A DNA stretch of 30,238 nt from assembly GCA_001797815.1 (NCBI GenBank), contig MGQK01000065.1, forward strand, positions 1 to 30,238, in the 5' to 3' direction. The translations under genes were made by a program, and so were the position numbers. Position 1 is the first letter of the stretch. Each line of letters opens with the position of its first letter. The notes under the pieces were generated by a model. That model was not told the origin of the DNA and did no database searches. It saw nothing but the letters and a program-made list of their open reading frames with translations. This DNA comes from Deltaproteobacteria bacterium RBG_13_61_14 (GTDB lineage: Bacteria; RBG-13-61-14). This document shows, piece by piece, positions 1-30,238 of the stretch.

Positions 1-367
1 CCAGGGCCTGCTCGCCGTTGCCGTCCAGGACCCGGTAGTCCAGGGCCTGGCCGTTGTAAACCGCGTAGGGGTTGTTGAGAACGCCGGTCCCGTCCGTCTC
101 CCACACCTGGACCAGGTTGTTATACCGGGTGTGGAGCAACTGCTCGTCCACCCCGCCGCCGCCCGCGGCGATGGTCGGCCCATCGTCGGAGGCGACCACG
201 GTCACCGGCCCGAACTGCCGGTCCACCGAACGGGCCAAGCCCGCGCCCAGCCATTCGCCGCCTCCGTCGCCACCGCCGCCGGGACAGCCCGGAAGCAGAA
301 TGGCCGCAAAGGCCAGCGCAAACAAAATCACCAATACCTTAAAACTTGGGCAGCAACCCAAATTCAA
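1..367 (-). CDS. Secreted lipoprotein, N-terminal part (runs off window)
   Basis: The minus strand is open from about 367 to the window edge, so only roughly the first 120 residues are visible. The N-terminus reads as a hydrophobic signal segment (VLVILFALAFAAILLPGC) ending in a lipobox-like LPGC, then a Gly-rich linker (PGGGGDGGG). This pattern predicts a lipid-anchored exported protein. The mature part has a segment FGPVTVVASDDGPTIAAGGG and an Asn/Tyr-rich stretch, which resemble the starts of beta-rich extracellular proteins, but I do not recognise the family. No ATG lies in frame upstream of the signal segment. The best start I see is TTG at 365-367, giving MNLGCCPSFK before the hydrophobic core, so the start is uncertain. 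Codon use is GC-rich like its neighbours. Confidence 0.6.
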   Translation of the reverse strand, partial: MNLGCCPSFKVLVILFALAFAAILLPGCPGGGGDGGGEWLGAGLARSVDRQFGPVTVVASDDGPTIAAGGGGVDEQLLHTRYNNLVQVWETDGTGVLNNPYAVYNGQALDYRVLDGNGEQAL

Positions 368-645
368 CCCTTGCCAGGGCTCGGACCTGCATTGGCAGGA
401 GCTGGAGAGGAGAGAGGAGGTCGTAGGTCGCAAGTGGTTGAAAGGGAAGGAAAATTGGGGGAATAGCACATGGCGCTTCCTGATTCTTGGACGGCCCCTC
501 CGCGGGGCCGGAGGGGAGCAACTAAGGCAAAAGTCCAGCCGTTCCGCGGCTGCTTAACACCAGACCCTGCGCCCGGGGGATGAACCCTAAAAACAGGCAT
601 TTATTAGGGAATTCTAACCAAGATAAAAAAAACTTCCTTTTTTTC

Positions 646-674
646 TTGACAAGGCTTAAATTGCGTGTTATTTT
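646..674 (+). promoter_or_regulatory. Distal sigma-70-like promoter
   Basis: TTGACA at 646-651, a 17-nt spacer, then TATTTT at 669-674. It is preceded by a T-run and shares the 14-mer TTTTTCTTGACAAG with the second promoter exactly 180 bp downstream. It probably serves the propeller gene at 986. Confidence 0.5.
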
Positions 675-734
675 CTTCTTGCTTTCAAATTCAGCATTAT
701 TATGATTATAGATTATAGATAGATGGAGGAAGAC

Positions 735-760
735 AGCGGAGAAGTAGCTTTGTCTCCGCT
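735..760 (+). other. Hairpin in leader of propeller gene
   Basis: AGCGGAGA (735-742) and TCTCCGCT (753-760) form a perfect 8-bp stem with a 10-nt loop. It lies between the two tandem promoters, so only a transcript from the distal promoter would carry it. No T-run follows, so it is not an obvious terminator. Confidence 0.4.
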
Positions 761-825
761 GAACTGGATCTGGAAAGTTCAAACGGAAGAGAAGAAGGAG
801 GAAAAACAACACGAAAAAATTTTTC

Positions 826-854
826 TTGACAAGCTTTTCTAGTTATGCTAAAGA
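826..854 (+). promoter_or_regulatory. Proximal sigma-70-like promoter
   Basis: TTGACA at 826-831, a 17-nt spacer, TAAAGA at 849-854. The predicted start near 861 gives a leader of about 125 nt before the ATG at 986. Confidence 0.5.
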
Positions 855-985
855 TGATGCCATAACATTTTCGACGCCAACTCTTGGATTCCCAACCTAA
901 ACTTAGCATCCTAGCACCCTGAATTCAGAATAGTGGCGCGAAAGATTTCAAAAAAAGAAAAAGAAGAAAGAAGAAGGAGGATCTC

Positions 986-2833
986 ATGAAAAAGACGTTC
1001 ATAGGGAAGGTAGTTTTATTTGCGCTCTTGGCCGGCTTCCTGCTGCCGCTGGGAGCCAGCGCCCAGGCGCTGGTGGACTGCTGGATCGAGGCGCCCATCA
1101 CCGTGTCCAATGACCCGCTCGTCAATTATGAAAGCATCGTGGTGAAATACCGGAACAAGGGAGACGCCACCCCCGCCTGCCTGATGATTATCTTGGACCC
1201 CCTGCCGACCGGGGTCACCCTGCTTTCCGGCGACACCAGTAAGGGGCCCTATACTCCGGCGCCCAGCACTAGCGTAAGCGAGGTCACAGATACTTTCAGC
1301 GTGGCCGGCACGGTGGCGGACGGGACCATCCTGAACTGGCAGGTAACCTGCAAGTCCTACACGGACGGGGCTTGCACAACCGCGGAGGCGACAGAATCCA
1401 CGGACGCCGTCGAGACCCTGGCGATCGCGCAGCCGTCATGGACGGTTATTGGCGATCACTGGGGCCCGGCCAGCTACAGCCCGGACGGGAGTAAGGTCGT
1501 CTATAATGATGATGAGCTCGGGGGCGTGGCCTTGGTAAGCTCTGAAATCATTGTCTATGACATTGCCACCGCGACCCAGGATGTTCTGACCTCCAACGAC
1601 CTGTGCGATTCCCACGCGAGCTTCAGCCCGAACGGGAAACAGATCGTGTTCCAGAGAGAGAGTCAGGGGGATAATGTCGGCACTATTTGGGTGATGAATG
1701 CGGACGGGACCGACCAGCACGAGGTCCTGGCCTGGGGACAAGGCGGCGAGGGCCTCGGGAGTGGTTGCTACACCTGGCCGGAATGGACCGCGGACGGCCG
1801 GATCATCGCCAAGCTCGATGTTGACGAAAGCATCTACGTCGCCAACGCCGACGGGACCAACCCGCACCGGGTGGCCGAAGCCGGCTGGCACCAGAACGAT
1901 TATGACACCCGGAGGACCGAAGGTTACACGCAAGCTCTGCTCCGGGGCGAAGACCATCAAGAGTGGGTGAAACAACTGCAGCTTTACAACCTGTACCCGA
2001 CCAAGAGTGGAGCCGCGATGGCGACCCTGTATGCTTATGGCGAGTCGCAGATGGGGCGGTTCCGGCCCTGGCACAACCAGGTGATGTTCAAGGACGACGC
2101 GGCCAATTACGGCAACCTTTTCCGGATCAACACCAACGGCCAGGGCTTGACCCCTTTGACCGCCGAGACCCGGGTCCTGGAATACCAGTTGAGCGACGAC
2201 GAGGACACGGTGACCCTGGACTACGAAAATATTATCTCGGTCGAGGGGGTGTGGCTGGCGAATGATCCCGACGCCGGGACCAAGAAGGGCGTCAACTATT
2301 TGCCCAAAGGCGCGCGTCATTATACCGATGACGAGACCATTGATCTGCCCATCGCCCTGGGCGCCGCGGGCGCACAGGTTCCGGTTCTGGTCACCTATAC
2401 CTATCTGCCCGAAGATTGCTCGGCCAAGGGGAACTGGGACAAGAGCGGAGACGTCATTTCCTTCAAGAGCGAGATTGACGGTTACGATTCCATCTTCCTG
2501 ATGCGGGCCGACGGCTCGAACAAGATCCGGCTGACCTTTGATAACACCATCAATGATGGTTACTCCAAAAAAATGCCCAAGATCTCGCCCGACGGGGAGA
2601 CGGTCCTCTTCTCCAACGATAATGGTTATGAGCTGACCTTGATCAACTTGCCGGCCGGGACCAACGCCCGGACCTGGGTGGGCCTGAGCCGCGGGTGGTC
2701 GCCGCCCAGCGACGACGGCGACGGCGGGGGCTGCGGGATGATGAATTTCTCCACCAGCGTGCTCTCGTTGTTCCTCATGCTGACGCCTCTGGCCGCGAGG
2801 CTGGGCCTGCGGATCAGGAGGGGTCGCCGGTAA
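986..2833 (+). CDS. Secreted PD40/TolB-type beta-propeller protein with C-terminal sorting-like tail
   Basis: The protein has 615 aa. Residues 1-27 form a clear Sec signal peptide ending ASAQA. Residues about 30-125 look like a DUF11/CARDB-type beta-sandwich (DPLPTGVTLLSGD). The rest contains WD40-like PD40 repeats: YSPDGSKVVY near 164, FSPNGKQIVF near 213, WTADGRIIAK near 267 and ISPDGETVLF near 532, with NADGT/RADGS motifs between blades as in TolB-type propellers. The C-terminus is Asp/Gly-rich, then GGGCG (C583), a hydrophobic segment of about 20 residues, then RIRRGRR. This is the layout of bacterial cysteine-containing CTERM sorting signals, so surface anchoring after processing is likely. 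It is not TolB itself: the N-terminal TolB domain and Pal/Tol neighbours are missing. GGAGG sits 7 bases before the ATG. A strong hairpin terminator follows, so it is probably monocistronic. Ligand or substrate is unknown. Confidence 0.85.
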   Translation: MKKTFIGKVVLFALLAGFLLPLGASAQALVDCWIEAPITVSNDPLVNYESIVVKYRNKGDATPACLMIILDPLPTGVTLLSGDTSKGPYTPAPSTSVSEVTDTFSVAGTVADGTILNWQVTCKSYTDGACTTAEATESTDAVETLAIAQPSWTVIGDHWGPASYSPDGSKVVYNDDELGGVALVSSEIIVYDIATATQDVLTSNDLCDSHASFSPNGKQIVFQRESQGDNVGTIWVMNADGTDQHEVLAWGQGGEGLGSGCYTWPEWTADGRIIAKLDVDESIYVANADGTNPHRVAEAGWHQNDYDTRRTEGYTQALLRGEDHQEWVKQLQLYNLYPTKSGAAMATLYAYGESQMGRFRPWHNQVMFKDDAANYGNLFRINTNGQGLTPLTAETRVLEYQLSDDEDTVTLDYENIISVEGVWLANDPDAGTKKGVNYLPKGARHYTDDETIDLPIALGAAGAQVPVLVTYTYLPEDCSAKGNWDKSGDVISFKSEIDGYDSIFLMRADGSNKIRLTFDNTINDGYSKKMPKISPDGETVLFSNDNGYELTLINLPAGTNARTWVGLSRGWSPPSDDGDGGGCGMMNFSTSVLSLFLMLTPLAARLGLRIRRGRR

Positions 2834-2875
2834 GCTCGGATACCGGACTTCTTAGGCACCAAGGCTTCTAATCAG

Positions 2876-2910
2876 GCAGGGCCGCGGTTTTATCCCGCGG
2901 CCCTGCTTTA
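2876..2910 (+). terminator. Rho-independent-like terminator after propeller gene
   Basis: A perfect 12-bp stem GCAGGGCCGCGG (2876-2887) / CCGCGGCCCTGC (2895-2906) with a 7-nt loop, followed by a short TTTA tract. Confidence 0.75.
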
Positions 2911-2980
2911 TGATCGGATTTCAAGCAAAGCGCCCTCCCCCGTCTCCGGGCGCCCATCCGCTTAAGGATCATTCGCCATT

Positions 2981-4156
2981 ATGATTCCCGATTCCCATTC
3001 CGCTCTTTCCTGGACCTTCCATACCTGGATGGGCGTGGTTTACCTCGTCCTGGTGGCCGTCATCATTGTCCTGCCCGCGCTCCGCAAGCGGTCCGCTTCC
3101 CTGGACCGCGCCCTCGGCCGGCCGGCGCAGTGGCTGCAGAGCCGCGTCAGCGACGACTTCATCAAGGCGCTGATGGTGATCCTCACCGTGGCCGCGGCCG
3201 GCCTTTACGCCTACTGCCTGGCCTGCGGCTTCCGGGGCAGCCTGTCCGCGGGAGAGCAAGGCCAGAACGTCTTCCACATCACCGCCAAGCTGTCCATGCG
3301 CGTGTTCCCCTTCTTCGTCATGGGTTGCTTCCTGGCCGGCCTGATCGAGAAATATTTCCGCGCCGGCCGCATCCCCATTCCCACCAGCATGCTCGGCAAC
3401 GGCGTCTTCGCCGCGCTGATCCCGATCTGCTCCTGCGCCGCGGTTCCCCTGGCCCAGAGCATGATGCACCTGCACCGCATCCGGGTCCGGGCGGTGATCA
3501 CTTTTTTAATGGTGGCGCCGATCTTGAACCCCATGATCATTCCCCTGAGCTGGGGAGTGCTGGGAGGAGAATACCTGGCGCTCCGGATCCTGGTGACCTT
3601 TGCCCTGGCCATGGCCACCGGGATCTTCATCGAGCGCTGGGCGGGGATCAAGCAAGAAGGCGAGAAGATTGCTTTTTCCTGCGTGGGCTGTTCCAAATCC
3701 TCGGCAGTGAAACCCGAGCATGCCGGGTCCGCCCTGATGCTGGGCTGGAACACCATGGCCAAGCTTTTATATTACATGCTGATCGGGGTGGCCATCGGCG
3801 CGCTGTTTACGGTTTACCTGCCCCCGGCCCTGGTCGGAAAATACCTCTCCAACGGCCTCTGGGGTCTCGCGGCTTCGGCCTTGCTGGGGATTCCGCTTTA
3901 CATCTGCGCCGGCGAGGAAGTGGTCATCCTCTCGCCGCTGATAGGGATGGGACTGCCCATGGGACATGCCATCGCCTTCACCATCACCGGCAACGCCATC
4001 TGCATCACCTCGATCTCCATCCTGATTCCCGCGTTTGGCCGCAAGGCCACCTTGATCATGATGGGCGCCTTGTTTTTCGGATCGCTGGCCGCGGGGCTTC
4101 TGATCAACAGCTTCGACGCCGTCCTGCCCTGGCTCACTCGTGCTCTGTCAATCTAG
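2981..4156 (+). CDS. Permease of the DUF318 / ArsP-like family
   Basis: A 391-aa integral membrane protein with about 9-10 hydrophobic segments. Family marks are ALIPICSCAAVPLAQS (CSC at 150-152) in one half and the GIPLYICAGEEVVILSP / GNAICITSISI segments in the other, as in the predicted permease family PF03773, which includes ArsP. A cytoplasmic loop carries CVGC (234-237), a possible metal or metalloid site, and is followed by a charged stretch. Members export organoarsenicals, metals or thiol-linked substrates. The substrate here cannot be read from sequence, and no ars operon or ArsR gene is adjacent. The start ATG has only a moderate upstream AAGGA at a long spacing. Ends about 290 bp before a convergent gene. 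Confidence 0.8.
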   Translation: MIPDSHSALSWTFHTWMGVVYLVLVAVIIVLPALRKRSASLDRALGRPAQWLQSRVSDDFIKALMVILTVAAAGLYAYCLACGFRGSLSAGEQGQNVFHITAKLSMRVFPFFVMGCFLAGLIEKYFRAGRIPIPTSMLGNGVFAALIPICSCAAVPLAQSMMHLHRIRVRAVITFLMVAPILNPMIIPLSWGVLGGEYLALRILVTFALAMATGIFIERWAGIKQEGEKIAFSCVGCSKSSAVKPEHAGSALMLGWNTMAKLLYYMLIGVAIGALFTVYLPPALVGKYLSNGLWGLAASALLGIPLYICAGEEVVILSPLIGMGLPMGHAIAFTITGNAICITSISILIPAFGRKATLIMMGALFFGSLAAGLLINSFDAVLPWLTRALSI

Positions 4157-4276
4157 TGCTCGGTCAAACGATAAATGTGGAATAAATTCTTGGTAGGGGC
4201 GGGGCTTGCCCTGCCCACAGTCAAGGGCGCACTCCTCAATTACTTAACGGAGCACCAGCTGCTCAGAAAATGCCAG

Positions 4277-4327
4277 CCCCCCTCTCCCTGGCCCTCTCCC
4301 CCTGGGGGAGAGGGGAGGGTGAGGGGA
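4277..4327. repeat. REP-like CCCTCTCC/GGAGAGGG palindrome
   Basis: CCCTCTCCCCC (4292-4302) pairs with GGGGGAGAGGG (4304-4314), flanked by further CCTCTCCCTGG and GGGTGAGGGG blocks. This composition is typical of dispersed intergenic palindromes found in many GC-rich genomes. Genome-wide copy number cannot be seen here. Confidence 0.6.
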
Positions 4328-4386
4328 ACCGCCTGGAAAATTTTCATCCTTTCTGGGTGCCGCTTGCGGCATGAGGGACTGGATGG

Positions 4387-4419
4387 CATAACAAAAGCCG
4401 CTCCGGTGGCGGAGCGGCT
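4387..4419 (-). terminator. Rho-independent terminator of the TPR lipoprotein gene
   Basis: Read on the minus strand: AGCCGCTCCG, loop CCAC, CGGAGCGGCT, then TTTTGTTATG. The stem is a perfect 10 bp and the T-rich tail follows directly, 28 bp after the stop codon of the gene. Confidence 0.85.
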
Positions 4420-4446
4420 CCTGAAGGGTCGAGATCAAGCCAGCCG

Positions 4447-5853
4447 CTATTCGGATTCTCCGTCTTCTTCTTCCCCGCCCGAGTGCTTAGGAATCTTCAT
4501 CTGGAACTGGGCGGCCAAGGCCCGGATCTCAATCTCGATATCAAAGAAGCCGGCTTCCTTCAACTCGGCATGAATCGTTCTTCCCCTCTCATAGAGGGCT
4601 TGGGCTTCCCGGGAAAAGTCCGCCTTGGTCAACCCCGGGTCGCCTTGCAGCTTCCGGTTCATCAGCTTAACCGCGGCATGGTTCACTTCCTGGAGCCGGC
4701 GCTGATAAGAAGCCAAATCCAGGGCGCTCAGGCGGGACTTCAGCTCCGCCACTTTGCGGCCGGCCTCTCCCTCACTCCCCTGGGTCTTCTTTTCGAGCTT
4801 GGCCAGGGCCATCGGCATCTGTTGCAGGGACTGATTCAGCTGCCGGGTTTTTCCTAAGACTTCCTCTGCCGGCATCAAATCCTGCGCCTTCATCAGCCCT
4901 TTTTTCCGAAGCTTGAGCTCCTCAAGATGACTCTTGACTACCTTCTCATACGCTTTTTCCTCGGGCAGGCCTTTGGCAAAGGTCTTGTATTCCTTCCAGG
5001 ACTTGTTGGCTTTTTCAAATGACCCAATATCTTTGTCGTTAATCGCCCGGTCGTAATAAGTGGCCACATTGTATAAAGCCAGCGCCCTCCGTTTGGCCCC
5101 GGGGCCGCGGTGGACGATTCCCTCACCCTCGGCCAGGCCTGCTTCCGAGCCGGCCGCTCCCAACCCCTCGCCCATGCCTCTTCCGTGTCCAGACTGGGCA
5201 TCCTGAAGCCATTCCTCCAGGCTCTTGCTTTGATAGCCCCGGTCCGGATACCCCCAGCGGGCGATGTCCTCGGCCAGGGTCTCGCTTTGCGCCGCTTCCT
5301 GGGCCAGGCCCTGGTCCCGGTAGAGCTTAGCCAGCGCCCGGTATGAGGACAGGCTGGCCGGGCTCAGGGTAAGGTGTTTGAGATAGGCGTCTTTGGCCTT
5401 GTCCGCCTGGCCGGTGGCAGCGTAGGCCTGGCCAAGCAATTCATAGAGTTTGTCCGAATACGTCGGGTTGAGGCTGACCACGTTGTTAAGTTCCTGGATG
5501 CCATCCTCATACCTTTGCGACCTGATTAGCAGGTTCCCGAGCAGGAAATGGGTGTGCGCGTTTTTCGGATCCAGCTCCAACGCACGCCGATAGAACTGCT
5601 CAGCCTCTCCCGGCTGTTTCTTTATCTCAAAATTGACCCCCTGCCGCTGCAGGAACATCACCAACTCCTCTTTGGCCTTGGCATCCCCAGGGTGGTCTTG
5701 GTAGTCTTGCTCCAGCCGCTTTTGCAATTCGGCGCTCGATTCCCGCTTCTGGCCCGGAGACTCCTCCGGCTTCGGTTGGCACCCTCCCCAGGCTACCAGC
5801 AAGGCTAACCCCAACAGTTTGCTCAGCATTGTCCAATTAATGACTTTTTTCAT
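4447..5853 (-). CDS. TPR-repeat lipoprotein
   Basis: Starting at ATG 5853 (GGAG a few bases upstream), the product is 468 aa. Residues 1-25 are a lipoprotein signal (MKKVINWTML...LVAWGGC, lipobox cysteine C25). Residues about 45-200 contain at least three tetratricopeptide repeats (for example AEQFYRRALELDPKN and YELLGQAYAATGQADKAKDA), used for protein-protein contacts. The C-terminal half is rich in Lys, Glu and Leu with long predicted helices, and ends in an acidic GGEEEDGESE tail. A frame-open extension to 5907 exists, but it lacks a ribosome site and would bury the signal peptide. It is probably an envelope assembly or secretion accessory lipoprotein; the partner is unknown. It has its own promoter and terminator, so it is likely a single-gene unit. 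Confidence 0.8.
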   Translation of the reverse strand: MKKVINWTMLSKLLGLALLVAWGGCQPKPEESPGQKRESSAELQKRLEQDYQDHPGDAKAKEELVMFLQRQGVNFEIKKQPGEAEQFYRRALELDPKNAHTHFLLGNLLIRSQRYEDGIQELNNVVSLNPTYSDKLYELLGQAYAATGQADKAKDAYLKHLTLSPASLSSYRALAKLYRDQGLAQEAAQSETLAEDIARWGYPDRGYQSKSLEEWLQDAQSGHGRGMGEGLGAAGSEAGLAEGEGIVHRGPGAKRRALALYNVATYYDRAINDKDIGSFEKANKSWKEYKTFAKGLPEEKAYEKVVKSHLEELKLRKKGLMKAQDLMPAEEVLGKTRQLNQSLQQMPMALAKLEKKTQGSEGEAGRKVAELKSRLSALDLASYQRRLQEVNHAAVKLMNRKLQGDPGLTKADFSREAQALYERGRTIHAELKEAGFFDIEIEIRALAAQFQMKIPKHSGGEEEDGESE

Positions 5854-6007
5854 TTCTCCATTCCCTTTCCGGTTTAGTCCGCCAACCGCTCCCCGCGAAA
5901 GCTGCATCGGCGGTGAGTGCAGATTTGGCGTCGGGTGAACTCGAAGATTACCCGGACAATCAATAAAGGCCGGAACAGCTTTGCTGTTTCCCTAAAACTG
6001 GGGAAAG

Positions 6008-6035
6008 ATAATATCATACTCATCCCCCTTGTCAA
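6008..6035 (-). promoter_or_regulatory. Promoter of TPR lipoprotein gene
   Basis: On the minus strand TTGACA (6035-6030), a 16-nt spacer, TATTAT (6013-6008). The predicted transcript starts near 6001, leaving a leader of about 150 nt that contains a GGAACAGC/GCTGTTTCC hairpin (5972-5991). Confidence 0.6.
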
Positions 6036-6121
6036 TAGATGCCCTTTACACCTGAATACGGATGAAATTCCCATTTATTGTCAGTCCTGGCTTGATTAAT
6101 CCCGGAAAATGCAATTAGGAT

Positions 6122-6270
6122 TTAACCACCAAGACACAAAGGCTCGAAGTCAGAATGATTTCTTGGCAATTCGGCTGAAATTTTTTTCGCAATCCAAGTT
6201 GACCTCTCGCGCCCGTACTCAGTGGTCTCAACCCGTTTATTCTTGGTGTCTTTGTGCCTTTGTGGTTAAA
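6122..6270. repeat. Imperfect inverted repeat (TTAACCAC..CACAAAG type)
   Basis: The left arm (about 6122-6142) reads TTTAACCACCAAGACACAAA. The right arm (about 6241-6270) is its near reverse complement (TTGGTGTCTTTGTG...GTGGTTAAA). This is a common dispersed intergenic repeat type. The 100 bases between the arms have no ORF of note. Confidence 0.6.
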
Positions 6271-6315
6271 AATCTTTTTTCCAACTGCACGATTCGGGTT
6301 AATGGAAAAAATGGG

Positions 6316-6330
6316 CCGGCTTCAAGCCGG
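6316..6330. repeat. CCGGCTT/AAGCCGG hairpin
   Basis: A perfect 7-bp palindrome around a single central base in the gap before the CoA-transferase gene. It resembles the two CTCCGGTT hairpins downstream. Confidence 0.4.
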
Positions 6331-6495
6331 GTCTGGGCTTCACGGCGCCCCCCCGGCCGGCACATTCCAGCCATCCGCCATCACCCTCGGCTCAAACCCG
6401 GCCAAATCCTTCACCCGGACCGAACCCCGAACCTCCCGCCGCCGCCCCCACCCCGCCATTTGACAGCCGCTTGTCTGCCGGCTTACAATAATTCT

Positions 6496-6514
6496 CTCCG
6501 GTTGCAAACCGGAG
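6496..6514. repeat. CTCCGGTT hairpin, copy 1
   Basis: CTCCGGTT / AACCGGAG with loop GCA. The flank GAGCCA and a run of T (6519-6525) follow. A near-identical copy lies 62 bp downstream (loop GGA), which suggests a mobile or amplified palindrome family. The T-run makes this copy terminator-like. Confidence 0.6.
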
Positions 6515-6557
6515 CCACTTTTTTTCGAGAGGGGCCGGCGCGGGTTGATCCGGCTTT

Positions 6558-6576
6558 CTCCGGTTGGAAACCGGAG
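6558..6576. repeat. CTCCGGTT hairpin, copy 2
   Basis: The same stem as copy 1 with loop GGA and the same flanking GAGCCA. It lies just upstream of the CoA-transferase start. Confidence 0.6.
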
Positions 6577-6629
6577 CCATTGTCCCGGGTTTTCATCCTG
6601 CCGCCTGGCTGGGAAAAAGAGCAAGGAGC

Positions 6630-8471
6630 ATGTCCGAGGACTGGCGCAAAAAGATCGTGAAGCCGGAGAAAGTAATCCAGCAGATCCAGCCGGGCGACAC
6701 CGTTTTCCTCAGCACCGGCACCGGCGAACCCCGCACCCTGATCAAGCACCTGCTCACCTCCGAAGCAGGCAACATCGAGGACCTCGAACTCATCCAGTTG
6801 GTCAGTGTCGGGGACACGGTTTCGATCGAGGAGAAGTATCCGGAGTCGTTCCGGCTGAAGACCTTTTTCGCCGGCTGGGTGGCCTACTCGGCGATTGCCG
6901 AGGGCCGGGTGGACCTGATCCCGGCCCGGTTCTCGCGGATTCCGGGCTTGATCCAGGCCGGGGCGATCCGGGTCAACGTGGCTTTCATCCAGATTTCCCG
7001 GCCGGACTTAAGCGGCTATGCCAGCCTGGGGGTCTCGGTGGACGCGGCCCGCCAGGCCATGGACCAGGCCCGGCTGGTGGTGGGCGAGATCAACCCGGCC
7101 CTGCCTCGCACCCTGGGCGATACCCTGGTGCACCTGGATTCTTTCCACGCCCTGGTCGAGAGCACCGAGCCGCTGATCGAAATTCCGCGGCCGCCGGTGG
7201 CCCCGGTCTTTGACGAGTTGGCCAAACACATTGCCGACCTGATCGAAGACGGCAGTTGCATGTTTTTCACCATGGGCCAACAGTTCGAGGCCCTGGCCCG
7301 GCATCTCACCCGCAAGCGCGACCTGGGCATCCATTCGCCCTTTATCACCGACGCGTTGATGGATTTGATCCGGAGCGGGGCGGTGAGCAACCGCCGCAAG
7401 GGCTCGTTCCGGGGCACGTCAGTGGTGAGCTATGCCTTCGGGACCCAGGCGCTTTACGACTGGCTGGACATGAACCCCCTGGTCGACTTCCAGGGGATTG
7501 ACGTGGTGATGGATCCGCTGGAAATCGCGCGGCACGACCAGTTCGTCGCGGTCTTTCCCGCCCGGCAGGTGGACCTGACCGGAGAGGTGGCCTTCCACAC
7601 CGGCCGGGGCCGCATCTCCGCCGGCCCGGGCGAGTCGCAGGAATACGTGGCCGGCGTTTACCTCTCCCGCGGCGGCCGGATCATCGTGGCGCTGCCGTCC
7701 CGCAACCGCCAGGGCGAGCCCAATATCCTGCCCCGGCTCAAGGACTACAGAGAGACCCTGGCCGGCCGCAACGCCATTGATTTTGTGGTGACCGAGAACG
7801 GCATCGCGGCGCTGCGGGGCAAGAGCGTGCGCGAGCGGGCCATGGCTTTGATTGATATTGCCCACCCAACTTACCGCGAGCAGTTGATCGCCCAGGCCAA
7901 GGAGATGAACCTGATCTATAAGGACCAGATTTACCTGCCCGAAGCGGCGGCGCGCTATCCGAGCGAGCTGGTGGAAGAGAAAACCTTTAAGGGCGGGCTC
8001 AAGGTGAAGTTCCGGCCGATCCTGCCTTCGGACGAGGATCCGATGCGGCGGCTTTTCTACCGGTTTTCGGACGAGGCGATTTACTACCGCTATTTCTCGC
8101 CCAAGAAGGTGATGCCCCACCGGCAGACGCAGCGTTACGTGAACGTGGACCATCAGCGGATCCTGTCGCTGGTAGGGGTGGTGGGCGAGCCGGGGGAAGA
8201 GCGGATCATTGCCGAGGGCCGCTACGCGATGCACCCGGACCGGAACTACGCGGACCTGGCCCTGGTGGTGGACGAGGAGTATCAGAACCGGGGGATTGCC
8301 ACCTATCTCCTGGTCCGGCTGGTGGAGATCGCCCGCAGCCGCAAGCTCGAAGGCCTGACCGCGGACGTGATTGCCGAGAACAAGCCCATGCTCCGGGTCT
8401 TCGAGAAAATCAAGTATCCCTTCAAGGCCGCCATGGAGCAGGGCGTCTATACCTTGACCATCAAGTTTTGA
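6630..8471 (+). CDS. Acetyl-CoA hydrolase/transferase fused to GNAT acetyltransferase
   Basis: The product is 613 aa from ATG 6630 (AAGGAG just upstream). Longer in-frame starts run through the hairpin repeats and are unlikely. Residues 1 to about 440 are a class I CoA-transferase of the acetyl-CoA hydrolase / 4-hydroxybutyrate CoA-transferase type: PGDTVFLSTGTGEPRTL near 21, GRISAGPGESQEYVAG near 327, and the C-terminal signature FVVTENGIAALRGKSVRERA (385-404) followed by IAHPTYREQL. Residues about 455-613 are a GNAT domain with beta-strand FRPILPSDED and acetyl-CoA-binding motif YQNRGIATYLL (551-561). Such enzymes move CoA between acyl groups, for example acetate or butyrate. The GNAT part may acetylate a protein or small amine, possibly sensing acetyl-CoA. 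Both halves look intact. The gene stands alone, so the substrate is unknown. Confidence 0.85.
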   Translation: MSEDWRKKIVKPEKVIQQIQPGDTVFLSTGTGEPRTLIKHLLTSEAGNIEDLELIQLVSVGDTVSIEEKYPESFRLKTFFAGWVAYSAIAEGRVDLIPARFSRIPGLIQAGAIRVNVAFIQISRPDLSGYASLGVSVDAARQAMDQARLVVGEINPALPRTLGDTLVHLDSFHALVESTEPLIEIPRPPVAPVFDELAKHIADLIEDGSCMFFTMGQQFEALARHLTRKRDLGIHSPFITDALMDLIRSGAVSNRRKGSFRGTSVVSYAFGTQALYDWLDMNPLVDFQGIDVVMDPLEIARHDQFVAVFPARQVDLTGEVAFHTGRGRISAGPGESQEYVAGVYLSRGGRIIVALPSRNRQGEPNILPRLKDYRETLAGRNAIDFVVTENGIAALRGKSVRERAMALIDIAHPTYREQLIAQAKEMNLIYKDQIYLPEAAARYPSELVEEKTFKGGLKVKFRPILPSDEDPMRRLFYRFSDEAIYYRYFSPKKVMPHRQTQRYVNVDHQRILSLVGVVGEPGEERIIAEGRYAMHPDRNYADLALVVDEEYQNRGIATYLLVRLVEIARSRKLEGLTADVIAENKPMLRVFEKIKYPFKAAMEQGVYTLTIKF

Positions 8472-8574
8472 AGAGAGGATTTCGGATTTCGGATTGCGGA
8501 TCACTTTTCACTGTGCACTGTGCACTTTGAATTGATGGCTTGACTCAAGCCGGGTCTTGAATTAAGGTTTTCCC

Positions 8575-10863
8575 ATGACCCGCGGCCGAGCGACTATCCT
8601 CTTCGCCGTTCTTCTGCTCGGCCTCCTGCTTTTCCAGTTCCGACACCTGCTCGCTCCCGGGCACAGCCTTTACCTTTCCCTGGTGGACGACCCCGGCGCC
8701 TGGTGGAGTTGGTATCCCTGGGACGTCTTTTCCGCCCGCAGCTTCCGCGCCGGCGAATTTCCGCTGTGGAACCCGCTCTCCGGCACCGGGTTCCCGCACC
8801 TGGCCAATTTCGCCAGCAACGCCTTCTCGCCCCTCAAGTGGCCCTTTTACCTCTTTCCCCATTACCGGCTGCTCGATGCCATGGTGCTCGCCCGCGTCTT
8901 TTTCCTCGGCCTCTTCACCTTCCTTTTCCTCGCCCGCCTCGGACTGCGCCACCTCTCCGCCGCCACCGGCGCCCTTGCGCTGGCCCTCAGCGGCTATGTG
9001 ATGGAATACGTCAATATCTTCAACCTGGCCACCGAGATGTGGCTCCCGGCCGGCCTTTACCTGCTCCACGGCCAAATCCAAGACCGCCCGACCCTGCGCC
9101 GATTCCTGCTGCTCGGCCTCGTCTCCGCCCTGGCGCTCGCCGGCGGCAACCCCGAAGCCGCCTTCTACTATGTTCTCTTCTTGATCCTGTATTCTCTCTT
9201 CTCAATCAGGGGCGCGGCTGACCGTTCGGCTGAGCTCACGGCCGAAAGCCCCAGCCGCGCACGCGCAACCTTTAAAATGACCTTTCTGGCTTTCTCGCCG
9301 ATCGTTCTGGCCGGGCTGCTCATCGTGGTGCAAGGCGCGCCCCTGGTGGAATACCTGGGCCAGGGCTGGCACATCCACACCGGCCGGCTCCATGCCCTGG
9401 TTCCTTTCAACCTCAGGCACTATTGGAGCCTGCTCATGCCCTGGCTGATCGGGCCGAACCATAGCAGCGAGCAACAGCTCTTGATGCTGCCTTACCTGGG
9501 CATCGTTACCATCGGCCTGGCCCTCATTGCTTTTGCTCACCTTCGCTACTCGCCGGATACACAAGCGACGCCAGGGGCGCGGATGACCTCATCCGCGCGA
9601 TCCGCGCAACCGCTTCTTTTCTTCCTGATTTATCCGCTTTTGTTCCTGGGCCTGATCTACAACCTCCCGGTCATTCGCTGGCTCGGCGAGATCCCGCCTT
9701 TCCGAGAAAGCGGCAACTTCAAGTTTGCCATGTTCGGGATCACCCTCTGCCTCGCCGCGGCCGCGGCCAAAGGCCTCGACCGGGTCCTCTCCGGCCAGGT
9801 CGAGCGCCGGCGCCTGACCGTGGGGCTGGCCCTGACCGTGATCCTCGCCTTCTTTGGCATTGCGCTCGCCTGGCATGATCCCCAGCTTCCCCCGGTCATC
9901 CTCGCCGGGTGGTTCTCGCCCTTGATTCTGCTGGCGGCCTTGGCCGCTCTCGTCCTCCGGCTTCGCCACCGGCCTTCTCCCTGGCTCGGCCTGACCGCGC
10001 TTGCGCTGGTCCTGCTCGATCTCCTGCTCCTCTACCCCGGCCTCGGCGCGGAAGGAGCCATTGACCCGGCCGCCGTCGCCGTGTCCGACCCGGCAGCGCC
10101 CGCTTACCTGGAGCCCATCCAGCGCGACCCCGGGCATTACCGCTTCACCGGCCAGGGCCGGGTCGTCCACCACAGCCTCAATATTCTTTACGGCGTCAAC
10201 GACCTCCGGGCCTTCGAAGCCCTCTACCCCCGTGACTACGTGAAGGCTTTTGCCAGGATCGAAGGGTTCGACATGGCCCAGGCGGTCGAGCAGTTTTTCC
10301 GCCACGGCTGGTCGTTTGAGGTCCGGCCGGAGAATTGGAACCACCCCCTGGTCAGCCTGCTGGGCGTTAAATATTTCTTGACTTCCAATGCCGCCCAGGC
10401 GCCCGGTTGGCAGCTCCTGAGCCAGGATAGCATATCCACCTATGCCAACCCCCATGTCTTCCCTCGCGCCTTCCTTTGGCCCGAAGATTCATTACCCGAA
10501 CTCGGGGCGCGGCTGACATTGGGGGAGCGGCTGACCCCAGCCGCGATTCTGGATTACCGCGCGCAAAAAGTGGTCCTGGAAGCCGAAAGCGCTTCTCCCG
10601 CCTGGCTGGTCTTGACCGATACCTATTTCCCGGGCTGGCAGGCCCAGGTGAACGGCGAGGAAGTAAAGATCGAGAAGGCGGCCGAACTGGTGCGGGCGGT
10701 GAAAATCCCGGCGGGACGGTTTCACCTCGAGATGATTTATCGGCCCTGGGGTTTTCGGATGGGGTTGTGGGGAAGCATCATCAGCGGATTCTTGTTCCTG
10801 GGCGCCGCCATTCCCCGCGCTCGGCATTGCAATCCGGCAACATCTTTTTATTTGGAAAGATAA
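8575..10863 (+). CDS. YfhO-family multi-pass membrane protein
   Basis: A 762-aa protein with about 12 hydrophobic helices and a large C-terminal extracytoplasmic domain. The start (PGHSLYLSLVDDPGAWW...FPLWNPLSGTGFPHLAN) and the end (LVLTDTYFPGWQAQVNGEEV, then a last membrane helix) match the YfhO family (PF09586), GT-C-like membrane proteins. The Bacillus member is implicated in glycosylating cell-envelope polymers. A role in envelope glycan modification is plausible, but the donor and acceptor are unknown. AAGG lies 8 bases before the ATG. Three short palindromes interrupt the coding sequence in regions expected to be loops (9225-9246, 9577-9598, 10527-10545; listed separately). The reading frame stays open through all of them. 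It lies 103 bp after the CoA-transferase gene, with a low-complexity gap between. Confidence 0.8.
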   Translation: MTRGRATILFAVLLLGLLLFQFRHLLAPGHSLYLSLVDDPGAWWSWYPWDVFSARSFRAGEFPLWNPLSGTGFPHLANFASNAFSPLKWPFYLFPHYRLLDAMVLARVFFLGLFTFLFLARLGLRHLSAATGALALALSGYVMEYVNIFNLATEMWLPAGLYLLHGQIQDRPTLRRFLLLGLVSALALAGGNPEAAFYYVLFLILYSLFSIRGAADRSAELTAESPSRARATFKMTFLAFSPIVLAGLLIVVQGAPLVEYLGQGWHIHTGRLHALVPFNLRHYWSLLMPWLIGPNHSSEQQLLMLPYLGIVTIGLALIAFAHLRYSPDTQATPGARMTSSARSAQPLLFFLIYPLLFLGLIYNLPVIRWLGEIPPFRESGNFKFAMFGITLCLAAAAAKGLDRVLSGQVERRRLTVGLALTVILAFFGIALAWHDPQLPPVILAGWFSPLILLAALAALVLRLRHRPSPWLGLTALALVLLDLLLLYPGLGAEGAIDPAAVAVSDPAAPAYLEPIQRDPGHYRFTGQGRVVHHSLNILYGVNDLRAFEALYPRDYVKAFARIEGFDMAQAVEQFFRHGWSFEVRPENWNHPLVSLLGVKYFLTSNAAQAPGWQLLSQDSISTYANPHVFPRAFLWPEDSLPELGARLTLGERLTPAAILDYRAQKVVLEAESASPAWLVLTDTYFPGWQAQVNGEEVKIEKAAELVRAVKIPAGRFHLEMIYRPWGFRMGLWGSIISGFLFLGAAIPRARHCNPATSFYLER
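9225..9246. repeat. Palindromic element inside yfhO-like gene
   Basis: TTCGGC...GCCGAA imperfect palindrome around TGAGCTCA. The 14-mer GAGCTCACGGCCGA (9232-9245) recurs exactly at 23016-23029 inside another gene. Here it encodes part of a hydrophilic loop (DRSAELTAESPSRARA). Confidence 0.5.
9577..9598. repeat. Palindromic element inside yfhO-like gene
   Basis: GCGCGGATGA (9577-9586) and TCATCCGCGC (9589-9598) form a perfect 10-bp palindrome with a 2-nt centre. It encodes the polar stretch GARMTSSARS between two membrane helices. Confidence 0.5.
10527..10545. repeat. Palindromic element inside yfhO-like gene (matches intergenic copy)
   Basis: GCGGCTG / CAGCCGC with loop ACCC. The 17-mer GGCTGACCCCAGCCGCG (10529-10545) is found exactly again in the intergenic region at 25258-25274. 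Confidence 0.55.
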
Positions 10864-10866
10864 TTT

Positions 10867-10976
10867 TAACCGCAGATTAACGCGGATGAACGCAAATAGA
10901 GTTCGGAAATTTTTCCCTTAGAACCTGGCATCCTGGCCTACTTGATCCGCGTCTATCTGCGTTCATCTGCGGTTCC
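10867..10976. repeat. Inverted repeat (AACCGCAGAT type)
   Basis: The left arm starting AACCGCAGATTAACGCGGAT near 10868 and the right arm near 10944-10975 (GTTCATCTGCGGTT on the plus strand) are imperfect reverse complements. It is a common dispersed intergenic repeat type and lies just after the yfhO-like stop codon. Confidence 0.6.
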
Positions 10977-11022
10977 CTCTTTCATCTTCTTTGGTTGCGG
11001 CTCGGCCGCGCTGGGAAATTAG

Positions 11023-11250
11023 TTCAGACAAATCCAGGCGAAAAGGCTCTCCGCCGGCGAGCGCACCCTGGCCGCGGTGCGCCAATACCTGGGCCCTTCC
11101 TATACTATCCAGTATAACCCGGTCACCGCGGAAGTGATGATCGAGGGCTCCGCCGGCCGGCCGGTCGGGTTCCCCCTGGACGATCTGGTCCGCGACTGGA
11201 CCCAGGACGAAGCCAAGACCCGCCGGCTGCTCATGTCCAAGGTGGGATGA
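11023..11250 (+). pseudogene. C-terminal gene remnant (75 codons, no start)
   Basis: Between an in-frame TAG (11020-11022) and TGA (11248-11250) lies a coding-like stretch: SAGERTLAAVRQYLGPSY, TIQYNPVTAEVMIEGS, PVGFPLDDLVRDWTQDEA, ending LLMSKVG. Codon use is GC-rich like normal genes of this window. There is no ATG or ribosome site at its head, and the inverted repeat sits just upstream, so it looks like the 3' end of a gene truncated by rearrangement. A short protein from an internal GTG or ATG is possible. I do not recognise the family. It ends directly at the stop of rloB. Confidence 0.4.
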
Positions 11251-11901
11251 CTATGCGATGCCAGGTCCTTCCAGAGAATTGAGATAGCTCACCAGTTGAT
11301 CCACGCTGGTGGAGGGATTTTTCGTCTCTTGGTCTTGATTGTCTCGATGATATTTCCGGAGGTCTTGCGCACGTTTTGTCGCCACGCTTTGGTGACCAAG
11401 GAGAATTTGATAAACCTCCATCGCTTTATGATATCTCTGAATATACCTCTTGAGTTTTCTGATCACTTCCCTACGCTCGATATGCGAGGTCTGATCTTTA
11501 TAATGCAGTAAATACCAAAGCTCAAAAGATGGGTTTGAAAACGCGATGTTAAACTGGTTGGCGTTTGCCTGCTGAAAGGCGGCTTCAATGCCCCGATGGA
11601 CGTCGCGGTCAAAGACACACCAGACTTCATCCACGCTGAGACCTTCCTTCTTAAATTCTTGTTTTAAAAATTTTGCATGCTTGACGATACTTCGCGGATG
11701 GCTCCCACCTTCTCCCCCAATAATTGGTATCTGCTCTGGGCTTATCCTTTTCATTTTCCTCAGGGCTATAAAGTATTTCGGCTCCGTTTTCTTACCTTCG
11801 CATACTATTAAAACAATTGGCCTTGGAATCCTGGAAGGTTCTTTCCTGGCAAAAGACCTTCTCACCTGGAACAGAGTTTTACTTTTTATACTAGCGGCCA
11901 T
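11251..11901 (-). CDS. rloB: RloB-like TOPRIM-type protein (putative defence effector)
   Basis: The product is 216 aa from ATG 11901, which overlaps the rloA stop by 11 bp; that translational coupling decides the start over the longer open frame reaching 12027. The N-terminal RPIVLIVCEGKKTEPKYF (E35) and the later DEVWCVFDRDVHRG (D98, D100) give the Glu and DxD pattern of a TOPRIM-like metal site. FSNPSFELWYLLHY (121-134) is a hallmark of the RloB family (PF13707). RloB proteins travel with RloA ATPases beside restriction loci. By analogy with the ATPase plus TOPRIM pairs of PARIS, OLD and Gabija, this is probably the nuclease effector. It is AT-rich relative to the window, suggesting transfer. 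Activity is inferred, not shown. Confidence 0.8.
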   Translation of the reverse strand: MAASIKSKTLFQVRRSFARKEPSRIPRPIVLIVCEGKKTEPKYFIALRKMKRISPEQIPIIGGEGGSHPRSIVKHAKFLKQEFKKEGLSVDEVWCVFDRDVHRGIEAAFQQANANQFNIAFSNPSFELWYLLHYKDQTSHIERREVIRKLKRYIQRYHKAMEVYQILLGHQSVATKRAQDLRKYHRDNQDQETKNPSTSVDQLVSYLNSLEGPGIA

Positions 11902-13264
11902 TACCCCAGCTCTCCAAGATGGGGATCGCACCAAAGCGGCCGGCCAAGTAGCCTTTCTGCAAATTCTCTTCCTTGCGGGGCTTTCCTTCCTTGAAATCCC
12001 AAATGGAATATAAAGATGTAGCCCCATCAGACTCTTTTTCTGTTAACCAGATTTGATCTCGTCGAAATAAGGCCTTGTCCAGAAGACTGGCATCATGTGT
12101 CGTGAAAATCAGTTGAGCCCCTTTCTGGTTAAGCTCTTCTTTGTGAAAGGTCTGGATGAGCCATTTGGTTAGCAAGGAATGCAACCGAACGTCTAGCTCA
12201 TCCACCACCAGCGTGGCACCCTTCTCTAAAGCATCTAGCCAAAGACCCGAAAGAGAAAAGAACTTTTGCGTGCCATCTGATTCTTCGGTAAATTCAAAAG
12301 GTATATTCATAAAGTGGCCACTCTTATCCTTTCCTTCATGAACAGTAATCACATTATTTTTAGAAAGCTCGTAAGGTTCAGAACCCTTTTTAGATATCTC
12401 TTTTAACACGTTAGTAAGCGTCTTATCCAAAGCTTTAACAGCCCTATCAAAGTCTTTCATTACTTTTTTATATTTACCAGGTAATTTAGATTTAACCTTT
12501 AAATGGCCAATGGGAACTTTTTCTACAATAAAGTCCCTGATGCCCAAATCAGCTTGTTTCAAGAAATCAATAATTTCTTCTTTTTTACCTGCTTCCCGCT
12601 GAATTAGGCGACAAGTTTTAAAGAAGTCTGATCCTTCAGCTGGATTCCAAGAAATAAATTTGAGCCATTCCTGAAACCAACTCATAACATTATCTGCAAG
12701 CTTGTTATTAAATTGAGCTGCCACAGAAAGAAAAAGGGCTTGGGAGCGAGCTCTTTTGGCTAATCGCTTTCTTTCACCTTCCCAATAGGAGCTGAATCTG
12801 AACTGGGGTTCTGATTTTTTTGTTTTTTGGGTCCGCTCGAACAGCATACGTCCCTTTTTCTTTTCATAACTAAACAACCATTCACGATGAATATATTGAG
12901 AGTCCGCAGAGAAGCCGTAATTATAACGGACTCCTCTCCATAAAAAGGTTATGTCAAAAGTGCTGGGTTTAGAAACCATAGCTGCGTCTAATTTGAATGG
13001 AGTAATCTTGATAGGGGTATCTCCTTGTTGGTTTTGCGTGGAAGTTCTAAGAAAATTTCTCATGAATCTTATTGCGTCAATGAGGTTGGATTTGCCAGAA
13101 GCATTGGCTCCGTAAACCACCGCGCTTTTCAAGAGATTCAGATTGGTGCCCTGAGCTGACCGGATAAAGTTTGGCGGCAAAGCGTTGTCCTTGGCCGCGA
13201 CCATGCTCAGGGTCGCTCGTTCCTTGAAAGAGAGAAAGTTCTCTACGCTGAACTCGATTAACAT
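11891..13264 (-). CDS. rloA: RloA-like AAA/ABC-type ATPase (putative defence sensor)
   Basis: A 457-aa protein that starts MLIEFSVENFLSFKERATLS, typical of the SMC/RecF-like ATPases of the AAA_15/AAA_21 group. Walker A is GANASGKS (52-59). A signature-like ESDGTQKFFSL lies near 328-338, Walker B is TLVVDELD (351-358), and a switch histidine is in FTTHDASLLD (387-396). The middle region (about 150-300) is helical and Lys-rich, as in OLD/Rlo ATPases. Together with the coupled rloB it forms a two-gene unit resembling known anti-phage ATPase/effector pairs, where the ATPase senses infection and holds or releases the effector. It is markedly more AT-rich than flanking genes. GGAGGAAAC precedes the ATG. 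No restriction-modification genes are in the window. Confidence 0.85.
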   Translation of the reverse strand: MLIEFSVENFLSFKERATLSMVAAKDNALPPNFIRSAQGTNLNLLKSAVVYGANASGKSNLIDAIRFMRNFLRTSTQNQQGDTPIKITPFKLDAAMVSKPSTFDITFLWRGVRYNYGFSADSQYIHREWLFSYEKKKGRMLFERTQKTKKSEPQFRFSSYWEGERKRLAKRARSQALFLSVAAQFNNKLADNVMSWFQEWLKFISWNPAEGSDFFKTCRLIQREAGKKEEIIDFLKQADLGIRDFIVEKVPIGHLKVKSKLPGKYKKVMKDFDRAVKALDKTLTNVLKEISKKGSEPYELSKNNVITVHEGKDKSGHFMNIPFEFTEESDGTQKFFSLSGLWLDALEKGATLVVDELDVRLHSLLTKWLIQTFHKEELNQKGAQLIFTTHDASLLDKALFRRDQIWLTEKESDGATSLYSIWDFKEGKPRKEENLQKGYLAGRFGAIPILESWGNGR

Positions 13265-13336
13265 TCCCGTTTCCTCCTCTGGACTAAAGGAAGCAGATCC
13301 CCCACAATTTCAGTGGATTATCGAAATTCAATCCTA

Positions 13337-13364
13337 TTTTTAGCAATTTTTTGCAAAAAGTCAA
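13337..13364 (-). promoter_or_regulatory. Promoter of rloAB with embedded palindrome
   Basis: On the minus strand TTGACT (13364-13359), a 16-nt spacer, TAAAAA (13342-13337). The spacer carries TTGCAAAAAATTGC, an A-rich inverted repeat that could be an operator or simple AT structure. The transcript would start near 13330, 65 bp before rloA. Confidence 0.5.
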
Positions 13365-13369
13365 GCTAT

Positions 13370-13389
13370 TTTTGATAATTTTATCAAAA
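13370..13389. promoter_or_regulatory. Perfect palindrome upstream of rloAB promoter
   Basis: TTTTGATAA, TT, TTATCAAAA: 9-bp perfect arms with a 2-nt centre, 6 bp upstream of the rloA -35. It could be a regulator site, or a bidirectional terminator closing the PHP/rlo boundary. It has no GC-rich stem, so an operator is more likely than a terminator. Confidence 0.4.
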
Positions 13390-13405
13390 TAAGGGATTGG
13401 GCAAG

Positions 13406-13942
13406 TTAAACGAAGCCCAGGGAGAAGTCCCCGGCCTTGACGGCTTGGAGCAGGCGGTCGGGGCTCTTGGTCTTGGGGACCTCAATCCAGGCGCGGCCGA
13501 CCTCGCTCAGATCGTGGGCGTCGTCCGAGGCGATCTTGGGCACCGGGATTTGAGGCGTGTTATATTCCTGGGTGTAAAAGCCGCGAAGGGTGACCTCCAC
13601 CGCGTCAATCGTCATCGGCGCGGACCGGAGGCGCTCGTTGACCTTGGCGATCTCCAGGAAGTAGGCGCGGGGGTGGCAGAGCACGTGCAGGGTTTCCTGG
13701 TGGCCCTGGATGCGGAGCAGGTGGTGGTAGTGCCAGGGCTCCCAGTCCAGCTCCCAGCCGGGCAAGACCAGCAAGCCGGAATTGAGCTTCCGGAGCCGGT
13801 CCTCGAAGCCGGGCTTGAGCATGAAGGCATGGTCGGTAATGGCCACCGCGCCGAAGCCCAGGTCGGCATAGGCCTGCACCATCTCCTCGGGGGTAAAGGC
13901 CCCGTCCGAGAGGTTGGTATGGACGTGGAGGGCGACTTTCAT
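13406..13942 (-). CDS. PHP-domain metal-dependent phosphoesterase
   Basis: A 178-aa compact PHP protein. Metal-site motifs appear in the usual order: HVHTNLSDG (6-14), AITDHAF (about 34-40), PGWELDW, LCHPRAYF and IASDDAHDL. These supply the His, Asp and Glu ligands of the three-metal PHP centre that hydrolyses phosphoesters (histidinol-phosphate, nucleotides or similar). It is shorter than PolX or HisK and has no added domain, so the substrate is unknown. The start codon is abutted by a GGTTCC-type repeat, leaving no clear native ribosome site (the repeat itself offers AGGA). Upstream context may have been replaced by the repeat cassette. GC-rich, unlike the adjacent rloAB. Confidence 0.85.
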   Translation of the reverse strand: MKVALHVHTNLSDGAFTPEEMVQAYADLGFGAVAITDHAFMLKPGFEDRLRKLNSGLLVLPGWELDWEPWHYHHLLRIQGHQETLHVLCHPRAYFLEIAKVNERLRSAPMTIDAVEVTLRGFYTQEYNTPQIPVPKIASDDAHDLSEVGRAWIEVPKTKSPDRLLQAVKAGDFSLGFV

Positions 13943-13992
13943 GGTGGTTTCTGGTTCCTGGTGCCTGGTTCACGGTTCCTGGTTCATGATTC
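13943..13992. repeat. Degenerate GGTTCCTG array, left arm
   Basis: About six units of a 7-9-nt motif (GGTTTCTGGTTCCTGGTGCC, then GGTTCACGG and GGTTCCTGG). It starts at the base after the PHP start codon and is in inverted orientation to the array at 14436-14493. Confidence 0.7.
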
Positions 13993-14042
13993 AAAGTTGG
14001 CGGTTGCAGGTAGGTAGCAGGGAGTTAAGGTTTGGTTTCAGG

Positions 14043-14399
14043 TTACTCGCGCGACCGAATCAGGCCATTGAAAAGACGAGCTAATTCATGAGCTTTGGAA
14101 AGAATCTTCTGATGGTTTTCAGATTGGAGAAAACATTTTCGGTTGGCCAGTTCCAGGAAGGGGATGCATTCGTAGAGAGAACCCCGGGAGATGGTATAAA
14201 AATGCTTCTGATCGGATTTGCTCTGACGCCCCGCGCCTTCAGCAATGTTAGCGGCGATGGAGATCGAAGACCGGCGCAGTTGTGAAATCAGACCAAATCG
14301 CTCTTCCTTCGGAAATGTTTTCGTGGCATCATAAATCGAATCGGCAAACGCAATCGCTTTTTGATAAACCTCCAGTTTCTCAAAGGTAAACGGTATCAT
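14043..14399 (-). CDS. S23/IVP-type four-helix-bundle protein
   Basis: A 118-aa protein of the 23S rRNA intervening-sequence protein family (PF05635). FTFEKLEVYQKAIAFADSIY (4-23) at the N-terminus, LISQLRRSSISIAANIAEGA (about 37-56) and the Lys-rich KSDQKHFYTISRGSLYEC segment are the family hallmarks. It is predicted to be all-helical, as the family forms pentameric four-helix bundles related to the Avd protein of retroelements. Function is unknown; nucleic acid binding is suspected. It is boxed between two inverted repeat arrays that touch the neighbouring start and stop codons, so gene plus repeats look like an inserted cassette. No reverse transcriptase or 23S rRNA gene is nearby. Confidence 0.85.
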   Translation of the reverse strand: MIPFTFEKLEVYQKAIAFADSIYDATKTFPKEERFGLISQLRRSSISIAANIAEGAGRQSKSDQKHFYTISRGSLYECIPFLELANRKCFLQSENHQKILSKAHELARLFNGLIRSRE

Positions 14400-14435
14400 T
14401 AATCAAGCCCATCCCCTTCTTAAGCCTTCTTCCAG

Positions 14436-14493
14436 CCAACCCCAAACCAGAAACCAGTAACCAGGAACCAGAAACCAGGAACCAGGAACCAAC
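14436..14493. repeat. Degenerate CAGGAACC array, right arm
   Basis: About seven units of the reverse-complement motif (AACCAGAAACCAGTAACCAG, then GAACCAGAAACCAGGAACC). It ends at the base next to the stop codon of the 837-aa signalling gene. Confidence 0.7.
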
Positions 14494-17007
14494 TCAGAAG
14501 AAATCACTCCCGTCCAGGGTGATGTCGCCCTTGTCGCCGCCGGCCTCGCCGCGGGCCGCCTCGTCCATGCGGCGGAAGCCCTCCAGCATCAGCGAGTCAT
14601 TGGACATGCTGATCAACCGCTCGCTGATCTCCACGGTCGGGTCAATGCTGAAGGTGCCCTGGTTCCAGAACAGGATCTTGTAAAACGCCTCCTCCCCTTT
14701 CAGGTCATCCATCTTGGCGTTAACAATCCGGCCTTCCTCCAAAAAAATCTGCGCCTGCCTGCCGTTGTCGGTCAAAGTGACCAGACCGGTCTTGCGGCCC
14801 GCGCCCAGGATCTGGATGATGTCGGGCAGGCTCATCTCCGTGAGCGAGCCGGTGACCCCCGCGGCCGGGGCCGGCACCTTCTTCTCCGCCTTGAGCCGGG
14901 TCATCATGGTGCCCACCTTGGCGCAGAGCACGTCCACCTTGACCGGCTTGGTGATGTAATCCTCCGCGCCCAGGTCCAGCCCGCGCATGACCGACTTGGT
15001 GTCGTCGTGCCGCGAGACAAACACCACCGGGATCTCCCGAGTCTTCTCGTCCGCCTGCAGCTCGGCCACAAAGGCAAAGCCGTCCTTGCGGGGCAGATCC
15101 ACCTCGGTCAGGATCAGGCTCGGGTGCTCAGCCCGCGCCTTGGCCAGGGCGTCTTCGCCGTCGCGGGCCACGATCACCCCGTAGCCGGAGTTGACCAGGC
15201 GCAGCTCCAGGAGCGTGGTGAAATCCACCTCGGTGTCCGCGACCAGGATCCGGTCGCGCGCGGTCTCCATTTGCTTGAGGTAAAAGTCGTCCCGCACCAC
15301 GCTCATGAAGATCTCGATCAGGTGCGGGTCAAAGAGCTTGCCCGCCTGCCGGCTTAAAAGCTCCAGGGCCACCGAAGGCTCCACCGCCTCCCGGCCCGAA
15401 TACTTGTTGCTCAAGTCCTCGAAAGTATCGGCCAAGGCCAAGATCCGGGCACCCACCGGGATCGCCTCCCCTTTCAGGCCGTCGGGAATGCCGCGGCCGT
15501 CCCAGCGCTCGAACTGGTGGTGCAAGATGGGCTGGATGGGAATCGGGAAGTTGGTCAGGCCCAGGAGCTTGAGCGGGATCTCGGCCTGCGCCATCACCAC
15601 CTCGATGTCGCTGGTGGCGTCCACCTGCAGGATGGTGAAATGCTTGAGCCCCTTCTTGCCCAGGTCGTGCACCAGCGCGGCCATGCTCACCGCATCCACC
15701 TCGCGCACCGGCATGTCCAGCTTGCCCGCGATCAGCTTGGCATACTTGGCCACATTGTGGGTGTGACCCTGGAACCCCTGGGCCTCCATCTCCAGCAGTC
15801 CCGCCAGCACATCGAGTGTTTCCAGGAACGAAGAGGTCAGCCGATGGTAGGCCCGGGTCTCGCCGATGGCGGCGGAGCCGTAATCCTTGATGATGCAGAG
15901 CTCCACCCCGGGGAAATCCTCGCGCAGGCCCTTCTCGAAATCAGTCAGTCCCTCGCCCAGGATCTTCTCCTTGATCACCAGCGAATCGTATTCTTCCTGC
16001 TTCAGTTCTTCCAGGGCCTCTTCCTTGGTGCCAAAGCCCTTGACCCGGAAGCCCTCCGTCGTAAAAAGCTTGACGATGAACTTGCGGACCTGGGGATGGT
16101 CTTCCACCACCAGCATCCGCATCCGGTATTTCTTCTGATCCACCGGCCGCTTGACCGGCGCCGGCGGGGCCGCCGGCCGCTCCGGTTCAGTTTTGGGCCG
16201 CGGCCTGACCTCGATCTCTTCGACGCCCGAATCCCCGCTCACTTCTTCGATGATGATGCTGGACTCTTCCCGGGTGCGGTGGTCGTCACCCGGCATCACA
16301 TCCATGCCGCCCAGGTAAATCCCTTCCCTGCTGTCCACCGACTCGATGACAATGCCTTCGTCCTTGGCCGCAGGCTCGGACCGGACCGCGGGCTTGGGCG
16401 GGGAGCGCTCGGCCTGGGCAATAATTGCGCTCAAGTCCAGGGGGGCGTCTTCATCCTCCGGCACCATCTGACTGATCGTGGTTCCGCCCGCGGTTTCGAT
16501 CCCGCTGGCAGGCACGGCGGCTTCGTCGCTTAACTCGAAACCGAACGCGGCCCTTTCGCCGCGGTACCATTTCTTGATCGCATTCTCGATCGAGCTTTTC
16601 AGCGCCACCAGGGTCTTGATATTACCGACGCCGGAGGCAAACTTGATCTCGTCAATGGCCGTGACATTGGTAGGATCGGTGGTGACAATGGTCAGGGTCC
16701 GCTCGCTTTTCTTGTAAGCGACCGGAAAGATGTTGTATTTTTCCGCGATGGCTTGGGGCACCAGCCGGAGGATGGCATCGGGCACATTGAGCTCGGCCAG
16801 CTTGGGGGTGGTGAGGTATTGGGTATGGAACTGTTTTGCGAGGACGCGGAGGAAGCTCGGCTCGTCAACGATTTTATGATCGAGCATCACCTCGCCCAAA
16901 GGCTTCCCATAGCTTTCTTTTTGGGCTTGCAAGGCCTCTTTGAGCTGGGCTTCTGTCAGGACCCCTTCGCGGACCAGGAGTTGACCTATCCGCCGGTCAT
17001 CCGCCAT
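14494..17007 (-). CDS. MshEN - REC - HD-GYP - REC - PATAN signalling protein
   Basis: An 837-aa soluble protein. Residues about 5-150 are a GspE/PilB N-terminal MshEN domain (RRIGQLLVREGVLTEAQLKE), a fold that binds c-di-GMP in other proteins. Residues 150-295 are a Pro/Glu-rich linker. Residues about 297-400 are a receiver-like domain (LVVEDHP), and 413-570 an HD-GYP-type domain (HDLG at 447-450; HHQFERWDGRGIPDGLKG at 496-513). Residues about 586-705 are a second receiver (LILTEVDLPRKDGF; GAEDYITKPVK), and about 718-800 a PATAN/DUF4388 domain (GSLTEMSLPDIIQILGAGRK). By eye the phosphoacceptor Asp is Glu in both receivers (E347, E635). GYP is GIP, and one metal-binding His of HD-GYP seems absent. 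It may act as a c-di-GMP-responsive scaffold rather than an active enzyme. Output partner unknown. Confidence 0.85.
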   Translation of the reverse strand: MADDRRIGQLLVREGVLTEAQLKEALQAQKESYGKPLGEVMLDHKIVDEPSFLRVLAKQFHTQYLTTPKLAELNVPDAILRLVPQAIAEKYNIFPVAYKKSERTLTIVTTDPTNVTAIDEIKFASGVGNIKTLVALKSSIENAIKKWYRGERAAFGFELSDEAAVPASGIETAGGTTISQMVPEDEDAPLDLSAIIAQAERSPPKPAVRSEPAAKDEGIVIESVDSREGIYLGGMDVMPGDDHRTREESSIIIEEVSGDSGVEEIEVRPRPKTEPERPAAPPAPVKRPVDQKKYRMRMLVVEDHPQVRKFIVKLFTTEGFRVKGFGTKEEALEELKQEEYDSLVIKEKILGEGLTDFEKGLREDFPGVELCIIKDYGSAAIGETRAYHRLTSSFLETLDVLAGLLEMEAQGFQGHTHNVAKYAKLIAGKLDMPVREVDAVSMAALVHDLGKKGLKHFTILQVDATSDIEVVMAQAEIPLKLLGLTNFPIPIQPILHHQFERWDGRGIPDGLKGEAIPVGARILALADTFEDLSNKYSGREAVEPSVALELLSRQAGKLFDPHLIEIFMSVVRDDFYLKQMETARDRILVADTEVDFTTLLELRLVNSGYGVIVARDGEDALAKARAEHPSLILTEVDLPRKDGFAFVAELQADEKTREIPVVFVSRHDDTKSVMRGLDLGAEDYITKPVKVDVLCAKVGTMMTRLKAEKKVPAPAAGVTGSLTEMSLPDIIQILGAGRKTGLVTLTDNGRQAQIFLEEGRIVNAKMDDLKGEEAFYKILFWNQGTFSIDPTVEISERLISMSNDSLMLEGFRRMDEAARGEAGGDKGDITLDGSDFF

Positions 17008-17407
17008 GATTAAACCGCCTGCATTAAATCCCAGACCATAGACTACTTCATTTTTACTATATCATCCTTGGGTTTCGGGTGCAAGGTTTTTAGCGAACAT
17101 GGCTCCTCTTCCGGTGCTTAACGCCTCCATGCGCCATGTGCCGTAGTCGAGTCAATCATCCCCCGGGGCGCGAAGTGTGCCTATGGGTCAGGAATCTCGT
17201 CCTCTGCCTGGAGACCCCCGCACGGGCTCGCTTCCCTCTCGGCGGGGCGGGAGGGATAAGCCGCCGGCCCTTCCCCTTTCACGCCTCCCAAGATATGGCT
17301 TTACCGGCCAATCGAAAAATCGAAAAGAAAATGCTTGCATGATTTTGCTTGCAATTTGACCCGGAAATTCGTTAGCATAGAGCCAAGGAGGGGTGGAGGA
17401 AAAGGCC
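17008..17407. other. Divergent intergenic region, 400 bp
   Basis: No gene supported. It contains the minus-strand promoter described separately, a GC-rich stretch at 17150-17290 with short open frames but no ribosome sites, and a direct repeat TGCTTGCA (17332-17339 and 17346-17353) shortly before the cNMP-binding gene. A plus-strand TTGACC at 17356 with a poor -10 is the only promoter candidate for that gene. Confidence 0.5.
17056..17084 (-). promoter_or_regulatory. Promoter of the 837-aa signalling gene
   Basis: On the minus strand TTGCAC (17084-17079), a 17-nt spacer, TATAGT (17061-17056). The transcript starts near 17050, about 40 nt before the ATG at 17007, with GGCGG as ribosome site. 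Confidence 0.6.
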
Positions 17408-17875
17408 GTGGCAAAGATCAAGCCCTTGAAAGAAAGCGAACTGTTCCGGTCGCTGGAAGACAAAGAGATAGCGTTGCTGGCCAAAACGGTGGAAGAGAAG
17501 AACCTGGCTGCCGGCTCGCCCCTGTTTTACGAGAACATGACCGGGGAAGCCATGTACCTGGTGGCGAGCGGCGCGATCCAGCTTTCCAAAATGCTGGCCG
17601 AGGGCGAGGTCAAGACCTTGACCACCTTGGGCCCGGGCGACTATTTTGGCGAAATGGCGCTCTTGGAAGCCGGGCCGCGCTCGGTAACTGCGATTGCCGC
17701 CGAGGATTCCAGCGTCCTGGTCTTGCGGCGGAGCGAGTTCCAAAGGCTGATGGCGGAACAGCCCCAGGTGGCGATGAAGATCATTTTGGCCATGTATCGC
17801 GCGCTCAGCGACCGGCTGCGGGGGGCGAGCCCGAGCATCCAGCAAATGATCCTGGCGCGGGCTCCCGCGGCCTAG
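17408..17875 (+). CDS. Stand-alone cyclic nucleotide-binding domain protein
   Basis: The product is 155 aa from GTG 17408, which has GGAGGA 7 bases upstream; a GTG at 17393 lies on top of the AAGGAGG and is less likely. A single Crp-type beta-barrel domain fills most of the protein. The phosphate-binding cassette is complete (GDYFGEMALLEAGPRSV, 77-93), with the Glu and Arg that hold the cyclic phosphate and ribose. The C-terminal helix is followed by a short tail (SPSIQQMILARAPAA). No HTH or enzyme domain is present, so it is a sensor or adaptor rather than a transcription factor. It heads a cluster with two small membrane proteins and a second cNMP-binding regulator. The ligand (cAMP or cGMP) cannot be told from sequence. 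Confidence 0.8.
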   Translation: MAKIKPLKESELFRSLEDKEIALLAKTVEEKNLAAGSPLFYENMTGEAMYLVASGAIQLSKMLAEGEVKTLTTLGPGDYFGEMALLEAGPRSVTAIAAEDSSVLVLRRSEFQRLMAEQPQVAMKIILAMYRALSDRLRGASPSIQQMILARAPAA

Positions 17876-17934
17876 AAGGAGCCACGGGCCGGGCTGCGGC
17901 CGGCGCGAGGAAGAAAGAAGGAGAGGAAAGCCCG

Positions 17935-18135
17935 ATGGAAACGGTTGCCATTCTTTTGCTCATCGGCGCGCTGGGGCTGGGGTGCATGATCTTTTACGTG
18001 TTCCTGCAATTCCTCCACACCAGCCGGCAGGCGGAGGAACGCCAGCGCCAGATCCTGGAGCGGCTCTCCCAGATCGAGCGACGCCTGGAGCAGGCGGCGC
18101 CTGCGAACGCGCCGACCGGCCCCCCCGCCCCTTAA
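17935..18135 (+). CDS. Small membrane protein with coiled-coil tail
   Basis: A 66-aa protein. Residues 1-27 form one hydrophobic helix (METVAILLLIGALGLGCMIF); residues 30-55 are a charged amphipathic helix (EERQRQILERLSQIERRLEQ), likely a coiled coil facing the cytoplasm, and a Pro/Ala-rich tail follows. AAGGAGAGG precedes the ATG. It starts 59 bp after the cNMP-binding gene and ends 14 bp before a second small membrane protein, so all three are likely co-transcribed. I recognise no family. It may be a membrane anchor for the soluble sensor, but that is inference. Confidence 0.65.
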   Translation: METVAILLLIGALGLGCMIFYVFLQFLHTSRQAEERQRQILERLSQIERRLEQAAPANAPTGPPAP

Positions 18136-18149
18136 CTGATTCCGGCTCC

Positions 18150-18365
18150 ATGGTCAAAATCAGTTCCGCCATTATCTTCGGCCTGATCCTGGCCGGTTTG
18201 GTCACACTGATCCTGGTTCCGATCCTTTATTCACGGGCGCTGCGCCGGCGGGAGAAGAGTCTCCGCCTCCGCGGCTACGTGATGCGGGACCAGCAGTTGC
18301 GCCAGGCCCTCCTCGAGGAACAGAAGAAAAAGGCCGCGGGGTCGGATCCCCCGAACCCGTCCTAG
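18150..18365 (+). CDS. Small membrane protein
   Basis: A 71-aa protein with an N-terminal membrane helix (SAIIFGLILAGLVTLILVPI) and a basic cytoplasmic tail (RALRRREKSLRLRGYV, then LLEEQKKKA). The start at 18150 has only a weak ribosome site, so it may depend on coupling with the gene 14 bp upstream. The layout (one helix, then charged helical tail) mirrors the preceding protein, but the sequences are not alike. Function unknown. Confidence 0.6.
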   Translation: MVKISSAIIFGLILAGLVTLILVPILYSRALRRREKSLRLRGYVMRDQQLRQALLEEQKKKAAGSDPPNPS

Positions 18366-18407
18366 ATTGAGTCCATTCCCCGACAACCGCCCGCCCGAAG
18401 AAAATCG

Positions 18408-18437
18408 TTGACATCGCACGGGCAAAAAAGGTAAAAT
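18408..18437 (+). promoter_or_regulatory. Promoter of Crp-like regulator gene
   Basis: TTGACA (18408-18413), an 18-nt spacer, TAAAAT (18432-18437). The predicted start near 18444 is 35 nt before the ATG, which has GGGAGG as ribosome site. It can uncouple the regulator-phosphodiesterase-lptD unit from the upstream genes. Confidence 0.65.
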
Positions 18438-18478
18438 TATTATCATTTAAGGATAACCGCACACAGGGAGGTGGCGCC

Positions 18479-19129
18479 ATGGCCGTAGAAGATGTTCTGT
18501 TTCAGCGACTGGGCCGGACCTTTCCGTCCGGGACGGTGTTGTTTAACGAGGGCGACTCGGGCCGGGAGATGTTCGTGATCCAGTCCGGGAAGATCAAGAT
18601 TTCGAAGAAGGTGCGCAGCGAGGAGCAGACCCTGGCGGTGATCGGCCCGGGCGAGTTTTTCGGGGAGATGGCGATCTTCAACAACAAGCCGCGCTCGGCC
18701 ACGGCCACGGTGTTGGAAGATTGCAAGGTGCTGGTGGTGGACCCGAAGACGCTGGAGGCCATGATCAAGGGCAACACCGAGATCGCGGTGCGGATGATCA
18801 AGAAACTGGCGGCCCGGCTCCAGGAGGCGGACGATCAGATCGAGAGCCTGATGCTCAAGGACACCAACTCCAAGGTGGTGCACACCTTGGCGCGGATGGC
18901 GGACGCCCAGGGGCAGAAGGTGGACGGGGGCGTCAAGATCAAGATTTCCATGGACGGCCTGGCGACCAAGACCGGGTTGGAAATTTCCCAGGTGGAAGAA
19001 GTGGTGTCCAAGATCGTCAAGGCCCGGATCCTGAAGGTGGAGCCTGACGGGATCGTGATCTCGTCGGTGGACCAGTTGCGGAAATTCCTGGAATACCTGA
19101 CCATGAAGGAACAGTTCGGGGATATCTGA
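18479..19129 (+). CDS. Crp/Fnr-family transcription regulator
   Basis: A 216-aa protein of normal family length. Residues 8-110 are the cyclic nucleotide-binding barrel with a complete phosphate-binding cassette (GEFFGEMAIFNNKPRSATA, 58-76). Residues about 110-130 form the dimerisation helix, and 135-200 the winged helix with recognition region SMDGLATKTGLEISQVEEVV (157-176) and wing ILKVEPDGIVISS. No cysteine cluster is present, so it is Crp-like and not an iron-sulfur Fnr. The ligand is probably cAMP or cGMP, fitting the phosphodiesterase gene 31 bp downstream. The FGEMA..PRS cassette is nearly the same as in the stand-alone sensor at 17408, so the two proteins may read the same ligand pool. 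Confidence 0.9.
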   Translation: MAVEDVLFQRLGRTFPSGTVLFNEGDSGREMFVIQSGKIKISKKVRSEEQTLAVIGPGEFFGEMAIFNNKPRSATATVLEDCKVLVVDPKTLEAMIKGNTEIAVRMIKKLAARLQEADDQIESLMLKDTNSKVVHTLARMADAQGQKVDGGVKIKISMDGLATKTGLEISQVEEVVSKIVKARILKVEPDGIVISSVDQLRKFLEYLTMKEQFGDI

Positions 19130-19160
19130 TTCCCCCGGGAACAACCCGCGGGAGCGGTGC

Positions 19161-19922
19161 ATGCTCATCCAGGTTTTGGGTTGCTATGGCGGGGAATCTC
19201 CGCAATGCCGGCCGGTCAGCCTCCTGATCAACGGCACCGTGCTCCTCGACGCGGGCGCCATCACTTCCGCCCTCCCCTTAAAAGATCAAGCCAAGCTCAA
19301 CGCCATCCTGATCAGCCACACCCACCTCGACCACATCCAGGATATTGGGTTTCTGGCTGATAATATCTTCGGCAAGCGCGACCAGCCGGTGCGGATCTAC
19401 GGCACCCGGACCTCGCTGCGCTACCTCAAGGACCACGTGCTCAATAACCACATCTGGCCGGACTTCACTGCCATTCCCAATGCCCGCTCGCCGGTGCTGG
19501 CCTACCAGGAGATCCAGCCGGGCAAGGAATTCAAGGTGGAAGACCTGACGGTCAAGGCCGTCAAGGTGGATCATATTGTGCCCACGGTGGGGTACCTGGT
19601 CTCGGATGCCTCCTCCTCCCTGGTCTATTCCGCGGATACCGGGCCGACCAAAAACCTCTGGAAAGAAGCGGGCAAGCTCAAGAACTTGAAAGCCGTGTTC
19701 GTGGAGGCCAGCTTCCCCAACGAGTTGCGCCGGCTGGCCCAGATGACCGGCCATTTGACCCCGGAGCTCCTGGTCAAGGAAATTCACAAAATCGGCAAAA
19801 ATAATTTCGCCACCTACGCCCTCCACATGAAACCCGCCTTCCTCGAGGTGCTGGCCCAAGAGTGCAAAAGCCAAGGCGAAAAAATTCACGTCCTCAAACA
19901 GGGTGAGCGCATTCGACTGTAG
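19161..19922 (+). CDS. Class-II cyclic nucleotide phosphodiesterase (metallo-beta-lactamase fold)
   Basis: A 253-aa protein of the class-II 3',5'-cyclic-nucleotide phosphodiesterase type. Metal-site motifs are SHTHLDH (52-58), the His of VDHIVPTVGYLV (H138), SADTGPT (157-163) and the late His of ALHMKP (H222). EASFPN (182-187) and TGHLTPE (196-202) are typical of this subgroup and set it apart from lactamases or RNase Z. It would hydrolyse cAMP or cGMP in the cytoplasm (no signal peptide). It lies 31 bp after the Crp-like gene and overlaps the lptD-like gene by 20 bp, so all three are one transcription unit. It likely resets the signal read by the two cNMP-binding proteins. No cyclase is in view. 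Confidence 0.85.
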   Translation: MLIQVLGCYGGESPQCRPVSLLINGTVLLDAGAITSALPLKDQAKLNAILISHTHLDHIQDIGFLADNIFGKRDQPVRIYGTRTSLRYLKDHVLNNHIWPDFTAIPNARSPVLAYQEIQPGKEFKVEDLTVKAVKVDHIVPTVGYLVSDASSSLVYSADTGPTKNLWKEAGKLKNLKAVFVEASFPNELRRLAQMTGHLTPELLVKEIHKIGKNNFATYALHMKPAFLEVLAQECKSQGEKIHVLKQGERIRL

Positions 19923-22077
19923 CCCCAGCGCCCGCTGGCTCTTAAGCGGCTGGGGAGTTGCGGCTTTGGCCGGGATGGGCGTTCTCCTGTCCTCGATCCC
20001 CACGGCTGCCCAAGAAGCCCTCTCCGAGTTTCAGAAGCCCTCCCTCACCGAGACGGTCCACATTTCCGCGGACCAGGTGGATTATGACCGGACCCGCGAG
20101 GTGCTTTACCTGCGGGGCCATGTCGAAATCCGGCAGGAACCCTGGCGGCTCTTCGCCGACGAAGTGAAAGTGGACTTGAATACCCGGCAGGCCTTTGCCA
20201 CCGGCGGCGTCAAGATCACCCAAGGCGAAGGCGAAAGCGCCCGCACCCTGCTTTCCGCGGACCAGGCGGAGGTGGATCTCTCCGGCACCGGCGGCTGGAT
20301 GGAAAAAGCCCGGCTCTCGGTGCCCTGGCAGGGAGGGGAGATCACGATCCAGGGCCAGCGCATGGAGCGGGTGAATGAGACCACTTACCGGATCGAAGAA
20401 GGGAGCATGACTCCCTGCCAGTGCCCGGAGGGCAAAGTCCCGGACTGGGAAGTGGAGGCCCAGCACCTGACCGCGGAAACGGAAAAGCGGGTCGCGCTCA
20501 AGGGCGCCCGGGTCAAGATCCGGGGCTTCTCGGTGCTCTATCTACCCTATCTTTCTTACCCCATCGGCACCCAGCGCCGCACCGGCTTTTTGCTCCCCAT
20601 CCTCGACCTTTCCAGTCTGGACGGGTTCGAGGTCACCCTGCCTTTTTACTGGGCCTTTTCGGAAAGCGCCGACCTGACCCTTTACCCTCATTACATTGCC
20701 CAACGCGGGTTCGAGTCCGGGGCGGAGGCGCGCTACAACCTGGACCCGCCCGCGCAGGGCGAGGCCCGGGCCTACTTTATCCCGGACCTGAAAGAGGAAG
20801 CCTACCGGTGGTCGGCCCAATGGAATCACAGCTCGCTCTGGGCCCGGGGCAGCGACGCCAAACTGGACCTCAATCTCATCTCGGACAACGAATACGTGAT
20901 TGATTTCGACCACGACTTGGCCCGTCGCTACGACCGCTACCTGGAATCGCGGCTGATCGCGGACCAGGCCTGGCCCTACGCCCACCTCTATACCGAGTTC
21001 TCCTGGTTCGATGACCTCCAGGGCGGAGATCTCCGCCCCAGCCCTTTGGGAAAGGACCGGGACGAGCTCATGGTCCAACGCCTGCCCGAGCTGCGTCTCC
21101 AAGTCCTGACCCGCCGGCTCCTGGGCCCGCTTTACGCCGACCTCAGTGTGCGCGGGGATAACTATTGGCGGCAAGAGCAGGACCTGGGTCGCGGCCTGAT
21201 GCTGGACTTCTTTCCCCGCCTGGTCCTGCCCCGCTCCCTCGGCCCCGGGATCCAGTTCGTCAGCGCCGCCGGCTACCACGGCATTCTCTATCGGCCCGAC
21301 CCTAACTTTGACCGCGACGCCTCCGCGCTCGGCCAGGCCGAGGCCGCGGCCCAGGTGTCCGCGCTGATGGACCGCATCTATCCGGGCAAGCCCGAAGGCA
21401 GCCGTTACCGCCACACCGTGGAACCGCGCCTGTTCGCTTTTTACCAGAGCCAGCCCGAAGAGCCCAACGATCCCTTCTTCTCTTCAGTTGATCCCCGGCC
21501 GGAACGGGGTTATGCGGGCCTCAACCTGGAGCAGCGCCTGTTCCGCAAGTCCAACCGCTCCGGCGCGGCGACGGCCGGCGAAGTGGGCCGGGTGGAGGTG
21601 ACCCAGAGCTACGATTGGGTGCAGGAAATTTTTCCGGACCTGCGGATTGAGGCCTGGAGCAAGTTCGGCCGGGGCTTTCGCGGCCAGCTCGACAGCTACT
21701 ACGGCTGGGACCTGGGCGATTGGACCCGGGTGGAAGCGCGGCTCTCCTACCGCGATCCGCGGCAGAATCAATACCACCTGGGTTACCGCTGGGACACCGG
21801 CGAGGTCAAGAGCCAGCTCTTCCAGTTCACCACCCTGCCCGGCCGCGACCTGAGCGGAGGCATGGAGCTCGGGCTCGGCTCCCGGCTGCGCGCTCGCTAC
21901 AACGGCCACTACTCCCTGGAAACCGGCCGCTTCGTCTCCCAGCTTCTGGGCTTTGATTATTCCGGCAAACAAAAATGCTGGACCGTGCGCCTGACCCTCT
22001 CCGACCGGCTGCGGCCGGACCAGCCCGACCAGCCCCATGACTACTCGGCCAGCGTCACCTTTCAATTGGAGAAGTAA
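19903..22077 (+). CDS. lptD: LPS assembly outer membrane protein LptD
   Basis: A 724-aa protein, close to the family's usual length. It starts with GTG 19903, inside the phosphodiesterase gene; the residues before M25 are needed for a full signal peptide (LLSGWGVAALAGMGVLLSSI, cleaved near PTAAQ). Residues about 50-200 are the OstA/LptA-like jellyroll (ISADQVDYDRTREVLYLRGH), including the TPCQCPEGKVPDW motif. Residues about 215-724 are the beta-barrel (YLPYLSYPIGTQRRTGFLLP; many alternating aromatic strands such as YHLGYRWDTG) ending in VTFQLEK. LptD receives lipopolysaccharide from the periplasmic bridge and inserts it into the outer leaflet. Only the 20-bp overlap links it to the cNMP circuit; no lptA or lptE is nearby. 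Confidence 0.9.
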   Translation: MSAFDCSPSARWLLSGWGVAALAGMGVLLSSIPTAAQEALSEFQKPSLTETVHISADQVDYDRTREVLYLRGHVEIRQEPWRLFADEVKVDLNTRQAFATGGVKITQGEGESARTLLSADQAEVDLSGTGGWMEKARLSVPWQGGEITIQGQRMERVNETTYRIEEGSMTPCQCPEGKVPDWEVEAQHLTAETEKRVALKGARVKIRGFSVLYLPYLSYPIGTQRRTGFLLPILDLSSLDGFEVTLPFYWAFSESADLTLYPHYIAQRGFESGAEARYNLDPPAQGEARAYFIPDLKEEAYRWSAQWNHSSLWARGSDAKLDLNLISDNEYVIDFDHDLARRYDRYLESRLIADQAWPYAHLYTEFSWFDDLQGGDLRPSPLGKDRDELMVQRLPELRLQVLTRRLLGPLYADLSVRGDNYWRQEQDLGRGLMLDFFPRLVLPRSLGPGIQFVSAAGYHGILYRPDPNFDRDASALGQAEAAAQVSALMDRIYPGKPEGSRYRHTVEPRLFAFYQSQPEEPNDPFFSSVDPRPERGYAGLNLEQRLFRKSNRSGAATAGEVGRVEVTQSYDWVQEIFPDLRIEAWSKFGRGFRGQLDSYYGWDLGDWTRVEARLSYRDPRQNQYHLGYRWDTGEVKSQLFQFTTLPGRDLSGGMELGLGSRLRARYNGHYSLETGRFVSQLLGFDYSGKQKCWTVRLTLSDRLRPDQPDQPHDYSASVTFQLEK

Positions 22078-22096
22078 CGCCGGCGCCATTGCTCGC

Positions 22097-22552
22097 TTAA
22101 TCCCTGTTCTTCCTCGGGCTCCGCATCCCGGCTTGCAGCATCTGGCGCAGGCGAGAAAGAGCATTAAGATACCGGCGCAAGGCCGCGCTCCGGTGGATCC
22201 GGAGCCGCTTCGCGGTCTGGGTCACGCTCAGGCCCTCCCAGATCACCAGCTCCACCACCTGCGCCTGCCGACGGGTGAGCAGGACCTTTGCCTCCCGCCG
22301 GCTCAACGGGGACACCATTGGAATGGTGTCCCAACTCCCCTCGGTCTCTCCCTCATTGGGGACACCATCCCAATGGTGTCCCAACTCCGCCGCCCTCTCC
22401 GCCAGAAGCTCCAGCGTCTCCAGCGACACCAAAAACTCGCGCTGGTAGCCGCATTGCCGGCTGAGCTCCGCCTCCAGCGCCCCGCACGGCTTCGCGCACT
22501 CCGCCCGCTTCGGGCAGCTCGGACACAGCCCCTTGCTTTTCCTCTTCGCCAT
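22097..22552 (-). CDS. Cys-rich helix-turn-helix protein (sigma-region-4-like)
   Basis: The product is 151 aa from ATG 22552 (GGGAGG 6 bases upstream). The N-terminus holds a compact cysteine cluster, CPSCPKRAECAKPC (C10, C13, C19, C23; also C34), which could bind zinc or an Fe-S cluster. The C-terminus (about 90-140) is an HTH of the sigma-70 region 4 / LuxR type: LTRRQAQVVELVIWEGLSVT, QTAKRLRIHRSAALRRYL. The middle (about 57-84) is encoded by two 30-bp palindromic repeats and reads as low-information sequence, so it may be an insertion. It is third in a minus-strand series after Xre and an unknown gene, but lies 211 bp away from them. It could be a phage-type late regulator or redox-sensing activator. 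Confidence 0.65.
   Translation of the reverse strand: MAKRKSKGLCPSCPKRAECAKPCGALEAELSRQCGYQREFLVSLETLELLAERAAELGHHWDGVPNEGETEGSWDTIPMVSPLSRREAKVLLTRRQAQVVELVIWEGLSVTQTAKRLRIHRSAALRRYLNALSRLRQMLQAGMRSPRKNRD
22309..22338. repeat. 30-bp palindromic repeat inside HTH gene, copy 1
   Basis: GGGACACCATT / AATGGTGTCCC with a 2-nt centre, then AACTCC. It differs from copy 2 only in the three central bases (TGG here, CCC there). On the coding strand it is read as SWDTIPMVSP. Confidence 0.75.
22359..22388. repeat. 30-bp palindromic repeat inside HTH gene, copy 2
   Basis: GGGACACCAT, loop CCCA, ATGGTGTCCC, then AACTCC. It lies 50 bp from copy 1, so it is read in another frame, giving LGHHWDGVPN. Confidence 0.75.
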
Positions 22553-22640
22553 GAAGAGCCTCCCAGGCAAATCCACCCGTGGGCCGGCCCCTGGCAGGAC
22601 TCACCGGCAAAAAGTTGCGCCCCCTCTTCAGGCAGGCAAG

Positions 22641-22748
22641 AAATTTTGGATTTTAGATTTGGGATTGGCGATGGGGAAAGAGGAATTAGAATACTTGCCG
22701 CTTTCCTGCTCTTCAATCCAAAATCCAAAATCGAAAATCTAAAATTGA
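22641..22748. repeat. AT-rich inverted repeat (AATCCAAAATCC type)
   Basis: The left arm near 22643-22667 (TTGGATTTTAGATTTGGGAT) and the right arm near 22714-22748 (CAATCCAAAATCCAAAATCG) are roughly complementary low-complexity tracts. It fills the gap between the HTH gene and the unknown gene. No gene seen in it. Confidence 0.55.
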
Positions 22749-22763
22749 ATAGTGCCCCCATCG

Positions 22764-23120
22764 CTACAGCACCAGCTTCTGGGGCCGGGGCGGATCAAAT
22801 TCCTCGATGCACATGGCCCGGCCCGAGTCCACCTTGACCAGGTAATGGCGGAAGCGATGGCCCCCGGCCGCGGCCAAAAGCCGCGCCGCCTGCCGCATCA
22901 AGCTCTCGTTGCGCGTTTCGCCCATGCTCCCTGCACCTCGACCTTGCTCGGTGACTTCGTCTTTCGGGCACCGCTCCCGTTCGGCCCGCCCTCGGCCATG
23001 AGCTCGGGCCGAATGGAGCTCACGGCCGAGGGGCGGTTCGCCCTGGCAGCGGCTGGACTGGCCCAGTTGACGGCAAAAGCCTTGTCCTTGCCCGTTCGGT
23101 TCCCAATATAAACAGGCCAT
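22764..23120 (-). CDS. Hypothetical protein in Xre operon
   Basis: The product is 118 aa from ATG 23120, which has AAGGGG 9 bases upstream; it begins 30 bp after the Xre stop, so the two are likely one unit. The C-terminal half (NESLMRQAARLLAAAGGHRF, HYLVKVDSGRAMCIEEFDPP) looks genuinely coding. The middle (about residues 30-45) is encoded by a nested palindrome at 22980-23032 and is Arg/Ala-rich. An internal ATG at 22925 would give a 53-aa protein free of the palindrome and is the main alternative. I recognise no family. Confidence 0.45.
   Translation of the reverse strand: MACLYWEPNGQGQGFCRQLGQSSRCQGEPPLGRELHSARAHGRGRAERERCPKDEVTEQGRGAGSMGETRNESLMRQAARLLAAAGGHRFRHYLVKVDSGRAMCIEEFDPPRPQKLVL
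22989..23032. repeat. Large palindrome inside the unknown gene
   Basis: The arms CCCTCGGCCATGAGCTC (22989-23005) and GAGCTCACGGCCGAGGG (23016-23032) pair with one mismatch. A second overlapping pair is TTCGGCCCG (22980-22988) / CGGGCCGAA (23005-23013), so two alternative folds are possible. Its 14-mer GAGCTCACGGCCGA also occurs in the yfhO-like gene. Confidence 0.6.
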
Positions 23121-23143
23121 GATCAAGTCCCCTTTCGGCGCAT

Positions 23144-23160
23144 AAACAAACTATTTGTTT
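23144..23160. promoter_or_regulatory. AAACAAA-CTA-TTTGTTT palindrome at Xre stop codon
   Basis: Perfect 7-bp arms around CTA, which is the Xre stop codon on the minus strand. No T-run follows a GC stem, so an operator is more likely than a terminator. It may be autoregulatory for the downstream gene, but that is inference. Confidence 0.4.
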
Positions 23161-23378
23161 GCTCGATTATCAAAAAAAATCCAGGGCTCGACCCCAAACA
23201 CATCGGCCAGGGCCAACAAAGAACTTATTTTGGGCTTGGTCTTTCCTTGTTCCCATTGGCAGATAGCGGATCGGCTCACCGAATAGCCGCATCTCGTTGA
23301 TAATAGGCGGGAAAGAGCGCCTAAAGAGTAGGCCCGATCCTTGCGAAGCCGGCGCAACACGTCTCTTGAAAATTTCAT
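23151..23378 (-). CDS. Xre-family HTH regulator
   Basis: A 75-aa single-domain Cro/CI-type protein. The HTH spans about residues 17-55: YSLGALSRLLSTRCGYSVSR, then AICQWEQGKTKPKISSLLAL, with the typical WEQGKTKP turn, and ALADVFGVEPWIFF closes the domain. GGAGGT precedes the ATG. It lies opposite an S24 repressor gene, and the two promoters share one -10 element, so this protein and the S24 protein probably oppose each other as Cro and CI do. It has no dimerisation or sensor domain, as in small Cro-like proteins. Confidence 0.85.
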   Translation of the reverse strand: MKFSRDVLRRLRKDRAYSLGALSRLLSTRCGYSVSRSAICQWEQGKTKPKISSLLALADVFGVEPWIFFDNRANK

Positions 23379-23398
23379 GGCTCACCTCCATTTTTTAC

Positions 23399-23427
23399 TT
23401 GACAGACCCTTTAGAGCGTGATACTAT
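23399..23427 (+). promoter_or_regulatory. Rightward promoter (S24 repressor)
   Basis: TTGACA (23399-23404), a 17-nt spacer, TACTAT (23422-23427). The predicted start near 23434 leaves a leader of about 74 nt. Confidence 0.75.
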
Positions 23428-23449
23428 ACAAACAGTTAGTAATTGTCAA
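23421..23449 (-). promoter_or_regulatory. Leftward promoter (Xre), sharing the same -10
   Basis: On the minus strand TTGACA (23449-23444), a 17-nt spacer, TAGTAT (23426-23421). Its -10 overlaps that of the rightward promoter by five bases, and the pair is symmetric about 23424. RNA polymerase cannot occupy both at once. Confidence 0.75.
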
Positions 23450-23507
23450 GCAAAATCTGAAGCCTCGCTTAAAAAAACGTCAAGCGGCTCTTAACAGGGG
23501 TAAGGCC

Positions 23508-24182
23508 ATGAAAAACTTGGGAAAAATGATCTCGAAGCGGATGCGCGACCTAGGGCTTACTTACAACGAGGTTGCCCGCCGGGCCGGGGTCTCCGCGGTT
23601 TACGTGTCCGGCATCTGCCGGGGGCTCCGCTTCCCCAGCGACAAGGTGGCGGCTGACCTGGCCCGGGCCTTGGACCTGAGCCCCCGCGGCCTGATTGAGC
23701 TGGCCCGCTACGAAAAAGCGCCGGCCGCGGTGAAGCCGCTTTATGAACCAAAGGAAGACCACGATCAGCTCCAACCCATGCCCCTGGGCCATGCTCGGGG
23801 CATCCCCATGGCCGGATGGGTCCAGGCCGGAAGGTTCGCCCCGGCCGAGGGGATCGAGGCGGCCGGCGGGGCCGACGATTACGTCTATTCCGACATCAAG
23901 GGCCACAACCTCTTCGCCCTGCGGGTGGAGAACGACTCCATGGAGCCGCTCTTCCATCCCGGCGATTACCTGATCGTGAACCCCAACCTCAAACCGGCTA
24001 CCGGCGACTACGTGATCGTCAAGCTGCCCCAGGAGGGCAAAGCCACTTTCAAGAAGCTGCTCGAGCGCGAGGGCATCATCATCCTGCGGCCGCTCAACCC
24101 GGCCTACGATGACATCGTGCTCACCCCAGAGGACGAGTTCGAGATCATCGGCAAGGTGGTGGAGAGGAAGACGATATTTTAA
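23508..24182 (+). CDS. LexA/CI-like S24-family repressor
   Basis: The product is 224 aa from ATG 23508 (TAAGG upstream; an in-frame extension to 23418 would start inside the promoter). Residues about 5-65 are an Xre-type HTH (YNEVARRAGVSAVYVSGICR, then ALDLSPRGLIELA). Residues about 97-220 are the S24 self-cleavage domain: an Ala-Gly cleavage site in IPMAGWVQAGRF (A102-G103), catalytic Ser in ENDSMEPLFHPGD (S144) and Lys in ATFKKLLEREG (K182). All parts of the RecA-stimulated autoproteolysis machinery seem present, so DNA damage should inactivate it. Divergent from Xre with an overlapping promoter, as in temperate phage switches. It could also be the cell's own stress regulator; no other phage genes are clear. 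Confidence 0.85.
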   Translation: MKNLGKMISKRMRDLGLTYNEVARRAGVSAVYVSGICRGLRFPSDKVAADLARALDLSPRGLIELARYEKAPAAVKPLYEPKEDHDQLQPMPLGHARGIPMAGWVQAGRFAPAEGIEAAGGADDYVYSDIKGHNLFALRVENDSMEPLFHPGDYLIVNPNLKPATGDYVIVKLPQEGKATFKKLLEREGIIILRPLNPAYDDIVLTPEDEFEIIGKVVERKTIF

Positions 24183-24219
24183 GAGTGCAAAGTGAAGAGT
24201 GAAGAGTGAAGGGTGAGAA

Positions 24220-25131
24220 ATGAAAGCGGGAAGCGGTAATTGGAAAGGGGTCGCGCTCTTGGCGCTCGCGGTCCTGGCCCTGGCCGCCACCGTCAAGGAG
24301 CGGCATCTCCTCCGCCGGGCCCTCAAGCGCGGGCCCGAGCCCCGAGGCAGCGTGCTCCACCTCGCCTTCGCAAGCCCGGCCCTAGGACGCGACGCGGTTT
24401 ATTGGGTCTATCTGCCGCCCGGCTTCGATCCCTCCGGCCGCGCCCGTTACCCGGTCCTCTATCTGCTCCACGGCCTGTTCCGGAGCGAAAGCGCCTACAT
24501 CTCCCGGGTGGACGCCGACCTCGCGGCCGACCGGCTTATCGCCGAGAAAAAAATCGCGCCCCTGATCCTGGTCATGCCCGAGGGCGATTCCAGCTTTTAC
24601 GTGAATTGGAAAGCGGATCCGAAAGCGCGCTGGGAGGACTTTATCGTCCGCGACCTGGTCGCCGAGGTGGACCAACGCTTCCCCACCGTCGCCGACCGCG
24701 CCGGCCGCGCCCTCGCCGGCTTCTCCATGGGCGGCTTCGGCGCTATCCGCCTTGCGCTCATTCACCGGGACCTCTTCAGCGCGGCCAGCTCCCAATACGG
24801 CGCCTTCGAGATCGCGGCCACTGACTTGCCTTACCTTGGCGGCAAACTGAAACAAGCCTTCGGAGAGGACCCGGCCGCTTATTCGGCCTCAAGCCCGCTG
24901 GAGTTGATCGCGAGCACCGGCTTACAGCCGGGCGAATTGGCGATTTATCTGGACGCCGGGGAGGACGACGCCTGGGCCTTGGACGAACAGGCCCGGGAGT
25001 TCGACCGCCGGCTGACCGCCCGGAACATCCCCCACACCTTCTCCATCTTCCCCGGCAACCACACCGACTCCTATCTCCGCGACCATATCTCCGAAATCCT
25101 CATCTTCCATTCGCGCCACTTTGAACCGTGA
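24220..25131 (+). CDS. Esterase (alpha/beta-hydrolase, esterase D/PF00756 type)
   Basis: A 303-aa protein. Residues about 8-24 form an N-terminal hydrophobic segment (GVALLALAVLALAATV), acting as signal or anchor. The hydrolase core has YPVLYLLHGLFRSESAYI (oxyanion region), nucleophile elbow GFSMGGFGAIRLAL near 168, acid LDAGEDDAWALDEQ near 245, and histidine in FPGNHTDSYLRDH near 280. The Ser-Asp-His triad is complete. The family includes S-formylglutathione hydrolase, mycolyltransferase-like and siderophore or feruloyl esterases; with a signal segment this one acts at or outside the inner membrane. Substrate unknown. It is separated from the S24 gene by 37 bp of GAGTGAA tandem repeats (24182-24215). 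Confidence 0.85.
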   Translation: MKAGSGNWKGVALLALAVLALAATVKERHLLRRALKRGPEPRGSVLHLAFASPALGRDAVYWVYLPPGFDPSGRARYPVLYLLHGLFRSESAYISRVDADLAADRLIAEKKIAPLILVMPEGDSSFYVNWKADPKARWEDFIVRDLVAEVDQRFPTVADRAGRALAGFSMGGFGAIRLALIHRDLFSAASSQYGAFEIAATDLPYLGGKLKQAFGEDPAAYSASSPLELIASTGLQPGELAIYLDAGEDDAWALDEQAREFDRRLTARNIPHTFSIFPGNHTDSYLRDHISEILIFHSRHFEP

Positions 25132-25498
25132 ACCCGGCCAGGTAGCAAGGTTCTAACTCGACATACGACATACAATATACGACATACGATCAGATTCTTC
25201 CACGAAGAACACGAAGGGCGCTAAAAATTTTGGGTCAACAGAAGACTTTAGGGGCGTGGCTGACCCCAGCCGCGCATCCGCTAAGACTTTCCACTGCTTA
25301 CCGTCAAACCGCCAACTGCCAACTGTCAACCATCTTAAACGGCATTCCTGCTCGTCAGCCTTTAACCATCCTTGTAGCCCATCCCTCGCTCCGGCGAGGG
25401 TGGGTCCGTCAACCACGAACCACCAACCGAAAGCGCCGATCTTCGCCATGCAATTATGTAATGTTTTATGTTTAGATCTGACCCCATTTCTTCAGCCC
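25132..25498. other. Intergenic repeat region
   Basis: No gene supported. It holds GACATAC tandem units (25157-25193), a CACGAAGAACACGAAGG repeat (25201-25219), the palindrome at 25251-25275, and a CCAACTGCCAACTG tract near 25310. Short open frames here have no family resemblance. Confidence 0.5.
25251..25275. repeat. GGCTGACCCCAGCC palindrome, intergenic copy
   Basis: Positions 25258-25274 carry the same 17-mer that lies in the yfhO-like coding sequence at 10529-10545. GGCTG/CAGCC with loop ACCC forms the hairpin. Confidence 0.55.
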
Positions 25499-25897
25499 TT
25501 AATGTCCAATGTCAAGAGATGACCCCCATCCCTCTCCATCCCCTTCATCCCCTTGATAGGCTTTGGATCGGTTCCCTGGAACTATCCAGCCGATGAGAAG
25601 GATTTCCAGAATATTCCGAATCGCGGTGATAAGTGAAGGTTTGTAGAAAACTTGTGGCAAGGGGAAAAGGCCGTGGGCCGATAAAATCTCCTGTGCCTCC
25701 TCCCGTTGGGCCGTTTCAACGCAAATCCATCTCTGATTGTAGAGGCAAATGCGTGCACCCGGCCAAAGATAGGAAAAATGCTCGTTATGGATATAGTAAC
25801 GGATGCCGTAGGCTTCCAGGAATGATCGGATAATGCCCAGCAACACATCGCTGTCCACCACCACAAGAAAGGAAAAGATAGGGGGACTCCCAGACAA
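25499..25897 (-). CDS. DUF2007-like protein with C-terminal membrane helix
   Basis: About 132 aa if the start is TTG 25897; no ATG or good ribosome site is visible, and the frame stays open upstream into repeat DNA, so the 5' end may be damaged. Residues about 12-75 (VVVDSDVLLGIIRSFLEAYG, IRYYIHNEHF, ETAQREEAQEILSAHGLF) match the pattern of DUF2007 (PF09413, a putative signal-transducing GlnB-like fold). A hydrophobic stretch follows (AIRNILEILLIGWIV), then an acidic Gly-rich tail. Function unknown. It is surrounded by repeat elements on both sides. Confidence 0.55.
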   Translation of the reverse strand: MSGSPPIFSFLVVVDSDVLLGIIRSFLEAYGIRYYIHNEHFSYLWPGARICLYNQRWICVETAQREEAQEILSAHGLFPLPQVFYKPSLITAIRNILEILLIGWIVPGNRSKAYQGDEGDGEGWGSSLDIGH

Positions 25898-26091
25898 GGG
25901 GCAGACCTCATGGTCTACTGATTCAGCGGTAATGTAATGCGAATTCGAATTCGCGGTACACCATACTTATTTCCGCCGATATCTTGAAATTGCTTTTCTC
26001 CAATTTTTCCTTGCCCCATTTTTCGCCATCCTCGCCTTAATTGAAAATTGAAGCATTGACCCCATTGACACCTAATCCTTCTGCGCCCTCT
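25898..26091. other. Repeat-bearing gap
   Basis: It contains a GAATTCGAATTCGCG palindrome (25940-25955) and the left copy of the ACACCATACTTATTTCC direct repeat. No gene is seen. Confidence 0.5.
25958..25974. repeat. 17-bp direct repeat, left copy
   Basis: ACACCATACTTATTTCC. It matches 26701-26717 at 16 of 17 positions in the same orientation, 743 bp apart; the two copies frame the AT-rich gene between them. Confidence 0.7.
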
Positions 26092-26667
26092 TTACTTTAG
26101 AAAAGGCTCTATAAAAGGCATAAGTTCATCGAAAACATCTGGCTTATCGGTGCCATGTCGAAGAATAATATTAGCATTTTGACGAATTAATTCTTTATTT
26201 GGATTGTCAGCCTTTAGCTCCTTTTTTAGATTTAAAAGCAGCTCCTCAATTATCGGCCCTTTGATATCATGCGAAAAATTAGAAATAACTTTGGTTATGA
26301 TTTTATCTATATCTCCGATTGATGTTTGTTCTTTCCCTATAACGGCATCTCTTTGATTAACTTCCCCTGACTCTTCTACGTCCCTAAGAATTTCCTCAAA
26401 TAATACAACCAGATTTTTCTTTCCCTTCTCCCATGCGCTCCTATCTAAGTAATTATTATAATCTTGATTATCAGACCAGACATCTCTTATTATATTCGAA
26501 TGAAAACTTATAGTATCTAATTGTCTTGAATATATATCGGCATTTCTTGGTAGATCTCTTATTAGCTTTTTTGATCGTAATAAAATACGATTTGTTTCAG
26601 CTTCATTGCCGAATTGCAGCTTATCAATATCTGATAGATGTTTCTTAATGTTTTCTGTGATTGACAT
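26092..26667 (-). CDS. AT-rich hypothetical helical protein
   Basis: A 191-aa all-helical, charged, soluble protein with no signal peptide. Residues 1 to about 100 (IDKLQFGNEAETNRILLRSK, RQLDTISFHSNIIRDVW, AWEKGKKNLVVLFEEILRDV) faintly resemble an N-terminal helical region I have seen on effector proteins of defence systems, but this is only a pattern impression. The remainder (ISNFSHDIKGPIIEELLLNL) resembles a small helical repeat. Base composition is far more AT-rich than the window average, suggesting recent acquisition. No clear Shine-Dalgarno; ATG at 26667. It is isolated, flanked by direct repeats. No function assigned. Confidence 0.65.
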   Translation of the reverse strand: MSITENIKKHLSDIDKLQFGNEAETNRILLRSKKLIRDLPRNADIYSRQLDTISFHSNIIRDVWSDNQDYNNYLDRSAWEKGKKNLVVLFEEILRDVEESGEVNQRDAVIGKEQTSIGDIDKIITKVISNFSHDIKGPIIEELLLNLKKELKADNPNKELIRQNANIILRHGTDKPDVFDELMPFIEPFLK

Positions 26668-26700
26668 TTTTCCCCACTATCTATCTCGGAAATTCTGGGG

Positions 26701-26717
26701 ACACCATACTTAATTCC
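26701..26717. repeat. 17-bp direct repeat, right copy
   Basis: ACACCATACTTAATTCC, preceded by GGGG; GGGGACACCAT also resembles the arm of the palindromes in the HTH gene at 22309-22388. Confidence 0.7.
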
Positions 26718-27072
26718 TGTATTTGGCCAATTCTGCCCATCGGGAGGAAGGCCCCCGGCAAAGGAGAGGATGAGGGTTTGGGGTTCATGGGTTTGGCATC
26801 CTGCAATGGCTTCCTACCACTGTGCACCGTGCACTGCCTGCCCCGCCTTGAAGCGGGGGGCACTATCCACTTTAGGACCCATTTTAGGCCAGGAGCTTTG
26901 GGTAAGTCAAGCAAAAAATGCAATTGGTTCGTGGTTCACGGTTCGTGGTTTTTGGTCTAAAGTCTAAAGCCTAACGCCTCATGTCTTCTCTCCTCCCTGC
27001 TCTCTGTGTCTCTGTGTTAAAAAATTACCCTGGCGGCTTTGCGCTTTGGCGTGAAACTCTCCTTTCCCGAAT

Positions 27073-27103
27073 GTTAAGTTTTGGGGTCAGGCCCCAAGTT
27101 AAC
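27073..27103. repeat. TTGGGG/CCCCAA inverted repeat
   Basis: GTTAAGTTTTGGGG ... CCCCAAGTTAAC around TCAGG. An imperfect palindrome of intergenic repeat type with no associated gene. Confidence 0.45.
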
Positions 27104-27204
27104 AAAGCCAAGGAAAAAATGCAATTGGTTCGTGGTTGGCGGAAAGAATGAGGAGTTTAGCAACTACCAACTGCGAACCGCCAACGGCCAACCGGCTTCA
27201 GCCT

Positions 27205-27272
27205 GGGGTGGTTGCTGAGCAGAATGGGGTGGTTGCCGCGCAGGATGGGGTGGTTGGTGTGCAATATGGGGG
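27205..27272. repeat. 21-bp tandem repeat, 3.2 copies
   Basis: Units at 27205-27225, 27226-27246 and 27247-27267 start GGGGTGGTTG and differ in their second halves; a partial GGGGG follows. The length is a multiple of three. No spacers, so not CRISPR. Confidence 0.8.
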
Positions 27273-27578
27273 AGACTTGCGAAGACGCAGTAGATAGTAG
27301 GCAGTAGGCAGGAAACAGGGGGAAAGAACAAGAGTTTCGACCTATTAGCGAAAATTTGGGAATTCCCAGGAGCCGATCAAGGCCGTCCTCATTGAGGCCC
27401 CTGGCGTTTTGAGTGCAATTTGGCAAAAAGTCCTTGAGAAATTGCCGGGTTAGCATCTCGAACAGTCGTTTTATTTCAGCCTTCATCCTTCAGAATTCAT
27501 CCTTCCTTACTATATGGAGAAATGTTGCAGTTTTTCTTGCCCCACCATGACACCTGACACTCGGCCCCTGGCCGACTA

Positions 27579-28778
27579 TTAGTCCGGCGGCAGGGCCGTG
27601 CCGTGGAGGGCGGCGTCCACGATCGCCTGGAAATCGTCGTAACTTTTGTAGCCCCAGAACAGGTGGCCGTTGACCAGGAAGGAGGGGGTGCTCTCCATCT
27701 CCAGGGCCATCCCGTCCAGCACGTCGCGCCGCACCTGCTGAGCGCCGTAGCCGCTCTTGAGGCAATCCACCAGGGCCGTCTCGGAGATGCCGACTTCCTC
27801 GGCCATCTTGGCCAGGCGGGGCCAGGTCAGGTCCTCGGCCGAGAACAGCTTCTCCTTGTATTCGGGGTAATGGCCGAGCCGGTCCACGCATTCCGCGGCC
27901 ATGGCGGCCATGCAGGCATTGGGGTGGAGCTGGGTCTTGAGCGCCGGGTTGCAGTCCTTGTTGAGCGGGAAATGCTTGACGATCAGGCGGATGCGGCCCT
28001 GGTAGCGCGCCAGGATTTTATTGATCACCTTGTTCATATTCCGGCAATGAGGACACTCGTAATCCGTGAACTCGACGATGGTCACCGGCGCCGAGTCCGG
28101 CCCGATGGCCGGGTCGCCCCGGAGATCCAGGCTGATGGGGGTCTGTCCGAAAGCCACCCGGATAAGCTGGTCCCGCTGGGCTTTCAGCCGGTAATACTGA
28201 ACAGCCCCTGCCCCGGCGCCGGCCAGGACCAAGGCCAGGAACACCAGGAAGAGAAGCCGGTTTTGGAAGATCAGTTTGGTGTCTTCCTGGACTTGTTCCA
28301 CCACCTCCCGCCAGGGGTCCAAGGTCAGGCCGGCCAAGACCAGGATCGCGAGGTTGACCACGTAGAGCCCGGTGCAGTAAGGGCAAAGCGTCTTCAAGAC
28401 CAGGGACGAGATCAAGGCCAGGTAAACCGAGTAGGCGGCGTCCCAGACCGCGATCAGGAAGATGGCGTTACGGCCATGCTGAAAAATCGGATGGACCGGC
28501 CGGATCTGGAGCCAGGCCAGTCCGGCCAGGAGCAGGTAGATGAGCAGTCCGAGCAAGGCGTTGGGAATGCCGAAGAAGACCGCGTAACGGGTGGTGGCGA
28601 TGGACACGCAGTCCACCGTCTCGCTGATGTGGCAGGCGGCGTCGAAATCGGGGTTGGCCATCGCCGAGTAGTGGATGCGCAGGAGCTCGGCGGAAAGCCC
28701 GACCCCGATCGCCGCGGCGATGATGATCCCGATCAGATACCGTTTGTGTTTAAGCTCGATCGCGTTTTCGTTCACCAT
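27579..28778 (-). CDS. VKOR domain fused to DsbA-like thioredoxin (oxidative protein folding)
   Basis: The product is 399 aa from ATG 28778 (GGGAGAG upstream; a TTG at 28799 is less likely). Residues about 12-190 form a five-helix vitamin K epoxide reductase-like domain: loop cysteines C49 and C57 (ACHISETVDCVSI) and active site CPYC (132-135). Residues about 215-395 are a periplasmic DsbA/thioredoxin-type domain with active site CPHC (242-245, FTDYECPHCRNMN) and cis-proline in ESTPSFLVNG (P365). Extra cysteines C276, C289, C297 and C339 lie in the helical insert. VKOR replaces DsbB here: it reoxidises the fused DsbA through quinone, so one chain can form disulfides in exported proteins. Downstream of the MFS gene by 44 bp, probably the same transcript. 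Confidence 0.9.
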   Translation of the reverse strand: MVNENAIELKHKRYLIGIIIAAAIGVGLSAELLRIHYSAMANPDFDAACHISETVDCVSIATTRYAVFFGIPNALLGLLIYLLLAGLAWLQIRPVHPIFQHGRNAIFLIAVWDAAYSVYLALISSLVLKTLCPYCTGLYVVNLAILVLAGLTLDPWREVVEQVQEDTKLIFQNRLLFLVFLALVLAGAGAGAVQYYRLKAQRDQLIRVAFGQTPISLDLRGDPAIGPDSAPVTIVEFTDYECPHCRNMNKVINKILARYQGRIRLIVKHFPLNKDCNPALKTQLHPNACMAAMAAECVDRLGHYPEYKEKLFSAEDLTWPRLAKMAEEVGISETALVDCLKSGYGAQQVRRDVLDGMALEMESTPSFLVNGHLFWGYKSYDDFQAIVDAALHGTALPPD

Positions 28779-28822
28779 GCGTTTTCTCTCCCGCTTCAAT
28801 TTTAGCCAAAATCTCCGCTAAA

Positions 28823-30079
28823 TCAAGCCGGGCCCCCGGCTTTCGCCCCGGGTTTTTCCAGCGGGAAAATCGCGCCGGCCGCGAAGAGATAGACGATCAG
28901 GAAAAGCAGGTAAGCCTGGTCATAGGAGCCGTAACGGTCATAGCTCAGGCCCAGGATCACGGTCCCGGCCAGGCGCAGCGCCAGGATCGGCGACATGATC
29001 CCGGAGACGACCGCGAACGAATGCCGGCCGAACATGGCGGCGGTGATGATGGGAAAGGTGCTGAGCACGCCGCCCATGGAAAATCCGTAAACTACCGTGA
29101 ACAGGGCCACGCCCGCCAGGTTCTTGACCAGGATCAGGACCAGGATCCCCGCAGCCTGGAGCAAGAACAACCCCGCGGCGAGGCGCTGCGGCCGGAAGCG
29201 GTCGCAGAGCGCGCCCCAGAAATATTTGCCGGCCGCGCCGCAAAGGGCGGTGAGGGCCAGGATGGTCGTGGCCTGGCGCGAGCTGAAGCCCACGTCGGTA
29301 AAGCGGATCACGAGCTGGGAAAGGATGGCGGAAAGCGCGGTGATCGCCCCGGCATAGGGCAGGATGATCCGCCAGAACGCGGGGGTCCGGAGCGCGTCCC
29401 GGCCGGACCAGTGCCGGTCGTTTTCCGCCACCAGGGTGGGAGGCGGCAGCGCGGGGTCGGCGTCGTCCGGCAGCAGGCCCAGCTCTTCGGGCCGGCCCTT
29501 GAGAAAAAACAGGGCCAGGGGGATGAGCGTGGCCCAGACCAGGATGGCGATGCCGAAGCAGGCGGAGCGCCAATCGCCGTAAAGGTCAAGCAGGCTCTGG
29601 CCTAAAAGCGGCAGGATCGCGCCCGACATCGAGATGCCCATGGTGGCCAACCCCAGGGCCTTGCCCCGGCGGAGCACGAACCAGTTGGAGACCGCGTAGT
29701 TTACCACCACCCCGCTCAGGCAGGCGCCGGCAAAGGAGAGGGCCGCGCCCAGGAGGAGGTAGAACTCCCAGGGGCTGTTCATCCGGGCGAGGAGCACGTA
29801 GGCCGCGCCGTTGAGCCCGGCGCCCAGGACGATCAAGAGCCGGGGTCCGAAGCGGGTAACCAGGTAGCCGGTGAGCAGGCCGAGGAAGCTGTTGAAGAAC
29901 ATGCTCAGACCCAGGCCGGCGCTGAACTGGGTGCGGGTCCAGTGCAGCTCGGCCAGGATCGGGCCCTGGAACACGTTCCAGATATAGAAGCCGGTGCCGG
30001 TGCTGATCAGGTTGCTGTAAAAAGCCACCGCCACGATCAGCCAGCCGTAAAAGAAAGCCGGCCTAGCGCGAACCGCCAT
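28823..30079 (-). CDS. MFS transporter, oxalate/formate antiporter (OFA)-like
   Basis: A 418-aa protein with 12 predicted membrane helices. The first helix FFYGWLIVAVAFYSNLISTG, the helix 4-5 region VVVNYAVSNWFVLRRGKALG and the central loop KGRPEELGLLPDD are characteristic of the OFA/monocarboxylate subgroup. The loop between helices 2 and 3 has TGYLVTRFGPRLL in place of the MFS GxxxDRxGRR motif. It likely moves a small carboxylate across the inner membrane; the substrate cannot be read. The start overlaps the end of the upstream gene by 17 bp, so it is translationally coupled to it. Confidence 0.85.
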   Translation of the reverse strand: MAVRARPAFFYGWLIVAVAFYSNLISTGTGFYIWNVFQGPILAELHWTRTQFSAGLGLSMFFNSFLGLLTGYLVTRFGPRLLIVLGAGLNGAAYVLLARMNSPWEFYLLLGAALSFAGACLSGVVVNYAVSNWFVLRRGKALGLATMGISMSGAILPLLGQSLLDLYGDWRSACFGIAILVWATLIPLALFFLKGRPEELGLLPDDADPALPPPTLVAENDRHWSGRDALRTPAFWRIILPYAGAITALSAILSQLVIRFTDVGFSSRQATTILALTALCGAAGKYFWGALCDRFRPQRLAAGLFLLQAAGILVLILVKNLAGVALFTVVYGFSMGGVLSTFPIITAAMFGRHSFAVVSGIMSPILALRLAGTVILGLSYDRYGSYDQAYLLFLIVYLFAAGAIFPLEKPGAKAGGPA

Positions 30080-30238
30080 CTAACCTCAGCACCTCACGCA
30101 GGAAATGGTCCCAGTCGCGCTTGGTCACCGCCTCCGGCTTGGGGTAGTCCTGGAAGATTTTGCGCAAATCCGGGAGCAAGGACCGGAACTCATCCTCCCT
30201 CACCTCCACCTTGCCCTGGTAGCCGGGAATGCCCTGCA
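30063..30238 (-). CDS. C-terminal end of an unknown protein (runs off window)
   Basis: The frame is open from the window edge to TAG at 30063-30065; about 58 residues are visible: GIPGYQGKVEVREDEFRSLL, DLRKIFQDYPKPEAVTKRDW and the end FLREVLRLDGGSR. Charged and helical, no membrane segment. I do not recognise the family. It overlaps the MFS start by 17 bp, which supports it as a real gene and first visible member of the operon. Confidence 0.65.
   Translation of the reverse strand, partial: QGIPGYQGKVEVREDEFRSLLPDLRKIFQDYPKPEAVTKRDWDHFLREVLRLDGGSR

Follow-up and report, generated by a model that had tools for sequence, protein, structure and literature searches.

The window analysed here is a stretch of 30,238 nucleotides, contig MGQK01000065.1 of the Deltaproteobacteria bacterium RBG_13_61_14 assembly (GCA_001797815.1), in which two regulator genes diverge from a 129-bp intergenic region. 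The gene on the forward strand (23508-24182) encodes an S24 repressor of 224 amino acids with the N-terminal HTH and C-terminal Peptidase_S24 domains of CI/LexA-type proteins, and is of the lambda CI type according to Pfam (PF00717 at 3.8e-26), a full-length match to the lambda repressor 3bdn (5e-17), and a match to the PHROG repressor family phrog_4 (6e-40). Ser144, Lys182 and Ala107-Gly108 do not vary in an alignment of three orthologues; by analogy with LexA and CI we take these to be the Ser/Lys dyad and the cleavage site. The protein is CI-like with its cleavage residues intact, and would be of the self-cleaving type, as the initial annotation of this DNA had described it. A search for structure in the 5′ leader of the S24 mRNA found nothing special (z = 0.44). 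On the reverse strand, xre (23151-23378) encodes a single-domain HTH regulator of 75 amino acids (HTH_3/HTH_31; PHROG transcriptional repressors), which is Cro-like in size and position and is preceded by a strong SD, GGAGGTGA.

Between the two genes lies a pair of opposing sigma70-type promoters, recognised by sequence inspection and placed as the initial annotation had proposed. On the forward strand, P-S24 (23399-23427) consists of TTGACA at 23399-23404, a 17-bp spacer and TACTAT at 23422-23427; on the reverse strand, P-xre (23421-23449) consists of TTGACA at 23449-23444, a spacer of the same length and TAGTAT at 23426-23421. Both -10 hexamers are contained, one on each strand, in the heptamer ATACTAT (23421-23427, centred on 23424), and these common base pairs are what characterises the shared -10 element of bidirectional promoters. 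Each -10 hexamer scores 4/6 and both -35 boxes are consensus. The P-S24 spacer ends in an extended -10 (TGa), and the predicted start near 23434 gives a leader of 74 nt; the P-xre start is predicted near 23414 (the nearest purine being 23412), with a leader of about 36 nt. The opposite-strand starts would thus be 20 bp apart, or 22 bp if the reverse-strand transcript begins at the purine. An alternative -10 for P-xre, TATAGT at 23428-23423 (5/6, spacer of 15), would leave an equally large overlap, and no other reverse-strand promoter scoring 9/12 was found near xre. The symmetry about 23424 that had been claimed for the segment is true of the promoter elements and does not extend to the 51-mer as a whole: by eye, the two spacer stretches of 16 bp share only about 2 of their 16 positions when one is reverse-complemented. 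The 51-mer is no general palindrome, and its symmetry is restricted to the promoter elements.

The shared-core promoter pair is not a product of chance. Shuffling the 129-bp intergenic region 5000 times by dinucleotides gave -10 hexamers that overlapped in any way in four cases and a pair scoring 20/24 in none; when the whole 30-kb window was shuffled, a 20/24 pair appeared somewhere in 2 of 30 cases. The exact pattern TTGACA-N16-ATANTAT-N16-TGTCAA has a single occurrence among 386 genomes, which is the present locus. Allowing up to three mismatches gave about 140 matches in 60 genomes against about 70 for the reversed control (totals added by hand); this two-fold excess is general and agrees with the literature, which regards shared -10 elements as common. 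A shared -10 was absent from all 27 S24 loci examined at greater distance, but as most of them are without a divergent Xre the comparison carries little weight.

Recognisable orthologues of the S24/xre pair were found in three genomes only, that of the window included. The two relatives found in the same taxonomic order, G001 and G002, are metagenome-assembled genomes of 'uncultured delta proteobacterium', labelled AlinenSediments. In both, the S24 gene (52-54% identity) is divergent from xre, whose product is 43% identical in G002 and 38% in G001. The promoters of G001 are TTGACA-N17-TACTAT to the right and TTGACA-N17-TTTAAT to the left, with -10 hexamers that overlap by 2 bp; those of G002 are TTGACA-N17-TATCAT to the right and TTGACA-N17-TATGCT to the left, with separate -10 hexamers. 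P-S24 retains its extended -10 (TGn) in each of the three genomes. Because a MAFFT alignment of the intergenic regions misplaced the gaps between the promoters, positions were compared from anchored elements. By this measure the facing -35 boxes are separated by 39 bp in the window, 44 bp in G001 and 68 bp in G002, while each -35 remains exactly 17 bp from its own -10 in every genome; compared with G001, the distance from the conserved TACTAT to the facing -35 is shorter by a net 5 bp in the window. A gap that varies in this way is what two promoters would give, and not a single palindromic protein site.

Consideration of the three genomes together indicates that sharing of the -10 is specific to the lineage of the window, since it gives way to a 2-bp overlap in G001 and to separate elements in G002. 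The symmetry of the 51-bp segment, whose conservation in related genomes the initial annotation had put forward as a check, is accordingly not conserved. The second promoter, whose absence from homologous loci had been named as an observation that would speak against the proposal, is kept in both relatives.

The initial annotation had covered neither the putative operators nor the probable operon that begins with xre, both of which are added by the present analysis. A dyad, CAAAC-N5-GTTTG, recurs in the intergenic regions of G001 and G002, and a PWM built from five dyad sites of these relatives alone was scanned over the 30-kb window. The top scores fall at the S24/xre locus, with 22.9 bits at 23147-23161. 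This site, O-distal, is a perfect dyad, CAAACTATTTGTTTG, which overlaps the xre stop codon and lies about 280 bp from O1 (23425-23443), a degenerate copy with two registers, 23425-23439 and 23429-23443. O1 covers the predicted P-S24 start and sits within the P-xre spacer; its registers score 10.8 and 11.3 bits, second to the distal site in the 30-kb window, and with the next-best unrelated window site (17323) at 11.1 bits it is inconspicuous but for its position.

That position is reproduced in the relatives. In all three genomes a dyad starts at -5 from the predicted P-S24 start, and in all three a dyad lies 15-16 bp before the facing -35, both being degenerate in the window. These are one and the same dyad, in overlapping registers, in the window and G001, and two separate dyads in G002. 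Both relatives have a third dyad, 19 bp past the facing -35, which has no counterpart in the window. The distal dyad is found at the xre 3′ end in three of the three genomes, weaker in the relatives and perfect in the window; when each genome in turn was left out of the model, shuffled sequence matched the xre 3′-end dyad in 3/2000 and 1/2000 cases for the relatives and in 0/2000 for the window.

The exact dyad occurs at two places in the whole genome, one of them O-distal, and its regulon therefore looks local. We looked for a genome-wide regulon and rejected it: the second exact site (C80:90-104) is some 90 bp after the beginning of a contig and has no evident gene start beside it, the closest inexact site (C42:25391) is within a PQQ-type reading frame, and no wider regulon is claimed. 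As to which protein would recognise the dyad, the recognition helix of the S24 repressor is nearly unchanged across the three genomes (SAVYVSGI, SAVYISQV and SSVYISQV) and that of Xre varies (SRSAICQW, SRGGFSMW and SRTSLNHW). The better-kept helix makes the S24 repressor the likelier binder, and we infer that it binds CAAAC-N5-GTTTG.

Behind xre on the reverse strand, a gene for a small protein of about 54 amino acids (22764-22928) is probably the second gene of an xre operon. The protein gave no family match in PHROG and NCBIfam searches; similar small ORFs, judged by eye, follow xre in both G001 and G002. The third gene of the operon is probably that at 22097-22552, also on the reverse strand, whose product has a Cys-rich start and resembles sigma70 region 4 (Pfam sigma70_r4 and NCBIfam sigma factors, both below cut-off). 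Its orthologue follows xre in G001; in G002, where the first contig breaks off at that point, it is found on a different contig. After the xre operon of G001 there is also a gene (L035 1828-3066) for a sigma-70-family factor that contains regions 2 and 4, and none was seen beside the operon of the window.

Several features of the intervening DNA may be recorded. The genes for Xre and the small protein are about 220 bp apart in the window (22929-23150) and nearly touch in both relatives. Between the genes for the small and the sigma-like proteins, 22640-22750 is AT-rich and carries AATCCAAAATC / GATTTTGGATT-like units that are repeated in opposing directions. The palindrome GGGACACCAT-N4-ATGGTGTCCC occurs twice within the sigma-region-4-like reading frame (22309-22332 and 22359-22382), in a stretch that is absent from the G001 orthologue; this genome has 10 copies, of which one carries a mismatch, and G001 and G002 have none. 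It looks like a dispersed palindromic repeat that was inserted in frame.

Examination of the neighbours with Pfam gave ordinary chromosomal genes, among them LptD, a CRP-like protein, a beta-lactamase fold, an esterase and an ArsP permease, and no phage genes were seen among them. The S24 protein has no close phage relative, with 27-33% identity among the matches listed. A prophage origin was considered and rejected on these two grounds; judged by the neighbours examined, the locus does not occupy the prophage or phage-derived location of a CI/Cro-type phage immunity switch. Elsewhere in the window, on the reverse strand at 11251-13264, the gene for an RloB-like protein adjoins and overlaps that for an AAA_21 ATPase (RloA-like), a candidate defence pair.

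Comparison with known regulatory systems gives insight into what is particular to this locus. It resembles the lambda CI/Cro and P22 C2-type switches in having multiple operators, predicted in our case, and a CI-like S24 repressor (3bdn, 5e-17) whose gene diverges from that of a small HTH regulator. A CI/Cro-type switch also requires that both regulators recognise the same operators, each with a preference of its own. The lambda promoters PRM and PR are distinct, are arranged back to back, and have their operators in the interval that separates them. The promoters described here instead face each other over one -10, their predicted operators are located at the starts, and the surroundings showed no phage genes. 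The initial annotation had presented the shared -10 as a departure from the usual separate -10 sites; in general the arrangement is not unusual, since 19% of the RNAs detected in E. coli are generated from shared -10 bidirectional promoters (PMC12825309).

The bidirectional promoters of Warman, Grainger and colleagues (PMC12825309, PMC10268837) likewise have a near-symmetric -10 that serves both strands, bind polymerase in one orientation at a time, and often yield mRNAs. Their starts are most commonly 18 bp apart (also 10 and 23), whereas here the predicted distance is 20 bp around the heptamer ATACTAT and both sides have a consensus -35 and a 17-bp spacer. The Pc/Pr promoters of plasmid pLS20 and their regulator RcoLS20 (PMC4207663) offer a second parallel, with divergent promoters that coincide or overlap, the gene of a master repressor to one side, an extended -10, and operators over the promoters along with a second, distant operator that the repressor bridges to them. 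Our predicted dyads would be the counterparts of these operators. The pLS20 system differs in that it controls plasmid conjugation and has no RecA-type induction, while the present locus has an S24 repressor; our distal site is about 280 bp off at the xre 3′ end, and looping here is a proposal. Shared-core divergent promoters are thus already known, and exclusion at shared or overlapping divergent promoters has been described (PMC12825309, PMC4207663). What is particular here is that a CI-like repressor and a small Xre flank such a promoter with no visible phage genes, and that three genomes form a series of separate, overlapping and shared -10 elements.

On balance, we propose that the locus is an autoregulated chromosomal regulator pair of the CI/Cro type on a bidirectional promoter; the divergent pair and the predicted operator dyads are present, O1 being weak in the window, and we hold this reading to be reasonably probable. 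From the geometry, polymerase would occupy the shared -10 in one orientation at a time, which would make the S24 and Xre transcripts alternatives at each binding event. At O1 the S24 repressor would lie over the start of its own promoter and over the P-xre spacer, from where it could either shut both promoters or tilt the balance between them; bound also at the distal site, it may form a DNA loop with O1 or block the downstream operon. DNA damage would lead to RecA-stimulated self-cleavage of the repressor, as in CI and LexA, and release the locus, whereupon Xre would take the opposing regulatory role and its operon would be switched on. The two promoters may have slid together in this lineage, after which the near-palindromic TACTAT could serve both strands; alternatively, sharing may have been lost elsewhere.

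How much the exclusion contributes is a separate matter. Five bidirectional promoters of E. coli fired too seldom under basal conditions to compete, although activation of one side repressed the other (PMC12825309); exclusion may therefore matter little. Both -35 boxes are consensus at the present locus, and firing may be higher than in those cases. According to the authors of the pLS20 study, who cite Bendtsen et al., overlapping promoters act as a switch only if their strengths are unequal and the regulator acts differently on each (PMC4207663). The initial annotation had called the locus a hard-wired either/or switch; the exclusive occupancy stands on geometric grounds and the switch is an over-reading, since exclusion alone does not make one. 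The exclusion is physical, while a bistable switch is beyond the present evidence. It is a tentative suggestion that the decision lies wholly on one -10, with either S24 or the Xre operon chosen per polymerase binding and the choice biased by S24 repressor that links O1 to the distal site.

The alternative that best survives is that the overlapping promoters seldom compete, that ordinary repression at the dyads accounts for regulation, and that the shared -10 reflects neutral drift in spacing. Sharing in one of three lineages is consistent with this, as are the lack of basal competition at the five E. coli promoters (PMC12825309) and the operators, which hold fixed positions relative to each promoter even where the promoters separate. 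With both -35 boxes at consensus, firing may nevertheless suffice for competition, and we judge neutral overlap to be rather unlikely. It is also conceivable that only P-S24 matters, the reverse-strand -10 being a by-product of the near-symmetric TACTAT and xre being transcribed weakly or from another site. Of the two promoters P-S24 is the more conserved, having its extended -10 in all three genomes; divergent RNA is common from shared -10 elements (PMC12825309), and the facing -10 of G001, TTTAAT, is without the key -11A. We consider this improbable in view of the perfect facing TTGACA and 17-bp spacer, which persist in all three genomes despite the sliding, and of the strong SD of xre downstream of a promoter that has no 9/12 substitute nearby on its strand. 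That the TTGACA/TGTCAA arms are halves of a regulator-binding site and not -35 boxes seems very improbable: they are exact inverted repeats, and facing TTGACA pairs with gaps of 25-50 bp exceed the reversed control in many of 60 genomes, yet each arm slides with its own -10 at exactly 17 bp while the gap shifts, which argues for promoters and not arms of one protein site, and another dyad, CAAAC-N5-GTTTG, looks like the operator.

The interest of the regulator pair, read as a CI/Cro-type locus on a bidirectional promoter, is moderate and lies mainly in its use as test material. Recent work on bidirectional promoters raises the question of whether exclusive polymerase binding is used for decisions or is an accident of -10 symmetry. 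Here a single regulator pair in three genomes, with -35 gaps of 39, 44 and 68 bp and operators that are near-fixed relative to the promoters, provides natural test variants, which could show directly how sharing a -10 alters a switch. If the decision does lie on one -10, the related lineages would represent steps from separate through overlapping to fully shared elements, and would form a natural series for the effect of promoter overlap on a bistable switch.
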